A stretch of 64,000 nt of DNA from a virus. The notes beneath the pieces are model-generated. The model worked only from the letters and a program-made list of their open reading frames with translations. It ran no database searches and was not told where the DNA came from. Of the stretch, positions 1-64,000 are shown one piece after another (the stretch's first letter is position 1; each line of letters begins with the position of its first letter). The DNA is taken from IMG/VR virus record IMGVR_UViG_3300044568_006268, positions 1-64,000 of that record; one strand, given 5' to 3'. The position numbers were made by a program, and so were the translations under genes.

Positions 1-2976
1 ATAATTGATATTAGAATATTCTGATCTATCTTTTATGATTACTTTAGCTCCTCTAAATAAAGTTTCTGAGAAATTACCATCAGTACCATACTCAAATATT
101 GAATATTTGTAATCTCTAGGAATATCTATTCCATCAATAGTTTCTCGAGTAAAATATGACAAAAAATAATCTTCTTTGATCGATAATAAATTTGCAGTTC
201 CACCGGTTCCACCGGTTAAACCTAAAAAGATTTCACTGCTGCCTAAAGTACCAATCTGTGGGATATTAGGAAAGTACAAATCTTCGTCGAAATAAGAAAA
301 CGAATTTTTCTTTTCGGTAAAACTCATATATGGTGGATATTTCTGTAGGTAATACCATTCATGAGTATAGAATTTAGGATTTCTATTCATCTCATCAAAA
401 GATGGTGAAAAATTACTATACCCGAATGATTGATCGGTATTTAATCGATATCCATTCTCTCTAACGTCGACTGATTCATTATCATATACCCACTTATTAA
501 TAAAAGGAACGACTCTAGAAGACAAAGCAATATCAGACAAAATATTTTCTTTAAGTCTATCATATTCATTCGTAACTAAAATATTCTGATCTAAGAAATC
601 ATCAGATAAACCACTTAGATTAGTAAATCCATTAGCGATAGCGAATGAAGAATTCGGTCCTATTAATGAATCAATATATCCTCTAGAAATATTACCGGTT
701 GGAGCAACTCCAAATCCTATATAACTAAAGGTTGCAGTTGACCCATTAGGTCCTGTCATTCCTAAATACCAATTATATAATGTGTTATATGAGGAATCTG
801 CATTTTTTGCGTAATCAGTACTTAAGAAATCGAAATCAAAATCTCTAATAGGGAAAATCGACAAATAGCCATTACTATTCTTAGATGATTGATATATTGG
901 TATTTGATTAGATGAAGTGAATTCAATATTTTCATTAGTTTCTTGTATACAATAGCTTATGTATTTGTCCCAGTGAAGAAAATCTAAAATTTCACCAAAT
1001 TCGTTATAAACCGGCTCTTCTAAGTATATTGAATAATCACTAATTAAACCAAAACCTTTATTGGTTTTAGTGTAAATTGGATCTGCATCATCATATAATT
1101 CTTGGAAATCCTCAGCATCTATAATAAATCTAGCGTTTGGATTGTCACACCCATTTACAAAATGATATTCGTAGTACTTACCAAAAGTGTCGGTAGATAA
1201 AGATATTGGAGAAGGACGGTACATCTGTTCAATATAATTAACAAAAATATTAGGCTTAGTAAAAGGATATATGTCAGAAGTACTAAAGAAAGAAAATTTA
1301 GATCGATTCCAATTTTCTGAGCTCATACGACTATAAACAATAACCGTATCTCCTCTAGACATAGATTCAAAAGTTACGTGTTCTTTATCATACTCATTTA
1401 TATGATTAATTGCCTTAGATATTGAAGTAGCTATTTGCGAAAAATCGCCGTTGATACTAAACGAATTTCCATTATTTTGACCGGCAATAAGAGAATCATC
1501 GGCAACGATAGTAAAGAAATCTATTACTTGAGATTCAATTGGATTAGTCCAATCAACCTTATTAATTCTAATCTGGTCACCGACAGTAATATCACCAATT
1601 ACGCTAAAAGAAAAATTAGGTCTACCTTTAAATTGAGTAGGTGTTGCATGTATATATTTTAATGGATCTCCAAAACCGCTGAAATTTTTCCAATCGACAG
1701 TTTTATCTTTTATTCTTAGGAATTTTCCATCTGAAATTGAGGTACTACCACTAATAGAATAAGTAGAAGTCCAACCTATCGATGAATTAATTGAATAAAA
1801 ATTGTTCTTTATATCTTTTACGTAAGGAAATCTAGGATTTTGGGTTTCACTCCATGTTATTAATCTACCTTCATATATACCGGTTCCTCCTGCATTTAAC
1901 TTAGGATAAATTTTTATCCCTTTATTGTTAGTTTGTATTTGTGTTTCATCGTTAGCCGAATATCCGATGTTATCGTAGAATGGAGTAGGCAATTGCTCAT
2001 ATTCGAAATTTCTATCATTAAATAATCTACTACCGTCTATTTCGAATTTACCTAATTCGGCTTCAGATACGTACATACCAAAATATCTGCTAAATTTAAA
2101 ATCTTCTTGGTTTAAATCGTCAAATAAAAATTCTAAATTTAAAATATTAGGATGTACTACTCCATGATTTTGAAATCCTAAGGTTAGGAAATCATCGCTT
2201 TCAGTTACAGTCTTATCTACTAAAACATAATCTATATAAATATCCTGAGACATTTTGCAAAACCCTCCGTAATCATATGAAATTCCTTGCCAATACGACA
2301 AATCGTTTTTCTCTATTGACGCATAAATAGAAGATTCTGGAAATAAAGGATCTTGAACATGATTTCTGATATATCTACCAATATTAGTCTTATCTGTTAA
2401 ATCAAAAGTTTTAATTATTTTAGAATTTTTGATATAATTTTTAAAGAAATTAGCTGGATTTTTTACTAAGTCATCTAAATATTTAGAATTATCTAGATTG
2501 ATAGAAAGATTTGCTTGTAACTCAGCATCATAATCGATACTAACAGGTCCTTCTAATTTAAAAATCACAAAATAATCAGGGATATTATCTCTCTCAGCCC
2601 ATAAAGGCGAGAATATAGAAAACTCTTCGCTATATATACGAGAAACTTTAGGTTGCATACCCATACAATATGTAAAATCGTATTGGTCTTTGTATCGATC
2701 TTTAACTTGTAATGACAAGTCCTTTTCGTAGACAGTATATGCAATAGTTTTGGGTAATGGTGTAGATCCTTGATCGTAGAATCTTTTTATGTCATTTGAA
2801 TACGATCCACCAGTTACATTAAATCCTTTATATATCGATTTTGACAATAATGGATCTGCATCAATAGACTCTAAAAACACTTGGTTTTTAGAGTCAGCAA
2901 TGATTTTTATATTTGTAGTTAATTTAGGATTTGTTCTAATTAATCCAAACGAAGTTCTTTTAAGTATTTCTGACAT
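1..2976 (-). CDS. Giant virion structural protein, partial (C-terminus outside window)
   Basis: The reading frame is open on the minus strand from an ATG at 2976 (protein begins MSEILKRTSFGLIRTNPK) to the window edge, at least 992 codons with no stop. I do not recognise the family. It is rich in aromatic, Asn and Ser residues and looks beta-structured (for example WSPLWAERDNIPDYFVIF near residue 110), like the other large tail proteins beside it. It is the last gene of the collinear tail/baseplate block and follows the preceding gene by 60 bases, with an AATAAATAA leader before the start. A baseplate- or fiber-associated role is inferred from position only. Confidence 0.8.
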   Translation of the reverse strand, partial: MSEILKRTSFGLIRTNPKLTTNIKIIADSKNQVFLESIDADPLLSKSIYKGFNVTGGSYSNDIKRFYDQGSTPLPKTIAYTVYEKDLSLQVKDRYKDQYDFTYCMGMQPKVSRIYSEEFSIFSPLWAERDNIPDYFVIFKLEGPVSIDYDAELQANLSINLDNSKYLDDLVKNPANFFKNYIKNSKIIKTFDLTDKTNIGRYIRNHVQDPLFPESSIYASIEKNDLSYWQGISYDYGGFCKMSQDIYIDYVLVDKTVTESDDFLTLGFQNHGVVHPNILNLEFLFDDLNQEDFKFSRYFGMYVSEAELGKFEIDGSRLFNDRNFEYEQLPTPFYDNIGYSANDETQIQTNNKGIKIYPKLNAGGTGIYEGRLITWSETQNPRFPYVKDIKNNFYSINSSIGWTSTYSISGSTSISDGKFLRIKDKTVDWKNFSGFGDPLKYIHATPTQFKGRPNFSFSVIGDITVGDQIRINKVDWTNPIESQVIDFFTIVADDSLIAGQNNGNSFSINGDFSQIATSISKAINHINEYDKEHVTFESMSRGDTVIVYSRMSSENWNRSKFSFFSTSDIYPFTKPNIFVNYIEQMYRPSPISLSTDTFGKYYEYHFVNGCDNPNARFIIDAEDFQELYDDADPIYTKTNKGFGLISDYSIYLEEPVYNEFGEILDFLHWDKYISYCIQETNENIEFTSSNQIPIYQSSKNSNGYLSIFPIRDFDFDFLSTDYAKNADSSYNTLYNWYLGMTGPNGSTATFSYIGFGVAPTGNISRGYIDSLIGPNSSFAIANGFTNLSGLSDDFLDQNILVTNEYDRLKENILSDIALSSRVVPFINKWVYDNESVDVRENGYRLNTDQSFGYSNFSPSFDEMNRNPKFYTHEWYYLQKYPPYMSFTEKKNSFSYFDEDLYFPNIPQIGTLGSSEIFLGLTGGTGGTANLLSIKEDYFLSYFTRETIDGIDIPRDYKYSIFEYGTDGNFSETLFRGAKVIIKDRSEYSNINY

Positions 2977-3036
2977 ATTAAGTTATTTATTCAATCCATT
3001 CTCGTAATACTCATCCTTCATAGGATATTTGTATTA

Positions 3037-6000
3037 TTATTTAGAAGTAGATGAACCGCTTCTAATAGTCTGGTCTCGTGAAGTTGTTGGTGTTACCACC
3101 TTTATTGTTTTCGTAAGGTCATCTAATGCAGTTTCGAAAGTTCTTGAAGGAATATCCTTAGTGATTACTGATTTAGAGTAATATCTAGCAGTAACTTCAA
3201 CATCAAACGAAAATCTTTCTTTATCTAGAGGATTAGGGTATATATCAATTCCAATAGTTTTAGTATATTCTAAATTTGTTCCACTATTAGAAGTTGGATC
3301 TCCTTTTACATTACCTAAACCTAAGTCACCAACTCCAAAATAATCTGTCATTCGATATTGGAAAGTTATTGGTATAGATATCGAATTAGTATTTCCGAAT
3401 TTAATGTCTTTGTAAGATATTGCATCATCTCCATTAACTCTCATATCAATATGAGAATTTGGATTGATGAATAAATAAGCACCAACTGATTTAGGTCCTA
3501 GTAAAAATTGGTCATTGACATCAAAACCAATTTTACAATTAATCAAGCTTGAAGGATCTTTGTAATATGCGTTTTGTGTATTTGAACCGGTAGAACCCTT
3601 AACGATATTACCTAATATAGAATTTCTTACTAATGAAGGTACCGTTGTACTATTTATAGTTAAAGGAGTAACTCCAGTTGCAATCCAATCTGCGATATCA
3701 GGATGTTTTACGTGTACTTGTATATTATTTATTAATGCAGATTGTACAGCTGCAAGAGAATATGATACTACATCACTTAGACCTGTTCCACCTTTCCATA
3801 TAAAATCAGTAGTTGGATTACCGTTGGCTAATCCAGTTAATGTAGATAAATTAGTAGTCCATTCAAGTTGAGTCGATGTAGAAACTAGATTACCGGATAA
3901 ATCTAATATTTGATATGATGAAGCAGCTCCATCAATAGCACTATATAAAGCTCGAGTTCCATCTACTGAAGTATATCTAGAATTAATAAATTGACCCATT
4001 ACTTGAGTAGATTGATATGGAGTATTTCTAATGAATCCATAATTTAAAACATCATTAGCATCTGGATTTGATAAACCTAAAGGAACATAATCATATCTTC
4101 TTAAGCGATTATAATCTACGTCACTATTACTATATGTTAAGTTTGTAGGTTCTAATGTATTACTTGAATTTACAACCGAGAATCTAGATCCATACATTCT
4201 AGAATACAATTCTAGAAATGATGCAGCTTCGTTAGAAATCTTAATAAAGTAATTTTTAGATATAATAACACCCTTTTTAATTGGTAATGATGCAACCTGA
4301 TCTCTATAATTACCGGCAAATAATCTAACGGTTGAATTCTTCTGAACTGAGTATTCTTGTCCAGCATCATCAACAATAATAACTGATATAGCACCTTTAG
4401 CATTTGCAATAAGACCTCTAAGATTTTGAATTTCTAAATCCATAGAGTTTAATTTATCAAATAGCGTTATAATATTGTTTTCTGGTGTTAAAAACCCTGA
4501 AGCAACGTGAATTGCATCGGTAGTAAAGAATTTTCCATTTTGAGTTAAAGTTTGTTGTGAAACTTTATCCAAATTCATATTAGTTAAATCAGATTTTACC
4601 TGAACTCTAATCTGATCCATTTTAGCTTGCTCAAGAATATCTTTAGTATCTGGTATCGATTCAAATTCGGCTGGAAAATCGATTCTAACTATTTCTGACC
4701 ATTCAGATTCAATAGTAGTTACTGGCCAACCGGCTTCAGATATAGATTTTACTCTAAACTCAATACTTTCTCCAGCTTGAATAGGAAAATCAATTTGATT
4801 GATATTTATTGCATCGGCATTTTCTACATCTTCTACTGCCCAATAAGCTTTTCTTGAAGTAGGATTAATGTCACGTTTTCTTACAGGAGATTTATATTCG
4901 TTCCAGGTTGAAAATGTTCCTCTTCTAACTACACCATTGTTATCTACAAATTGTAATTGTTGTGGTTGATTGGCTGATCCATCTTTCTTAACATATCGAT
5001 ATTGCGTAACAAATTGAATAACTTCTTGAGGTTCTGTTCTATCTGATTTTTGTGCAACTGGCATAGGAAAAAATCCTCTAACTCTATATTTAGGAGCAGT
5101 ATCAATCGATTTTACTGTAGATAGTTTTGTTATATCCTCAACGATAGATGCATGTAAAGAAGAGTTAGTACTTCTATCATCAACTAATTTAGATAATTTA
5201 CTATTGTCAGTATCTTGTAATTTTTGTGACGAATATTTAGTTGTTTGTACTTTAGTTTTAACTTCGGTGATAGATTTATCTAATGCAGTTAATTGAGATT
5301 GGATTCTCAATTTATCTGATTGTAAACTTTTAATTTTTATAGCATTACCACTAGAAGTAATATGATCGTTTATAGGAAGTACTTGAAAATTCCCAGTAGA
5401 AACTAAAGGTGGAGTAGGCTGAACTGCAAAAGTAGAAGGAGGAGTTTTATCCTTAACTGTTGAGTATAAGTATGCACCAAAATCTACAACTTCATTTTGA
5501 TAGAATGTAGATAAAGCCATAGAATTACCAGTTGCCGGATCTATGATTCTTAAACTATTTGTATAAAGACCAACACCAGGAGACCAATTAACTGATTGAA
5601 TTCTAGAATCTGGATCGATAGGTTTCACGAAAATTACACAATATTCGTTGAATCCGATAGACACATTAGCAAATACATCAGATTTATCTTCGCCATAAAA
5701 AGTAAGAACATCCTTACCGATAGTTATGTTATCAAAACCTTCAATTAATTTAACCGCAACAGTTCTCGTAGAAGCATCAACTTGTAATATTTCGAATCTA
5801 GTATTCTGTCTTCCGGAATTAATTACAAGAGAATCACCTATTTTTAAAGATTGAGTTCCTAAATATTTAGATTGATTATCATTGTATGTTAATTTATCTA
5901 ATTGTACTCTAAGTACTCTATTTTGAACGCTAGCTCCATTTATAATTGAAGTTAGTGTATCATCGAATACATTTGTTACTGTATATTTACCAGAATATCT

Positions 6001-6621
6001 TAATGTTCTAGGAGGCATATCTACTACATCTTTATCTAAAAAGAAAGTAATTCCATAATCAATCAAGATTTTAGAGAAATCTGCAAATTTGATATTTGAC
6101 TTAGCCGAAAATCTAGAGTTAAATAATTTAAGCTTTGCTGGAGTATCAAGATTCAATATGTATCTTGCAACTTCGATTTTTTCAGTTTCATATTTTACCT
6201 GTCCGGTAAGATTAAATGAAACATATAGCAAAGGATTTAAGAATGATTCAAAAAACCAATTTTCTTTCTTATTGAAAGTTGTAGGTACTGGCATAGTTTG
6301 AATATCTTCAGCTTCTTTTAATAAAGAAGAAACTAAGATTTTTCTAAATGAACCGTCAGATAATTGAACTGATGTAGATGAATCACCTACTGCAGTTAAA
6401 CTTTTGATATTGTTCTCCATTTGAACCATTTGATTCTTAAGAGCTCCGTATGAAGGAATGTATACTTTTTGTATAGTTCCTGTACTATCCATTACATCTA
6501 CTTCGACAGTATCTGAATTAGAAGAAACTACATCAGATAGCTTCGTAATAATTTGATATCCGTTGTTTTGTAACTTTAAAAGATTGTTTAGAAGTGTTGT
6601 TAATGAGTATTTCGTATCCAT
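3037..6621 (-). CDS. Large virion structural protein (baseplate/tail-associated, unknown)
   Basis: A 1194-residue protein with no family I can name. Long beta-rich stretches alternate with a central coiled-coil-like segment (about residues 430-480, rich in Lys, Gln, Ser and Leu). The middle contains fibronectin-like text (EWSEIVRIDFPAEF near residue 625), which suggests Ig/FN3-type domains. It lies 2 bases downstream of the 689-residue structural gene, so the two are probably translated together. Position at the end of the baseplate operon suggests a peripheral baseplate or fiber-attachment protein. Confidence 0.7.
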   Translation of the reverse strand: MDTKYSLTTLLNNLLKLQNNGYQIITKLSDVVSSNSDTVEVDVMDSTGTIQKVYIPSYGALKNQMVQMENNIKSLTAVGDSSTSVQLSDGSFRKILVSSLLKEAEDIQTMPVPTTFNKKENWFFESFLNPLLYVSFNLTGQVKYETEKIEVARYILNLDTPAKLKLFNSRFSAKSNIKFADFSKILIDYGITFFLDKDVVDMPPRTLRYSGKYTVTNVFDDTLTSIINGASVQNRVLRVQLDKLTYNDNQSKYLGTQSLKIGDSLVINSGRQNTRFEILQVDASTRTVAVKLIEGFDNITIGKDVLTFYGEDKSDVFANVSIGFNEYCVIFVKPIDPDSRIQSVNWSPGVGLYTNSLRIIDPATGNSMALSTFYQNEVVDFGAYLYSTVKDKTPPSTFAVQPTPPLVSTGNFQVLPINDHITSSGNAIKIKSLQSDKLRIQSQLTALDKSITEVKTKVQTTKYSSQKLQDTDNSKLSKLVDDRSTNSSLHASIVEDITKLSTVKSIDTAPKYRVRGFFPMPVAQKSDRTEPQEVIQFVTQYRYVKKDGSANQPQQLQFVDNNGVVRRGTFSTWNEYKSPVRKRDINPTSRKAYWAVEDVENADAININQIDFPIQAGESIEFRVKSISEAGWPVTTIESEWSEIVRIDFPAEFESIPDTKDILEQAKMDQIRVQVKSDLTNMNLDKVSQQTLTQNGKFFTTDAIHVASGFLTPENNIITLFDKLNSMDLEIQNLRGLIANAKGAISVIIVDDAGQEYSVQKNSTVRLFAGNYRDQVASLPIKKGVIISKNYFIKISNEAASFLELYSRMYGSRFSVVNSSNTLEPTNLTYSNSDVDYNRLRRYDYVPLGLSNPDANDVLNYGFIRNTPYQSTQVMGQFINSRYTSVDGTRALYSAIDGAASSYQILDLSGNLVSTSTQLEWTTNLSTLTGLANGNPTTDFIWKGGTGLSDVVSYSLAAVQSALINNIQVHVKHPDIADWIATGVTPLTINSTTVPSLVRNSILGNIVKGSTGSNTQNAYYKDPSSLINCKIGFDVNDQFLLGPKSVGAYLFINPNSHIDMRVNGDDAISYKDIKFGNTNSISIPITFQYRMTDYFGVGDLGLGNVKGDPTSNSGTNLEYTKTIGIDIYPNPLDKERFSFDVEVTARYYSKSVITKDIPSRTFETALDDLTKTIKVVTPTTSRDQTIRSGSSTSK

Positions 6622-6623
6622 TT

Positions 6624-8693
6624 TTATCTTATTATGTCTATATTAAATGTGTATCGATTTCCATCAGTACACGTAATTTCTATTATTGGTTTGTTTGTTA
6701 TTTGCATTGATGCATCCATAGAACCTATTATTACTCCGTAAATTCCATTACCTAATCGATTTTTAGCATCGGTTCTAATGTATATAGTCTTACCTGCAAA
6801 ATCGACAGGATCTGCAAAAACTATCTTAAAAGTTTGACCCGTTTTCCAAAATATTGGATAATCTTGGATGTTGATTATTACACTATCTTGAAAAACTTCA
6901 ATTCCATTTACTATATTTGGATGAGATGTATTAAGTTGACGATAATAATTAGAAAACTCTCCTAAAGTTAATACGTTGTTTAAATATGTATCAGTTGGAT
7001 CTATTCCATTTGCATATGTTGTTCGTAAACTTCCTAATGGGTTTATTGTATTTATCGTATTTCTACATTGTGAAAATGTAGAAACTCCTTGAATTCTATT
7101 ACTTAATGTTATTTGATTAGGTACAGTTCTATCTAAAAATACTCCAGCTCCTTGTTTAAGAACGTCTGTATTATATGTTAAATTGACTGACAAATTACCG
7201 GAAAGTAACTTATTGATATTATCTGCATTTACGTTAATCAAATCTAGCAATGTTGTACTAGAAGAAAATGCAAGTTTAGCATTATTAAGACTAGATTCTA
7301 GTGCAGATAATCTTTGAGATAAAGTTGTAAGTTCTTCTTGAGTAAAATAGAAATTTTCTAGATTACGTAATCTATCTTTGATTGTAATGATTTCTAATTC
7401 TGAGTCGATAAACATTGCAGCAGCTTCTTGTAAACGAGTCGATGCATCAATGAATAAATCCATCGAGAAAGTATTGTAATCGTTTATGAGAGTTTCTACT
7501 CCTGCATTTTCTACAGTTGAATCGAATTTAATGTCAATTTTTAAACTATAACTATTACCATTAAGTTTAGTAATCTTATTTGGCTTATATTTATCAAATC
7601 TTTTGATGTAGCTATTACCAACTCCAGAGTTAACATAATCGTCTAAAATTAAAACTCCATATAAGTTAGTAGCCTTTTGACTTGAATTTGAAGCCGAATA
7701 TGAATCATAATAAACCAAAGCTGCGTTAAAAGAAAAATCAGGAGCAGCATCAGTACCGTTAAATTCGTCAATTGTAGATATTGTACCATCGTTAACAATA
7801 GGAGAATAGTTATTAGCGTCAAAATCTAAAATAATACCATCCATACGAGAAAGTAAAACTGGTTTAGATGATCCGGCAGCAGGTAATGCTACGAATCCTG
7901 ACCAATTTGCAGTTGACCCGAAAGTAGAATATGTATTATACGATAAACTTTGATCGTCATCGTAGTATGCTCTTAAATCTAAACCGCTAGGATGAACTGA
8001 TGATATATTTCTACCGGTGATATAAGTTTCACCATTAGTCCAAATTCTATTTGGAGCATAATTGTTATCTTCGTAAGTTTTCCATAAAACCACTGGAGTA
8101 CCTCCATGATTAGTAGGAATATTTATGTAAATTTCAGAATATGCATCACCACCTCTAGAAACGTTATTAACAATATCAATATCACCAATATATCTAACTA
8201 CTTTGTTATAATATTGAGTTGGATCTTCTTCCGTATATCGAAAATTGGTAGTAGATTCGGCAACCGATGCATCACGAAAACGCATTGCATTTAATTGAGT
8301 CATCCACTTCCAAAATATTCTTTCTGCTACGGTATAGGTTTGACTAGGATCGTAAGGTTTAACTATTGTATTAGTACCTTGACGTATTTCCTCTTCAAAA
8401 TTAAGTACATAATTTTGAAAAGACTCGGCTATATTTATGTTATTATCAACTGATAAAGCAGGTACAGAAGAAGTTCCTCCTGTCAATACACCACCAATAC
8501 CTTCCCAAACTACGTAATTTTCGTTGTTGCTTGAAGGAGTAGCTACATCCGGAATATTAAGAAGAGCAAATTTAGAGAAAACAAATCTTGCATCGTCATC
8601 AGTAAAAGTCTTTTGGATATCAGCTACTGCAGACGAAAATGTATAGAATGTCCCTCCAGATATTCTAAGAGGATTAATTAACGGTGTTGCCAT
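6624..8693 (-). CDS. Virion structural protein, baseplate-associated
   Basis: A 689-residue protein starting MATPLINPLRISGGTFYTFSSA. The N-terminal part resembles the start of T4-like baseplate-associated structural proteins, but I cannot name an exact homologue. Residues about 420-500 include a coiled-coil-like segment (ITIKDRLRNLENFYF then LTTLSQRLSALESSLNNA), and the rest is beta-rich. It sits between a small fiber-like gene and the 1194-residue structural gene. The start is preceded by an ATAATAAAACAAAATTTTAA leader and no Shine-Dalgarno sequence. Confidence 0.65.
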   Translation of the reverse strand: MATPLINPLRISGGTFYTFSSAVADIQKTFTDDDARFVFSKFALLNIPDVATPSSNNENYVVWEGIGGVLTGGTSSVPALSVDNNINIAESFQNYVLNFEEEIRQGTNTIVKPYDPSQTYTVAERIFWKWMTQLNAMRFRDASVAESTTNFRYTEEDPTQYYNKVVRYIGDIDIVNNVSRGGDAYSEIYINIPTNHGGTPVVLWKTYEDNNYAPNRIWTNGETYITGRNISSVHPSGLDLRAYYDDDQSLSYNTYSTFGSTANWSGFVALPAAGSSKPVLLSRMDGIILDFDANNYSPIVNDGTISTIDEFNGTDAAPDFSFNAALVYYDSYSASNSSQKATNLYGVLILDDYVNSGVGNSYIKRFDKYKPNKITKLNGNSYSLKIDIKFDSTVENAGVETLINDYNTFSMDLFIDASTRLQEAAAMFIDSELEIITIKDRLRNLENFYFTQEELTTLSQRLSALESSLNNAKLAFSSSTTLLDLINVNADNINKLLSGNLSVNLTYNTDVLKQGAGVFLDRTVPNQITLSNRIQGVSTFSQCRNTINTINPLGSLRTTYANGIDPTDTYLNNVLTLGEFSNYYRQLNTSHPNIVNGIEVFQDSVIINIQDYPIFWKTGQTFKIVFADPVDFAGKTIYIRTDAKNRLGNGIYGVIIGSMDASMQITNKPIIEITCTDGNRYTFNIDIIR

Positions 8694-8709
8694 TTAAAAT
8701 TTTGTTTTA

Positions 8710-9282
8710 TTATAGAGTAGTTGCTCCAGTAGCAGAAATCTTATACCAAGTACCAGTTGCTCCAGCACCAGTAGTAGTTCCTACGCAATAAGCAAGAACA
8801 TTTTGAGTAGTATCATAAACTAATGAACCTAATTCTGGATTTTGAATAGTTCTAATGATTGCAGTAGTTTGTCTAGGTAGAATTGCAGCACTAAGATTAC
8901 CTGTTGCAGTACCACCAGTAGCACCAGCAAAATCTATGAAATATGTAGTAGCACCACCACCTAATTGTTTTAAGCTTCTTTTAATTCTACATCCAGAGTT
9001 TGGTCCAAATTCTAAGAATCCATTAGATCCAACTTTTAGATTACCTTGATAAGCAACGATATCTCCAGTCGTAGATGAAATTTCACCAAGAGTAGTTATG
9101 GATCCAGTGTTGATTTTAGGATTAGATCCAAATGTTGCATTGTCAAAATATCCAGTAGATATGTTAACCATTTGAAGTACGGAATTCAATGCATCGCTTA
9201 AAGTAGAGAAATTATCATTGATTGTAATTCTGGTAGCTGCGATTGAATCAGTACCATTGATTGTTGTTAATTGTATTGCCAT
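8710..9282 (-). CDS. Small tail/fiber-connector-like structural protein
   Basis: A 190-residue protein. Its N-terminus (TTINGTDSIAATRITINDNF) is a pattern I associate with short baseplate or fiber proteins of T4-like phages, followed by a likely helical trimerisation segment (STLSDALNSVLQMVN) and a Gly/Thr/Ala-rich beta C-terminus. It has no enzymatic motif. It lies 3 bases downstream of the 1273-residue baseplate protein, which points to co-assembly with it. The exact role is unknown. Confidence 0.6.
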   Translation of the reverse strand: MAIQLTTINGTDSIAATRITINDNFSTLSDALNSVLQMVNISTGYFDNATFGSNPKINTGSITTLGEISSTTGDIVAYQGNLKVGSNGFLEFGPNSGCRIKRSLKQLGGGATTYFIDFAGATGGTATGNLSAAILPRQTTAIIRTIQNPELGSLVYDTTQNVLAYCVGTTTGAGATGTWYKISATGATTL

Positions 9283-9285
9283 TGT

Positions 9286-12200
9286 TTAGACGATTTTTAT
9301 TAGTTCTTGTTTTTTAATTGTTTTCTTATTACCATTAGAATCCTCAATAGTTAAAGATAATGAATAACTACCTCGTAATGTAAACATATATGAGAAATAT
9401 GGATTATTGTAATATATATCCTCAAACGAAGTATCATCATCCTTTTGTAGCAACCAAGTGAAATTAGTTTTACCTACCATCTTAGATGAATCATATGTAA
9501 AGTTAACTGAAGTTAATATTGGTAATTCTTGTTGATATTTTAAAATTCTAATGTCATTCCATGAAGGATTTTTAATAAGTGATCGACCCATCCAAGTACC
9601 TTTTACTCCGGTTCCATATGTAGTATTAATAGTTTGAGGTTCAGTAAATCTTTTAGCAACTCCTTGAATTTTAACTTCAGAAAACGAGCTAGGTCCTGTA
9701 CCACCGGTCCAACCAGCAGCACCATAAACCATATTATAAACAAAATCACCTATTACCGGTAAAGCCTGAGCAGTTGCACCATTTAATTCTTTAACTAATT
9801 TACTTAAAGAAGTAGCACCAATTACGTACTCGTAAGAGGCAGTAGCACCTTCGTTGTATTGTACCGTAAATGTAGCTCCTGTACTTCCTGAAGGAATTTG
9901 ATATATTTCAAAATGAGTAGGAATATCTCCTAAATATCCAAAATATTGAGTATCATAAGAATTAGTTTCACCTATTAAATTATTGTAACCTATTCTATGT
10001 CTACCATATTTATCAAATCCCACTGATGCAGCTTTAACATATGGAATTAATGCATTTGTTGCATCATATTCTTCGTTATAGTAATATATGAAGTCTTTGA
10101 ATAACTTACTAGTAGGAGCAAATGTATTTAACGCATCTACGATCGATATCATATTATCTTTGTCGTTTCCACCAATTGGAAAGTTTACTTTTACTACTTC
10201 TAATTCATCCGATACTAAATTCCAAAGGGTTCCATCATTAACAAAAGTAGTATCTAAAGAAGCTACATATGCTATATCACCAGTTGTACCAGCTATCGTT
10301 GTACTAGTAGGTCCAGTCCATCCAGTAGGTCCTACTTCATAATATTTATTGTTACTTAAGTTTAATGTCGAGTTAGCCCTAGTCATCCATATCGTACCAC
10401 TAGTTGCACCTATTCCAGTTGTACCAGTTATCTTCCATTCAGTTATTCGTGTTCCTGTATTGTCCCACCATAAATGATATGCATCGTCCCAAGTAGGAAT
10501 ATTTCCTATTAGATTAAATCGATAAGGATAACGATCAACTAAAGGATTGTCTATTGGATTAATCATTGTTTGATAGAATTCAATTGAATCTAAAGAATTA
10601 CCTGTAATTTCTGCCATTTCGATAGCTTCATTAGGTTGTAAAGGTAAATCCCAATTAGATGCATATTCATCCCATGTAAGAAATTGATTAGGTGTTGGAA
10701 TTTGCCACTGACTGCCTGAACCTACTTTGTTAGTAGCTTCTATATTTTGAACTTGACGTCTAATATCATCAAATGTATAATCTAATTCTCTTTTTGTGTA
10801 CCATCCTATGAAATCAGCTTCTTTAGCTTCAACTTCTATTTGTTGCATGTTAGATGTATATGCTTGGTTATTAAATAAATCCCATAGCCTAAGCTCTACA
10901 TCATATTTACCAACATAAGGCAAATTTGTTGCAAATTCATTTATTTCATATATAGTCTTTGGTCCAGTATCTAATCGATAAGCCGGTGTTTCATCTTCAG
11001 ATTTACTAATAATCCATTGCATTTCATGGTAACCCATATATCCTATATTTTCCCATGAATATGTAAATTGATGAGGATAATTATTAGAAGGAAATCCAGT
11101 TACTCCAATCGTTATAGGATTAATAATACTCGTCGAACCAGTCCAACCTATTACTTCAAATGAATTGTTAAATTGAGAATATAGAGTAGAGAATGTCGAG
11201 CCTATTGAATCTACTTGATTAAAATTTGCATCTGCATTATCCCATGTAATATCGAAAGTTTTATTTTTTAATATGACCGGAAATCCAATAGGAATATTAG
11301 CATCATCGGAAAGACCACTAACTGGTAAATTCATATCTTCAAAAAATCCTACATACGCAGTATTGTATAAAGACACAGGTGGACCTGCAGCACCATAAGT
11401 TCCAGTTGCACTTGATATTATTGCCGGAATATTTAATTGACTACTAGGATATGTTGAAGGGAATCCAGTTAAAACGCTACATACGAAACTTATTTCAGGT
11501 GCAGTAGCAGAAGTTGCTCCAGGAACAGGACCTCTAGAAACTATTCGAACCCATCCAGGATTATCTAATTCTGGATACGCATATACATTAGCCTGTATAA
11601 ACTCTATATCTTGTTGATTATTATAAACGCTATATGTTGGATTATTTATGGATTTAGCTAATCTAGCGCAAATTTCCTCTTCAGAGATATCGTTTGTACT
11701 TCTTCGTGGATCGTGAAAATAAAAATCATATCCACCAACATATGAATTAGATCCGACAGTATATACTATCTCAGTAGATATTGCCTGATTTGCATTTGTT
11801 ATAATATTTGAGTTTACATGAAATCTCCAAACTAAATAGTTAGAATAACCAGCAGCACTCACATCAGGACCTATTGGTGCTCCTAAAAATTGAAGAGCAC
11901 GTAGGTCTTGAATATAACCTTTTTCGCTAGGATATACCTCATATTTAGGATGAATTCCCATAGAAATCGAATCAATTCGATTTCGAGATATAACATTGTT
12001 AATTTTATATTGTGCAAAGAATATAGCTTCTCCGGTTATATCTACAATTTGAGTATTTATTGGTAAGAAGTATTGTATTAATTTCTTTTTTAGGGCAAAT
12101 ATTTTAGTAAGAACTTCTTCAGGAGTAAATGTATAAACTTCTTCAACTATAGGAAGACCGTCATCATCATATTCCCCAGATTCTACAGTTATATCATAAA

Positions 12201-13107
12201 ACAATCCAAATTTACCAGTTTTTCGATATATTTTACTCGGTAATAAATTAGATATTTGTGGATCCGGTGCGGTAGAAAAAATATCGGTAATATCAGTTTG
12301 TCTGTACTTACCGAAATTAGGTGCAGTTGCATCTACGTTTTTCCAATATTCTTTAAGTCTAACGTTTTGATATCCATAAAATTTAAGAATATTGATTATC
12401 GCTTTATATGAACCTACATAAGGAAATATATTGTGATATTCAAGTAGAAGTTCTTTTCGTTTTCGATTAATCAATCGCCAATCTGTTCCTTCTTCTTTTA
12501 CTTCAGAAGCATCAAATATAATAGAATCAGAAGGAAGTATATCGTTCCCTAAAGACATTAATAAAGATTTTAACCTTTCGTCTTCGGACTCTCCTTCACC
12601 GTATATTTCTATTTCAGCGAATATTAAATTATTTTCGTCTCTAATATACATGATAGAAGAGAATCCATCTTCTCTACTAGGTTGAAATGCAATATTAATT
12701 TGTAAAGCTTTAGAATTAATCACCGACAAAGATTTCATATCATTAGGCAAGATTGTCATTGATGGATCGTAGTCTAGCTTACCCAAATTTTTATTTTGAA
12801 AATGAACAAATTCAGTATCAGTTATATCGTATATAAAAATTTCTGGTACCGGTAACTTAGGATTGAATCCGGCAGTAATACCTTGATTTCTGAGAGTTGA
12901 ACCATAATTACTATAAGGATATCCGTATTGAGGATATCCAGTGGCAGAATCTACTAACTCTTCTAAAATATATAGCTGTTGATTTTCTATCAGTCCCTCC
13001 GATATAGTGTGCATGTCAATTCGACCTGTCCATTTATCTAAGGTTGGATTATAATCGAAATTGCAATATTCTCCCTTTTTATTAAAAAATTTTAAGTGTT
13101 GGTACAT
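9286..13107 (-). CDS. Giant baseplate wedge protein (gp7/gpI-like position) with PKD-like domains
   Basis: A 1273-residue protein. The N-terminal third includes RKELLLEYHNIFPYVGSYKA (about residues 216-235), which resembles the core of P2 gpI/T4 wedge-type tail proteins. Further on are at least two PKD/Ig-like modules: one around residue 690 ending in YDVELRLWDLFNNQAYTS, and one at the extreme C-terminus (FRGSYSLSLTIEDSNG pattern). Short Thr-Gly-rich loops lie between them. Its start codon overlaps the stop of the 82-residue gene by one base (TAATG). The T4 gp7-like role is inferred from order after the gp25- and gp6-like genes. Confidence 0.6.
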   Translation of the reverse strand: MYQHLKFFNKKGEYCNFDYNPTLDKWTGRIDMHTISEGLIENQQLYILEELVDSATGYPQYGYPYSNYGSTLRNQGITAGFNPKLPVPEIFIYDITDTEFVHFQNKNLGKLDYDPSMTILPNDMKSLSVINSKALQINIAFQPSREDGFSSIMYIRDENNLIFAEIEIYGEGESEDERLKSLLMSLGNDILPSDSIIFDASEVKEEGTDWRLINRKRKELLLEYHNIFPYVGSYKAIINILKFYGYQNVRLKEYWKNVDATAPNFGKYRQTDITDIFSTAPDPQISNLLPSKIYRKTGKFGLFYDITVESGEYDDDGLPIVEEVYTFTPEEVLTKIFALKKKLIQYFLPINTQIVDITGEAIFFAQYKINNVISRNRIDSISMGIHPKYEVYPSEKGYIQDLRALQFLGAPIGPDVSAAGYSNYLVWRFHVNSNIITNANQAISTEIVYTVGSNSYVGGYDFYFHDPRRSTNDISEEEICARLAKSINNPTYSVYNNQQDIEFIQANVYAYPELDNPGWVRIVSRGPVPGATSATAPEISFVCSVLTGFPSTYPSSQLNIPAIISSATGTYGAAGPPVSLYNTAYVGFFEDMNLPVSGLSDDANIPIGFPVILKNKTFDITWDNADANFNQVDSIGSTFSTLYSQFNNSFEVIGWTGSTSIINPITIGVTGFPSNNYPHQFTYSWENIGYMGYHEMQWIISKSEDETPAYRLDTGPKTIYEINEFATNLPYVGKYDVELRLWDLFNNQAYTSNMQQIEVEAKEADFIGWYTKRELDYTFDDIRRQVQNIEATNKVGSGSQWQIPTPNQFLTWDEYASNWDLPLQPNEAIEMAEITGNSLDSIEFYQTMINPIDNPLVDRYPYRFNLIGNIPTWDDAYHLWWDNTGTRITEWKITGTTGIGATSGTIWMTRANSTLNLSNNKYYEVGPTGWTGPTSTTIAGTTGDIAYVASLDTTFVNDGTLWNLVSDELEVVKVNFPIGGNDKDNMISIVDALNTFAPTSKLFKDFIYYYNEEYDATNALIPYVKAASVGFDKYGRHRIGYNNLIGETNSYDTQYFGYLGDIPTHFEIYQIPSGSTGATFTVQYNEGATASYEYVIGATSLSKLVKELNGATAQALPVIGDFVYNMVYGAAGWTGGTGPSSFSEVKIQGVAKRFTEPQTINTTYGTGVKGTWMGRSLIKNPSWNDIRILKYQQELPILTSVNFTYDSSKMVGKTNFTWLLQKDDDTSFEDIYYNNPYFSYMFTLRGSYSLSLTIEDSNGNKKTIKKQELIKIV

Positions 13108-13355
13108 TATAGGTTATATCTTCTATCGTTTTTATCGATGGTGTAATTAAAAAAGAATTGAATTTGTTTTACCGAATCAGTTAATTCTATTAATAACGGA
13201 TCAGTCATTTCCAAGAATTTTGCAATTCTAGGATTGCCATATAGAGCCGGAGAAAGAAATCTAGAAAGTAGACCATTTTTTGCATAGTCATATCCATTAC
13301 CTTCTCGATTCTCTGAGTCTTGAACTATTTTATTATATATCGAATCTTTATACAT
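13107..13355 (-). CDS. Small baseplate-operon protein, unknown
   Basis: An 82-residue protein (MYKDSIYNKIVQDSEN...). It is coupled at both ends: its ATG overlaps the stop of the gp6-like gene by one base, and its stop overlaps the start of the 1273-residue wedge gene by one base. It is mostly helical with a hydrophobic segment near residue 60 (DPLLIELTDSVKQIQFFF). I do not recognise the family. Such tight coupling suggests a stoichiometric partner or chaperone for a wedge protein. Confidence 0.6.
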   Translation of the reverse strand: MYKDSIYNKIVQDSENREGNGYDYAKNGLLSRFLSPALYGNPRIAKFLEMTDPLLIELTDSVKQIQFFFNYTIDKNDRRYNL

Positions 13356-15118
13356 TACTTAAGCGCAGATTTATTTGAGTTCATCATTCGGATCGGTAAT
13401 GATTCTCTGATAACTTCTTTGACCACTAGATTGACGGATGAATATTGATTATAAGATATACCATCTTCGTAATAATTTCCAAAGCGATCATACCAACCTC
13501 CTCTTATTATAGGTTGTTCGTTTAATCCAATCTTAACGTCACCGAAATCATCTAATCCTAAATTTGGATCGTCTCCAGAATTTAGCATTATTTGATTATC
13601 CGTAACAATGGTAATACCTCTAACTTTATCAATTGATGTAACCTTTTGTATATAATATCCATCTATTATAGCTCTTTCGTTAGCTTCAGATACAAAAGAT
13701 AGATTAACCGAATCTACTCCTTTAATGTTTTCAATCAAAGCAATTATATCAGATTTTGGAATTTTATCTCTTCGTTTCACTTTAAGTAAGTAATCTGTTA
13801 ATTTTGTGAGAATTTCTCCTTTTAATGTATTCTGATCTACCGTATCATATATCCTTAAATAAATATTTGTTACGTATTTAGTAATGATCGGATCTACTAT
13901 TTGTAATTCCGTACCCATAATTTGTCTACCGCTCATATCAATAAATTCTATCAGAGCTTGTTTTTCATCGGAGTCTAAATAAAAATTTTGTAGATTTGTA
14001 GTAAAATAATCAGTGTTGTTTGTTAATCTTTTAGCAATATCAGGTATCAAAAATAAATAGACTACATTATCATCTGCAATATAATCGTCATCAAATGTAT
14101 TGTATGCATCAACATATGCATAATTAAATCTTGATAGATAATTGATGTAGTTGTCAGCATTTGCTAATATAAAAGACCTACTCATCTTAGGTGCAATTAA
14201 TTTTGTCAACTCAGGATTTTCTGAATCAGCACCTAAAATTATAGGTTTTTCAATAGATACATTTAATATCGTATTCAAATCAACCTCTTCTCCGGTATTG
14301 CTATATCCTGGATCGTCAAATTTGAATTGTATGTCTGAAGATTTAGAATATATATTGCCTTCAAATCCATCAGTTTTAACATATTGCACATTTATCACAG
14401 AACCTAAAGCTGGTATAGTTCCAAAATCTTCATTTCCAAAATATATGTCTATTCCGCCAGAAATTCCAGTTTTAACTAAGCATTTTTTATCTCCTTTATT
14501 CATATCATATAATGAATCTATGATATCATAAGCTTCACCATTAACCGTGATATAAATTAAATCATTTTCTATCGTACTTTTAGAAATAACAGTAAAAGAT
14601 TGTAATGCTTTACCGGTACCTGTTAAGGTTTGATTTTCTAATTCTCCTTGTATAATTTTTAACGGAGTTATTTCCGTAGAATTTAATGGAATTCTTAAAT
14701 TACCATTTACATTACCTAATTGAACGAAATATTTTTTATTGTTATTAATACAGGTAATCTTAGTTTTATCTAAAATTAGGATATAACTTGCATTTATAGG
14801 TGCATCAGCACCAGGAGCTATTTTAACGTTTATTGTTCCTTGAGAAGAAATAGATCTAGTAGGATTATGTCCAGTCAATCTAGCCCAACCATATATAGAT
14901 CTTTGTTTCGTTGCTGTGTAAATATTTAACTCTACTAAAGAATCTTCTATATAGTAAAATATCAATTGTCCAAATTCTTGGATTACTGCAATAATTTGAC
15001 CAAATGGCGAAGATTTCGATAACACTGAGCCTGCTTGATTGTATGTATCAATCAACCAATTTCTGATCTTTAATTGTATATCATTAAAGGATATTTTATT
15101 TGTTTCTAAAAATTTCAT
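13355..15118 (-). CDS. Baseplate wedge protein, gp6 / baseplate J-like
   Basis: A 587-residue protein from the ATG at 15118 (MKFLETNKISFNDIQLKI). The frame could extend to 15157, but that start would lie inside the preceding gp25-like gene, and 15118 leaves a normal 13-base gap. The N-terminal helical region (FGQLIFYYIEDSLVELN) followed by R..IYGWARLTGHNPTR and a beta domain is the pattern of baseplate J/T4 gp6 proteins. The C-terminal part carries a J-like segment (KLTDYLLKVKRRDKIPKSDI, then IKGVDSVNLSF). In T4, gp6 dimers join neighbouring baseplate wedges. The gp25-like neighbour supports the call. Confidence 0.75.
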   Translation of the reverse strand: MKFLETNKISFNDIQLKIRNWLIDTYNQAGSVLSKSSPFGQIIAVIQEFGQLIFYYIEDSLVELNIYTATKQRSIYGWARLTGHNPTRSISSQGTINVKIAPGADAPINASYILILDKTKITCINNNKKYFVQLGNVNGNLRIPLNSTEITPLKIIQGELENQTLTGTGKALQSFTVISKSTIENDLIYITVNGEAYDIIDSLYDMNKGDKKCLVKTGISGGIDIYFGNEDFGTIPALGSVINVQYVKTDGFEGNIYSKSSDIQFKFDDPGYSNTGEEVDLNTILNVSIEKPIILGADSENPELTKLIAPKMSRSFILANADNYINYLSRFNYAYVDAYNTFDDDYIADDNVVYLFLIPDIAKRLTNNTDYFTTNLQNFYLDSDEKQALIEFIDMSGRQIMGTELQIVDPIITKYVTNIYLRIYDTVDQNTLKGEILTKLTDYLLKVKRRDKIPKSDIIALIENIKGVDSVNLSFVSEANERAIIDGYYIQKVTSIDKVRGITIVTDNQIMLNSGDDPNLGLDDFGDVKIGLNEQPIIRGGWYDRFGNYYEDGISYNQYSSVNLVVKEVIRESLPIRMMNSNKSALK

Positions 15119-15131
15119 TGTTTGTTTTTCT

Positions 15132-15503
15132 TTATGGTTCGACTGCGTAACCAGCAACTTTTGTTCCGTCTATTAATATGTCTAAAATTATAGTGTCCCA
15201 TACTTCTCCTTTTAAGAAGTTAACGTCGACATCTAAATTAATGCCTTTAAATGTTTCTTGATCGATATATTTTAAAAACTGAGTCATCGCATCTTGTTTA
15301 ATATGCGAAGATCCTTTTGATGTCGACCAAATATATGCATCTAAAGATAATCCAAAATCAGGATCGCCTAAAACACTCCCTTTAGGAGTAGTCAAAATCA
15401 TTTCTACTTCCTGCAAAAACATTTCCATTCGATTATTAGTTTCAATTTCATCGGCATCATAATAAGGATATGTGTCCATTTTGAAATATAGGTCTATAGC
15501 CAT
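15132..15503 (-). CDS. Baseplate wedge protein, gp25-like
   Basis: A 123-residue protein of the size and pattern of the gp25/gpW lysozyme-like wedge family. An N-terminal helix (NNRMEMFLQEVEMILTTPKG) is followed by GDPDFGLSLDAYIW, the conserved loop of this family, and a C-terminal beta segment (GEVWDTIILDILIDGTKV). In contractile systems this protein clamps the sheath to the wedge and helps start sheath polymerisation. It is directly followed by the gp6/J-like gene, the usual pairing in contractile-tail clusters. Confidence 0.85.
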   Translation of the reverse strand: MAIDLYFKMDTYPYYDADEIETNNRMEMFLQEVEMILTTPKGSVLGDPDFGLSLDAYIWSTSKGSSHIKQDAMTQFLKYIDQETFKGINLDVDVNFLKGEVWDTIILDILIDGTKVAGYAVEP

Positions 15504-15519
15504 ATTAGTAGTTTATTTA

Positions 15520-16266
15520 TTAAGAACCTCCAGAAGTAAAGAAAAAATCCATTCCTTCTTCTTCTTTTACTTCAGTTTCGATTTTTTCGATTTCTTCTTT
15601 ACCTTCGTCTCGAATCAAATCATAATTAATTTTAATTCCACCGGGTAAATTGAAGTCGAAAGTTCCAAGAATACGAGAAAGTTGAACTTTACATTTAGCA
15701 ACTACATATCGGTAGAATATTTCGTCGTTCATCAAATGTTCTAAAGGTATTTTTGCGTAGCACATTGCAACACAATCTCTATTAGGAGTTTCTCCACCAA
15801 TAAATAGTCTATGCGAGTTTCTATTGTAATTAAAACTAATAGTGTGATTAATTATGTGTGATGCAACATCCATCCAATACATATTTAATGTATAGTACAT
15901 TAAGTTTTCAGTACCTTGTCCTAATGATACAGAATCAGAAAGAAACAATCTTTCAATACCAAAATCCGCAGTACCATCAAAAGACATAGATCTAGCAAAA
16001 TCTTCTTTTAATTTTTTAAGTTGCCAAACCGAAAATACACAATCTGGCATAGTAACAGTTCTATCTGTTTTAAATTGAGTTTGTTTAAATAACTCAGTCG
16101 TAATAAAATAATATCTTTCTTCGACTGCATCTTCGTATTTTTTATAAAACCAATCAGCTGAATATTTTATGATTCTATTTATTTCCGGAATAGGAACCGT
16201 AAATGGTAATGCACAAGCAACAGAAAGTTCTTGTTGTACGTTTGCTATGAATTCATCGTTCGTCAC
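15520..16266 (-). CDS. Putative neck/connector or wedge-associated structural protein
   Basis: A 248-residue protein, helical at the N-terminus (NDEFIANVQQELSVACALPF) with an acidic C-terminal tail rich in Glu and Lys. The pattern of an N-terminal helical domain followed by a beta region and conserved Asp/Arg-rich C-terminus resembles head-tail connector or neck proteins in other phages, but I cannot confirm it. Its ATG overlaps the stop of the preceding 454-residue gene by 4 bases (ATGA). Confidence 0.5.
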   Translation of the reverse strand: MTNDEFIANVQQELSVACALPFTVPIPEINRIIKYSADWFYKKYEDAVEERYYFITTELFKQTQFKTDRTVTMPDCVFSVWQLKKLKEDFARSMSFDGTADFGIERLFLSDSVSLGQGTENLMYYTLNMYWMDVASHIINHTISFNYNRNSHRLFIGGETPNRDCVAMCYAKIPLEHLMNDEIFYRYVVAKCKVQLSRILGTFDFNLPGGIKINYDLIRDEGKEEIEKIETEVKEEEGMDFFFTSGGS

Positions 16267-17627
16267 AGTTGGTTAAATTTTTTTGTAGGTATAATGATTT
16301 GGTCTCCGGCAACAACATAACCAGATTTTAGTGGCTGATATTGTATAACTTTTGTATCTTTCGATACATCAGCAAATAAACCTATTTTTCCTTTTTTGAA
16401 AATACCTTTAGTCATTTTGCCATTTAGTACTCCATTCATTCCATCGAACTCGCAATCTATTAAATTAGTAGTTCGATTAGAGAAAGAATTCATTAAATTG
16501 CAATTCGTAACAATAGAATCTAGATATACGTTTGATTGTATAATTGTTGCATTAACAATTTTACAGTCGTAGAAATCCGATCTATGGAAGATACCATTTT
16601 CAATTTCACAACTGATAAATTCAAGACCTTCTATTTCTTTACATTTAATTTTTGCATCTCTAATCTGTATTACTGAAAGTGTTGAATCGTAGTTAATTTC
16701 GAATTCGTTATTAGAAAATTGGCAATTAGTAAATATTGTAAAAAGACGATCTCGGAGTATATTGTAATAAGATTCAAGTACTTTTTGATCTGAAACTAAA
16801 TCTGCGGTAAATTTAACTTTAGGAAAGTTTTTCTTAAACAGAGCATAGTCTAAATAAGATTGTCTAATCTTTTCTTTTACGGAAATAGCCTTTTCAAAAG
16901 CCTTAAGATTTTCTTTTGTAAATGATTTATTTATTACGCAATCCCATGAAGTAACAATAAATTGATTGATAGTATCTAGAACAAGACCTACTTTAGATTG
17001 ATAACCGGAACCTCCAATATATTGCATTCTCAAAAATCCTTGATTAAGGGTTTCGAAATTAATGCCACAATTTTGAGTAGATGGAATATCATAAACTCTT
17101 GGATCTACGGCTTCTGCCTCTCTCGGTATAAATTTTTGGGTTGGTTCGAATCTTATTATTGATTGCGAATTAAACGAATCCTTCCTAGAAGGAAACGCTT
17201 TATAGACTTTCTCTTCGTCAAACTCTAATATAAATTTAAGTTTGTCAATATTGTCTATTTTTGTAGCAGTTGAAAAAAGAGTTCCTTTAAAAGGTCCTTT
17301 CTCTTCGTCTAAAAATTTTAGATCTACGAAGAAATTGTCGTTTCTTCCAGTAGAACCATTTCGTTCAATCCATTTTAATAAATCGATAGTAATTAATCTA
17401 GCATCTCTACATAACATAAAGCTAGTAGAAAAATGATACACACCATCTTCTGATCTTTTTAATTGGAAATTATACGAAGAAGCTTCATTTGGAGAAATCT
17501 TCGTCTTAAGTAATTTAGACAATTCGGAAACTGCTGATTTAGGCTCTTTAGTAGATTCAAAATCAGCAGTTATGCGAATTAAAGATTTTTCAAATAAAGC
17601 TGTTAAATTGTAGGAGTTGAAATTCAT
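16263..17627 (-). CDS. Structural protein with C-terminal pentapeptide-like/beta-helix repeats
   Basis: A 454-residue protein. The N-terminal half is alpha/beta with no family I recognise. From about residue 300, short hydrophobic repeats occur (IEGLEFISCEIENGIFHRSD, then FYDCKIVNATIIQSNVYLDS), each carrying Cys/Asp/Asn turns, as expected for a small right-handed beta-helix or pentapeptide-like solenoid. A TATATAATAAAA sequence lies just upstream of the ATG. It sits between the S1-domain gene and the tail-connector-like gene, so a virion role is inferred. Confidence 0.55.
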   Translation of the reverse strand: MNFNSYNLTALFEKSLIRITADFESTKEPKSAVSELSKLLKTKISPNEASSYNFQLKRSEDGVYHFSTSFMLCRDARLITIDLLKWIERNGSTGRNDNFFVDLKFLDEEKGPFKGTLFSTATKIDNIDKLKFILEFDEEKVYKAFPSRKDSFNSQSIIRFEPTQKFIPREAEAVDPRVYDIPSTQNCGINFETLNQGFLRMQYIGGSGYQSKVGLVLDTINQFIVTSWDCVINKSFTKENLKAFEKAISVKEKIRQSYLDYALFKKNFPKVKFTADLVSDQKVLESYYNILRDRLFTIFTNCQFSNNEFEINYDSTLSVIQIRDAKIKCKEIEGLEFISCEIENGIFHRSDFYDCKIVNATIIQSNVYLDSIVTNCNLMNSFSNRTTNLIDCEFDGMNGVLNGKMTKGIFKKGKIGLFADVSKDTKVIQYQPLKSGYVVAGDQIIIPTKKFNQL

Positions 17628-17638
17628 CTATAGCTTTC

Positions 17639-17650
17639 TTTTATTATATA
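17639..17650 (-). promoter_or_regulatory. Putative late promoter -10-like element (TATATAATAAAA)
   Basis: On the minus strand TATATAATAAAA lies 11 bases before the ATG at 17627. Near-identical copies occur upstream of several other late genes (18860-18873, 25441-25453, 31401-31416, 35087-35100). T4 late promoters use TATAAATA at -10, so a late promoter is plausible. The short distance to the start codon also allows a purely translational (A-rich leader) role. Confidence 0.35.
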
Positions 17651-17660
17651 TTCCAGAAGG

Positions 17661-18824
17661 CTACATAGCAAAATCAACTTTTTTAGATTCTTTATCGATT
17701 CTAGTTATTTTAACGTCAATTTCTTGACCTACTTCTAATTCAATATCTTCTCTTAAATAAGTTTTGTGAAGTAGACCAACTATTTTAGGTTCAATCTCTA
17801 CGAAAGCACCATATCTAACGATCTTTTTAACTCTACCTGTAACTGTTGATGGAACTTTATATCTATCTTCGATATCGTCCCAAGCAGATGGTTGAACTTC
17901 AATAACTTTCTGTGAAAGTACAATTTTATCGTTATCAATAATTTCTTTGATGTAGAATTCAATTGCATCACCTGGTTTAATTTTTTGAGCATCGAAATTA
18001 TCAACATTTTCAGGAAGAATATCGTTTCTACCAATAAGACCAGTTAAGCAACCGTTGAATTCCGCAAATATACCATGACGTGAACATCCAGTTACAAATC
18101 CTTTGTATAAAATACCCATTTGTAACTCTGATATCGTTTGTGGTACTAAAGCCTTTAGATATTCTCTATGAGATACAACAATATAATCTTTCTCTTTTGA
18201 GTAGTTTATAGCAGTAACATAAAGAGATTTACCAATAAGGGCATCAAAATCGATTAATTTGTTCATTCCACCAAGAGAACCTGGCATGAAACATTGAACT
18301 CCGGCGATATTTACAAAATAACCTCCATGGATTAATTCAGTCACAATTCCAAGATAAGCCATTGGTTTTCCTATTGCATCTAATAACTCATCACGTTTCT
18401 TCGAGATAATGTTCTTAGAATAAGAAGCTTGAATGTTATAAACTGAATTAGTGTGGGTTGTACCAACTCGATCAATAATTACTTCAATAGGAAATCCTAC
18501 TTGAATGTATTTAAGGTATTCTGGATTTTCTTTTCTTAGCTCGATCATTGCATCTTCTCTCCAATTGATGTCAATAATTGCATGATCTGCATTAATAGAA
18601 ACTACTGTTCCTTGTACTACTGAACCAGTTTTAGGTTCAACGAAATTAGTAAGAGAACCTTCATAAAGCTCGTATAATTCTTGAGCATAAGGTGCTGAAC
18701 AATAAATTTTAGAAGAATCTCCTGTATGTTTTTTGATTCGTTTATTTATTGTAAGTTTTGTAGGATTTTCAGATTCAAAAGAATCCCAATCAAATTCGCC
18801 ATTTGGCGTTTTTAGTTCTTGCAT
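17661..18824 (-). CDS. Protein with four S1 RNA-binding domains (ribosomal protein S1-like)
   Basis: A 387-residue protein made almost entirely of S1-type OB folds at about residues 67-135, 150-222, 232-305 and 325-387. Each has the G-x-V-x-x-(hydrophobic)...G-x-F-V/A-x-(hydrophobic) core, for example TGRVKKIVRYGAFVEIEP in the last domain. Host S1 has six domains and binds mRNA on the 30S subunit. This shorter version could favour phage mRNAs, which here lack Shine-Dalgarno sequences. Its position inside the tail block is odd. It may be a translation factor expressed late, or a virion-associated RNA-binding protein. Confidence 0.9.
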   Translation of the reverse strand: MQELKTPNGEFDWDSFESENPTKLTINKRIKKHTGDSSKIYCSAPYAQELYELYEGSLTNFVEPKTGSVVQGTVVSINADHAIIDINWREDAMIELRKENPEYLKYIQVGFPIEVIIDRVGTTHTNSVYNIQASYSKNIISKKRDELLDAIGKPMAYLGIVTELIHGGYFVNIAGVQCFMPGSLGGMNKLIDFDALIGKSLYVTAINYSKEKDYIVVSHREYLKALVPQTISELQMGILYKGFVTGCSRHGIFAEFNGCLTGLIGRNDILPENVDNFDAQKIKPGDAIEFYIKEIIDNDKIVLSQKVIEVQPSAWDDIEDRYKVPSTVTGRVKKIVRYGAFVEIEPKIVGLLHKTYLREDIELEVGQEIDVKITRIDKESKKVDFAM

Positions 18825-18859
18825 TTTTTAAATGTTAGAAGGTTAAAGATTATTGTAGT

Positions 18860-18873
18860 ATTTTATTATATAT
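18860..18873 (-). promoter_or_regulatory. Putative late promoter -10-like element (GGATATATAATAAAAT)
   Basis: The minus strand reads GGATATATAATAAAATA about 35-50 bases upstream of the ATG of the S1-domain gene, directly after the stop of the preceding gene. This is the copy with the most convincing leader length for a T4-like late promoter. No experimental start site is known. Confidence 0.4.
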
Positions 18874-18883
18874 CCAAGGCATC

Positions 18884-19297
18884 TTATGAAATTTTGGCCT
18901 TAGGTGAATCTTCAGTAGATTCTCCGGTGTATTCAGTCGAATTTATTTGACTTGCTATGTCTGAAGCAGTAAGAACTGCAGCTGCTGGAGTAGCAGTAGC
19001 AGTAGTATCTGTGGCTGGAGTCGGAGCAGATGGACCTTCAGCAGCAACAGAATTAGCGTTTACTCCTACTTTGATTCCTTGTGGAATCACGATATCTGCT
19101 GATTTTATATAAGCATCAATTGCATCGGCTACTTGATTAGCAAATACTGTAGCTGCTTGTTCTATTGCAACTGGTTGAGGCTTTTCTACGGGATTTTCGG
19201 AAGCCGCATTATTATCTAAAACTGCGATAAATGTTTTCCATCCATCAGCATAAGCTTTTTGAATTTGTTGATTGAACGTTGGTTTGTCTAATGCCAT
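18884..19297 (-). CDS. Small Ala/Thr/Pro-rich structural protein next to tail spike
   Basis: A 137-residue protein. The N-terminal part is helical (QAATVFANQVADAIDAYIKS then DIVIPQGIKV), and the C-terminal part is a low-complexity Ala/Thr/Pro linker. Small proteins of this make-up are common next to the spike gene in contractile-tail clusters. Its ATG overlaps the stop of the spike gene by one base (TAATG). Function unknown; probably a virion component. Confidence 0.6.
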   Translation of the reverse strand: MALDKPTFNQQIQKAYADGWKTFIAVLDNNAASENPVEKPQPVAIEQAATVFANQVADAIDAYIKSADIVIPQGIKVGVNANSVAAEGPSAPTPATDTTATATPAAAVLTASDIASQINSTEYTGESTEDSPKAKIS

Positions 19298-20166
19298 TAT
19301 AAAGTTTTTACGGATTTTTGTGATAATTCTCCTGGAGTCATTTTTTGATTAGGAGGAGATGTAGGAGAACCTAAGTTACCTGTATGTGTATGCTTATTAA
19401 AGAGTGCCATAAATTTTTCACCTAAAACTAAACTTTGAGCAGCACCAGCACCTAATGATATAGATGATGCATGATTGATCGTAACAGAAGCTCCAGATTT
19501 AATGGTTATAGCTCCACCGGATTCGATATCGGTAGTGGCAGATGTCTTCACTAAAGTTTTACCGGAAGTAGTAACTGTAGTATCTCCGGTTATTGTAACA
19601 TTCAATTTAGCATCGCCAATTATATTGATGTTATTTTTATGATAGATGTTCATTGTACCATCATCTAACATTTCTACGATACTTTTTCGCGAATCCGTAT
19701 GTAAAATGATAGATTTATCCGGTCGTATATTAATTTGACTATTCTTATAATCTAACATCAATCCTTTTTGTTCAGTAAAGTAAACCTTTACAAATCCTTC
19801 GGTTATCGTGTCGTAAAGTAAAGAGTGAGCATTTGTATATGAGCCTTTGATTTCGTCTCGAAGTTGATCTGATATATTCTGTAAGAAAAAATACTCAGGA
19901 TGTCCAGTATTTCCACAATCAAATTTAATAGAAACTAAAGAACCTACTTTAGGTACAGAATAAAAACCACCACCAGTATCTGATCCACCAGTATGATTAT
20001 TTCCTGGATATGCCCACGGTATATCGGCAGTTGGAATTTCATCAAATTTCCCAAAAACTTTAACTTTAATTCGACCCATTTTCTGTGGATCTGCCACATC
20101 CATAACTTCTCCTAACCACGTAGTAGATAGTAAGTCATCAGCGTATGCATTTTGGTCATTTATCAT
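19297..20166 (-). CDS. Baseplate spike protein, gp5/gpV-like (OB fold plus beta-helix)
   Basis: A 289-residue protein. Residues about 15-100 form the gpV/VgrG/gp5 OB fold: WLGEVMDVADPQKMGRIKVKV, then DIPWAYPG and GSLVSIKF. Residues about 150-240 are an intertwined-beta-helix repeat region (TITGDTTVTTSGKTLVKTSA), and the C-terminus has the HTHTG...PTSPP pattern often seen at the end of spike proteins. There is no lysozyme domain, unlike T4 gp5. It should form the trimeric needle that pierces the outer membrane. The neighbouring hub-like gene supports this. Confidence 0.88.
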   Translation of the reverse strand: MINDQNAYADDLLSTTWLGEVMDVADPQKMGRIKVKVFGKFDEIPTADIPWAYPGNNHTGGSDTGGGFYSVPKVGSLVSIKFDCGNTGHPEYFFLQNISDQLRDEIKGSYTNAHSLLYDTITEGFVKVYFTEQKGLMLDYKNSQINIRPDKSIILHTDSRKSIVEMLDDGTMNIYHKNNINIIGDAKLNVTITGDTTVTTSGKTLVKTSATTDIESGGAITIKSGASVTINHASSISLGAGAAQSLVLGEKFMALFNKHTHTGNLGSPTSPPNQKMTPGELSQKSVKTL

Positions 20167-20199
20167 ATCTTATTATATGAGGTTTAAATTGTTTTGTTT

Positions 20200-21600
20200 T
20201 TATCCGTAAATATTACCTAAACTTGCTCTATCATCTGTATCATTTCGTAAAGATTTACTAGGTCCGGAATTTAATATAGCAGAAGCAGCATTGACTATTG
20301 CCGTTGGATCTCCGGTTAATGCTCCAGCGGCTAAACCTCCAGCAGTAGTAGCAGAAAATCCATATATGTTACCCATTAATAATTTACCAATTGATGAACT
20401 AATAAGTCTTTCTATTTTATCAGCGGCTAAAGAAGCAAAAGGCAATATTGCGTTATATTTTGGATTTAATACTGAAGATAATCCATAAGACATTTTAGTT
20501 GGATCGTCTCCGCTTTGTAATTGTCCAAAGGTCGATGTATTATCTTTACCACTAGCTTGAGACGATGATAGAGATGCATTATCTACTGCAGCACCATCTA
20601 ATAGGTTTATAATTGTATCTTGTATAAATTGATCGTTCGAATAAATGTTGTATAAATTTACTTCTTCTACCGATTTATAATTAAATACTATTTTTTGAGT
20701 AGCTTCTGCATCAGCTGAAGCAGAAGATATTTTAGTAAGATGAACGTTAGATTCGTCAGGTAGCCATTCACAGCTATCAAATTTGAATAAAAATCTATTG
20801 ATATATGGATTTATTGTATTTGCAGATTCGTTACCGTCGGATGGTGAGATTGCATCTTTAATACCTTTAATAGGATCTTTTTTAAATTCCTGAATTTTAT
20901 CTTTTATTTGACTTGTTGGTGATTTTTTAGAATCATTACCATACGGATCCTTACCTAAAAGTGTTTCATTTTGTTTTTGTTGTTCTGCATTAATATCAGG
21001 AATACCTGCCATCCTAGAAAGATCTAATAATCCACTAGGAGAAGGTTTTCCTTCTCTATTGATAGTTCTAAGTTCATATACGTAAATATAAACAGTAAAA
21101 GTTCGTAAATTATAAGGAACAATTTCTCTACGATATTGATAATCAAAACACGATTTTCTATAAAGGTCCATCAACGCCGACATTCTTAAGTCAATAGATT
21201 CTAAACAATCGATTGATATTTTTCTATCTTCTGGAAGTTTAGATATAAACTCCTCTTCATGAAATCCTCTTTTCCATGCATCAGCTAACCCATCGATTGA
21301 TTGAAAGAACCACGGAGTTGTTTTATTTATTAATTCTAAATGAGATACAAATTTCTTAAGATATTTAGCTCTCGCTAAATCTCCAATATTATTGAGATAA
21401 TTTAACGCGGTATTAGGCATTTCATCATTATAACATAATAATTTACCTTCTGGTTGATTAAAAAAGAAAAGTAATTTAAACCCAAGATATGTTGGATCTT
21501 GATAAAGCAAATATGGGTTCGTTGCAAAATGAAGATTAGTCTTTTTAAATTTATTAAGACCAGGATCTGTATATTTTGAACTTTTTAACGATAATGGCAT
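20200..21600 (-). CDS. Tail/baseplate hub-associated structural protein, unknown family
   Basis: A 466-residue protein. The N-terminal domain has aromatic, conserved-looking text (YLLYQDPTYLGFKLLFFF; TPWFFQSIDGLADAWKRG) and a core segment (YNLRTFTVYIYVYELRTI) that looks like tail-tube-related beta strands. It then has a Lys/Pro-rich linker and an Ala/Gly-rich C-terminus. The gene lies between hub-like and spike genes and starts one base before the stop of the hub gene (TAATG). A gp48/gp54-like tube-initiator role is possible but unproven. Confidence 0.6.
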   Translation of the reverse strand: MPLSLKSSKYTDPGLNKFKKTNLHFATNPYLLYQDPTYLGFKLLFFFNQPEGKLLCYNDEMPNTALNYLNNIGDLARAKYLKKFVSHLELINKTTPWFFQSIDGLADAWKRGFHEEEFISKLPEDRKISIDCLESIDLRMSALMDLYRKSCFDYQYRREIVPYNLRTFTVYIYVYELRTINREGKPSPSGLLDLSRMAGIPDINAEQQKQNETLLGKDPYGNDSKKSPTSQIKDKIQEFKKDPIKGIKDAISPSDGNESANTINPYINRFLFKFDSCEWLPDESNVHLTKISSASADAEATQKIVFNYKSVEEVNLYNIYSNDQFIQDTIINLLDGAAVDNASLSSSQASGKDNTSTFGQLQSGDDPTKMSYGLSSVLNPKYNAILPFASLAADKIERLISSSIGKLLMGNIYGFSATTAGGLAAGALTGDPTAIVNAASAILNSGPSKSLRNDTDDRASLGNIYG

Positions 21601-23162
21601 TAGTAGTTTTTATTTTTAGAAGGGATATTCCATTCTCTTCTTATTAAATTCAATTTCATCTTCACTGGTCCAGGTGATGAATAAGTATATTTTATAGTGT
21701 TGATAACGTAATATCCACTAATATGTTCGTTCTTAATCTGATCTCTAGGATCCGTGCCAGATTTTTCTTTTGTAGTAGGGTCGGCATCTCCTGAACCACT
21801 TTCACTACTTCTTCCTCCAGTAGCATCTGCACTAGGATCAGGTGCTTTATCATATCCACCATCTTCTCCTAAAGCAGTATCTCGATCTTTCATTTTTTCC
21901 ATTCTAGTAGGATCCTTAGCAGAACCTTCATATATCAAAATAGGAATTCTCATATATCGATACAAATAGAAATTCATACCAGCTAATTCAACATCGATAC
22001 TAGTTTTATTAATTTCTTGTAGATTTTGGAAATTAAGTAAACCAGAAAATATATAGCTAGGATGTACGTTATCTGCCGATTGCTTTCCTAACCACTTATA
22101 TTTTACTTGGGATTTATAAGAATCATCACCCTTACGTCCTTTAGGTAGTATTGATTCTGTTTCTGATCCAGGAGTAGTTAAAGGATCTACAAACGTACTA
22201 ATATATTCTGGTTTACCGGCACTGTCAATATCTAAGTATTGAGAATATCTCTTATATCCATTTTTAATCCAAACAGCAGCACTATTATTATTTGGTGCCC
22301 AATTTTCAATAAATACATTAGTTCCTGTTCTATCAGCTCTATTTGTTAGTACTAATGTACCTTTAATAGAATCCTTTACGTCTTGTTGATTATATCCACC
22401 ACTGGCAGGAGATGCCATACTTATATTAACGGTCTCAGTTTTATCTTCTAAATCAAATTGCTTATTGACATTAACTAAACATAAATAATAATATGGGTCA
22501 ATATACCAAGTAAAAAATGAATCATCATCTTTATAAACATTACATAAAGTGTCTTTTACGAAATGTTCGTATGTATCAAATGCACATATACGAGTCATTG
22601 AATCATCGGTTGAAGTTTCATTAGATGCAAAACCTAATTTAACGTCTTCGCATACCGTTTGTAATTGATCGAATGAATTAGCGCTAGGAAATGATTTGCA
22701 TCTTTCTGCTAAAAATCCTGGTATTTTCATTATACCTCTAAAAGAATATGATTGAGTTGCAGGACTACCGGAAATATCCATTATATCAAAATCTATTCTT
22801 ATAGGTTTTTGATTATCTTCATCTGGTGGTTTTAAATATAAAGATATAACATCTCCATCAGTAGGAGCATCTAAAGATAATTTACCTTCACTGTCATTAA
22901 TTGCTAAGTCAAGAGTAGGTATATGGCTAGTCAAATCTAACGCCATATTAGTTATTTGGTCTTGATCGAATCGTGAAGAATTTACCATAATCAAAGGCAT
23001 ATAAGCACCCCATCTCGAAGTATTCTTCGTATTTACTGCTGGATCGATGGTTTCGGCAGCTTCGTCTCTGGCTTCTTTTGATTCTGTGTCTTGTTGAGTA
23101 ATCAGATCGACTTTAATCTTTGGATCTATTATTGATACAATACTTCTTGATATAGTACTCAT
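21600..23162 (-). CDS. Putative baseplate hub protein (gp27/gpD-like)
   Basis: A 520-residue protein. The layout of an N-terminal beta domain, an inserted alpha-helical region with FDTYEHFVKDTLCNVYKDDD and FFTWYIDPYYYLCLVN, and a C-terminal strand GPVKMKLNLIRREWNIP matches gp27/gpD-type hubs, which form the platform for the spike. A low-complexity Asp/Gly/Ser-rich insertion lies at about residues 440-485. The spike gene is two genes downstream. Similarity was judged by eye, so the family call is tentative. Confidence 0.6.
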   Translation of the reverse strand: MSTISRSIVSIIDPKIKVDLITQQDTESKEARDEAAETIDPAVNTKNTSRWGAYMPLIMVNSSRFDQDQITNMALDLTSHIPTLDLAINDSEGKLSLDAPTDGDVISLYLKPPDEDNQKPIRIDFDIMDISGSPATQSYSFRGIMKIPGFLAERCKSFPSANSFDQLQTVCEDVKLGFASNETSTDDSMTRICAFDTYEHFVKDTLCNVYKDDDSFFTWYIDPYYYLCLVNVNKQFDLEDKTETVNISMASPASGGYNQQDVKDSIKGTLVLTNRADRTGTNVFIENWAPNNNSAAVWIKNGYKRYSQYLDIDSAGKPEYISTFVDPLTTPGSETESILPKGRKGDDSYKSQVKYKWLGKQSADNVHPSYIFSGLLNFQNLQEINKTSIDVELAGMNFYLYRYMRIPILIYEGSAKDPTRMEKMKDRDTALGEDGGYDKAPDPSADATGGRSSESGSGDADPTTKEKSGTDPRDQIKNEHISGYYVINTIKYTYSSPGPVKMKLNLIRREWNIPSKNKNY

Positions 23163-23719
23163 TAATTAGTTGTTTGAGTGAATTTTCCAGTTGATGACAT
23201 CGAAGGAGCAAATAAGATATTCTCTCCGTCTGTTTTATATGGTACTTCTCCATTTCTAAGGAGATTTGTTGGTTTTATTTCGGTTGCTCCATTAACTCTT
23301 TTATTTGCTATTTTTTGCAATTGAGCTATTCTAGCAATATCTTTCTGGCTAGCCTTAGTTGGATCTAAAAATAAAGCTTTTGTATCTATTATTGCCTGTG
23401 TTTGCGTTAGTTTTTCTTGTCGATAAAATTTAAGACCAGAAGCTAAAGTAGGAATTACTATAAAATCATATAATTCCATAGAAAATGGATTAGATATTTG
23501 ATTAAATTTTAAAATCATATCCACATAATCAATCGAATTATATGAATCATAAGAAATTAAATCCGGTCTACATATATGTCGATCTTCAATTAACATAACC
23601 TTAGCAATCTGTAAATTAGGATCAGAATAAGATATTTTAAAATTGTTCTCAAGAAAATCCATCACCATGATTCCCTCTCGTTTCATTTCAGATTTTAAGT
23701 CAAATAAGTGAATTTGCAT
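23162..23719 (-). CDS. Putative baseplate wedge protein, gp53-like
   Basis: A 185-residue protein. The segment RPDLISYDSYNSIDYVDMIL, followed by KFNQISNPFSM and IVIPTLAS, matches the pattern of gp53/LysM-type wedge proteins, in which a tail-completion protein senses a partner through (R)xDxISxxxYxxxxYW...NxIxNPF. In T4, gp53 closes the wedge-to-hub interface. Its start overlaps the preceding structural gene closely (3-base gap). No enzymatic motif is visible. Confidence 0.55.
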   Translation of the reverse strand: MQIHLFDLKSEMKREGIMVMDFLENNFKISYSDPNLQIAKVMLIEDRHICRPDLISYDSYNSIDYVDMILKFNQISNPFSMELYDFIVIPTLASGLKFYRQEKLTQTQAIIDTKALFLDPTKASQKDIARIAQLQKIANKRVNGATEIKPTNLLRNGEVPYKTDGENILFAPSMSSTGKFTQTTN

Positions 23720-23722
23720 TTG

Positions 23723-25426
23723 TTATCTTATTGTTTTTGCTGATTGGGTAACCTGTTCTGGTGTGTGATTAGGGAATCTAGAAGTAACAAAATCATGAGG
23801 TATTTGACTAAAATCTTGAGTTTTGAGCGAATCTGCTTTAGATTGACCTCTAGGCGTTACACCACCATTCTGTCCGCCATTTCTTCTATTACCTGCATAT
23901 TTAGTTTCTTGTGAAGGAGAAGTCAAATAAGTTCTACCGTTTCTAGAAAACATACCTAATATTTCAGTTCTATCTCTAGGTCTTGCTGGTGCTAATTTAC
24001 ATGTTACTCTTACCTTTGAAGGAAAATCGTCAAAACCTAAAGCTCCATATACCTCTACGTCAGTTTCAGTCAATACTAAGTTACCAATAGATATTATTGG
24101 ATTTGCTGGGTTTCCTACCATTAGGTGCCATTCTCCAGTAGATTCTCCGGAAAGTAAAGCATTAAGTGCTTGTACACCAGGTCTACCCATTTTATCTAAA
24201 GCTCCACCTGCTATCTGAGACATTAAATTACCTCCCATAGTTTTTGCAGCATTCTTAATTCCTTCCCATGATAAACCTTTACCTCCAGAAAGACCGTTAA
24301 GTTTTCCAGAAATACCAGAAACTAGAGAATCAAAATATCCACTATAATCACCAGCTGCTAATTTATCCGGATCACCAATAGGCTTCATTTGACGAGGATT
24401 TCCTCCATAATACCTAACATCACCTCCCCAGAAAGTACCTCTATTCATCGTACATATCATTATATTTGATAGTAAATCTAACATAGCAACTCTAGGATTT
24501 ACTCCATCGATACTTCTAAGTTCATATTCAAATACGACTGTCATATCTTGCTTAAATTCTAGCCCAGTATCTCTAATTTGCATAGTTTTGATAACATCGA
24601 TAGGACCAAATACTACATTTTCATTTTCGTATGGATTGAAACTATTAGTTGCAGGATTATTTGTTCGAGCAGCAGTTGATGCAGCGGTATCTGTAATAGA
24701 CATTAAAGATTTAATCAATCCACCACCTGGAAGTCCTTCCATTGCACCGGCCTCATTACCGTATCCAGGCTGAGATTCTTTAGTTTGTAATTCTGCAGTT
24801 AATTGCTTAAAATTTAATTTATGATTCCATTTAAGACCTACACTTTCCCATTTATTAGTATCTCCATCTACCCACGTAATTAAACGTGCTATATCCGGAT
24901 TCATATTCTTTTCTTTTGAAAATAAATCATCTTCAGGAGGCAGTTTAAATCTTCTAAGAGTTACCATATAATTATTAGGAACTCTACCATAATTTCTACA
25001 CCAAAGGAAATCTTCCCATGCATATTCAACCGCATTAGATTTTCCTTCTCTACTCCAAGCTATAATATTCGAAGACGTAGGATTAGTTCGTAATTTTTGT
25101 AATGCTTCATCCTTAATACGGTTTGGTGAGTCTAAATAATCTTCTGGAGCGATAGCTACGGAATTCTGTTGATTAACAAAGAAAATCGAGTATCTGTTAA
25201 AAATAGCAGGCTTTCCTTTTTTATCGTAAGTTAGGTATTTTTTACCTGTACCTTTACCGTCTTTACCCTTTATTTCTACACTAGATGGACCAGGAAAATC
25301 TTGGTCTTCAGTAGTGTAATATGTACCAATTCTCATTCCAGTGTTTGGCGGTTTTGGTGGTTCGTTTTCTGGACCGATAGCATTATTGGTATTGCCTGAC
25401 AGAATTGACGGTATGGGTGCAGCCAT
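23723..25426 (-). CDS. Tail/baseplate structural protein (unknown family)
   Basis: A 567-residue protein with a Pro-rich N-terminus and a core containing FEYELRSIDGVNPRVAMLDL followed by LLSNIMICTMNRGTFWGGDV. It also has a membrane-like Gly/Ala-rich patch around residues 370-420 and a C-terminal VYGALGFDDFPSKVRVTC strand. I do not recognise it. Its first-gene position, with a TATATAATAAAA element just upstream, suggests a promoter and the start of a transcription unit covering the hub, spike and wedge genes. Confidence 0.6.
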   Translation of the reverse strand: MAAPIPSILSGNTNNAIGPENEPPKPPNTGMRIGTYYTTEDQDFPGPSSVEIKGKDGKGTGKKYLTYDKKGKPAIFNRYSIFFVNQQNSVAIAPEDYLDSPNRIKDEALQKLRTNPTSSNIIAWSREGKSNAVEYAWEDFLWCRNYGRVPNNYMVTLRRFKLPPEDDLFSKEKNMNPDIARLITWVDGDTNKWESVGLKWNHKLNFKQLTAELQTKESQPGYGNEAGAMEGLPGGGLIKSLMSITDTAASTAARTNNPATNSFNPYENENVVFGPIDVIKTMQIRDTGLEFKQDMTVVFEYELRSIDGVNPRVAMLDLLSNIMICTMNRGTFWGGDVRYYGGNPRQMKPIGDPDKLAAGDYSGYFDSLVSGISGKLNGLSGGKGLSWEGIKNAAKTMGGNLMSQIAGGALDKMGRPGVQALNALLSGESTGEWHLMVGNPANPIISIGNLVLTETDVEVYGALGFDDFPSKVRVTCKLAPARPRDRTEILGMFSRNGRTYLTSPSQETKYAGNRRNGGQNGGVTPRGQSKADSLKTQDFSQIPHDFVTSRFPNHTPEQVTQSAKTIR

Positions 25427-25440
25427 GGTATAAAAGACTA

Positions 25441-25453
25441 TTTTATTATATAT
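25441..25453 (-). promoter_or_regulatory. Putative late promoter -10-like element (AGATATATAATAAAA)
   Basis: The minus strand reads AGATATATAATAAAATAGTC starting right after the stop of the 191-residue gene and about 15-27 bases before the ATG at 25426. It is one of five near-identical late-region copies. Confidence 0.38.
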
Positions 25454-26005
25454 CTACCCTATATTCTCGATGAATTTTTTAGCTTCATCCGAGGTTGCGA
25501 ATAAGTCAGAAAATGCTCGTTCGATTCTAATCGAATATTCTGCAGTAGAGTTTAATTTTAAAGGTCCATCATAAGGAGTTCTGAGAACTATTTTACGAAT
25601 TGCCCTTAATTTTTGAAGTAAGAGATATTCACCTATTCGATTAAATAATTCCATCATCTCATTTTTTGTTTTCACAACTAAATTTGATTCGATGCAAAAT
25701 CGATATTTAGAAGATTCCCCTAACCAATTCTCCATTTCAGTAATGGTCTTAATTTCTTTTGGTATTTGTATCGGTTTTGGTTTTCCTTTATAATTAGTAA
25801 GGAAAGATTTCCCTATAAAATTAGATTTAAGGAAATGAATATTATCATAGAATTTGATAATTCGTATAGAATATACTGGGATGTTTTCTTCGAAGTAAAC
25901 TTCTTCAATAATTCCTTTTATAGGAATCATTACTTCTGGGTCGTAAGTTGAAGTTAATAATGCATGGCAAATACTTCTTTTATCAAGGATTTGGGTTTTT
26001 ATCAT
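25454..26005 (-). CDS. Late-region hypothetical protein
   Basis: A 183-residue protein from the ATG at 26005 (MIKTQILDKRSICHAL). An earlier ATG at 26029 would extend the overlap with the preceding gene from 23 to 47 bases, so the later start is preferred. It has an N-terminal beta domain (KGIIEEVYFEENIPVYSIRI) and a helical C-terminus rich in Arg and Glu. I know of no family. It lies upstream of the tail genes in the same direction. Confidence 0.55.
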   Translation of the reverse strand: MIKTQILDKRSICHALLTSTYDPEVMIPIKGIIEEVYFEENIPVYSIRIIKFYDNIHFLKSNFIGKSFLTNYKGKPKPIQIPKEIKTITEMENWLGESSKYRFCIESNLVVKTKNEMMELFNRIGEYLLLQKLRAIRKIVLRTPYDGPLKLNSTAEYSIRIERAFSDLFATSDEAKKFIENIG

Positions 26006-26387
26006 ATTCGATTTGTGTTGCGGAATCAAATTCCGATAAGAGCAATTCGTCTTCTATATTTGTATCTATCAACAGATGATAGTATACTGGAACGTAACAC
26101 CCTACAAAAAATCCTTTTAATCGATCGATGAATTCTGCGTCTATACTTTCACTAAGCATATAAACAAAATCTGTTTTTCTACACAATCTAAATTTGTTTA
26201 GTTTTTTAACTATTTGAAAATTCACTATATCATCAGACGGCGGTATTTTAGAAGAATCATTGTTGGTCAGTTTTTGGTGTATTTCATAAAAATTAATTAC
26301 ATCGGAATTTTTCTTCCTTACAAAACTGCGCTCAAATGAATCTCTACCACATTTAACAATAAAAACATTTTTAGACATTATTGGCAT
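25983..26387 (-). CDS. Hypothetical protein
   Basis: A 134-residue protein starting MPIMSKNVFIVKCGRDSFER; the start might instead be the Met at residue 4, which would reduce the overlap with the preceding gene. Alternating hydrophobic and charged stretches suggest a compact alpha/beta fold. It overlaps both neighbours, which is typical of a translationally coupled operon. Function unknown. Confidence 0.5.
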   Translation of the reverse strand: MPIMSKNVFIVKCGRDSFERSFVRKKNSDVINFYEIHQKLTNNDSSKIPPSDDIVNFQIVKKLNKFRLCRKTDFVYMLSESIDAEFIDRLKGFFVGCYVPVYYHLLIDTNIEDELLLSEFDSATQIEYDKNPNP

Positions 26388-26721
26388 TTTCTATTAAGAC
26401 CTTTTTTAGAACTTTTAGATTTTTAATCTCTGAATTTAGCTCTTTGATTCTATCATCTATTTCTTCTACTTTAGGTTGATATTTTTCTCCCCAATCAACA
26501 TAAAAATCAATTTGCTCAGCATCAAAATCCGAACCCAATTCCAACCCTAAATCGTTTGAAATATCTTGAAGCAAATCAATGATATCATCGAATGAATTAG
26601 GATTAGTTTCGTTGTCGGTCTTATAAACTTTAAGCTCTTCAGTTTTTTCTTGATTAGATCGAGTATCTGTTACGGTTCGGATTACTCCGTTTGACGAATT
26701 AATTAACTCAATTTTTATCAT
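26371..26721 (-). CDS. Acidic coiled-coil hypothetical protein
   Basis: A 116-residue acidic protein. The C-terminal 35 residues (EEIDDRIKELNSEIKNLKVL) form a clear heptad coiled coil. The middle is Asp/Leu-rich (FDDIIDLLQDISNDLGLELG). It could be a small assembly chaperone or scaffold for tail assembly, but nothing in the sequence decides this. Confidence 0.5.
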   Translation of the reverse strand: MIKIELINSSNGVIRTVTDTRSNQEKTEELKVYKTDNETNPNSFDDIIDLLQDISNDLGLELGSDFDAEQIDFYVDWGEKYQPKVEEIDDRIKELNSEIKNLKVLKKVLIENANNV

Positions 26722-26732
26722 GGAATTTACAT

Positions 26733-27062
26733 TTAAGCTTTTTGAGCCTTTTTAATTTCGGCTAATTTGAGTGGTTTTTCAGATGAGCCCCAAACTTTTA
26801 TAGTTTTAACCCAATCTTCTATATACTCATCAATTTCTTCTGAAGTCTTACCGTCAGCTTTCATTGCTTGTATAATTTTAGTTTGTTTATCTTCATAATA
26901 AGCTTCTTCAGATTCAGCAACCGCTGATGCCATAGCATTATTAAGTTTTGCTCCTCTTTCAATAACACCAGACTTATATTCAGCGTATTTGGCAGGATCA
27001 GTTTTCTTTAACATTTTCTCATATGCTCTTCTTTGAGCACGTGATTGTGACATACCTTTCAT
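26733..27062 (-). CDS. Charged helical hypothetical protein
   Basis: A 109-residue, highly charged, all-helical protein (SQSRAQRRAYEKMLKKTDPA, then SEEIDEYIEDWVKTIKVW). The preceding 68-residue gene overlaps its start by 4 bases (ATGA). No family is recognised. In many T4-like phages small charged proteins in this position assist tail assembly, but that is inference. Confidence 0.5.
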   Translation of the reverse strand: MKGMSQSRAQRRAYEKMLKKTDPAKYAEYKSGVIERGAKLNNAMASAVAESEEAYYEDKQTKIIQAMKADGKTSEEIDEYIEDWVKTIKVWGSSEKPLKLAEIKKAQKA

Positions 27063-27265
27063 TTTTTGTCGGGTTTAGCGTTAGTTTTCTTTGTTGTTAT
27101 TTTATATATCAGTGGTGGAAGTTCCTCTCCGTCAGTCTCACATAATTTGTAATACTTAATCATCGAAGTTAAACTGTTTCGGAATTCTTCCAATTCTAAA
27201 AGTGAATCGAATTCTATTTGAAAATTTTTGTCGGCATAGGGATTATCGACTAGTCGGCTTTTCAT
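27059..27265 (-). CDS. Small hypothetical protein
   Basis: A 68-residue protein (MKSRLVDNPYADKNFQIEFD). It is basic at the C-terminus (TTKKTNAKPDKK). It overlaps the preceding gene by 23 bases and the following gene by 4 bases, so it is probably real and coupled. Function unknown. Confidence 0.45.
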   Translation of the reverse strand: MKSRLVDNPYADKNFQIEFDSLLELEEFRNSLTSMIKYYKLCETDGEELPPLIYKITTKKTNAKPDKK

Positions 27266-27827
27266 TTTTTATGTCATCTTTTTCGACCTCTTCTTCAAAA
27301 TACGAAGAGATTTTTTCCTTAATTGAAGTTTTGACTGCTTCAGTTATGGATTCTATGTTTATTTTTTCGGTAGAAGACTTTATGATTTCATCGATGACTT
27401 CTTCTCTATCAAACATCAGATCTAATAATTCAAGTACTTTCTTTGTTGGTATTTCAAAATCGAAATCTACTAAAAGGGTGACTGTTTCTTTTTTCTTTTG
27501 TTTGTCGAGTATGATTTTTATAGGGTTCTGTTCTACTACCTGTGCAATATGTTGTGCTGGCTGAGGTTCGTTTCCTAAAAGTTTTTCCATTTCTATGAAA
27601 TGGTCTACGGTTTTTGGAGATTCGATCTCGGGTTGTTGACTGTTTTTATAATTGAAAGTTTCTTCGTCAATTTCCTTCAATAGATTTTGAATGTCCGAAG
27701 TAGGCACGACTCTTCCACTTTCAAAATATGTATTATTACTTTCGTCTTCTGCTAAATAAGTTTCAACTCTTCCTAAACGTGAAGTTGAAATCCATTCATA
27801 TCTTTTTTTAACTTCTCCTGGTTCCAT
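27243..27827 (-). CDS. Hypothetical acidic protein, possible tail assembly factor
   Basis: A 194-residue acidic protein. The C-terminal 90 residues (VTLLVDFDFEIPTKKVLELL and the helical stretch after it) form a beta-hairpin plus long helices. A small basic tail (KNEKPTSR) ends the protein. It lies just downstream of the collagen-like fiber gene, so a fiber or tail assembly factor is conceivable. There is no known family that I recognise. Confidence 0.5.
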   Translation of the reverse strand: MEPGEVKKRYEWISTSRLGRVETYLAEDESNNTYFESGRVVPTSDIQNLLKEIDEETFNYKNSQQPEIESPKTVDHFIEMEKLLGNEPQPAQHIAQVVEQNPIKIILDKQKKKETVTLLVDFDFEIPTKKVLELLDLMFDREEVIDEIIKSSTEKINIESITEAVKTSIKEKISSYFEEEVEKDDIKNEKPTSR

Positions 27828-27861
27828 AAAATTAGTTCTATTTAATTTTTATTTTATGAAC

Positions 27862-27869
27862 TAAATATA
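27862..27869 (-). promoter_or_regulatory. Possible promoter -7 box (TATATTTA) upstream of the 194-residue gene
   Basis: The minus strand reads TATATTTA in the 67-base gap between the fiber gene and the 194-residue gene. This matches the TAnnTTTR box seen in the dyad promoters elsewhere in the window. The expected GTTA-N-TAAC dyad is not clearly present at 37-38 bp upstream (only TTATCTAAC), so this is a weak call. Confidence 0.25.
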
Positions 27870-27894
27870 AAACTGTTTCTATCATAAATTCTGA

Positions 27895-30854
<2,960 letters not shown>

Positions 30855-30855
<1 letters not shown>

Positions 30856-31400
30856 TATATAATGCTATTAATTTGTAGATCTACTCTAGGGTTATATTTA
30901 GTAATGTTGCTCTCAACATATTTTTCATCAACATAGCATGGATCCATATAAGAATTAAGTCTAACTGTTATAGTACTATTAATATTTCTTGAGTAATTAT
31001 TGAATAAAGTATTTAATAGGTTTTCATATCTAATCACTTCGCTATCTCGAAATTCCTTTCGAAAAGAATCGTATTGTATACTTTTTACGAAATATCGATT
31101 TTCACTAATGTTGTAGAACTTGTAATTATTGATAAAACCGATATTTTGATTTTCTAATTCGAGGTTTTCGATAATAGGGAAATCTCCAGCCGAACATAGA
31201 TATTTAGGCGAATTTAAAATACTAGCAAAAAAAGATGTAAAACTTTCTATTGTATTGAAATTTCTATATCGATGACCTTTCTTACCAACATCCCTAATTA
31301 AAAAACGAACTTTAATACTTTTGATTTTAATTCCTCGTTTTTGTAGATCTACGACAAAGTCGTTATTTCTTTTGATTAATAATCCGTCCACGTAGTACAC
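30855..31400 (-). CDS. Hypothetical late protein upstream of fiber gene (GTG start)
   Basis: A 181-residue protein. The frame opens with GTG at 31400; another GTG at 31391 could serve instead, since a TATATAAAATAAA element abuts the first one. The product is basic and beta-rich ([20 protein letters not shown]). Its stop overlaps the fiber start by one base (TAATG), which suggests a fiber assembly or attachment partner. No family is recognised. Confidence 0.55.
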
Positions 31401-31416
31401 TTTATTTTATATATCC
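31401..31416 (-). promoter_or_regulatory. Putative late promoter element (GGATATATAAAATAAA)
   Basis: The minus strand reads GGATATATAAAATAAA between the terminator after ndk and the GTG start at 31400. Because it immediately follows a terminator it is a good candidate for the start of the late tail/fiber transcription unit. If it is a true -10 element, the transcript would start at or inside the first codons, so the downstream GTG or a leaderless mRNA must be considered. Confidence 0.4.
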
Positions 31417-31417
31417 T

Positions 31418-31444
31418 ACAAAAAAAGCTTCCAAGCGGAAGCTA
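31418..31444 (-). terminator. Rho-independent terminator after ndk
   Basis: The minus strand has AGCTTCC-GCTT-GGAAGCT (stem 31426-31443) followed by a run of seven T. It ends the transcript of the dCMP deaminase-NDK unit and separates it from the late fiber/tail block, which is the boundary between the non-late and late halves of the window. Confidence 0.85.
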
Positions 31445-31470
31445 ATGAATATCTAAAACGATAGATTATT

Positions 31471-31899
31471 TTATTGAATTCTTTTAGTTTTGTCTATTAA
31501 TTCAGGAAAAAAGAAGGACACTTCAGTAAGTGCATTTTCATCTGAATCAGAACCATGTATTGCATTCGAGGCTATAGACGAGCCATACATACTACGGATA
31601 GTTCCTGGATTAGCTAATTTAGGGTCAGTATCACCTATCAAAGTTCTAAAATCTTCGATTGCATTTGTTTTTTGTAGTGCAATTGCAACAATCGGTCCAG
31701 AAGTCATGAATTTTATTAGGTCATCGTAGAAATCCTTAGATTTATGAACTGAATAAAATTCCGCAGCTTTATCAGGAGTCAGCATAGTAACTTTCATTCC
31801 TACGGTTTTGAAACCTTCAAAGCTAATTCGTTGTATTAATTGATCTGCCGATGCAAATACATCCGGCTTAATCATGGTCAATGTGTATGTTCCTATCAT
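31471..31899 (-). CDS. ndk: Nucleoside diphosphate kinase
   Basis: A 142-residue enzyme of normal family length that transfers the gamma phosphate of NTPs to (d)NDPs through a phosphohistidine. The sequence shows the TMIKPDV start (Lys11), the G-x-x-D/PAxAxPGTIR-type loop (LANPGTIRSMYG) and the active site NAIHGSDS with His115. It is the last gene of a unit with the dCMP deaminase and a HAD phosphatase, supplying dNTPs for phage replication. The start lies 3 bases downstream of the deaminase stop. Confidence 0.96.
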   Translation of the reverse strand: MIGTYTLTMIKPDVFASADQLIQRISFEGFKTVGMKVTMLTPDKAAEFYSVHKSKDFYDDLIKFMTSGPIVAIALQKTNAIEDFRTLIGDTDPKLANPGTIRSMYGSSIASNAIHGSDSDENALTEVSFFFPELIDKTKRIQ

Positions 31900-31902
31900 G
31901 AA

Positions 31903-32385
31903 TTATTTATCTTCGGAAAGATAAATCTTGCTGTACCAATCGAGTTTTAATTTTTCAATGTTACCATATTTGATTCCACATTCGTCAAAGATGTGAAGAT
32001 GTCCTTGTTCTCGGTAATCTTCTATCCAATAAACATATTTGAATCCCGAATTAACTAAGATTTTTGTACACATCTTACATGGAGAAAGAGTTAAGAGGAT
32101 GATGTAATTCTTTGGATCGAATTCTCGGAACTTAGCAATCATATTAACTTCGGCATGAATGAATCCGCTTTCACCTGGAATTAGGGAATCCTCTTCAGTT
32201 CCTGTTACTTCATTTATTGGTGCACCTTTGTAGGAGCCATTATAGCCAAAAGAAGCTATTTTTGTAAAGTTTTTGTGCAATGCCATACATGCAACTTTTT
32301 TAGTTGATGCATTAGATAATGTAGCTATTTGCTGAATCATACCAGCAAAGGTATCAATTTTAAAGTCTATTCTTTCTTGTGTCAT
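31903..32385 (-). CDS. dCMP deaminase / cytidine-deaminase-family enzyme
   Basis: A zinc deaminase of about 160 residues. It shows the catalytic HAEVNMI (HAE) motif and the zinc-binding SPCKMC (PCxxC). The ATG at 32385 is chosen because it overlaps the stop of the preceding gene by one base (TAATG), the usual junction in this genome; an upstream ATG at 32394 would lie inside that gene. It should convert dCMP to dUMP for dTMP synthesis. If the phage makes hydroxymethyl-dCMP, this enzyme competes for the same substrate. Confidence 0.93.
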   Translation of the reverse strand: MTQERIDFKIDTFAGMIQQIATLSNASTKKVACMALHKNFTKIASFGYNGSYKGAPINEVTGTEEDSLIPGESGFIHAEVNMIAKFREFDPKNYIILLTLSPCKMCTKILVNSGFKYVYWIEDYREQGHLHIFDECGIKYGNIEKLKLDWYSKIYLSEDK

Positions 32386-32978
32386 TATTTCCAATCTGAA
32401 TTTACGAGTCGAGTCTTAATACTAATTCCTTTTATTTCTTTGCCTAAAGCATCGGCAATCTTAATGTTTTCTCTATCATCGTCATAGAAAATAAAATCTC
32501 TAAAACCTATTTTAATAAGTTCCATAAAAGCTTGTTTCTTTCTATCGGCAATTGAACCATCAAATCCATTGTTAGGATCAGAAACTGCAAAGATATATTT
32601 CGGATTGACGTCTACTCCATGATGAGATAGGAATTGATAAATTAAATCTTTGTCGTCTCTAGCAGTAATGATACCTACACGCCTTCCTCTTTGCATTGTT
32701 TTCTTAAGTACATTGAAAACTCGTTCTATTAACTTACCGGCTTTTAAGATTTCTAAATTTTTAAAATCGGAAAAATCCATTTCATGATGAGCGTGCTTTT
32801 CAAATTCATTGAATTCTGCAGGTGACAAGGTAAAAGTTTCACCGGTTTGACTATCATTAACTTTGATTTGTGAATTGGTAATTACCAATGTATCATCAAC
32901 GTCAAATATAGTAATCGCTTCGAATTTTTCTTTACGAGTCGGATCTACAAAATCCTGATATTTTAAAAATTTATTCAT
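32385..32978 (-). CDS. HAD-superfamily phosphatase with capsid-targeting-like N-terminus
   Basis: A 197-residue protein. Residues about 21-30 give the HAD nucleophile motif FDVDDTL; IITARD is motif II; IADRKKQ provides the Lys; and FYDDDRENI is the acidic motif III/IV. Similar proteins occur in T4-like phages and are often called polynucleotide 3'-phosphatase-like, but no kinase domain is present. The first 15 residues (MNKFLKYQDFVDPTR) resemble the peptide found on the capsid-targeted family nearby, though less perfectly. It is the first gene after a dyad promoter. Confidence 0.85.
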   Translation of the reverse strand: MNKFLKYQDFVDPTRKEKFEAITIFDVDDTLVITNSQIKVNDSQTGETFTLSPAEFNEFEKHAHHEMDFSDFKNLEILKAGKLIERVFNVLKKTMQRGRRVGIITARDDKDLIYQFLSHHGVDVNPKYIFAVSDPNNGFDGSIADRKKQAFMELIKIGFRDFIFYDDDRENIKIADALGKEIKGISIKTRLVNSDWK

Positions 32979-33000
32979 AAGTGTTCATTTAGTTATAAGA

Positions 33001-33057
33001 CAAATATAACAAAAAAGCTCAACATAATGAAATATTGAGCTTAAAAGTTATTAACAA
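33001..33057 (-). promoter_or_regulatory. Dyad promoter with embedded terminator hairpin (HAD-dCMP deaminase-ndk unit)
   Basis: Reading the minus strand, TTGTTAATAAC (33047-33057) is followed after 38 bp by the -7 box TATATTTG (33001-33008). An inverted repeat AGCTCAA/TTGAGCT followed by six T (33011-33041) lies inside the spacer and would terminate the capsid-targeted gene cluster upstream. The same arrangement occurs at 50562-50617 and 57481-57536. Confidence 0.65.
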
Positions 33058-33065
33058 TTTATTAT

Positions 33066-33599
33066 TTAGTAATCGTTTTCGAAATCAGCTTCGGTCATGT
33101 TGTCATTAACCCATTTTTCTAATTTCTTAGCATCTTTAGTAAGACAAGCAACATGTTGGAAAGATGAATATTCATCACCTTCTTCCCATACTGCAACATC
33201 CACGTTTATATCTTTAATGTTGTAGATATAACCTGATAAATTAGAACCACCAAAAGGAGCTTCTCCACCAATACCTTTAAGTTCTTTAATGTTAAGATCC
33301 TTTTCTTCTACTCTGTGAGCTAATCCATAATATAAAGCTACTACGAATCGATAATCATCGTCTTCTGACATTGCATAAGTAACCGAATTGATATTTCCTT
33401 TCAATTGTTTAGCGATAGTTTCGAAGTTAGTTTTCATCTTAGCCAGCATATCATCATCTACCTCACCAGTTTCTTGTTGCATTTTAATCTGTGATGCTAA
33501 AGTAGTCTTAGTTTCAAAAGGGAATCCTGTATTATAATCGTATTTTTCGTTAATAAAATTCTCATTAACGAATTCTTGAAATGTTTGTAAATTTTTCAT
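33066..33599 (-). CDS. Putative capsid-targeted internal protein 1
   Basis: A 177-residue protein starting MKNLQTFQEFVNE. This leader resembles the T4 internal-protein capsid-targeting sequence (MKTYQEFIAEA), which takes proteins into the prohead and is cut by the prohead protease after a (hydrophobic)-x-Glu site. FVNE and the following FINE fit that cleavage rule. The remainder is acidic alpha/beta with no family I know. It ends the run of five neighbouring genes with such leaders. A host-takeover role after injection is inferred. Confidence 0.7.
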   Translation of the reverse strand: MKNLQTFQEFVNENFINEKYDYNTGFPFETKTTLASQIKMQQETGEVDDDMLAKMKTNFETIAKQLKGNINSVTYAMSEDDDYRFVVALYYGLAHRVEEKDLNIKELKGIGGEAPFGGSNLSGYIYNIKDINVDVAVWEEGDEYSSFQHVACLTKDAKKLEKWVNDNMTEADFENDY

Positions 33600-33611
33600 T
33601 TGTTTATTTGT

Positions 33612-34115
33612 TTAATATCTGTCGTCTTCTTCCCATTCATCATCGCTTCCATAATCATCGTCATCATCATATTCTTCTTCTTGGTACCATGATTGGTTAG
33701 GGTCGTTGTCAGGTTGTTCTGTAAAATCGTGACGATCTGCGTTAAAACGTCTTGGATCTTCTACTAAAGCAGGAAAAAGCACTTTACCACCTTTTACTCT
33801 AGTTTTTGCATGACCAAAAGCTAAATCAATACCTACGTTTCTTAATTCTTTACCAGGTTTTTTATCAGATTCGGTATAACCATTCATTTGGGCTAATAAC
33901 TCATAATAGTCTTTACCTCCAAATACTCCGTAACCTTCGTAACTATTTTCTTCGTATCTAGTACCTTTATCATCAAACATGTAAACGGTAATAGTATTTT
34001 GTCTTTCTGAACCAATTTGTCTTCCAGAATCTTGGGTCATCCATGAAAATTGACCTTCATTTAAAGGTTTAGAATTTTCATTAACAAACTCGCTGAAGGT
34101 TTTTAAATTTTTCAT
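33612..34115 (-). CDS. Putative capsid-targeted internal protein 2 (acidic tail)
   Basis: A 167-residue protein with leader MKNLKTFSEFVNE and a second possible protease site PLNEG at about residue 17. The middle contains ITVYMFDDKGTRYEENSYEG and a domain with KVLFPALVEDPRRFN. The last 30 residues are almost only Asp, Glu and Tyr. Such an acidic tail could mimic DNA or balance the charge of packaged DNA. I recognise no family. Confidence 0.68.
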   Translation of the reverse strand: MKNLKTFSEFVNENSKPLNEGQFSWMTQDSGRQIGSERQNTITVYMFDDKGTRYEENSYEGYGVFGGKDYYELLAQMNGYTESDKKPGKELRNVGIDLAFGHAKTRVKGGKVLFPALVEDPRRFNADRHDFTEQPDNDPNQSWYQEEEYDDDDDYGSDDEWEEDDRY

Positions 34116-34116
34116 A

Positions 34117-34509
34117 TTATTTACCTAATCCTGAAGTTATTTTACCAACTGCAGCACCCCAATCGTCACCTTTAACGTCTTTAGAAATACCAGCAATTAC
34201 TTTGTCAGCAATTTTTTGATCGTATTTATCTCCGTGAGCTTTTTTCAAAAGCGTTTCTGCGTATTCTTTAAAGTCTTTTTCGTTTTTAATGTCAGCTTCA
34301 TTTACTTTACCTTCATTAACTATCGAAATACTTTTTATGTAATCGAAAAATTCCGCAGATTGCTCTTCATTTAATTCGATAGGTGAAGTAACACCAAATT
34401 GTTTAAGTTTGTTTTCGTATAGTTCATTGAACTTATGTGCTTGGTCTTCTTTAGTTTTTGCAACTTTTTGAAGTTTCTGCTCATTAACGAATTCTGAAAA
34501 TTTTTGCAT
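34117..34509 (-). CDS. Putative capsid-targeted internal protein 3
   Basis: A 130-residue helical, Lys/Glu-rich protein with a shortened leader MQKFSEFVNEQ. Repeated V/I-N-E motifs (SIVNEG, KVNEAD) further in could be extra prohead-protease sites, as in the processed T4 internal proteins. It has no other domain I can name. It lies 1 base before the next gene in a co-directional run. Confidence 0.65.
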   Translation of the reverse strand: MQKFSEFVNEQKLQKVAKTKEDQAHKFNELYENKLKQFGVTSPIELNEEQSAEFFDYIKSISIVNEGKVNEADIKNEKDFKEYAETLLKKAHGDKYDQKIADKVIAGISKDVKGDDWGAAVGKITSGLGK

Positions 34510-34528
34510 TGTTTTATGTTTGTTTATT

Positions 34529-35071
34529 TTATCCGAAATATTCGTTTTCGAAGTATAACAACTCGAAGTTGTTTTCTGGGTTTATTAATTGTAGTGCATT
34601 TAAGAATCCTGCATACTCAGCAGTAGAAGATGTATTTTGCTTAACATAGTCTTGTAAGAATACGAAAGTAGCCATATCATTTAATCCAAAAATAGTTTTA
34701 GAATTTTCAGAATATGATTGAAGTAAACCATATTCCATGTCGTAAGCTTTTACGATGATGTCAGCCAAATTGTCGAAATTCATATCAGTCGTAACTGTAG
34801 GAATTGTAGGTTTAACATCCCAATCGGTCATATATTTTTGTAGACCTTGAGCATGAATTAGTTCATCTGTAGCTTCATTGTCAAAGAAAACAGCAGCTTT
34901 CTTATATTCCATGTTGTGGCACCAGTTAGCAGCACTACGATAGAAATAATGAGCAGTATATTCATCACCTATTCGTTGATTGATAAGTTTAACAACTTCA
35001 CTCCTAAGAGTATTAGGCTTTTTAACGATAGTTGGATCTACCGATTTAATTGATTCGTTTATGATATTCAT
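34529..35071 (-). CDS. Ferritin-like protein
   Basis: A 180-residue four-helix-bundle protein. The helices carry a ferritin-type metal site: Glu37 in GDEYTAHYFYRSAANW, Glu70 with His73 in EATDELIHAQ (ExxH), and Glu113 in YDMEYGLLQ. The length matches bacterial ferritins. It probably binds iron, and could protect phage DNA from Fenton damage or store iron. Its first residues (MNIINES) may be a degenerate version of the packaging leader on the neighbouring genes. A TATATAAAAG element lies upstream. Confidence 0.8.
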   Translation of the reverse strand: MNIINESIKSVDPTIVKKPNTLRSEVVKLINQRIGDEYTAHYFYRSAANWCHNMEYKKAAVFFDNEATDELIHAQGLQKYMTDWDVKPTIPTVTTDMNFDNLADIIVKAYDMEYGLLQSYSENSKTIFGLNDMATFVFLQDYVKQNTSSTAEYAGFLNALQLINPENNFELLYFENEYFG

Positions 35072-35086
35072 ATAATAGTTTTAGTT

Positions 35087-35100
35087 CTTTTATATATCCA
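35087..35100 (-). promoter_or_regulatory. Putative late-type promoter element (GGATATATAAAAGAAC)
   Basis: The minus strand reads GGATATATAAAAGAAC between the stop of the 186-residue gene and the ATG at 35071, about 16-30 bases upstream of that start. It matches the late-region element, consistent with late expression of head-packaged proteins. Confidence 0.35.
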
Positions 35101-35104
35101 ACAA

Positions 35105-35665
35105 TTACATGTTGGCGTCTAGAACTTTTTTGAATGATTTAGCATCAGTAACTTCTTCTCCGTGCAATTCAATAGTTTCTCTATCCAAATTGATGTAGAT
35201 TTCTGAACCTTGATATTTCATATCTAAGATAATAGTGCTGTAGTTTTTTCCAATAGCTGTACCACCACTAATTCTTTTGCCTGCCTTTTCTGCCCATGTA
35301 GCAGCCTTTTTAACTAATGCAGTTGCATAGGAACCTTTACGTTTAGCAAATTCCATGATATTAGAAGGTACAGATGCAGCTTCATTAATTACAGATTCTT
35401 CTACTTTAAAAGTTTTGTTTCCTACTTTAACGGTTTTACCTATCAGATCATCAACACCATAAGGTTTTCCTAATTTGTCTTCGAAAGTTTGATCGTCTGA
35501 CCAATCATCAGGAGTTTGTAAAAGTTTTGCAATCACATCGGCTTTAGAAGACGATTCAGTTCTACCCCAGTTGTCGATAACCTCAGAGTAATAAACTATT
35601 TCGATTGCTCCTTCATTAACTGAAGATTCGTTAATGAATTCGTTGAATGTTTGTAAGTTTTTCAT
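35105..35665 (-). CDS. Putative capsid-targeted internal protein 4
   Basis: A 186-residue protein with leader MKNLQTFNEFINE, followed by SVNEGAIE, and a third possible protease site SVINEAAS near residue 93. The C-terminal 80 residues include KAATWAEKAGKRISGGTAIG and a beta segment. I see no recognisable domain. Its ATG overlaps the stop of the preceding MBD4-like gene by one base. Confidence 0.68.
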   Translation of the reverse strand: MKNLQTFNEFINESSVNEGAIEIVYYSEVIDNWGRTESSSKADVIAKLLQTPDDWSDDQTFEDKLGKPYGVDDLIGKTVKVGNKTFKVEESVINEAASVPSNIMEFAKRKGSYATALVKKAATWAEKAGKRISGGTAIGKNYSTIILDMKYQGSEIYINLDRETIELHGEEVTDAKSFKKVLDANM

Positions 35666-36054
35666 TATTGATCGATGAATTCTCCATTTAGGAATCTAAG
35701 TAGAATTTTATCAGTGGGTTGTACATTTAAGTTTCCGTTGATAAAAATCTCATAAGAATCATCAGCATATTTGCCGATGCCATAAAGCTCATTGGCTTTA
35801 GAGAATTTTTTATTTATATATTCATATGAGAACTTAATAATTCGCTGAGTTCTGACGTTATAAAATCCTAGAGTTCGGATATGTTCTCGGATTTCATTTT
35901 CATCGGCATTAAGAACCGATTGTGGACTAGGCCATTTGTCAAAAAATGAGTAAATTACCTTTCTAACATTTTTGTTGCCTGTTTGATTTAACATAATGCA
36001 ACCAATAAGCATTTTCCAGGGATCGTGTTGAAATTCTTGTTGAATAATTGCCAT
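35665..36054 (-). CDS. Minimal MBD4-like HhH-GPD DNA glycosylase
   Basis: A 129-residue protein matching the C-terminal glycosylase domain of MBD4: HDPWKMLIGCIMLNQT, then LGFYNVRTQRIIKFS, LYGIGKYADDSY and VQPTDKILLRFL. Asp99 in GIGKYADDSY corresponds to the catalytic Asp of MBD4. The helix-hairpin-helix is short. It should remove T or U from mispairs, or a modified pyrimidine. HhH-glycosylase relatives also act in phage DNA hypermodification, so this could be a modification enzyme instead. It sits among the internal-protein genes. Confidence 0.85.
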   Translation of the reverse strand: MAIIQQEFQHDPWKMLIGCIMLNQTGNKNVRKVIYSFFDKWPSPQSVLNADENEIREHIRTLGFYNVRTQRIIKFSYEYINKKFSKANELYGIGKYADDSYEIFINGNLNVQPTDKILLRFLNGEFIDQ

Positions 36055-36061
36055 ATCTATT

Positions 36062-36700
36062 TTATGCTGATTTTTTTAATTTGATTTTCTTTTCAGGTAC
36101 CGGATTAGGTACATATTGAGAAACTGCTGAATTTACAAACTCCGAAGTCCACCATTCAGGTTGATTATTTAATTTGTTCCAGGAGACATTCATGTACGTC
36201 GTCTTGAACGCATAGTATTTTTTATAAGATATTACAGCATCACTAGATTGATAACAGATTGGCATCGCAGTGGCAAAAGGAGTAAGGCCTTTTGATATAA
36301 TGTTTGGTGGATTTAATTTCATCCAATCAATAATTAATTTAACCGAGTGTGGATTGTTTTTCCATCGATTAAGAAATTCTTGACAAAGTTCTTCTGTGCA
36401 TTCAATTAGCCAATTGAAATTTTCTTTAGATTCTCGAGTCCATATAGTGCATGGATGATTAACGTGACTGATTGCATATGGATGATCTGTGCCATCTGGA
36501 TGCTTTCTAGGCCAGCCTTTAAATATTTTACTAACTGCATCTTGATTTTCTGCAATTTCTTTCTTTTTGGAAATTCCTAACGTATGATAGTATGCAGCTG
36601 CTAACATTTGTGTGTGTTCGATTATCATTTTTGAAATGTGTTTATCGCAATGCATCTGTGCCGCAATTCTAGGATTTTCATCCAATACAAATATGTTCAT
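36062..36700 (-). CDS. Conserved phage protein of the xHCDKHxxKM family, function unknown
   Basis: A 212-residue protein from the ATG at 36700 (MNIFVLDENPRIAAQMHCDK). An in-frame ATG at 36790 is rejected because it would put the dyad promoter inside the coding sequence. HCDKHISKMIIEHTQML is the hallmark of a family common in marine T4-like phages; HPCTIWTRESKENFNWLIE and a WW near residue 180 are other conserved points. The activity of this family is not known to me. His, Cys and Asp residues could bind metal. Confidence 0.75.
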   Translation of the reverse strand: MNIFVLDENPRIAAQMHCDKHISKMIIEHTQMLAAAYYHTLGISKKKEIAENQDAVSKIFKGWPRKHPDGTDHPYAISHVNHPCTIWTRESKENFNWLIECTEELCQEFLNRWKNNPHSVKLIIDWMKLNPPNIISKGLTPFATAMPICYQSSDAVISYKKYYAFKTTYMNVSWNKLNNQPEWWTSEFVNSAVSQYVPNPVPEKKIKLKKSA

Positions 36701-36720
36701 TGTAGTTAATTTATTTAAAG

Positions 36721-36777
36721 TAAAAATAATCAAATTAATTGACAAGAAAAAATAAAGTGAGTAGAAGTTATTAACAA
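36721..36777 (-). promoter_or_regulatory. Dyad promoter (start of the 36.7-33.1 kb unit)
   Basis: The minus strand reads TTGTTAATAAC (36767-36777), 38 bp later the -7 box TATTTTTA (36721-36728), and the ATG at 36700. A strong terminator sits just upstream of the dyad at 36776-36800. The unit covers the xHCDKH protein, the MBD4-like glycosylase and part of the internal-protein cluster. Confidence 0.6.
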
Positions 36778-36802
36778 AAAAGGAACTCAATAGAGTTCCT
36801 TA
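36774..36802 (-). terminator. Rho-independent terminator after the membrane coiled-coil gene
   Basis: The minus strand has AGGAACTC-TATT-GAGTTCCT followed by six T, ending the 122-residue membrane gene. Its T-run merges with the TTG of the dyad element, so termination and re-initiation are directly juxtaposed. Confidence 0.85.
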
Positions 36803-36829
36803 ATGTGTGCTTCGATTTGTGTTTGTTAT

Positions 36830-37198
36830 TTAGCTATTTAGCTGTTGGTATTCTCCGGTTGTATCATTTACTTTAGCCAATGAATCAGCATAAAATTTTT
36901 GATATAATTTATCGAATCTTCTATCTATCTCAGATTTGAGATTGTCGATATTATTTTCTGTCGCTAAAGTATATTCTTCGATTCGTCTTCCTCGTTCATC
37001 GATATTAGATATTAAGCTTTCTTCAACTTCATCAATTTTACGTTGAGTGTCGTCGTGTAAGTGGTGCAAATCTAAAATTTGCTTTTCGTGAGTTATGTCG
37101 TTTTTTTGTGCCTTACGTATTCCTCTAACCATCCATATTTGCAGAATGACCAAAAGAGTTGCTAGTACGCTCAACACCGATATTAAAATTGGTTCCAT
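36830..37198 (-). CDS. Membrane-anchored coiled-coil protein
   Basis: A 122-residue protein. Residues about 3-24 (ISVLSVLATLLVILQIWMV) form one transmembrane helix, followed by a basic stop-transfer patch and about 70 residues of charged coiled coil. The topology (N-terminal anchor, long cytoplasmic or periplasmic coil) resembles some spanin or superinfection-exclusion proteins, but no lipobox or other signature supports either. It is the last gene before a terminator. Confidence 0.6.
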   Translation of the reverse strand: MEPILISVLSVLATLLVILQIWMVRGIRKAQKNDITHEKQILDLHHLHDDTQRKIDEVEESLISNIDERGRRIEEYTLATENNIDNLKSEIDRRFDKLYQKFYADSLAKVNDTTGEYQQLNS

Positions 37199-37233
37199 GT
37201 GTTTGTGTTTTATTTTTAAATCGAAGCACCAAT

Positions 37234-38379
37234 TTATTTTTTATTCATTTCAAAATCGATCATTTGTTTGATGGTTTCGTGTAATGATATTGTAATTCCT
37301 TTCCATTCTGGATAATCAGTTTTAAATTTAGTCAAATCTGAAATATACCAAATATGGTCACCAATTCGATTGTCTTCTAGAACTGTGAAGTCGTTCCAAT
37401 CTTTATGTTCTGGATTTATTTCTCTTAAGATAGAATTTGCCGAATCGATTGCTTCTAGAATCGAAGTTGAATTTTCTCTACCACCACCTGCATTATAGAC
37501 TGCACCAGGTATAGGGTTGTTATGATATTCTAAGAACATACTTACTAAGTCATCGGAATGGATATTATCTCTAACTTGTTTTCCTTTATAACCAAAGATG
37601 TTGTAATGTTTGTTGTTGACAATACACTTAATCAAATAAGCAAGAAATCCATGAAGTTCTGCACCTTGATGATTTGGTCCGGTTAAACAACCACCTCGAA
37701 ATACAACCGTATTCATACCAAAATATCTGCCATATTCTTGAACCATAATATCAGCAGCTACTTTAGAAGCACCAAAGATTGAATGTTTTGTATGGTCAAT
37801 CGACATAGTTTCGTCTACTTCTATTTGACGAGCAGATAGATTCGAAAGAGCTTCATAACGAGTTTCTTGTTCAACGATGTTTAATCGATTAGGAGTATCA
37901 CCATAAACTTTATTAGTTGATGTGAATATGAATGTAGCAGTTGGACAATATAAACGAGTAAGTTCTAACAGGTTCATTGTACCTATTGCATTTACTGAGA
38001 AGTCAGTCAAAGGTTCTTTTGCTGCCCAATCATGTGAAGGTTGTGCTGCAGTATGTACGATCATTTGAATATCATAAACTTCATGAGATTTGCCGAATAT
38101 TGTAAGTTCGCTATCTTCTAAAGTAAGGCCTTTGAAAATTGTTTCTAATGTTGCATAATCTCGAATATCGATAGACAATGGATTAAAGTTTGTTCCATAA
38201 TCTAATTTCATTTTATTTTCTGATTCTTTCGTAGAAGCATCTTCACCAAAGAAATAAGCTCGCATATCATTATCGATACCAACAACATAATAACCTTCAT
38301 TAATAAGACGTTTAACAGTTTGAGAACCTATCAAACCTGAAGATCCTGTAACAATTGCAGTTTTAACTTTATTTTGCAT
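37234..38379 (-). CDS. NAD-dependent sugar nucleotide epimerase, CDP-paratose 2-epimerase-like
   Basis: A 381-residue short-chain dehydrogenase/extended type. The N-terminal Rossmann motif is VTGSSGLIGSQ. Then come FTSTNKVYGDTPN, HSIFGASKVAADIMVQEYGR (the catalytic Lys is present but Tyr is replaced by Phe) and FRGGCLTGPNHQGAELHGFL, all typical of CDP-paratose/CDP-tyvelose 2-epimerases. It overlaps the following kinase gene by 11 bases. It may make a sugar donor for the glycosyltransferases nearby, for glycosylated DNA, fibers or host LPS mimicry. Confidence 0.85.
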   Translation of the reverse strand: MQNKVKTAIVTGSSGLIGSQTVKRLINEGYYVVGIDNDMRAYFFGEDASTKESENKMKLDYGTNFNPLSIDIRDYATLETIFKGLTLEDSELTIFGKSHEVYDIQMIVHTAAQPSHDWAAKEPLTDFSVNAIGTMNLLELTRLYCPTATFIFTSTNKVYGDTPNRLNIVEQETRYEALSNLSARQIEVDETMSIDHTKHSIFGASKVAADIMVQEYGRYFGMNTVVFRGGCLTGPNHQGAELHGFLAYLIKCIVNNKHYNIFGYKGKQVRDNIHSDDLVSMFLEYHNNPIPGAVYNAGGGRENSTSILEAIDSANSILREINPEHKDWNDFTVLEDNRIGDHIWYISDLTKFKTDYPEWKGITISLHETIKQMIDFEMNKK

Positions 38380-38941
38380 TTTTTATAATTGAGTTTTTAA
38401 TTAAGAGTTTTTCGATTTCTACTATTGATTGTTCAATAGATTTTACAGATGAATCAATTTCGATAAATCGATTTTTCCATTTACCAGAATCCGAATGATT
38501 TTTGTAATAGTCATAATACCAATCGAACGAATCTTTTTGTTTAATAAAGTCGTTTTGAGAATAGATGATTCGATCTTTTGGTTTTCGTTCTACGTATTTT
38601 TCGTATGTAGTTGAAAGATAAATTATGGCAAAATTATTATCAAGGAGTAAATCACTTAATGAATCATCTTCTTTGATTAGAGATTTTCTTTCAAAGAATT
38701 TTGAGTAAACTAATTCAGAAAGAAAAGAACGATCTAAGATGAAAGTTTCTTCAGGAAATGCAGAGTACATCATATTAGCCATCACATGAATTCCGTGATA
38801 GAATTCATGTAAGTTTTCAATACATTCAGGCATTTTGTCTTTTACTGACATTTGACGGAATCCGTATTTTTTAGAAAGTATTTCTGCAATCGAAGATTTT
38901 CCTGTTCGAGAAAGTCCTTCAAGTATAATTAGTTTTGCCAT
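38369..38941 (-). CDS. P-loop deoxynucleoside monophosphate (thymidylate-kinase-like) kinase
   Basis: A 190-residue protein with a Walker A loop GLSRTGKSS (residues about 9-17), the DRSFLSELVYSKF motif resembling the DRY/H region of dTMP/deoxynucleoside kinases, and a lid-like Lys/Arg patch. Given the hydroxymethylase-like gene next door, it could phosphorylate hydroxymethyl-dCMP or -dUMP, like T4 gp1, although gp1 is a different fold. It could also act on a nucleoside. Confidence 0.75.
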   Translation of the reverse strand: MAKLIILEGLSRTGKSSIAEILSKKYGFRQMSVKDKMPECIENLHEFYHGIHVMANMMYSAFPEETFILDRSFLSELVYSKFFERKSLIKEDDSLSDLLLDNNFAIIYLSTTYEKYVERKPKDRIIYSQNDFIKQKDSFDWYYDYYKNHSDSGKWKNRFIEIDSSVKSIEQSIVEIEKLLIKNSIIKNAK

Positions 38942-38963
38942 AATTGTTATATGATGAAATCGA

Positions 38964-40253
38964 TTATTTGGTTAAGCAAGTGCGAATATCATTTACAATT
39001 CTATCACATGCAGACTCATATGATTCGTGGTCATATCCTACTTTGTGACATAATTCTCGCATTTGAGTTTCGCCGATAGTGCCAATCGTATGTAATGCAG
39101 TTCTTAATTGATATGCAACATCTTTTACGTCGGGTTTGTGAGTATTAACAGAATCAATTTTCGTGAAGTAAGGATATTCAGCATGACCAGCTTTTATCAT
39201 TTTGTGCAGGTAGTTATTTACTCGAGGAAATACTAAAATGTTTTTTGCCATCATAGCTTCGCAATGAGTTACACCACCATGAACTTCAGTAACAAATAAA
39301 TTACAAGCAATATGGGTTTTGTTGATAAACCTTAAATAATCTTCTCGAGTAAATTTTTCGTTATTTGGCATTACTTCGACGTGACCTTTTGATAAATCAT
39401 TAATCAATTGTAATTGTTCATCAGTTACTTTACGAGTAGGATTTAACATTACAGCTCTGAAAGGTTTGTCGGTGATAGTAGATAAAATTCCAATTGCTTC
39501 GGCAAATGAATCGTAATTAGTGTAACGATTTGCAGTATCTGAAATTCGATTACCAAAGTAAATTGTAGGAATTTCAAATTTTTCATCGTTATGGTATTTT
39601 GCAATTTCTGCATAATGAGCACCTACACCCCATACTGACTGAGGAGCAAGTATTTCTCGAGTTTTAAATAGAATATCATAAGCTTCCATTGCTTCTACTC
39701 TACCAGCTTCACATTGAAATGCAGCAATATCAGATGCAATAAAAGATTCCATTTGTCTTTCGTAATAACGAATTTTCTGCGGAACTTTATTTGCAATAGG
39801 AGAATCTAAGAAATAATTTGTAGAAATGATTTTCACTTCTTTGTTTCCAATAGTTTCAAATGCAACTCGCCAATTTTTTGTTAATGTGTTTTCGTCATTA
39901 ATCATTACATCGACATGAGGAAATCTTACAAGATTTGTTTGATGGTAATCGAAGTTGAAATTGTAACGAGAGGTCACAGGAGAAATAGGAATAATGTCTT
40001 CGTAAATTTGAATTGATGAATGATATTTCTCATCAAATAATTCGTAAATGTCGATCACATCATCGCAATGACCTGCAGGTGGTAATTTTACAATGAAATG
40101 GAATTCGTTAGGATTTTGTTCTAATATGGTTGAAATTATACCAACCGCAATATTAGTACATGCATCGTTTCTTAATAACCATTGAGGATAACCATTTCGA
40201 TTAGTGAAATTAGAAACTTGAATTGCATAAAAGATTGTTGTTTTTTTATTCAT
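38964..40253 (-). CDS. GT-B-fold glycosyltransferase
   Basis: A 429-residue protein from the ATG at 40253 (MNKKTTIFYAIQVSNFTNRN). A longer frame from 40310 is rejected because it would run through the preceding gene. The C-terminal domain has LFVTEVHGGVTHCEAMMAKN, the Glu-x-Gly-x-x-x-x-E donor-binding pattern of GT4-type enzymes, and the N-terminal domain has the Rossmann-like start. It lies 4 bases downstream of the hydroxymethylase-like gene, which suggests it glycosylates hydroxymethylated DNA. A cell-surface or fiber target is also possible. Confidence 0.78.
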   Translation of the reverse strand: MNKKTTIFYAIQVSNFTNRNGYPQWLLRNDACTNIAVGIISTILEQNPNEFHFIVKLPPAGHCDDVIDIYELFDEKYHSSIQIYEDIIPISPVTSRYNFNFDYHQTNLVRFPHVDVMINDENTLTKNWRVAFETIGNKEVKIISTNYFLDSPIANKVPQKIRYYERQMESFIASDIAAFQCEAGRVEAMEAYDILFKTREILAPQSVWGVGAHYAEIAKYHNDEKFEIPTIYFGNRISDTANRYTNYDSFAEAIGILSTITDKPFRAVMLNPTRKVTDEQLQLINDLSKGHVEVMPNNEKFTREDYLRFINKTHIACNLFVTEVHGGVTHCEAMMAKNILVFPRVNNYLHKMIKAGHAEYPYFTKIDSVNTHKPDVKDVAYQLRTALHTIGTIGETQMRELCHKVGYDHESYESACDRIVNDIRTCLTK

Positions 40254-40257
40254 TAAA

Positions 40258-40983
40258 TTACATTTTAGAATAGTTAATAGTAGAGTGTGGTAGGTTTTGT
40301 ATGTAATCAAAATCCTTTTTGAAAACGTGAGCAGAAACTACAGACGAAGAAAATTTACCTGGTTCAACTTCTAGTTTTTCTGCTAATTCGCAAGTAAATC
40401 GACCCCATAAGTACATATCAAGCTTAAGGACTTGTGCCATATTTTGAGATCGCATATGAACATGAACATTTAGCTTTTCATCTCGGATAAAGAAAGTAGC
40501 AGAATCGGTACATGGAAATTCTAAAGATTCGTTTTTATCTAAAAGATTAAGGTCATCTTTATCGAGAATCATAATGACTGCTCTTCGAGTATCAGGTTTA
40601 TCTCGCAATTCCTTTTCGATTGTAGGTAATTGTGATAAAATACGAGGACCATAGAAGGTATTGAAGTTTTCTGGAAGTTGGTCAGACTTTGGCTTTTCCA
40701 TAAACTTAGTGACGTTTGGATATTTGTCGATAATTTCGGTTGAGTCTGTGCAACCGTTCATCATCCAACGATAAAAGGTATCAGCATAATCATAGTCTAA
40801 TTTACCAATCAACTCGTTCGTAAATTGATAACTGGTTAAATCGAGTACATCATAACTCAATCCTGTAATTTCATGTACTTCACCAATGCGAGAAGTAGTT
40901 TGAAATTCAGGATTGTCTATAATATGCTGAGAAGTTTGTAAGAAAGCTTCTTCAAAAGTTTCAAATGTAGAATATTTGTGCAT
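40258..40983 (-). CDS. Thymidylate synthase homologue, dCMP-hydroxymethylase-like
   Basis: A 241-residue protein of the TS/dCMP hydroxymethylase family. RRAVIMIL (Arg133-Arg134), FPCTDS with the nucleophile Cys158, and MRSQN (Arg178-Ser179) keep exactly the spacing of thymidylate synthase (Cys to Arg-Ser 20 residues). At the position of the dUMP-binding Asn (TS motif RSxDxxLGxPFN) the protein has Asp189 (LKLD). That Asn-to-Asp change is the hallmark of dCMP hydroxymethylases such as T4 gp42. The Asp of RSxD is itself Asn here. It probably makes 5-hydroxymethyl-dCMP. Confidence 0.82.
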   Translation of the reverse strand: MHKYSTFETFEEAFLQTSQHIIDNPEFQTTSRIGEVHEITGLSYDVLDLTSYQFTNELIGKLDYDYADTFYRWMMNGCTDSTEIIDKYPNVTKFMEKPKSDQLPENFNTFYGPRILSQLPTIEKELRDKPDTRRAVIMILDKDDLNLLDKNESLEFPCTDSATFFIRDEKLNVHVHMRSQNMAQVLKLDMYLWGRFTCELAEKLEVEPGKFSSSVVSAHVFKKDFDYIQNLPHSTINYSKM

Positions 40984-41015
40984 AAAAAATAGTTTTAAAT
41001 CTTATGCAAAATTTG

Positions 41016-41369
41016 CTATTTTGTATCAAGTAATTTTACTTTAGCAACACAAAGTTTTTCTTTGATTTTATCAGTTTTGATTTTACCAAATCTAGAGAAG
41101 ACCATTCGGGTCATATTAGGATTGATTCTATCCTTAATGATATTATCTAGTTCCTCACCTTTAATATTTGAATAAGTTCTCAATTCAAATCGATCTTCTT
41201 CAATGTGAGTTAACATAATTGAACCGTTCATAAAGAAAAGCCTTTTTGCAGTTTCGAAATCTTGCTTCAAAATGAAGTCGTTCATAAACTCGTTTTTCAT
41301 AGTCTTATTTAGTGTTAAGACTACCAATGATTCGTTAATGAACTCATCGTATTTTTTAAATGTGCTCAT
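41016..41369 (-). CDS. Putative capsid-targeted internal protein 5
   Basis: A 117-residue protein with leader MSTFKKYDEFINE, close to the T4 MKTYQEFIAE pattern and with a (F)INE protease site. The rest is basic alpha/beta (RMVFSRFGKIKTDKIKEKLC). Its ATG overlaps the stop of the next internal-protein gene by one base. This gene and its two neighbours form a second cluster separate from the one at 33-36 kb. Confidence 0.65.
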   Translation of the reverse strand: MSTFKKYDEFINESLVVLTLNKTMKNEFMNDFILKQDFETAKRLFFMNGSIMLTHIEEDRFELRTYSNIKGEELDNIIKDRINPNMTRMVFSRFGKIKTDKIKEKLCVAKVKLLDTK

Positions 41370-41854
41370 TACTTATTTAATTTTACCTCTATGATATTTT
41401 TAGGTCCTTTAGAAATAGTGGCCTTAGGGAATTCATGTTTAATATATTTAGAATAGAGATTAAGTCTAGCTATGTTTGTAGTTTCTCCTTTCTTTTTTGC
41501 TGGTGTAAATACGAGAATATCTACTTCGGGATGTGTACTTAAGTCTTTCTTAATTACATCTACGACGGTTGCCATTACTTTAAATAGTTCTCCCTTATTT
41601 GTTACAATATCATCTCTTTCAATGTCTGGATCTTCATCATCCGGAACATAGAATCTCACAGATAAAACGTTGTTTGCACCTTCATAATCGTCTATGTCGT
41701 CGTATTGTAGTTCTACCGTATATGGATAGCTTGGTGTTTCAAATCCATATATTCTTGCATTGCCATAATCACCATAAAAATCAGGATGATATGCCTTTGA
41801 ACTGGAATCTCCTATTTCGTTTAAGAATTCGTCGTATGATGGTAAATTTTTCAC
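41369..41854 (-). CDS. Putative capsid-targeted internal protein 6 (GTG start)
   Basis: A 161-residue protein starting at GTG (41854) with leader MKNLPSYDEFLNE. The central part has ELQYDDIDDYEGANNVLSVR and a VDILVFTPAKKKGE segment, forming an alpha/beta domain I cannot name. The GTG overlaps the stop of the next gene (TAGTG). Confidence 0.65.
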   Translation of the reverse strand: MKNLPSYDEFLNEIGDSSSKAYHPDFYGDYGNARIYGFETPSYPYTVELQYDDIDDYEGANNVLSVRFYVPDDEDPDIERDDIVTNKGELFKVMATVVDVIKKDLSTHPEVDILVFTPAKKKGETTNIARLNLYSKYIKHEFPKATISKGPKNIIEVKLNK

Positions 41855-42216
41855 TAGTCTTGTTTTGGTTTTTCGCCTTTACCTTTTAACCAATCGGCAA
41901 CATCAGAATCCGTAGTTTCGTATCCTTTAGTTTTTCTAATGAAAGCATTTAAACGAGCATAACCCCATGCAGTATATGCTGCAGGACCTCTACCAATTTT
42001 TTGAATGTTAGGATTAACAGCACCCCAATTAGTTTCAGCTGCACCATAACCTCTTTTAAAGAGCATAGTTAATGCATCTTCGATTTGAGCAGGAGATCCA
42101 CCAATAGCTTTTTTAGTTTTTGGATCGTTTGCAAGTTCCTTTATTCTATCATCTACTTTGCTATCTTCATTTAATGCAAAATCGACGAATTCGTCGTAAG
42201 TTATTAGATTTTTCAC
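41854..42216 (-). CDS. Putative capsid-targeted internal protein 7 (GTG start)
   Basis: A 120-residue protein starting at GTG (42216) with leader MKNLITYDEFVDFALNE, where the cleavage-like site is moved (ALNED). The rest is basic and Gly/Ala-rich (KAIGGSPAQIEDALTMLFKR; GRGPAAYTAWGYARLNAFIR). I recognise no domain. It is 8 bases downstream of the GT-A glycosyltransferase gene. Confidence 0.62.
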   Translation of the reverse strand: MKNLITYDEFVDFALNEDSKVDDRIKELANDPKTKKAIGGSPAQIEDALTMLFKRGYGAAETNWGAVNPNIQKIGRGPAAYTAWGYARLNAFIRKTKGYETTDSDVADWLKGKGEKPKQD

Positions 42217-42224
42217 TTATTGAA

Positions 42225-43034
42225 TTATTTTGGTGTCCAAATCTTTTGAACTTTTTTATTTATATATTCAATGAGTTCGCTGAAATTAGGATCTAACGCC
42301 TGAGAGTCGAATGATTCTTTATTTGTAGAAAACGAAATCTTACCGTAAACTTCTCGAGTATCTAAATATTGAGATATTCCAGCTTTTCGCAAAGAATCTG
42401 AAAATATAACATACTCATATCTACCAGAATTATCGTCATATATAATATTAGGTAAAACTTCGTTCTTAACAAAGTATGTACAATGTACTACTGGAACTTG
42501 GATTAGTCCTTTATATTTTTGATATAATAATGTAGAGTACATATCATCATTTTCGAAATATCCATTGGTATCTATTGATGAATGGAAATTTGAGTACATA
42601 GAGTTAGAATCTACTGAATGCAATAAAGGTGCTACTACTGGTAAATTAGTGGCCATTAGAGAATTGATAGTATGAGGTTTGATTATATTATCACAATCTG
42701 CGATAAAATAATCTGCCTTTTCGCTCATGGCAAATTGAATAGAGTCTTGTCTAATTGCTCCTAATATTTTAAATCGATGAGTATTCCAATCGTGATTTTC
42801 TACTAACTTTAGGCTTTCATCTATCGATGAATCATCAAATACCATTTTCCATTTCCATTTCCACTTATTGTACCAATCAAATAAAACATTAGCAGTATCG
42901 TCGTTATTGTCGTTTGTTCGAATATAAAATACCGAGTCCCATCCAAGAGCAGTCTGAGCTAACATACTATCTAAATACAATGGTAGTATATGGGCTTTTG
43001 ATTTTGCGATAATAGGAATTACTAATCTACTCAT
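42225..43034 (-). CDS. GT-A glycosyltransferase resembling procollagen galactosyltransferase
   Basis: A 269-residue protein whose whole length follows the N-terminal domain of animal collagen galactosyltransferase (ColGalT/GLT25D): II..K(A)xxLPLYLDSM, (D)NNDDTANVLFDW, KADYFIADCDNI (the DxD metal site at 113-115), LMATNLPVVAPLL, YSNFHSSIDTNGYF, VPVVHCTYF and a YG near the end. The second, C-terminal domain of the animal enzyme is absent. It overlaps the Nudix gene by 4 bases. The likely targets are the two Gly-X-Thr collagen-like fibers of this phage; DNA or LPS remain alternatives. Confidence 0.75.
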   Translation of the reverse strand: MSRLVIPIIAKSKAHILPLYLDSMLAQTALGWDSVFYIRTNDNNDDTANVLFDWYNKWKWKWKMVFDDSSIDESLKLVENHDWNTHRFKILGAIRQDSIQFAMSEKADYFIADCDNIIKPHTINSLMATNLPVVAPLLHSVDSNSMYSNFHSSIDTNGYFENDDMYSTLLYQKYKGLIQVPVVHCTYFVKNEVLPNIIYDDNSGRYEYVIFSDSLRKAGISQYLDTREVYGKISFSTNKESFDSQALDPNFSELIEYINKKVQKIWTPK

Positions 43035-43450
43035 ATATGTTCTAGAATTTCAAGGTGAGCTTTAATCATTCTAGGTCTAGCCATTTCAAACGGCATAAAA
43101 CCAGCCCAATCAACTTCTGCAGCTTGTAATTGAGACTTAGGTATGATTTCGGATTGTAAACCTATTTGGTCTAATGATTTAATAGGTACAATATAATAAG
43201 TTAACTTCTTCCAGGGTTTTCCTGTTTTAGTTTTGATATAAAATAGCTCCATTTCTGGACCAATCAAATTTCGAGGAACATCAATACCAATTTCCTCTTT
43301 AGTTTCTCTGATTGCTGCTTCTATATTAGTTTCACCGGCATCAACATGACCTTTAGGGATCGAATAGGTTCCATACCATCTTCCATTAGTTGGATGAACT
43401 AATAAAATTTGGTCTTTATAGATTATTGCTAATCCTGACGAATGTTCCAT
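43031..43450 (-). CDS. Nudix hydrolase
   Basis: A 139-residue protein with a complete Nudix box at residues 34-56 (GHVDAGETNIEAAIRETKEE continuing IGI, matching Gx5Ex7REUxEExGU). It should hydrolyse a nucleoside diphosphate linked to another group, for example dUTP-like or oxidised nucleotides, nucleotide sugars or Ap4A. The neighbours (glycosyltransferase, DNA ligase) suggest nucleotide clean-up or sugar nucleotide control. Its ATG overlaps the ligase stop by one base. Confidence 0.93.
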   Translation of the reverse strand: MEHSSGLAIIYKDQILLVHPTNGRWYGTYSIPKGHVDAGETNIEAAIRETKEEIGIDVPRNLIGPEMELFYIKTKTGKPWKKLTYYIVPIKSLDQIGLQSEIIPKSQLQAAEVDWAGFMPFEMARPRMIKAHLEILEHI

Positions 43451-45366
43451 TATTGTTTGATTAAATTTACGATGTCACCATAAGTAACAATTTTAACTCC
43501 TAGCTTTTTAGCTTTTGCAGTTTTAGAAGTAGCAGAATCGATATCGTCAGTAATTAGATATGTTGAATCGGCAGATAAAGAAGTTTGAACATAACCATGA
43601 GGAGCAATTAATTTAACGAATTCCTCTTTAGTTTTAAATCCAAATTCTTTAGGAGAACCAGTCATTTCGAATTTAATTGAATTAGCATCGATTACTGTTT
43701 TAACTTCAGTTTCTATTATATATCCGTTAGCTTTTATCAGGTCGATTAAACGAATTACGGATTGATATTCAGGAGATGATTGATTATAGAAAGGTGCATA
43801 TGCCTCTCTAGATTTTCCTGAGAAATCTGGAGTTCCACCATCGAATAGTTTAGCAATTTGTTCGGATGTAGAGAATCCTACATTTTTAAAAGCTAATGAA
43901 GCAATGATTCGAGGCATTGTAATTGCTTTACGTTTTTCAAATGATTGTAAAATAATTTCTAATGCTCGACCTTTCTTAAAGTAACCTGACTTAATAAGAT
44001 TAGCTTCGTTGAATTTTGTTTTGTCGAATAAATCAAACATGGTTTTAATACCTGCATTATAGAGATTTTCAATAGTAGCACCACCAACATTATCTAATTC
44101 GAATGTACCAATTCCTACTGATAATCGACTAATCAATTGTTCTTTACAATTTGGATTTGTACAAAGTAAATGAACACCATCAATTTCAATTTTACATTCT
44201 AGAGTAGAACATTGAGCAGGTATGTGATCGTTAATGTCTTTAACAAATACTGGAGTGATTACGTGTCTTACGATAGGTATAATATCACCTGATTTTACGA
44301 TTACAACCTTAGCACCAGGAAATAATCCTTTGGTTTGAATATTTCCAAGATTATGTAATGCAACTCTAGAAACAGTAGTTCCATCTAAATCGATAGGTTC
44401 AAGTATACCAACTGGTTTGAATTCACCGGATTGTCCTAAGTTCCATTCGATTCTATTGATATATGTTACTGCTTCGGTTGGTGGAAATTTGATAGCCATT
44501 GCCCATTTAGGGTGATGGTCAGTTTCACCAATTTTGTTTCTTAATTCATGAGGAAATTTAATTACAAAACCATCAAGTCCATATTCACAATCATGAATTC
44601 GGTAATAATGAAACATATTGAAAATAGTTTCGAATTGAGAAGGAAAGAATGTATGAACAAAATCTGGAATAAGAAATCCATTACGTTTAAGTATTTCGAA
44701 TTGTTTAGTCCCATGTTCATAAGCATTATTTTCGTGGATTCGATATTCAAAAGCAATAAAATCAAAATCATTGATTACGCTTAAGTCTTTAATTTCATCT
44801 CGACCTAAGATACCGGCAACAAAGTTACGAGGATTTTTGTAATCCATCGAATATTTTTCGTTGAATAATTTGGTTTTGATAATTACTTCACCACGAATTT
44901 CGATTAAACCTGGAATGTTGATTTCGTTAGGAACGATATGCATTATTTTAGAAGTAATATCAGTTCCATGAGTTCCATTACCTCGAGTAGATGCAGTAAT
45001 TAGCTTACCGTTTTTGTAAGTTAAGTTACATGAAGAACCATCAAATTTAGGTTCAGCTTCTAATTGTAAAGTTTTTTGTAATAATGTACCAGCTGAATTT
45101 GTAGATTTTTCGATCCAATCGTTGAATTTTTGAATCGGTAAAGATTTATCTTCTAAATCGTTTACTTGTGTTTTTTGTAAAGATAACATTGGAGATAGGT
45201 GCTGATTTTCTTTTGAAGTATCATCAGATCCTACTATGTTGATTACGTTTGAACCTTCAGCTCTTAGTAAATCTTCTAATCTATCGAATGCGGTATCGGT
45301 CATTAAAGGATTACCATCGTAGTAAGCTTTCTTAGCGTCTAAATAAAGTTTTTCGTTTGTGTTCAT
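43450..45366 (-). CDS. ligA: NAD-dependent DNA ligase (LigA)
   Basis: A 638-residue bacterial-type ligase, close to the usual 670. Domain order is Ia helices (YYDGNPLMTDTAFDRL), the adenylation domain with active-site Lys107 in EPKFDGSS, the OB fold (WNLGQSGEFKPVGIL then TVSRVALHN), a four-Cys zinc finger (CSTLEC...CTNPNC), HhH repeats, and a C-terminal BRCT domain. It uses NAD+ to seal nicks in replication and repair. It is the first gene downstream of the dyad promoter at 45386-45451. Confidence 0.96.
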   Translation of the reverse strand: MNTNEKLYLDAKKAYYDGNPLMTDTAFDRLEDLLRAEGSNVINIVGSDDTSKENQHLSPMLSLQKTQVNDLEDKSLPIQKFNDWIEKSTNSAGTLLQKTLQLEAEPKFDGSSCNLTYKNGKLITASTRGNGTHGTDITSKIMHIVPNEINIPGLIEIRGEVIIKTKLFNEKYSMDYKNPRNFVAGILGRDEIKDLSVINDFDFIAFEYRIHENNAYEHGTKQFEILKRNGFLIPDFVHTFFPSQFETIFNMFHYYRIHDCEYGLDGFVIKFPHELRNKIGETDHHPKWAMAIKFPPTEAVTYINRIEWNLGQSGEFKPVGILEPIDLDGTTVSRVALHNLGNIQTKGLFPGAKVVIVKSGDIIPIVRHVITPVFVKDINDHIPAQCSTLECKIEIDGVHLLCTNPNCKEQLISRLSVGIGTFELDNVGGATIENLYNAGIKTMFDLFDKTKFNEANLIKSGYFKKGRALEIILQSFEKRKAITMPRIIASLAFKNVGFSTSEQIAKLFDGGTPDFSGKSREAYAPFYNQSSPEYQSVIRLIDLIKANGYIIETEVKTVIDANSIKFEMTGSPKEFGFKTKEEFVKLIAPHGYVQTSLSADSTYLITDDIDSATSKTAKAKKLGVKIVTYGDIVNLIKQ

Positions 45367-45385
45367 ATCGTTTTTAATTATAGAG

Positions 45386-45451
45386 TAAATTTAATCAATT
45401 TTTCCGATACTAGGAAATGTTTTGACAATTATTTACAAAACTTGTTAACAA
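45386..45451 (-). promoter_or_regulatory. Dyad promoter for the ligA unit (47-bp spacer)
   Basis: The minus strand reads TTGTTAACAAG (45441-45451), then 47 bp, then the -7 box TAAATTTA preceded by TTGAT (45386-45393). It lies between the smpB stop and ligA. The extra ~10 bp compared with other copies equals one helical turn; the copy at 49477-49543 has the same long spacing. No terminator hairpin is evident here. Confidence 0.6.
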
Positions 45452-45895
45452 TTACTCGTTTCTTGCTATGTCTCTTGACACATCTCTAGATTTAATTGTT
45501 TCTCGTTTATCATATTCTTTTTTACCTTTAGCTAGAAAGATTTCCATTTTGAAAAGTCCTCTTTCATTTTGAAATATTTTATAAGGTACAATTGAGTGGC
45601 CTTTGATGAGGTCCTTTTGTAGCTTTTTAAGTTCTTGTTTTCGCAGCAACAATTTGCGGTTGCAATCCGGTTCGTGACTATTAGGCGAATTCTTTGCAAC
45701 TGGAATATGAAGGCCTCTGACGTAAAGCTCATCATTCTCAAAAATACAATAAGTATCAGTAAGTCCAGCTAATCCTAGTCGAATAGATTTTACTTCACTG
45801 CCTTTTAATTGTATACCTGCAATTTCTGACCTCAATAAGTGATAATCAAATTTAGCTTTTCGATTGATGACGTTTACGTCTTTGACTTTTTTCAT
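45452..45895 (-). CDS. smpB: SmpB, tmRNA-binding protein
   Basis: A 147-residue full-length SmpB. Family landmarks are all present: NRKAKFDYHL, AGIQLKGSEVKSIRLGLAGL, DTYCIFENDELYV, the RKLLLRKQELKKL segment and the C-terminal GKKEYDKRETIKSRDVSRDIAR that inserts into the ribosomal decoding centre. SmpB binds the tRNA-like domain of tmRNA and is required for trans-translation. A complete tmRNA gene lies at 50630-51004 in the same window. Its ATG overlaps the stop of the flavoprotein gene by one base. Confidence 0.96.
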   Translation of the reverse strand: MKKVKDVNVINRKAKFDYHLLRSEIAGIQLKGSEVKSIRLGLAGLTDTYCIFENDELYVRGLHIPVAKNSPNSHEPDCNRKLLLRKQELKKLQKDLIKGHSIVPYKIFQNERGLFKMEIFLAKGKKEYDKRETIKSRDVSRDIARNE

Positions 45896-46368
45896 TATTT
45901 TAAAAATTTTCTAATTGATGAATTTAATCTCTCTAGATGTTCTTCATTTTGCAAACCAGCAAATTTCGTAACATTATCAGATATAAAAGGAATACAAATC
46001 TTTTTATTAAATACTTCTGCACCTATCCATTCAAGAATAGTGTCTAATTGAGTTATTCCTAAAATATTACCAAATGAGGTATTTGATGTACCTATTAGCA
46101 ATATGTTGGTTCCTTTAAGTGTTGATGGATATCCGGAATTATCTATCAATTGCTTAAACATATAAGGAAATGATCCGTTCCATTCAGGAACTATCATAAT
46201 GATATGTGTGAAATCTTTCATGTTAGGAATATCATCAGTAGCATTTGCTAAAGTAATAATACTTGTCGCACCTTTAAATATTTCGTATTGTATGAAAGAC
46301 TCACAACCTAAGGACAGCTTATAATTTAAGCCGTCCTTTGATGATTGTGTGAGTATGAGTATTTTCAT
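45895..46368 (-). CDS. Flavodoxin-like NAD(P)H-dependent FMN reductase
   Basis: A 157-residue flavodoxin-fold protein. The N-terminal FMN-phosphate loop is ILTQSSKDGLNYKLS, and PEWNGSFPYMFKQLID is the second conserved flavin-binding segment of NAD(P)H:FMN reductases. It probably supplies reduced flavin or quinone reduction; the partner in this phage is not evident. It lies between smpB and the SPFH gene, coupled by TAATG junctions. Confidence 0.85.
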   Translation of the reverse strand: MKILILTQSSKDGLNYKLSLGCESFIQYEIFKGATSIITLANATDDIPNMKDFTHIIMIVPEWNGSFPYMFKQLIDNSGYPSTLKGTNILLIGTSNTSFGNILGITQLDTILEWIGAEVFNKKICIPFISDNVTKFAGLQNEEHLERLNSSIRKFLK

Positions 46369-47378
46369 TATTTTTTATCAGCACCACCGATGTTCATCAT
46401 AACGGATTGTCCACTACCCATCATATAAGTAGGTAAGGCACCATCCCATTTTTGAATCCATTCTAATTGAATAATCTTAGGATTAGTCGAGATAGAGTTA
46501 CCTTTGATTTGTAACGCTTTAGCTTCACCTTCAGCTTTTTCGATTGCAATGTTTTTATCGATTTGAGCTTGTTTTAAGGCTTCATCTTTTTGACGAGTAA
46601 TTTGTACCATTGTAAGTACTTTTTGCTCTTCTAATTTCTTTTGATTAATGGAAGCTTCATATTGTTTGTTGTAGAATACCTCTCTAATTTGAGCAACATC
46701 AACAATTATACGATTAGCCGCTAATTCTTTTTGTAGAGCTGCTTGCATTTTCGCTTGAATTTCTGCTCTTTTATCAGAGTAACAATCAATTGGTGTATAT
46801 CGAGAAACCGTTAATGGCATAATAGATTTGATAGCCGGTCTAATGATATTTTCTTCAATCCAATGATATTTACCGGTAGCATCATCTGTACCAGAAGAAA
46901 TATTTGAATAAATCCAAGAAGCTTCTTTAGGATCGATATGCCAGTTAATAGAAACATCGAATCCCATTTTGATACCATCAGAGGTTGGAGCCCAAATAGC
47001 ATCATCAGCCTGTTTAGCACCTTCTCCTTCAGTACCTGATAATGTATATACCCAAACAGTTTTGTCCATCAATTGAACTTGATTATAAGGAGCTACTAAG
47101 TGCCAACCAGTAGTTAGCTCATCTGGATCTACTCCAGCAGGTGTAACTACAACTCCTACTTCTTGTGCATCAATTTTGTATAATGTCATAGACAATAATA
47201 CTGAAACTGCGAAAACGATTGTACTAATTAATAGTGTAAGTTTTCCTGCAGGAAATTGCATGACTTCGTCATAATTTTTAGGATCAGCCTCATGTTTGGC
47301 GTTGATTCTAGATTGGATCGTTCCAATAATTCCATAAATAAGTCCTAATGCGGACGCAATAATTAAAAATGTTAACAT
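46368..47378 (-). CDS. SPFH/prohibitin-like membrane protein
   Basis: A 336-residue protein with an N-terminal hydrophobic helix (residues 2-22), a second one at about 47-67, then the SPFH/band-7 domain (DAQEVGVVVTPAGVDPDELT; GWHLVAPYNQVQLMDKTVWV; YNKQYEASINQKKLEEQKVL) and a coiled-coil tail rich in Ala, Glu and Lys. In bacteria such proteins (HflK/HflC) scaffold membranes and restrain FtsH. A phage copy could organise the host membrane during infection or protect phage proteins. Its start is close to the preceding gene. Confidence 0.88.
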   Translation of the reverse strand: MLTFLIIASALGLIYGIIGTIQSRINAKHEADPKNYDEVMQFPAGKLTLLISTIVFAVSVLLSMTLYKIDAQEVGVVVTPAGVDPDELTTGWHLVAPYNQVQLMDKTVWVYTLSGTEGEGAKQADDAIWAPTSDGIKMGFDVSINWHIDPKEASWIYSNISSGTDDATGKYHWIEENIIRPAIKSIMPLTVSRYTPIDCYSDKRAEIQAKMQAALQKELAANRIIVDVAQIREVFYNKQYEASINQKKLEEQKVLTMVQITRQKDEALKQAQIDKNIAIEKAEGEAKALQIKGNSISTNPKIIQLEWIQKWDGALPTYMMGSGQSVMMNIGGADKK

Positions 47379-47401
47379 AGTTTTTGTTTAAAGTGTTTGT
47401 A

Positions 47402-47851
47402 TTAATATTCAGATTTTAATTGTTCTCTTATTCTAGCCTCGTACTTTTGTTGGTCTTCGACGGCTTTCGCAACTTTTTGATTGCATGCTTCAATAAATGC
47501 CGGATCTAACAGAGCTTCTAGCTTTCTATCAGTGGTTTCCATTACCATTACTGCATAATCTAAAGCAGATTTTAAATCGTAAAAGGTTTGTAATCCTTGA
47601 GGTTCAACATGATTTCCTGCTCTTACTGTAAATTTGTCAGTTTTCCCTGGTCGTTCGATTTGATAAAATATCACATAGAATTTAGACAATTCTGCTTTGT
47701 GGTGAATTTTACCGTAACGAATAAATGTAACATATTTATTATCACACGAATCCATTTGAGTTTCGATCCTCCATTCAGGTGGTAATTCTGGTTTTAAAAT
47801 TTCAGCTCTCCAAATAGGTGCTAAATTTGAAATTTCTTTTTCTGTTTTCAT
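47402..47851 (-). CDS. Hypothetical protein
   Basis: A 149-residue alpha/beta protein (PEWRIETQMDSCDNKYVTFI, with a helical C-terminal half). No signal peptide or enzymatic motif is visible. It lies between the SPFH gene and the guanylate kinase-like gene. I do not recognise it. Confidence 0.55.
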   Translation of the reverse strand: MKTEKEISNLAPIWRAEILKPELPPEWRIETQMDSCDNKYVTFIRYGKIHHKAELSKFYVIFYQIERPGKTDKFTVRAGNHVEPQGLQTFYDLKSALDYAVMVMETTDRKLEALLDPAFIEACNQKVAKAVEDQQKYEARIREQLKSEY

Positions 47852-47860
47852 TTTGTTTGT

Positions 47861-48349
47861 TTAAAAGTTATGGTCTGTTAATCGAACGTCAAAATCTGTA
47901 AAATTTGCAAAGTCCTTTTCATCGGCTTCTAATCTTCGTTCTACTGTATCAGCATCACTTCGTAATGCTAATCTATCTTTTCGGATATCAAGTGCAATAT
48001 CGATGTAAATGATGAACGAATTTTTTCGATCAGCTGCATGTAATTTACTAATTCCGGAAGGCGTCATGATAAACACGTCATCAGTTAAGTGGAATTGTGA
48101 ATTTGAAGTTCCATAATTCCAACCATTAAATGAAACATGTTCATAGAAGAACTTTTGTTCAATCATCGTTTGGAACTCATTATCTTCTAAGAAGTAATAA
48201 TCTCTGCCATCAACTTCACCATCTCTTGGAGGTCGAGTTGTATAAGAAACTCCATAACGATAACCTCTGCCTTCTAGGATTTTTCGCAAATGGTCTTTGC
48301 CGGATGCGGCTTTACCGCAAAGTATAATTCTGGATTTTGTACCTGTCAT
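47861..48349 (-). CDS. Guanylate-kinase-like nucleoside monophosphate kinase
   Basis: A 162-residue P-loop kinase. The loop CGKAASGKD (residues 11-19) is followed by VSYTTRPPRDGEVDGRDYYF, the GMP-binding motif of guanylate kinases, and YEHVSFNGWNYGTS. It is a little shorter than cellular guanylate kinase and the lid is reduced. The standard substrate is (d)GMP, but a modified dNMP is possible given the base-modification genes. Its start overlaps the next gene by 4 bases (ATGA). Confidence 0.88.
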   Translation of the reverse strand: MTGTKSRIILCGKAASGKDHLRKILEGRGYRYGVSYTTRPPRDGEVDGRDYYFLEDNEFQTMIEQKFFYEHVSFNGWNYGTSNSQFHLTDDVFIMTPSGISKLHAADRKNSFIIYIDIALDIRKDRLALRSDADTVERRLEADEKDFANFTDFDVRLTDHNF

Positions 48350-48606
48350 AATAGGTTATTTAATTTTTGTATGTTTTCCTTTAGAGTTTCTCTCGTTCCT
48401 AAATCAAATGCATGCATTTCATCGGTCGACGAACTTTCTAGATGAAGACCTAATTGAAAAGGACTCATCAAATAAAATTCACGTTTTTCTTTAGGAATAG
48501 ATTGGAGATTGATACGGTCTTTGATGCATTGTTCAATTAGATGAAGTTCTTCTAATTGTTCTTCGATGAGCTTTTTAATTGCTTCGGATAGTGAACCGTT
48601 TTTCAT
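48346..48606 (-). CDS. Small helical hypothetical protein
   Basis: An 86-residue acidic protein that is almost entirely helical (EAIKKLIEEQLEELHLIEQC). It is coupled to the kinase gene by an ATGA overlap, so it may be a partner or regulator. An ATAATATAAAAC leader precedes the start. Function unknown. Confidence 0.5.
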   Translation of the reverse strand: MKNGSLSEAIKKLIEEQLEELHLIEQCIKDRINLQSIPKEKREFYLMSPFQLGLHLESSSTDEMHAFDLGTRETLKENIQKLNNLL

Positions 48607-48645
48607 ATTGTGTTTTATATTATATGCTGATTTCTAATTTTGTAT

Positions 48646-48927
48646 TTATAAAGATACTGGCATATTGTACATCATCATGCAATAGAATTTTAATGCATGA
48701 ATATTAGTACCATCGGCATTCGCAATAGCACCTTTTAAATCGTTGTTTACGACGGATTGTACGAAAGAACCACCAGCATAACCTATTTCATGGCGAGTAC
48801 AAATAATAGATGTACCTATATTTACAATGTGTTGTTTATCTTCGTTGCTTAAATTTGCAAAGTTAAGAATGTAATTGTTGGCATATTTATCGAAGTATGC
48901 TTGAACTTGTTTTTTGATGTTTTCCAT
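48646..48927 (-). CDS. Hypothetical protein
   Basis: A 93-residue protein (MENIKKQVQAYFDKYANNYI). The C-terminal part is neutral with small hydrophobic stretches but no convincing transmembrane segment. It lies 2 bases from the BT4734-like gene. I do not recognise the family. Confidence 0.5.
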   Translation of the reverse strand: MENIKKQVQAYFDKYANNYILNFANLSNEDKQHIVNIGTSIICTRHEIGYAGGSFVQSVVNNDLKGAIANADGTNIHALKFYCMMMYNMPVSL

Positions 48928-48929
48928 GA

Positions 48930-49454
48930 TTAAAATATTCTTGAGTTTTCGTTAATATAAGCAGTTGGGTCGTAAGATACAAATTGAATTCTAGCAATAT
49001 CTTTACAGTGGTTATCTCGAATACCACCAGTATCATGTGAGAATGCTTCGGCTATTTCCATTTCGATTTGTTTGTAGGTTTCAGGAGTTGCTTTTGATTT
49101 GATTACAACTTTTAAACCTTTACCTGAAGGAGTAATAAATGTTGCATGAACATAGTTTAACTTTTCGGCTTTAGCCTTTAATGTGATTACATCTTCGACA
49201 TTATCGATATCTAAACAAATTACACCATTGTATTCTTCTAATCCAGCAATTGAACGGTAGTTGAATTGACCGGTTGGCGTAAATACTGGCAGTTTGTCCT
49301 TTTTATGAGATTTTGAAGGATTTTCGTCTTGACGAATTTCTTCGATAATAGATTTGTACTTGTCACTACGAATTTCTTCGATGATAGTAGATAATGTAGA
49401 GACTTCCACCGGTTTGGTGTTTTTGACTGACTTGAAACGTGTGATTTTTAACAT
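48930..49454 (-). CDS. BT4734-like (VirE_N) domain protein
   Basis: A 174-residue protein. The segments KDKLPVFTPTGQFNYRSIAG, LEEYNGVICLDIDNVEDV and HATFITPSGKGLKVVIKSKA match the N-terminal domain of BT4734/VirE-type proteins, which in Bacteroidetes are usually fused to a DUF3987 helicase. Here the domain is stand-alone. It is related to archaeo-eukaryotic primase folds, so a primase-like role in phage replication is possible. The presence of this family points to a Bacteroidetes host. Confidence 0.8.
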   Translation of the reverse strand: MLKITRFKSVKNTKPVEVSTLSTIIEEIRSDKYKSIIEEIRQDENPSKSHKKDKLPVFTPTGQFNYRSIAGLEEYNGVICLDIDNVEDVITLKAKAEKLNYVHATFITPSGKGLKVVIKSKATPETYKQIEMEIAEAFSHDTGGIRDNHCKDIARIQFVSYDPTAYINENSRIF

Positions 49455-49476
49455 AAGTTTGTTTTAATTAGATAAG

Positions 49477-49543
49477 TAAAACTAATCAATTTAGGTGACA
49501 TATGGAAATGTTTATTGATTTATTTTTTGAAAGTTATTAACAA
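49477..49543 (-). promoter_or_regulatory. Dyad promoter for the BT4734-like unit (48-bp spacer)
   Basis: The minus strand reads TTGTTAATAAC (49533-49543), 48 bp later the -7 box TAGTTTTA preceded by TTGAT (49477-49484). It lies between the 99-residue gene and the BT4734-like gene. The first part of the dyad touches the end of the upstream gene. Confidence 0.6.
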
Positions 49544-49544
49544 T

Positions 49545-49844
49545 TTAGTAATTAATCCAAGTTGTTAATTTTGTAGTACCATCTTTCCAAGGCCAGGATT
49601 CCATAGCGGCAACCTCATCGCCATTACAGTATTTATGAATCCATAACCATTGTTCCCAATAATCGTCATCACCTAACACTGAATAGAAACCAAAACATAA
49701 CCATTCGATTTTTAACGAAGGCACAGATTCGCATCTAGGAGTATTGAACTTGTCTTTCCATCTTAATGATTGTTTTCGTACAATAGGAAGCCATGCAAAT
49801 TCGTAGTTCCAATAAAATTGAGATGTTCTTTTTGGTGATTTCAT
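49545..49844 (-). CDS. Trp-rich hypothetical protein
   Basis: A 99-residue protein with twelve Trp residues (QFYWNYEFAWLPIV; WEQWLWIHKY; AMESWPWK). Cellular proteins rarely have so many. It is probably a compact binding protein. It overlaps the next gene by one base. No family is recognised. Confidence 0.55.
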   Translation of the reverse strand: MKSPKRTSQFYWNYEFAWLPIVRKQSLRWKDKFNTPRCESVPSLKIEWLCFGFYSVLGDDDYWEQWLWIHKYCNGDEVAAMESWPWKDGTTKLTTWINY

Positions 49845-50062
49845 TATCTTTCAAGTATTACAAATGAACCAAAATAACCATCAAAAACCTGCAATAGATT
49901 TTCATAATCTCCTGACATCATTTCGTTTATAATTTTTTCTTTGTCTAATCCTAGTTGCTTAGCGAAATTAGAAGCATAACCCATTAGAGCAAATGCATTT
50001 CCATCAGGTCCAGTTAAGTCAATAACAATAGGTCCAGTTTTTTCTTTTTTCTCTCGTATCAT
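49844..50062 (-). CDS. Small conserved phage protein
   Basis: A 72-residue protein. The central IDLTGPDGNAFALMGYASNF followed by helices (KQLGLDKEKIINEMMSGDYE) is a pattern I have met in hypothetical proteins of many large phages, usually in early regions. No activity is known to me. It is 2 bases from a small membrane-protein gene. Confidence 0.6.
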   Translation of the reverse strand: MIREKKEKTGPIVIDLTGPDGNAFALMGYASNFAKQLGLDKEKIINEMMSGDYENLLQVFDGYFGSFVILER

Positions 50063-50064
50063 AA

Positions 50065-50271
50065 TTAATTAAAAATGTAATTGTATAACATAGGTCCGTA
50101 AATAATTGCAGATGATATGAATCCGCAAAATGAAATAAATACTGAAGCGACCATAACTAAATCGTCATTCACTCGATCATTAGTTTTCCTAAACCAGAAT
50201 CCAGGATCGTTGTGATATAGTTGATAGCCAATGTTTCCAATCATAAAAATAATCCAAGGTAAGTGTATCAT
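50065..50271 (-). CDS. Small two-helix membrane protein
   Basis: A 68-residue protein with hydrophobic helices near residues 3-18 (HLPWIIFMIGNIGYQL) and 38-66 (VMVASVFISFCGFISSAIIY). There is no signal peptide. Its role in the host inner membrane is unknown. Confidence 0.55.
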   Translation of the reverse strand: MIHLPWIIFMIGNIGYQLYHNDPGFWFRKTNDRVNDDLVMVASVFISFCGFISSAIIYGPMLYNYIFN

Positions 50272-50273
50272 AA

Positions 50274-50537
50274 TTAAGCTTTATAAAAGTTAAGTTCGTA
50301 GTTTCCTGAATCCATTCGGTACAAAATGACAGTTAAACATTTTTTAGCAAGATTACCAGTTCGCTTTACTATTAGGTCCAAATGATAAAATACGGTTTGT
50401 CCATATGCTACATGTTCGGTCCATATGTTTTCCGGAAATTTGATTTCGTAATGATTTTCATCAATGATAGATTGATATGCATTTTGCAATGCTTCATTTT
50501 GAGTAGCGAAATAAGTAGTTGGTTGGTATTTTGACAT
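50274..50537 (-). CDS. Hypothetical early protein
   Basis: An 87-residue alpha/beta protein (KYQPTTYFATQNEALQNAYQ). It is the first gene downstream of the dyad promoter that follows the tmRNA gene. No family is recognised. Confidence 0.5.
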   Translation of the reverse strand: MSKYQPTTYFATQNEALQNAYQSIIDENHYEIKFPENIWTEHVAYGQTVFYHLDLIVKRTGNLAKKCLTVILYRMDSGNYELNFYKA

Positions 50538-50561
50538 AATGAATTAGTTTAATTTGATATA

Positions 50562-50617
50562 CAAATATAACAAAAAAACTCGATATTAAAAAATATCGAG
50601 TTAAAAGTTATTAACAA
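50562..50617 (-). promoter_or_regulatory. Dyad promoter with embedded terminator hairpin, just after the tmRNA
   Basis: The minus strand reads TTGTTAATAAC (50607-50617), then 37 bp that hold the stem AACTCGATATT/AATATCGAGTT (50577-50602) plus seven T, then the -7 box TATATTTG (50562-50569). The hairpin should end the tmRNA transcript while the -7 box restarts transcription of the small early genes. This copy shows most clearly that terminator and promoter are merged into one module. Confidence 0.7.
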
Positions 50618-50629
50618 AATAACCAGTAG

Positions 50630-51004
50630 TGGACCTAGTGGGAATCGAACCCACGTCTTGGAAAGATGTACAATGTATTCATTCACAGGCTTAGCAATAT
50701 TTTCTAACTTTGCAAAATATAAGGTTGGGTTAACACAGTTCCTTACCTTCAACTAACTGAGTGATATTATACTCCTGACACTAAGGAGTAATCGCTGTCG
50801 AATTTCTGTTCCTGAGTAATCGAGACTCGATTGCTTATGCAGCCATTAAGACTTCACCAGCACCAACGAATGCCATAGCATCTTCGAAGGTCATTGTTGA
50901 CTTGTTGTCATTTAAAAAGTTACATAGGTGATTTAAGAGTTTCCGATGCTAACTCTGCCTGCATATCAAAGAACTGGTCTACCAATCAAAGCCTGGTTAG
51001 GCCC
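50630..51004 (-). ncRNA. ssrA: Transfer-messenger RNA (tmRNA)
   Basis: A 375-nt tmRNA on the minus strand. The 7-bp acceptor stem GGGCCTA (51004-50998) pairs with TAGGTCC near the 3' end (50637-50631), with a discriminator A and no encoded CCA. The T arm GTGGG-TTCGATT-CCCAC is perfect, and the upstream GACGTGGG matches the usual tmRNA 3' domain. The tag reading frame ends ...GGTGCTGGTGAAGTCTTAATGGCTGCATAA, which translates to GAGEVLMAA and stop. A stem AATCGAG-T-CTCGATT follows the stop, and further stems in the middle fit pseudoknots. It should rescue stalled ribosomes together with the phage SmpB (45452-45895). Confidence 0.9.
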
Positions 51005-51012
51005 ATTAGAAC

Positions 51013-51038
51013 TTCGAGTCTAAATCAATAGACTCGAA
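51013..51038 (-). other. Perfect 10-bp hairpin just upstream of the tmRNA 5' end
   Basis: The inverted repeat TTCGAGTCTA/TAGACTCGAA (loop of six) lies between the lipoprotein stop (51045) and the tmRNA start (51004). No T-run follows on the minus strand, so it is not a typical terminator. It could be a processing signal that frees the tmRNA 5' end from a co-transcript, or a weak terminator. Confidence 0.5.
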
Positions 51039-51044
51039 ATTAAA

Positions 51045-51242
51045 TTAATTAGCTGGTGTAGCAGCTGGAGTAGTTGTAGGAGTTACAACTTTTAATGAAT
51101 CAACTTTAGTTGAATCTACTTTTACTGAATCAACTTGAACTGCAGTTGAATCTGTTGAAGTTTCTGTTGTAGCAGTTGTTTGTTTACAAGATACTACTGT
51201 TAATGCAGCAATGATTGCTAGGCTTAAAATTACTTTTTTCAT
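51045..51242 (-). CDS. Small secreted lipoprotein
   Basis: A 65-residue protein. MKKVILSLAIIAALTVVSC has a charged start, a hydrophobic core and the lipobox Cys at residue 19. The mature part is a Thr/Ser/Asp/Val-rich low-complexity string. Small lipoproteins expressed early often block superinfection at the outer membrane (T5 Llp-like role), but this is inference. It lies upstream of the tmRNA and could be co-transcribed with it. Confidence 0.75.
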   Translation of the reverse strand: MKKVILSLAIIAALTVVSCKQTTATTETSTDSTAVQVDSVKVDSTKVDSLKVVTPTTTPAATPAN

Positions 51243-51300
51243 TTCGATTTGTTTTTATATTTATTTAAGTTCTGTCAACATCCATGACAGTTTGGATTAA

Positions 51301-51585
51301 TTATTCAGTGATTACTGGTTGGTATTCAAAGGTATCTAAATTCAGGTTGAATTCGCCGTATTTTGCAAATAAGACAGATCTAAATTCCTCTTCGTCTAAA
51401 CGAATTTGCTCGATTTGCTGAGACATTTCTGTAATTTTTTGAATTAGCTCAGTTTTTTCTCCTTCAATTTTATTTACTTCTTCGCTCATACTTTCAATAA
51501 GTTCGAACATTTCTGAATATCTTTTAATAAAGGATTTTAATTTTTCTATCTCGCTAGGAGCAAGTCTTTTTACTTCTTCTGACAT
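51301..51585 (-). CDS. Coiled-coil hypothetical protein
   Basis: A 94-residue protein with a heptad-rich middle (EKTELIQKITEMSQQIEQIR). It starts one base before the stop of the KTSC gene. A likely oligomeric role; no family is recognised. Confidence 0.5.
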   Translation of the reverse strand: MSEEVKRLAPSEIEKLKSFIKRYSEMFELIESMSEEVNKIEGEKTELIQKITEMSQQIEQIRLDEEEFRSVLFAKYGEFNLNLDTFEYQPVITE

Positions 51586-51815
51586 TATGATTTTTCTATT
51601 TTTTCGAAAGGATATACCTTACTAATTGTTTTATTGAATTCAGCACCTACAGAATCTGACGTTGAAAATTTCACATAATCATCTTCAGTTACTCCATCAT
51701 AACGATACATTGCATCGCCTTTAAAAATTACATAAAGTGATTGTGATTTAAAATCATAACTTGAAGATTCGATTGTAGATGAATCATAAGTAACATTTTC
51801 GGTAGTTTTTCTCAT
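51585..51815 (-). CDS. KTSC-domain protein
   Basis: A 76-residue protein consisting of one KTSC domain: SSTIESSSYDFKSQSLYVIF, KGDAMYRYDGVTEDDYVKF, and the closing TSDSVGAEFNKTISKVYPFE. KTSC domains occur alone or fused to lysyl-tRNA synthetase and are common in phages; the function is unknown. Confidence 0.82.
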   Translation of the reverse strand: MRKTTENVTYDSSTIESSSYDFKSQSLYVIFKGDAMYRYDGVTEDDYVKFSTSDSVGAEFNKTISKVYPFEKIEKS

Positions 51816-51830
51816 GTTTATTATATGTTA

Positions 51831-52097
51831 TTAGTTAGTTCTAGAATCAAATTTAAACTTAATTCCATTTGAAATTCCAAAAGATTTTCGATTTCCTAAA
51901 TGGTGAAGTTTTTGTGCAGTTTCTTGGTCAACAATTTCTATTTGCGAGTATTCGTTTTTCCCTGAAATTATTGTGTGACAGGCTACAGCCTTTGTATCTG
52001 AACATTTAACACAGGTAGTAGTAAAAGGTAGAATTTCTACTCGCTTAGGATGGATTTGTTCGCCACATCCTTTGCAATATTTCGTAGTTTCGCTCAT
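51831..52097 (-). CDS. DksA/TraR-type C4 zinc-finger protein
   Basis: An 88-residue protein. Two Cys pairs (CKGCGEQI and TTTCVKCSDT) with RVEILPFTTTC between them match the C-terminal zinc finger of DksA/TraR. The long coiled coil of DksA is missing. It could bind RNA polymerase secondary-channel partners or nucleic acid; a role in host transcription control is inferred. Confidence 0.72.
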   Translation of the reverse strand: MSETTKYCKGCGEQIHPKRVEILPFTTTCVKCSDTKAVACHTIISGKNEYSQIEIVDQETAQKLHHLGNRKSFGISNGIKFKFDSRTN

Positions 52098-52100
52098 AGT

Positions 52101-52223
52101 TTATTTATTTTCAGTTTCGAATTGATTAGCCGTTTCACTGAAACTAGGTGAGTAATTAGCCATTGATGCATAAGAATTACGAGATTCTTGTTGTTCTTTT
52201 AATTCGATTTGAATAGAGTCCAT
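52101..52223 (-). CDS. Very small hypothetical protein (40 aa)
   Basis: A 40-residue frame from the ATG at 52223 (MDSIQIELKEQQESRNSYAS). It is hydrophilic with no known motif. The start lies 26 bases downstream of the -7 box of the dyad promoter at 52249-52305, the same distance as for the other first genes, and its stop is 3 bases from the zinc-finger gene, which supports it as real. Confidence 0.55.
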   Translation of the reverse strand: MDSIQIELKEQQESRNSYASMANYSPSFSETANQFETENK

Positions 52224-52248
52224 AATGTGATTGTTTAATTTTGATAAG

Positions 52249-52305
52249 TAAAACTAATCAATTTCTACAACATAGAGAAATTTTTCATCATAAAGTTATT
52301 AACAT
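52249..52305 (-). promoter_or_regulatory. Dyad promoter upstream of the small zinc-finger/KTSC/lipoprotein/tmRNA unit
   Basis: The minus strand reads ATGTTAATAAC (dyad 52295-52303), 38 bp later TAGTTTTA preceded by TTGAT (52249-52256). Transcription from here would read the 40-residue gene, the zinc finger, the KTSC gene, the lipoprotein and possibly the tmRNA. It lies back to back with the promoter region of the plus-strand fiber. Confidence 0.62.
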
Positions 52306-52372
52306 ATTATACATACTTTTGGGTATGATATATATTATAAGCAACACCTAGGGCTTAAAACAAATACTACTC
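52306..52372 (+). promoter_or_regulatory. Intergenic promoter region of the plus-strand fiber
   Basis: The 67 bases before the plus-strand fiber hold CTTTTGGGTATGATATATATTATAAGC. A TATATATTATAA-like stretch 30-45 bases before the ATG resembles the late TATATAATAAA element read in the opposite direction, so the fiber could be a late gene. No ribosome binding site is visible. Confidence 0.3.
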
Positions 52373-55354
52373 ATGCCAACAGCAAATTACCCTAATAATC
52401 AAGATTATCGTTTAAATAAGACTCGTCCTCTTACATGGAAAGAAATGGACGATATGTTCAGAAAACCAAATATTTGGATTGGAGATTTTAGTTACGTTCA
52501 AGGAATGGTCGTGATGTGGGATGATTCAGTTCCACCAGTTAATAATGGAGATGATGGAACTTTATCTTTTTGGTTATGTGATTCCGATCACGTATCTTCC
52601 AATACTAATACTCCAGGAATATTAAATAGTCCATGGAGAAGAATAGGTGGATTAAGTGTTCCAGGACCTACAGGAGAATCGGGTGGTCCTATAGGACCTA
52701 CTGGAATGACCGGTGCTACTGGTAGAACTGGAATGACAGGTGCAACAGGTTCTACTGGAATGACTGGTGCGGTTGGACAAACTGGTGCTACTGGACAAAC
52801 TGGAATGACTGGTGCTGTTGGACCTACCGGAGTTGGTTTACCCGGATCTAAAGGTGATACTGGAAATATTGGTGCTACAGGAATGACTGGGTTAGTAGGA
52901 CCAACTGGAGCAGGAGTAACTGGTGCTACTGGACAAACTGGACAAACTGGACCTACCGGTTTCAACGGACAAACTGGTCCTACAGGAATGACTGGTGCAG
53001 GAGAAACCGGTGCTACAGGAATGACAGGAATGACAGGTGCTACTGGAATGACAGGACCTATAGGACCTACTGGTGCAAATGGAATCCCGATGGGTAAACC
53101 ATCTGATGCATTAGATATGTATTACGATGATGATCCGTCTTCACAAGGTTGTAATCCTGGTGATCCGCTCAAACTATCGTTTGATGTAGTACGAACTGGA
53201 GTTACTTCACTTGCATATGTAGTAGATAATTCCGGTATTTCGACTGCAGGAGGTACAAAAATATTAATACAAAAAGAAGGAAATTATTTTATATCGGTAA
53301 ATGTTAATATAAAAATTCTAACTCCGGTCGACGGTAGAGCCGAAGTTTCTTTAAATTTATATTATGATGATACCTCTGGAAGCTATACTAAATTCGACGG
53401 ATTTCAAGGAAATGTTATATTAGATGCAGAAGGTTTAACTCCAACTGGAACATTAAAAGATTCTATTATGATTCAAGGAATTTTTAATGTAGATGCTAGT
53501 TGGATTTCTTCAAACAGAAAAATATATGCCGTATTAGAAAATGCTGCAGCAGGAATTTCTCTTTCATCCATCGTCGTATCACCTATTTCTACTTCATTAT
53601 CTATCATCTCGTTAGAAGGTGGAATTGGTGCTACTGGAGCAGGAGTTGCTGGACAAACTGGTGCTACTGGTATGACTGGATTAGTTGGACCAACTGGAGC
53701 AGGTCAAACTGGTGCTACTGGACAAACTGGTGCTACCGGAGAAACTGGAATGACAGGTGCTACTGGAATGACTGGTCCTACTGGTGCTGGACAAACTGGT
53801 GCTACCGGAATGACTGGTCCTACTGGTCTAGGGTACGATCTTACTTCTTCAATATCTGCTACTGCTGGATTAGGGGTAAAAGTTTTTACCGTAAATAAAG
53901 ATGCATCTCTTTCTGCATTTTCCATTGGAAACCGAGTAAGAGTAAGTTCATCTTTCGTAATTTGGATGGAGGGAGAGATAACATCATATGCAGGAAATAC
54001 CTTAATTGTGAATGTTGATAAAGTAGTTGGTAGTGGTGCTTCTGCGAGTAGTTGGGATATCGACATTGCTGGACTTCCTGGACCTACTGGAATGACTGGA
54101 ATGACTGGTGCTACTGGAAGAACTGGTAGTACAGGAATGACTGGTGCTACTGGAAGAACTGGTAGTACAGGAATGACTGGAGCTCAAGGTCCTATCGGAC
54201 CAGCAGGACCATTTGGTGCTACTGGTATGACTGGATTAGTTGGACCAACTGGATCAGGCACTACATTTATTCATGAAACTGCTACTTTCGTAGATCCTAA
54301 CGGTAGCAACAGTACTGGTGCAGTAGGAGATAAACAAAAACCATTTTTGACGATAGAAGAAGCAATAGGTCAAGCTCGTTCACGAGCAAACGAACAAGGC
54401 GGACCATTTACTATCATCGTATATCCGGGTATTTATGAGGAAAACAAGCAATGGAATTTTGAAAACGACGAAGGAACTATTAAATTTATCGGTCAAGTTT
54501 ATATAGAATTTGATAACCCAAACCCGGTAGATTATTTTATCAAAATGAGTAATTCGTATATTAATTTCGTTGGAGATGACCGAGGGACGAATAATTTCCA
54601 AATTGGCGGTACTTGTAATACTGGAACATATTTAACCATATCTAGTAAATTCGGTACTAATGTGTATTTATTCGATGTTCGAAATACTAAACTTAAACTA
54701 TCAAATATTACAATAGATACAGGATTTTTAGGAAAATTTGGAGTAGATTGGAAATACCCCGGTGGTGGTAGTAAAGTAGATATTGATAATTGTAGAATGA
54801 GATCTATTATACATCCTAATATCGAGGTTTCTGCCGACGGCGCAGTTGATGGTCTTTCTAGATTACCAGATATATTAATTAGAGATTCAATTCTAGCATC
54901 GGCTTTTGGACCTAATATTGGATATTATGCATTTACTAATGGTTTAGAATCTGAAGCTACTTTATTGATTGATAATAGCACAATCTATCAAGATCCTACC
55001 TATGGAGGTTTAGGTAAATTAACACCTGGATTTCCAACTCCAGTAGGAGGAAAATTACCTCACGTAGACAGTTTCATATATTCAACGATGAATCTGGATA
55101 ACCAATTAAGGTTGATATTTTCTGGGACGAAATTCCATATGAACAAATGGTCTCCACCAGCAGAAGGAAGTGGTGGACCTGAAGCTTGCGTACATTTTGA
55201 TAATTCTGGAAATGATTTCAAACATGACACGATGTCAACTTACACTAATACTCGAAATTTTTTAGGAGCCAGCATCTGGACTCATGTAGTTGACCATATA
55301 ACGGAGTTAAAAGGTAGTACGAAATCTCCAATTGAATATATGAACATACTTTAA
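52373..55354 (+). CDS. Collagen-like tail fiber 2, the only plus-strand gene
   Basis: A 993-residue fiber. Residues 1-92 repeat the anchor domain of fiber 1 ([20 protein letters not shown]). Collagen-like Gly-X-Thr rods occupy about 94-235, 418-485 and 562-632, interrupted by beta domains. The last 350 residues form a parallel beta-helix/pectin-lyase-like tip ([40 protein letters not shown] region), unlike the jelly-roll tip of fiber 1. The Thr in the Y position is a plausible O-glycosylation site. It is flanked by early minus-strand genes and its 3' end overlaps the DHFR-like gene by 4 bases. Confidence 0.9.
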
Positions 55355-55824
55355 CCTCTTCGTTTATTATTTCTCTTAATTAAATGGGCATACGACCAAA
55401 TACCTTCATTGGTAAAATTAGTTGGTGCCCATTTGTTCATATCTAATGAAATCCACTCTTCGGTGCCGTCTTTGTTATTTGCAATATACATATGGATTTC
55501 GTCAACTAAAGACTCGAATTGTTTAAATAGAGAGGTGCCACCTAAAACATAAATTGGTCCTTCTGTGTGCAAGTGTAAATCATCCGTATCATGAATTACG
55601 TTTACATTCATTCGCTTCCATTTTCTATTTCTGGTAATCACCCACGTATTACCACCTTTCCATTTAGTAATATCATAGGTTTTTCTTCCAATCAAACATA
55701 CCTCTTTCTTGAGTAAATCTCTAATCAAACATTCATGATGCCAAATCCTTAATCCAAGGTCTGGTACAGTATTTGATTGGTTATCTACTATTGCAACAAA
55801 TATGATTTTTTGATTGTGTAGCAT
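55351..55824 (-). CDS. Dihydrofolate reductase-family protein
   Basis: A 157-residue protein of DHFR length. It has the start ([16 protein letters not shown]), the [10 protein letters not shown] segment that matches the VMGRxTWES region, NTWVITRNR and [12 protein letters not shown] with DEIHMYI. Divergence is strong, so a reductase of another pterin or flavin is possible. DHFR activity would regenerate tetrahydrofolate for the TS/hydroxymethylase homologue. Its tail overlaps the end of fiber 2 in the opposite direction. Confidence 0.8.
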
Positions 55825-56120
55825 TATTTAATCCATTCTAAATATCCAAAACGTAAAGCCATTGCCGGTGAAAGTGAAGAATTTTCTTGCATAGCTTTTA
55901 GAGCAAAAATAACAACTTCTACTTCTAATTCGTTTCCTATAGCTTCAGTTAACATTGTGCTAATCCACTTCATTTCGTCGTCAAGATCTTCTTCGTAATT
56001 GAATACTGAAAATCCTTCTTCTCTTAACTCATCTTCATCTAACGCATAAATATTGGTAGCCCAAATTAGCTCTCCGTTAGAAGGAGCTTCAAATCTTGCA
56101 GGTATTCTTTTATCGTTCAT
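55824..56120 (-). CDS. Acidic hypothetical protein
   Basis: A 98-residue acidic protein (ELIWATNIYALDEDELREEG). It lies between the DHFR-like gene and another hypothetical gene, with an 11-base overlap at its start. The charge pattern could fit a DNA-mimic inhibitor, but no evidence supports this beyond composition. Confidence 0.45.
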   Translation of the reverse strand: MNDKRIPARFEAPSNGELIWATNIYALDEDELREEGFSVFNYEEDLDDEMKWISTMLTEAIGNELEVEVVIFALKAMQENSSLSPAMALRFGYLEWIK

Positions 56121-56496
56121 CGTAGTGTCTTTTGAATTGTTGAATTAAGAATGGATTAGCCCATTCTTTAAAATCTGGTTTTGTTTCAATTGCAGTAATT
56201 TCTGATAATGAATTTTCATCACCTACTAAAACTAGAGTTTGCCTCATTGAGGTTCCATCTTCCATTATTTTAATAGCCTTATTTGCATCATCCCATCCTC
56301 GTTGAAAGACTCCATCTAACGTACCAATAGCCTTATTAGGTTCATACATTAAATTAGTTAGAGTAGCATTCAAAGTATCAGAGACTGCCTGTTGTCGCAT
56401 TTTGTCGACCTCTTCTTGCGGTACAACATAATCGGTTTTCTCATACCAATAGATTATACCTACTGCTCCTTCTTGGATTTCGTATAATGGATTCAT
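56110..56496 (-). CDS. Hypothetical protein
   Basis: A 128-residue alpha/beta protein (YEIQEGAVGIIYWYEKTDYV) with a mostly helical C-terminus. It is 7 bases from the UvdE gene. No family is recognised. Confidence 0.45.
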   Translation of the reverse strand: MNPLYEIQEGAVGIIYWYEKTDYVVPQEEVDKMRQQAVSDTLNATLTNLMYEPNKAIGTLDGVFQRGWDDANKAIKIMEDGTSMRQTLVLVGDENSLSEITAIETKPDFKEWANPFLIQQFKRHYDER

Positions 56497-56503
56497 GAGT
56501 GTT

Positions 56504-57463
56504 CTATGATAGTATCAATTCAAAAGTTTCAACATAATCTGAAGGTTTTACACCTTCGTTCATGTAAGAAATAATTGATTTTTCTTTAAGTTTAGCTTCG
56601 ACCATAATCCAAGCACCAGTACCCCAATCGGTAATTTCTTCGTAAATCCAATCGGCATGAGCCCTTGCCATTTTTTCAGGTTGTTCGTGATTTATCGTAG
56701 ATGAAAAGTGAAAACCTGCTGGTATATTACCCCATGTTGATGCAGCAAGTTTAGCGGCTTCTTCATGAGTTAAATTACCACTACAAAATTTATGGTGATG
56801 TGAATCGAAAGTAATTGGAATTTTGATATCGGCATAGAGTAAGTCGTACAAATCTTTAACCGAATATTGAGAAGCTTTGTCGTCGTTTTCAATAACCAAA
56901 CGAGCTTTAGTAGTAGGATGTAGCTTTTTGAAGTTTTCAATAAATCGTTTAGCACATTCTTCTTTACCGCCTTGTGTAGTATTTAAGTGAATGTTGATTT
57001 GATTCCAATGAGAAGGTTCAAGACCCATAGCATCGAAAATTTGAGAGTGCTGATCTAATTCCTTGATGGTTTTCTTAACTACAAATTTACTTTGTGAGCC
57101 AAGAACATTGAAAGGTCCTGGATGGAATTCTAGACGTTGGCCATATCGAGTAGCTAATGTACCAGCTAATTGAAGATTCTTTTCGATCATTGACCAATCT
57201 GGTAAATCTTGCAATTCATATTCGGACATCCATGGAAACATATTAGAAGAGATACGAAAGAACTTTATTCCTTTACGTTCATTCCATTGTATGATTTTTA
57301 CAAGGTCTTTAACATTTTGCAGGGCTAAAGATGAGACTACTGCATTTGTTTCTCGTTGAGCTTCGAAAGTTTTCTTAATCATACTTCGATTAGTAAAAAT
57401 TCCTTCGCTTTCTTGTAATTCTAGGTTGATGCAGCAATAGCCGATTCTTTCGTGTATATTCAT
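56504..57463 (-). CDS. UV damage endonuclease (UvdE/UVDE)
   Basis: A 319-residue TIM-barrel endonuclease of normal length. Conserved segments are GYCCINLELQ, FFRISSNMFPWMSEYELQDL, LEFHPGPFNVLGSQ, QINIHLNTTQGGKEEC, LVIENDDKAS, PITFDSHHHKFC, and HFSSTINHE, which hold the metal ligands (His, Glu, Asp). It nicks DNA 5' to UV photoproducts. A dyad promoter directly upstream gives it a dedicated start site. Confidence 0.95.
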   Translation of the reverse strand: MNIHERIGYCCINLELQESEGIFTNRSMIKKTFEAQRETNAVVSSLALQNVKDLVKIIQWNERKGIKFFRISSNMFPWMSEYELQDLPDWSMIEKNLQLAGTLATRYGQRLEFHPGPFNVLGSQSKFVVKKTIKELDQHSQIFDAMGLEPSHWNQINIHLNTTQGGKEECAKRFIENFKKLHPTTKARLVIENDDKASQYSVKDLYDLLYADIKIPITFDSHHHKFCSGNLTHEEAAKLAASTWGNIPAGFHFSSTINHEQPEKMARAHADWIYEEITDWGTGAWIMVEAKLKEKSIISYMNEGVKPSDYVETFELILS

Positions 57464-57480
57464 AGTATATTTTTATAAGA

Positions 57481-57536
57481 CAAATATAACAAAAAACCTC
57501 GATAAAAGAAAATATCGAGGTGAAAGTTGTTAACAA
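57481..57536 (-). promoter_or_regulatory. Dyad promoter with embedded terminator hairpin (uvdE)
   Basis: The minus strand reads TTGTTAACAAC (57526-57536), 37 bp containing CCTCGATA/TATCGAGG (57497-57520) plus six T, then TATATTTG (57481-57488). The hairpin ends the AAA+ ATPase transcript; the -7 box starts uvdE. The dyad here is the TTGTTAACAAC form. Confidence 0.7.
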
Positions 57537-58619
57537 TTATTTAGAACCAAATCCGATAGTTTTTCTATCGACTTGCATTTCTGAATAAACCTCTTCTTGA
57601 TTATATACTTCTGATACGGTCATTGGTTTATCGATTGTAGTGTTTTTACCTAAATGGTCAGATAACTTTTGAGCAGCTTTTTGGTCTAGCTTTTTAAATT
57701 CATGTTTTAAGATTAGACGACCTTTACGCAATAGAGCTTCATCGATAGTAGTAATGTCACTGTTGAACGTACAGATAATTTGAGTACCTAAGAAGTCTGA
57801 TATAATTCCATCTGATAGATTTAGCAGTTTATCTACAGTTGCACCACCTTGTTTACGAGATTTAATAGCTTCTTCTGCATCTTCGATAATCAAAACTGAA
57901 TTTGGGAAATCTGCCATTAGTGGTAAAAATCCAGGATCAGTTAATGAATTGATTAGTTGATTAGGTAGATAAATCATCGTTCTCGTTTCAGCTAACAAGG
58001 AAATCAGATATCGAATGTACATAGATTTTCCTGTTCCAGGGAGTCCATGTAAAAGAGCAATTCCTTTTTTGTTTTCTCGAGAAAGAGATTCCATTAAGTA
58101 ATCATGTTTAGTAGCCCATTCTTCACCATAATTCATTTCGATATCTAATTCGGGAATGTTGATGTCAAACGATCTTAAATCTAAGCCACCATCATCTTGA
58201 ATCACCATATACACTTTAGTTTTATCTACTTTGTATACTTGCATTTTCATTATATCTTTAATGAATTTTTGTGCAAGTTCTGCTTTATCAAGCGACCAGT
58301 AAAATTCAACTTCTAAGGTATATTCTTTCTTAGTTTCTAAATTGTATTTCACGTAAACAACTAAGTCCTTATCGCCGGTCTTTAATTTACCTCTAACATT
58401 TTTAGGAGCCATTAACTCTTTTTTGTTTTTGAATTTGTAATTGGCTGAAAAAACTTCAAAGTTTTCGTTGAACCATTTATCCCATTTACGTTTTGGGATT
58501 ACGATTCCATTTTCACTCCATTCGCTAGGACAAACATCATTATGCATCCACCAAAAGATGTCTTGATGATTGTAAGCTTGCGTAGTTTCTAGAGTTTTAA
58601 TGTGTTCAGATGGATTCAT
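57537..58619 (-). CDS. AAA+ ATPase
   Basis: A 360-residue protein from the ATG at 58619 (MNPSEHIKTL). An upstream in-frame start at 58646 is a TTG that would lie inside the promoter region. Walker A is GLPGTGKS (about residue 207), Walker B is VLIIEDAEEA, sensor 1 is TFNSD and an Arg-finger-like Arg ends ALLRKGRLILKHEF. The N-terminal 200 residues contain a helical and beta domain that may recognise the substrate. The class resembles BCS1/ClpX-type remodelling ATPases. Confidence 0.85.
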   Translation of the reverse strand: MNPSEHIKTLETTQAYNHQDIFWWMHNDVCPSEWSENGIVIPKRKWDKWFNENFEVFSANYKFKNKKELMAPKNVRGKLKTGDKDLVVYVKYNLETKKEYTLEVEFYWSLDKAELAQKFIKDIMKMQVYKVDKTKVYMVIQDDGGLDLRSFDINIPELDIEMNYGEEWATKHDYLMESLSRENKKGIALLHGLPGTGKSMYIRYLISLLAETRTMIYLPNQLINSLTDPGFLPLMADFPNSVLIIEDAEEAIKSRKQGGATVDKLLNLSDGIISDFLGTQIICTFNSDITTIDEALLRKGRLILKHEFKKLDQKAAQKLSDHLGKNTTIDKPMTVSEVYNQEEVYSEMQVDRKTIGFGSK

Positions 58620-58630
58620 ATTTTCTTTTC

Positions 58631-58684
58631 TTTTTATATGCAACAAAAGAGGGCAAAAGCCCTCTTAATTGTATGGTTGTTAAA
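58631..58684 (-). promoter_or_regulatory. Degenerate dyad promoter plus terminator (AAA+ ATPase)
   Basis: The minus strand has TTTTTAACAAC (dyad half-degenerate, 58676-58684), then 37 bp containing the strong stem AGAGGGC/GCCCTCT (58649-58664), and TATAAAAA at the -7 position (58631-58638), which departs from TAnnTTT. The spacing is exact although both boxes are weak. The hairpin is a good terminator for the 114-residue gene upstream. Confidence 0.5.
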
Positions 58685-58687
58685 AAC

Positions 58688-59032
58688 TTATTTTGATAGG
58701 TCTCGTGTAGCTTTACCTAATTCCATATCGTTAGGAATTGAATTAACAAAATGATTAAACGAAACATGATATGGATCGATGTTATATTTTTCTTCGATAG
58801 CTTGGCTTCGTAGTAGTTCATGAGTAAATTCAGTAGAATCTCCGAATTCAACAATTACATGAAATTGGTCTTCCCATCCTGAATGGAAAATTGCTATACT
58901 AATAGGTTCGCCTTCTACCCATCCGATTTTAGCAAATCCAGTCTTTGTAGTAAATTCTGCTGGTTTATCATTTGGCAATAAGAATCTTTTACCTATAATT
59001 CTTTGCATTAATCTGTCGTCTATTTGTCTCAT
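58688..59032 (-). CDS. Hypothetical protein
   Basis: A 114-residue alpha/beta protein (QIDDRLMQRIIGKRFLLPND). The beta part (EPISIAIFHSGWEDQFHVIV) suggests a small single-domain binding protein. It is 1 base from the exonuclease gene. No family is recognised. Confidence 0.5.
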   Translation of the reverse strand: MRQIDDRLMQRIIGKRFLLPNDKPAEFTTKTGFAKIGWVEGEPISIAIFHSGWEDQFHVIVEFGDSTEFTHELLRSQAIEEKYNIDPYHVSFNHFVNSIPNDMELGKATRDLSK

Positions 59033-59033
59033 A

Positions 59034-59810
59034 TTAAGAATCTTTTTTCATACTTGATAATTTTGAATAAATTCTTTGTGCAATCATTTTTGTATCAGAA
59101 GGCATTTCTGCTTTCTCATATATCCATCTTAAATATTCCTGATCTTCGGCAAATATAGCTTGAACTGTTTTGCCTGAATGTTTACCAAAAGTCAAAGTAA
59201 CTTCACCAGCTTCATTCTTTGCAAACTTACCAGAAAGGTCGAGTTTTTTGTCTAGTCCAGTAGTTTCATTATGAAGGTGGTCGAATTCAGTTTCATCAAA
59301 CCACATTTCCATTTGTTTGAAAAATATGCCAGCAGTTGCAGTTACATCAGCTTCTGCACTATGTGCATTTTGCAAATCAATTCCTAAGAAACGATTAACT
59401 GCGCCTTTAAGGTTACGGGTTTCATATTGAGTCCAGATTCTATATGAATCTAAAATTCTGCGCTTTCTATAATCAAAAAGCTTTTTAGCTCTCAAAAATT
59501 CCTCGAATATTAAAGGAATATCATAATGCAAAATGTTATAGCCACCTAAATCAGAATCACCTAAAAATTCTAAAATCGAATCGGCAATATCTGCAAATGT
59601 AGGAGAGTCCTTAACATCTTCGTTTGTAATTCCATGAACAGCCGAAACTTCTTCTGAAATATTAATGGTTGGATTTACTAAAGAATAGAATTTGTCAGTA
59701 GTTCCATCTGGATTGTACTTAATAATACAAATCTCGACGATTCGATCTTTTGTTGTGCTCAATCCTGTGGTTTCCACATCAAAGAACGATATTGGCTTTT
59801 GTAATGTCAT
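59034..59810 (-). CDS. DnaQ-type 3'-5' exonuclease
   Basis: A 258-residue protein. Exo I is FFDVETTG (Asp11, Glu13), Exo II is GYNILHYDIPL, and Exo III is HSAEADVTAT, giving the DEDDh exonuclease active site. After residue 195 an extra domain (VTLTFGKHSGKTVQAIFAED then YLRWIYEKAEMP) resembles the small DUF3820-type module that sits behind DnaQ domains in many phages. It could proofread for a phage polymerase or trim repair ends. Confidence 0.9.
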   Translation of the reverse strand: MTLQKPISFFDVETTGLSTTKDRIVEICIIKYNPDGTTDKFYSLVNPTINISEEVSAVHGITNEDVKDSPTFADIADSILEFLGDSDLGGYNILHYDIPLIFEEFLRAKKLFDYRKRRILDSYRIWTQYETRNLKGAVNRFLGIDLQNAHSAEADVTATAGIFFKQMEMWFDETEFDHLHNETTGLDKKLDLSGKFAKNEAGEVTLTFGKHSGKTVQAIFAEDQEYLRWIYEKAEMPSDTKMIAQRIYSKLSSMKKDS

Positions 59811-59812
59811 AG

Positions 59813-60019
59813 TTATATTTCTCCTTTAATTATTTTCCATCTTATATTTCTTTGCTCTTCTTCAGTAGCAAACTCTAGCAATTCTAGTGTATTATCTGAC
59901 CATTCATCTTCAAATGTATAAACATCTGGATCGATCATCCACGAAATAAACGTTTCAAAATCTTGCTTTGCCTTTTCTCGAATATTTTCTTCGTTTAAAA
60001 CTCTAATAGTTATCGGCAT
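59813..60019 (-). CDS. Small hypothetical protein
   Basis: A 68-residue protein (MPITIRVLNEENIREKAKQD). Helical, acidic, no known motif. It lies 1 base from the metallophosphoesterase. Confidence 0.45.
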   Translation of the reverse strand: MPITIRVLNEENIREKAKQDFETFISWMIDPDVYTFEDEWSDNTLELLEFATEEEQRNIRWKIIKGEI

Positions 60020-60020
60020 C

Positions 60021-60665
60021 TTATTTTGCTTTATGGTGGTCTAATATTGTCATTGGCTCGTTTCTTTCATTTAGGATTTGCATAATCTCTTCGATATGAT
60101 ATGGCCTAAATTCAGGAGAACCACATATACCTACATCCATTCGTTTACCACCTCCGAAACGATTATCTCCTTTAAGGTGTTGATGTCCATGTAACATATA
60201 AGCACCATAGTGCATTTTGTTCCAACTAATAATTGGATAGTGACATAAAGTAAAGTTAGAAACTTCAGATGCAGCATTTGTGATTTTTAATTCTTCATAA
60301 TGCGCAACATGAGAAAATAACTTTCGATACTCACCACCTAATTTATCTCGTTGGATATGATGATCGTGATTTCCTAAAATAAGAACAATGTTATGACAGT
60401 TAATTTTCTTACGAAGTTCTTTAACTTCAGCTTCACCACCAAAAGACCAATCACCTAAATGAATCAACCAATCTTTAGCACCTACATTATCGTTGATGTT
60501 TTTAATCATTGCCTCATTCATTTCTGTAGTAGTATCAAAGTCTCTAACGCTATCAATAGGAACATTACCATCGAAATCTCGCCAGTTAGTTTCACCTCTA
60601 ACAATATTAGAATGTGAGAAGTGAGTATCTGCAGTTATCCAGATATTTTTAGCCGTTAGTTTCAT
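60021..60665 (-). CDS. Metallophosphoesterase
   Basis: A 214-residue calcineurin-type phosphoesterase. Metal ligands appear in order: ADTHFSH (Asp13, His15), HLGDWSF, LGNHDHH, CHYPIISW and LHGHQHLKG. Phage members of this family act as nucleotide phosphatases, nucleases or 2',3'-cyclic phosphodiesterases. It overlaps the HAD gene by 17 bases. Confidence 0.92.
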   Translation of the reverse strand: MKLTAKNIWITADTHFSHSNIVRGETNWRDFDGNVPIDSVRDFDTTTEMNEAMIKNINDNVGAKDWLIHLGDWSFGGEAEVKELRKKINCHNIVLILGNHDHHIQRDKLGGEYRKLFSHVAHYEELKITNAASEVSNFTLCHYPIISWNKMHYGAYMLHGHQHLKGDNRFGGGKRMDVGICGSPEFRPYHIEEIMQILNERNEPMTILDHHKAK

Positions 60666-61248
60666 TTAAGTATTTTAGTATTTGTTCTTTGATTCCTAAT
60701 TGTTTTATGCCTTCGGTAGATTTTGGTGTGAGTACAAAATTCGATAAACCCCAAACTCTGGTAAAATTAACAGACCACCTCATAACTTCGATTGCCATAT
60801 CTAAATCATCAACAGCTACCCAATGAGTTACTTCAGGATGGTCTTTCAAGTATTGCATAATTTCTAAAGAACGTTCTTGCTCGTATTGTTGATGACGATC
60901 CCATTCAAATCCTTCAGGCTTTTCACAACCTATAAATGAAGGTGTAAATGCAATAGGTGCTTTTGAAATTCCTTGTGCCAAGTAATATGAACTCAATTCT
61001 TCTAGATTTGCATGTTTCTTCCAATCTGAAGAAACTACAATTTCAGCACCGGTTTCAGCTAATATTTGATTTAATACCTTTACCGCTTTTTTATCAAAAT
61101 CGTCAAAACGATATTCAATAGGAGCAGTCTTATACATTCGATCCCATTCAGGATTTGACTTAAGGTATTTTTTCATTTTATTAGCTCTGCCACCCCAATT
61201 GTTGGAAAGACAAATTACACCGTCGTTATCTAAAAATATTACTTTCAT
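60649..61248 (-). CDS. HAD-domain protein (SAK RNA-repair type)
   Basis: A 199-residue protein from the ATG at 61248 (MKVIFLDNDGVICLSN); the frame also contains a TTG at 61263. FLDNDGV is the nucleophile motif, VVSSDWKK motif II and VDDLDMAIEVM the acidic motif. This matches the HAD domain found in bacterial RNA-repair (Swiss Army Knife) proteins. A second member sits at 61781-62269, so the two are probably paralogues with different substrates. Confidence 0.85.
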   Translation of the reverse strand: MKVIFLDNDGVICLSNNWGGRANKMKKYLKSNPEWDRMYKTAPIEYRFDDFDKKAVKVLNQILAETGAEIVVSSDWKKHANLEELSSYYLAQGISKAPIAFTPSFIGCEKPEGFEWDRHQQYEQERSLEIMQYLKDHPEVTHWVAVDDLDMAIEVMRWSVNFTRVWGLSNFVLTPKSTEGIKQLGIKEQILKYLNETNG

Positions 61249-61273
61249 AATAGTTATATGCAATTATTTCTAT

Positions 61274-61603
61274 TTAGTATAAATCCTCTGAATAGAGGGT
61301 AGTTTTTAATTCTTTGGTTTGTTTAGCTGCAAAAGCGATTTCTCCACCTTCTTTTCGATTAACAAATCTATTTTTACTCGTTAGGAATCCTTGTTCATTT
61401 TCTCCAATACCATCTTCGGCATGAGTAACGGCTCGTAATCCAGTCAAACAACCGATAGTCCAAATGCATTGTCCATGTCGATGTCCAGTTACAACAATTC
61501 CTCGGTCACAATTTATAGGCAGAACTTGAGGGATGTCTTTCTTTAATGGAATTTCCTTACACCAAATTGCTGCACATAAAATGTATTCTGGATTATCGTA
61601 CAT
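61274..61603 (-). CDS. Conserved phage hypothetical protein
   Basis: A 109-residue protein with VVTGHRHGQCIWTIGCLTGL and ENEQGFLTSKNRFVNRKEGG, a pattern found in many large-phage genomes without known function. His and Cys residues might bind a metal. Its ATG overlaps the stop of the 58-residue gene by one base (TAATG). Confidence 0.65.
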   Translation of the reverse strand: MYDNPEYILCAAIWCKEIPLKKDIPQVLPINCDRGIVVTGHRHGQCIWTIGCLTGLRAVTHAEDGIGENEQGFLTSKNRFVNRKEGGEIAFAAKQTKELKTTLYSEDLY

Positions 61604-61779
61604 TAGACCTTTACTATTTTTTCAACAATAGTTGCTCTTATTGGATAGCAACAAATTCGATCACCTTCTTTATTATAGAAGACATATGCTCCATTGTCGA
61701 TAACCATTCGTTGGGCTTCAACCGATTCAGTATACATACTGTTATTTCCGGGTAAAATTCTTAAGCGATAAACTTCCAT
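61603..61779 (-). CDS. Small hypothetical protein (58 aa)
   Basis: A 58-residue frame from the ATG at 61779 (MEVYRLRILPGNNSMYTESV). It is coupled to the next gene by a one-base overlap and lies just after the HAD gene at 61781. Its Tyr/Arg-rich text with CCYPIRATIVEKIV is compact. No family is recognised. Confidence 0.6.
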   Translation of the reverse strand: MEVYRLRILPGNNSMYTESVEAQRMVIDNGAYVFYNKEGDRICCYPIRATIVEKIVKV

Positions 61780-61780
61780 A

Positions 61781-62269
61781 TTATTTTCTGTTTAAAATTC
61801 TAATTGCTTTGTTTGTGCATTCATTTGTTAGGCCATAACCTATGTCGATACAATCTGGATGATTGATGTTATTTGAACAACAAACAAAATTACCTAATTG
61901 ACTATCTAACATATCTTCGTCATCATCTAAAATAACATAATTGGTGATTTGATAATATTGGTCTAAGATTGCTTGGATCTCATCACCTCGTTGTAACTTT
62001 TCACGGAATTCCTCATCTTTTACGTTTCTCCAAAGATCTGGTGTAACTCCGATAAGTTCACCAGCTAATCCTCTCTTTTCCCACATTGCTTGCATTTTAG
62101 CAAGTCCAGCATGTCTCCATGAAGAACTCATTACAATCTTAGCTCCAGTTTCATCTACAATTCGTTTTAGATTGTCCATGAAATGTTGATGGAATATTTG
62201 ACCAAACTCATCGTGACCTTGTCCTATCACGTTAAGCACTCCGTCGATATCAAGAAATATTACTTTCAT
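61781..62269 (-). CDS. HAD-domain protein (SAK RNA-repair type), second copy
   Basis: A 162-residue protein with FLDIDGVLNV (nucleophile), KIVMSSSWRHAG (motif II) and YVILDDDEDML (acidic motif). It is of the same group as the gene at 60649-61248 but shorter by about 40 residues. Its start overlaps the next gene by 4 bases (ATGA). Probable phosphatase in nucleotide or RNA-end metabolism. Confidence 0.85.
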   Translation of the reverse strand: MKVIFLDIDGVLNVIGQGHDEFGQIFHQHFMDNLKRIVDETGAKIVMSSSWRHAGLAKMQAMWEKRGLAGELIGVTPDLWRNVKDEEFREKLQRGDEIQAILDQYYQITNYVILDDDEDMLDSQLGNFVCCSNNINHPDCIDIGYGLTNECTNKAIRILNRK

Positions 62270-62535
62270 AACTTAAAGTATTTGCCTACTTTATCTAGCA
62301 TTACCATATCTCGATTATCTTTAAAGGGCAGATCATCAATATCTTCGTATAAGTTTTGAACAAATACGTCTGCTTTATTTTTTGCAATGTAATTATTAAG
62401 TTCCTTACGTTTTAAAGCAATTACAATTTCTTTAAGTTCGTCGACAGATAAGCCATCCAAATCACCAGATCCATCACTATAAACTTTGATTTCTCGAGCA
62501 AGTGTAATAATAAAATTTGGTGATGATTTAACCAT
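62266..62535 (-). CDS. Small acidic hypothetical protein
   Basis: An 89-residue acidic protein (DGSGDLDGLSVDELKEIVIA). It is coupled to the HAD gene by a 4-base overlap and overlaps the next gene by 8 bases. No family is recognised. Confidence 0.5.
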   Translation of the reverse strand: MVKSSPNFIITLAREIKVYSDGSGDLDGLSVDELKEIVIALKRKELNNYIAKNKADVFVQNLYEDIDDLPFKDNRDMVMLDKVGKYFKL

Positions 62536-62707
62536 TTGATTTGTTCATTACGATTCCTAATTTATTCATATCAGCAAGATTTCCTTTAACATACTTTTTA
62601 TTCCATTCTCCGTATGATAGGTTATAATTAATTTCCACCCAAAGATTAAAACCGCCAAACCATCTGCGAGTCCAAAAGTATTTTCCTGTTAGTCTTTTTT
62701 CGTTCAT
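62528..62707 (-). CDS. Small Trp/Lys-rich hypothetical protein (59 aa)
   Basis: A 59-residue frame from the ATG at 62707 (MNEKRLTGKYFWTRRWFGGF). It is basic and aromatic. ATGA overlaps at its start and an 8-base overlap at its end support translation in the operon. Function unknown. Confidence 0.6.
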   Translation of the reverse strand: MNEKRLTGKYFWTRRWFGGFNLWVEINYNLSYGEWNKKYVKGNLADMNKLGIVMNKSNG

Positions 62708-63000
62708 ATTAATTGGCCGTTTTCAATTTCTTCGGATCTCTTCAATAAACTAACTTCCTTTCTAATTTCACGTCTCCACCATTCCTTTGTAAGCTTAGGA
62801 TTATGAATGTCCTTATAAATAGTAAATGCTACTTTAGGTTTTGCAATTTCTATTTCTTCACCCCATAAAATCCATTTCTTACGTTTAGTAATTTCCATAC
62901 CATCGTAAAACTCGGTATATTCATAACTGTCGCATTCATTAGCTTCGCATTGAACGGCATATTGAAATTTTCTACCGTCGATTTCTATTTCTTTTAACAT
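62704..63000 (-). CDS. Hypothetical protein
   Basis: A 98-residue beta-rich protein (KKWILWGEEIEIAKPKVAFT) with a Cys near residue 18 and a Lys/Arg-rich C-terminus. It is coupled to both neighbours. I do not recognise it. Confidence 0.5.
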   Translation of the reverse strand: MLKEIEIDGRKFQYAVQCEANECDSYEYTEFYDGMEITKRKKWILWGEEIEIAKPKVAFTIYKDIHNPKLTKEWWRREIRKEVSLLKRSEEIENGQLI

Positions 63001-63185
63001 TATTCATTAGATATTAAGGCACCTAGCCAAGTTAATTCAAGTCCAACAACAAGTATTCTTCCACCGATAGAGTCAAATAACCACCAATGCATAGGATTAA
63101 AGTCCATAGCAACGAAAGAACCTACTACATAACATGATATATGCAATAGAATATAAAGCGCGAGTTTAAATAGATTTCTCTTCAT
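63000..63185 (-). CDS. Small two-helix membrane protein
   Basis: A 61-residue protein from the ATG at 63185 (MKRNLFKLALYILLHISCYV); the frame can also open at a TTG two codons upstream. Hydrophobic helices lie at about residues 7-26 and 44-58. Probable inner-membrane protein. It overlaps the neighbouring membrane gene by about 20 bases. Confidence 0.55.
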   Translation of the reverse strand: MKRNLFKLALYILLHISCYVVGSFVAMDFNPMHWWLFDSIGGRILVVGLELTWLGALISNE

Positions 63186-63411
63186 TATCAAGTATTTGAT
63201 TTTGGGTAGTATTAACTGATGCCGGAAATAACATTCGAGTAAGTAACATCATTAAGAACATATCGTTATACGATACGAAAGGTCCATCAAAAATTCTTGG
63301 TACAGTAAGATTCCAAAGAATCATGGTTGGAAATGCAAATACGGCAATTACAATAGCAGCAAGAATAAAATACTGAAAAGTTGCACTTATTCCGAGTAAG
63401 ATTGTCTTCAT
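63166..63411 (-). CDS. Small membrane protein, first gene after dyad promoter
   Basis: An 81-residue protein with a hydrophobic helix at about residues 3-30 (LLGISATFQYFILAAIVIAV) and a second segment around 50-62. It is the first gene of the unit that starts at the dyad promoter 63445-63501. Function unknown; the position next to the tRNA genes is typical of early membrane proteins. Confidence 0.58.
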   Translation of the reverse strand: MKTILLGISATFQYFILAAIVIAVFAFPTMILWNLTVPRIFDGPFVSYNDMFLMMLLTRMLFPASVNTTQNQILDNEEKSI

Positions 63412-63444
63412 AATAAATAGTTTATTGTTATATGTTTGAAAGAG

Positions 63445-63501
63445 TAAATATAATCAACATTATCTAAAAATGAAAACTTTAGAGCATTTAGTTATTAACA
63501 A
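63445..63501 (-). promoter_or_regulatory. Dyad promoter after the tRNA genes
   Basis: The minus strand reads TTGTTAATAAC (63491-63501), 38 bp later TATATTTA preceded by TTGAT (63445-63452), then the ATG at 63411. It starts the membrane/HAD/metallophosphoesterase unit. Confidence 0.65.
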
Positions 63502-63508
63502 ATACAAC

Positions 63509-63538
63509 AAAAGCTCAATCTTACGATTAAGCTTTATC
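63509..63538 (-). terminator. Terminator after the tRNA cluster
   Basis: The minus strand has the stem AAGCTTAATC-GTAA-GATTGAGCTT (one mismatch) followed by TTTTG. It separates the tRNA genes from the membrane-protein unit and lies directly before the dyad element. Confidence 0.75.
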
Positions 63539-63592
63539 GAAGGTATATTAGGCCATACCAATAACCAGGACCTTTTCCCTAGGGAAATGTCG

Positions 63593-63675
63593 TGACCAAA
63601 GAGGGACTCGAACCCTCACGCTCAAAGAGCACCAGCTTCTTAGACTGGCGTGTCTACCAATTCCACCACTCGGCC
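63593..63675 (-). tRNA. tRNA-Leu, anticodon apparently AAG
   Basis: An 83-nt tRNA on the minus strand: acceptor GGCCGAG/TTTGGTC, D arm with GGTGGAATTGGTAGACAC, anticodon stem CCAGT/GCTGG with loop CTAAGAA, a long type II variable arm (TGCTC-TTT-GAGCG) and T arm GAGGG-TTCGAGT-CCCTC. The long variable arm and GAATTGGTAGACAC D-loop identify it as tRNA-Leu. Positions 34-36 read AAG, an unusual wobble base that would need conversion to inosine to read CUN codons. No CCA is encoded. Confidence 0.85.
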
Positions 63676-63677
63676 GT

Positions 63678-63802
63678 AATGAGCAATCCTATGGAATTAC
63701 TGCAGTTTATCCAAAGGTCGTATATAGCTTGCAGACTAAGATTCTGCTGGATTTTCACCTTCATAAAGCTGGATATCAACGACCCTTATCGCGATTCTCA
63801 TT
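63678..63802. ncRNA. Candidate structured RNA between the two tRNA genes
   Basis: The 125-base spacer holds nested pairings: AATGAG (63678-63683) with CTCATT (63797-63802), AATC (63685-63688) with GATT (63793-63796), AAAGGTCGT (63713-63721) with ACGACCCTT (63779-63787), AGCTT (63726-63730) with AAGCT (63766-63770), and the hairpin GCAGA-CTAAGAT-TCTGC (63731-63747). On the minus strand the last hairpin gives loop ATCTTAG, as if an anticodon CTT (Lys), but no T arm exists. It may be a degenerate tRNA, a pre-tRNA processing structure or a small RNA; the strand is not certain. Confidence 0.35.
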
Positions 63803-63803
63803 G

Positions 63804-63877
63804 TACCCGAGATGGGACTCGAACCCACACTGTACAGGGTTTAAGTCTGATGCCTCTTCCAATTGGGCTACCCGGGC
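63804..63877 (-). tRNA. tRNA with anticodon TAA and short variable loop (isotype uncertain)
   Basis: A 74-nt tRNA on the minus strand: acceptor GCCCGGG/CTCGGGT, D arm GCC...GGC with AATTGGAAGAG, anticodon loop CTTAAAC (TAA at 34-36), 5-nt variable loop ACAGT, T arm GTGGG-TTCGAGT-CCCAT. TAA reads UUA (Leu), but Leu tRNAs have long variable arms and this one is type I. The anticodon stem TCAGA/CCTGT has only three good pairs. It could be a divergent tRNA-Leu, a tRNA with altered identity or a decaying gene. Confidence 0.7.
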
Positions 63878-63880
63878 AAA

Positions 63881-64000
63881 TTAAAGAAGTAAGAAAATGA
63901 ACTCCTTAACAGCTGAACGTTCAATAACTTTAAGAATCATTTTGCTTGTATCTCTAGGATTTGCAACTCCTATAAATTCACAAAATGCTTTTTGTTTATT
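63881..64000 (-). CDS. Partial CDS at the right edge (C-terminal 39 residues)
   Basis: The minus-strand frame is open from the window edge to a TAA at 63881-63883 and encodes ...KAFCEFIGVANPRDTSKMIL followed by KVIERSAVKEFIFLLL. The start lies beyond 64000, so only the C-terminus is visible and no family can be named. It is the gene immediately upstream of the tRNA cluster. Confidence 0.55.
   Translation of the reverse strand, partial: NKQKAFCEFIGVANPRDTSKMILKVIERSAVKEFIFLLL

Follow-up and report, generated by a model that had tools for sequence, protein, structure and literature searches.

The 64,000-nucleotide stretch of viral DNA analysed here (the window; positions 1 to 64,000 of IMG/VR record IMGVR_UViG_3300044568_006268) carries intact, homologous genes for SmpB and a tmRNA, and we judge that they probably form a complete, working trans-translation pair which combines ribosome rescue with a long phage-type tag and Clp proteolysis. 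Ribosome rescue is well supported; the phage-specific degradation of tagged proteins is a step that we infer. Two findings look new: the tag, which differs from that of the probable hosts and is under peptide-level selection, and a second phage family with another long tag and with clpP upstream of its tmRNA. The pair itself is not new, since tmRNA and SmpB are both listed in huge phages, with a suggested role in freeing stalled ribosomes (Al-Shayeb et al. 2020, PMC7162821), so the view of the first-pass annotation that such a pair is unusual needs correcting: it has a precedent. Its remark that phage tmRNAs are rare needs softening: they are uncommon, but their presence in 402 of 18,146 genomes (PMC9004378) does not make them very rare.

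Both genes sit within a virus record. The source record (G000) is 129 kb long; 20 kb of it was compared with IMGVR_UViG_3300044568_003163 (294 kb), whose sequence at those coordinates is identical. The window phage is a jumbo phage that probably infects Bacteroidota. Bacteroidota-type promoters are enriched at the loci of two groups of relatives, class A (the window's class) and class B. This enrichment is absent in the window itself, so the host assignment depends solely on two clues, the kinship of the SmpB and a BT4734-like domain.

Intact smpB and tmRNA genes

The smpB gene (45452-45895, minus strand) encodes a full-length SsrA-binding protein of 147 residues. It matches PF01668 at 147 bits (E = 5e-43) over profile positions 3-140 of 143, and it passes the cut-offs of the equivalog profiles TIGR00086 (147.8 bits, cut-off 119.1) and NF003843 (146.6 bits, cut-off 130), in agreement with the full-length protein described in the first-pass annotation. 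Furthermore, it matches 15 distinct SmpB chains in the PDB, the best being 7ljp_A (E = 7e-35). In the alignment, the GKKxxDKR motif of the C-terminal tail is present as GKKEYDKR (GKKEYDKRETIKSRD). The protein terminates in DIARNE, about five residues shorter than E. coli SmpB, and is missing the hydrophobic Ile-Met position of the E. coli tail, which we take to be Ile154/Met155. This hydrophobic end is a variable trait that lies outside the family cut-off, and equally short tails are found in several other phage SmpBs, including those of sister phages. In the SmpB tree, the window protein falls in a phage-only clade amid Bacteroidota SmpBs, grouping with L003-L006 (99/96) and then with L010 (97/84). 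Beyond smpB, essentially nothing of its neighbourhood is kept between the window and these SmpB sisters, save weak NUDIX-like matches.

The tmRNA gene (ssrA; 50627-51004, minus strand) is of the one-piece type and 378 nt long. The RF00023 covariance model scores it at 68.2 bits, against a gathering score of 47 (E = 2e-24), over the full model, positions 1-374 of 374, which bears out the earlier claim of a complete tmRNA; the boundary then given, 50630, is the discriminator base, an A. This A is followed by CUA, so the encoded 3' end reads A-CTA instead of A-CCA and the CCA end must come from a host or phage enzyme. ARAGORN, which had been proposed as a check alongside RF00023, made no call at 50627-51004. 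Surveys relying on ARAGORN alone would thus miss such a tmRNA and, given the divergence of these RNAs, undercount phage tmRNAs. An intrinsic-terminator-like hairpin of 11 pairs with a U run lies directly 3' of the gene (50577-50602, minus strand). Upstream of the gene is a small lipoprotein-like ORF (51045-51242), separated from the tmRNA by a perfect 10-bp inverted repeat (51013-51038, minus strand) that is possibly a processing site or an upstream terminator. Both smpB and the tmRNA gene lie on the minus strand; the first-pass annotation had given no strand.

The decisive structural evidence is covariation in relatives rather than folding energy (z = -1.55, weak and not decisive alone). The acceptor stem pairs GGGCCUA (50998-51004, minus strand) with UAGGUCC (50631-50637, minus strand), 51004 to 50998 standing opposite 50631 to 50637, and all 7 positions are paired in 57 of 57 class A sequences, with up to 6 pair types. 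The 3' strand forms the G3.U70 alanine identity pair, which is found in the window and in every one of the 108 complete phage tmRNAs compared. The T arm, GUGGG-UUCGAUU-CCCAC (50638-50654, minus strand), is recognizable by sequence and by covariation: position 2 of its stem occurs as four pair types and is paired in 57/57 class A sequences. Helix H2a joins GCAGGC (50957-50962) to GCCUGU (50685-50690), both on the minus strand, and its position 4 is found as A-U, C-G, U-A and G-C across relatives (56/56 paired). The acceptor stem, T stem and H2a are thus conserved by covariation in related phages.

A 24-residue tag under peptide-level selection

The tag reading frame, DNKSTMTFEDAMAFVGAGEVLMAA followed by TAA (50835-50909, minus strand), is open for 24 codons, and with it the acceptor stem, T arm and open frame of the first-pass annotation are all confirmed. 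Alignment places the resume codon at GAC, with AAU, one codon earlier, also possible. The predicted peptide ends in GEVLMAA, giving a hydrophobic, Ala-rich VLMAA before the stop; the terminal LMAA corresponds to YAVAA or YALAA in relatives. A length of 24 residues departs from the usual of about 10, which is typical rather than required; the commonest tmRNA tag length is 10 residues (PMC11915505), and the tag of the Bacteroidota, the probable hosts, has about 9 (range 8-10; GENNYALAA). The tag core was found in 93 viral contigs and is absent in all 395 Bacteroidota genomes searched, consistent with the earlier idea of a phage-specific tag. All 19 contigs sampled exceed the gathering score of the Rfam tmRNA model, and in relatives long tags are called by ARAGORN too.

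The last six tag codons lie outside the search pattern that gathered the relatives. In class A, diversity within them is 0.10, 0.06 and 0.38 by codon position and rises to 0.57, 0.56 and 0.58 after the stop, so that third positions are 4-6 times more variable than first and second positions and variation jumps directly past the stop. The tag is under peptide-level selection. Because it is conserved, and unlike that of the probable hosts, the tagging step itself appears to be maintained in phages, beyond the release of ribosomes.

Database searches with the tag and the RNA gave little. With tag peptides, tblastn against 50,697 phage records found no match, but these negatives carry no weight because a genuine phage tag, known to be present and used as a control, was missed as well. 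Whole tmRNAs compared by blastn with named phages gave mostly matches on the scale of the T arm, and no site covered 80% of the query. Matches of about 35 bases between the window tag region and Salmonella phages (E 0.4) were read as chance, and a PDB search asking whether the tag derives from some known protein, a weak test with so short a query, had no match. A tag-derived stretch for peptide matching is STMTFEDAMAFVGAGEVLMAA.

Clp genes near phage tmRNAs and comparison with known systems

Class B is a second phage family, whose long tag differs from that of class A. By BLAST, all 29 class B loci with enough flank (16/16 after dereplication) have clpP upstream of the tmRNA and on its strand, at a distance of 112 to about 1,800 nt; a motif-only count near class B tmRNAs gave 13/16, the motif being too strict. 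This linkage names a candidate protease partner. A DnaJ gene lies near several class B tmRNAs. Four genomes (G004, G015, G048 and G051; three of the class B family and one relative with a third tag) have SmpB, tmRNA, ClpP and a ClpA/B/C-type unfoldase (ATPase) together. A Clp ATPase was not found in 17 of the 21 phage records searched. Lon was found in none of the 21 and was dropped as a partner protease.

In class A, clpP lies 3.6-3.8 kb from the tmRNA in one subgroup and is absent nearby in most, and most of these phages carry the tmRNA without SmpB. The window's genome has a divergent ClpP-like gene (146263-146829 of G001; 188 residues, Ser-His-Asp kept), far from the tmRNA at 51 kb, which has no clpP within 2 kb upstream. 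This gene scores below the cut-off for ClpP (TIGR00493/NF001368; 81.6 vs 249 bits) and for a head-maturation protease (59.7 vs 120 bits), and could be the latter. The 294 kb record of the window's genome yielded no Clp unfoldase.

The pair was also sought more widely, as the first-pass annotation had proposed: among 24 viral records that encode SmpB, 10 carry a tmRNA passing the Rfam cut-off, two of the ten (L021 and L022) looking like bacterial chromosome. Like the window phage, the Lak megaphages (MK250016, MK250024 and MK250029) have their own SmpB (39-43% identity) and a tmRNA (RF00023, 48-54 bits). They also encode ClpP, but the clpP gene is unlinked to the tmRNA, and their SmpB belongs to a different clade. 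The survey of Al-Shayeb et al. (PMC7162821) used ARAGORN, which is blind to the window tmRNA, and its main-text passages considered here name neither the tag nor a clpP linkage. A Bxz1-type mycobacteriophage (ON551388) also has a one-piece tmRNA and a 25-residue tag, ATDTDATVTDAEIEAFFAEEAAALV, but the tag is unrelated and the host actinobacterial; a Pfam search of this genome for ClpP found none. Two-piece phage tmRNAs, in contrast, have a permuted gene and tags of 9-17 residues (crAss-like cr10_1 and Chryseobacterium phage MA9V-3, with Bacteroidota hosts, and Pelagibacter phage Mosig, with a SAR11 host), and ClpP was not found in any of these three.

Proposed function and alternative readings

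We propose that the tmRNA would be charged by host AlaRS via G3.U70, and that phage SmpB, probably host SmpB too, would carry it with EF-Tu to ribosomes stalled on mRNA that has been cut or has no stop codon. Translation would resume on the 24-codon frame, releasing the ribosome and adding the long phage-type tag to the unfinished protein. Because the C-terminal end of the tag is like a Clp-type degron, the tagged protein would most likely be destroyed by Clp proteolysis, in most cases by host ClpXP and possibly by phage Clp machinery where clpP adjoins the tmRNA. The advantage might be that ribosomes are kept free late in infection, while phage or defence nucleases cut mRNA. Expression, charging, SmpB binding, tagging and the identity of the acting protease are here predicted from sequence. 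That many phages share this tag, and that it differs from the tag of the probable hosts, suggests that such phages have a 'rescue, tag and destroy' route of their own.

It is also possible, though rather unlikely, that the long tag is read by phage Clp machinery or an adaptor instead of the host route, giving a private system in which the phage controls the recycling of unfinished or host proteins. The unusual ssrA tag of Mesoplasma florum, of different length and matched to its own protease, Lon (PMC8138137), provides a precedent, albeit a cellular and Lon-based one, and the conservation of the long tag across phages, the constant clpP and occasional DnaJ at class B loci and the four genomes with an ATPase and SmpB all argue in its favour. 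However, the window's class mostly has no nearby clpP, no ATPase was found in the window genome or in 17 of 21 records, the clpP adjacency may reflect shared ancestry, and the tag ends resemble ordinary ClpX degrons. Doubtful on our assessment is also the broader form of this idea, in which a widespread jumbo-phage group has private trans-translation and proteolysis, its long, conserved phage-only tag being the cognate degron of phage Clp, partly or wholly apart from the host 9-residue tag and ClpXP.

Phage tmRNA, short-tailed SmpB or both might act as decoys that inhibit trans-translation in the host, a role put forward for the tmRNA of phage DS6A, which has no tag (PMC4131195); the slightly short SmpB tail would fit, as would the class A phages without SmpB, whose tmRNA would load host SmpB. 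A decoy requires no tag, yet this tag is under peptide-level selection, and the window SmpB keeps its DKR motif, which makes inhibition improbable. That the tag is conserved as a by-product of RNA-level constraint, the pseudoknots reusing its bases, could account for the 31 identical bases that make the tag-region DNA of the window strikingly similar to that of L078, but we regard it as very improbable given the excess of third-position variation and the jump past the stop. We give least credence to a passive leftover, in which the tmRNA is an integration-site fragment or host-derived ssrA and SmpB was acquired separately. Many temperate elements do integrate in ssrA (PMC4383910), and the small IMG/VR records L021 and L022, with ssrA and smpB, carry an ordinary bacterial tag. 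However, the window RNA is complete with both halves, followed by its terminator-like hairpin and conserved by covariation, and a tag core that is absent from the 395 Bacteroidota genomes searched recurs across many phage contigs, so this reading is largely refuted.

The SmpB and tmRNA genes of the window

The first-pass annotation had claimed a full-length SmpB and a complete tmRNA, and both claims held. The smpB gene (45452-45895, minus strand) exceeded two curated equivalog cut-offs and covered the Pfam profile almost end to end, and the tmRNA gene (50627-51004, minus strand) matched the full RF00023 model with 68.2 bits (E 2e-24). ARAGORN, run on the window, did not call a tmRNA at 50627-51004. 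An intrinsic-terminator-like hairpin lies downstream of the tmRNA (50602-50577), and a BT4734-like domain is found close to the pair. Across the 20 kb that were compared, the window's 129 kb virus record was identical to an IMG/VR contig of 294 kb, with matching coordinates. Phage tmRNAs number 402 in 18,146 genomes (PMC9004378), and huge phages with both tmRNA and SmpB have already been recorded (PMC7162821).

G3.U70, the alanine identity pair, is part of the acceptor stem (GGGCCUA/UAGGUCC), and both the T arm and helix H2a are intact. All 7 acceptor and 5 T-stem pairs are formed in each of 57 distinct class A relatives (phage tmRNAs with the window's tag type, core EDAMAFVG), a result that is partly built in because these were picked with a simple acceptor and T-arm rule. 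Independent of this rule are the variety of pair types in the two stems, up to six per position, and the covariation in H2a, where position 4 alternates between A-U, C-G, U-A and G-C and is paired in 56/56 relatives; both argue for a maintained tmRNA. G3.U70 is present in 108/108 complete tmRNAs from two classes pooled. The folding energy of the window tmRNA, taken alone, gave no evidence of maintenance.

The window SmpB, which keeps GKKEYDKR and lacks the final tail residues, falls in a phage-only clade with the proteins of the related loci L003-L006 (support 99/96) and L010 (97/84). This clade adjoins Bacteroidota sequences, and the closest cellular SmpBs are labelled Bacteroidota almost without exception. 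From this kinship and the BT4734-like domain we infer a Bacteroidota host; for the window itself, a test for Bacteroidota promoters came out negative. No SmpB was found in 24 long class A contigs picked by tag pattern, which as fragments do not prove absence, and class A phages without SmpB probably use that of the host. The SmpBs of L009, L013, L014 and L018 have the tail KGKNxYDK(K/S) in place of KGKKxYDKR, and the genome of L009 carries a class B tag.

Tag peptides

The window tag frame reads DNKSTMTFEDAMAFVGAGEVLMAA, with its stop codon at 50837-50835; the resume codon GAC was set by alignment to relatives whose tag ARAGORN calls, and one extra codon is possible. The genome of L010 has a tag of the same class, DNTSTFTFEDAMAFVGGEVAIAA. 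A degenerate EDAMAFVG pattern retrieved 93 viral contigs, 77 with a complete tmRNA around the core; of the remaining 16, most run off an end of the contig stretch analysed, and a few did not pass the acceptor and T-arm rule. All 19 class A and B contigs sampled exceeded the Rfam gathering score. The search pattern holds the core constant, and selection was therefore judged on codons outside it. Diversity in the last six tag codons was 0.10, 0.06 and 0.38 at codon positions 1, 2 and 3, compared with 0.57, 0.56 and 0.58 just past the stop and 0.44, 0.49 and 0.42 upstream of the tag; the eight codons preceding the core showed the same trend more weakly (0.19, 0.23, 0.29). We conclude that selection acts on the tag peptide, or at least on its C-terminal end. 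Bacteroidota tags called by ARAGORN at 18 tmRNA loci are nearly all of 8-10 residues and of the GENNYALAA type, and the core pattern did not occur in 395 Bacteroidota genomes.

Two other long tags were reached via SmpB relatives: class B, DNDFIVSENFL..EA....GELAVA, in 35 contigs, and class C, the 22-residue GNVINKLSAVGLVRTSETVAVA, read by hand from the sequence of the viral genome G004. Long tags thus emerged or became diverse in several lineages of phages. Tag length alone is not new, because Bxz1-type mycobacteriophages carry a 25-residue tag.

Several further tmRNA loci were seen. In crAss-like and Chryseobacterium phages (L326, L327, L328, L329 and L331) the tmRNAs are permuted and two-piece, and their tags are 13-17 residues long, for example GNNFVTDYTQLAVA. 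The small IMG/VR records L021 and L022, with smpB, ssrA and the tag ANDENYGAQLAA, appear to be bacterial chromosome rather than phage. Intron-interrupted tmRNA genes are known from bacteria. In a 735 kb phage (LR756501), a group I intron (RF00028, 96 bits; L314:1272-1844) adjoins a weak 21-bit tmRNA match, possibly an interrupted tmRNA. GOLLD RNAs (RF02032, ~300 bits; L086:4451-4861 and L095:8254-8663) lie ~5 kb or less from a class A tmRNA, with many tRNAs around.

Proteolysis genes and a proposed route

The evidence best supports a phage-borne system for ordinary trans-translation. Such a system would free ribosomes stalled on cut mRNA, and the unfinished chain would receive a phage-type degron that directs it to Clp proteolysis. 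The linkage of class B tmRNAs to clpP hints at a private degradation route, which the window's phage may or may not share. A same-strand clpP lies 112 to ~1,800 nt upstream of the tmRNA in 29/29 class B loci that have 1 kb of flank or more, and in 16/16 after dereplication at tmRNA identities of 65% and above; clpP played no role in the search pattern. Several of these loci also have a dnaJ gene nearby, and in one class A subgroup, which includes L061, clpP and tmRNA are 3.6-3.8 kb apart. The only ClpP candidate in the window's genome (G001 146263-146829) is a divergent protein of 188 residues that retains Ser, His and Asp; it scores well under both the ClpP and head-maturation cut-offs and may be either protease.

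A ClpP-family gene is present in 16 of the 21 records with these tmRNAs that were searched, and Lon in none. Lak and most other SmpB-bearing megaphages searched also encode ClpP; none was found in crAss-like, SAR11 and mycobacterial phages with tmRNA. SmpB, tmRNA and a two-domain ClpA/B/C-type ATPase occur together in four genomes (G004, G015, G048 and G051). An intein-like segment, scoring 24.3 bits against PF14890 (below the cut-off of 35.8), seems to split the G015 ATPase (L350:115-1806) close to the second nucleotide-binding site of the enzyme. In the openly accessible literature, we found no mention of the tag sequence and no title or abstract describing a phage tmRNA-clpP link.

Elsewhere in the window, several small proteins (33066-35665 and 41016-42216) share an N-terminus like MKNLxTFxEFVNE, which recalls a signal for capsid targeting or processing that is cleaved off. 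The window also encodes two very long, fibre-like proteins with collagen repeats (27895-30855, minus; 52373-55354, plus), which lie on opposite strands and resemble each other at the N-terminus.
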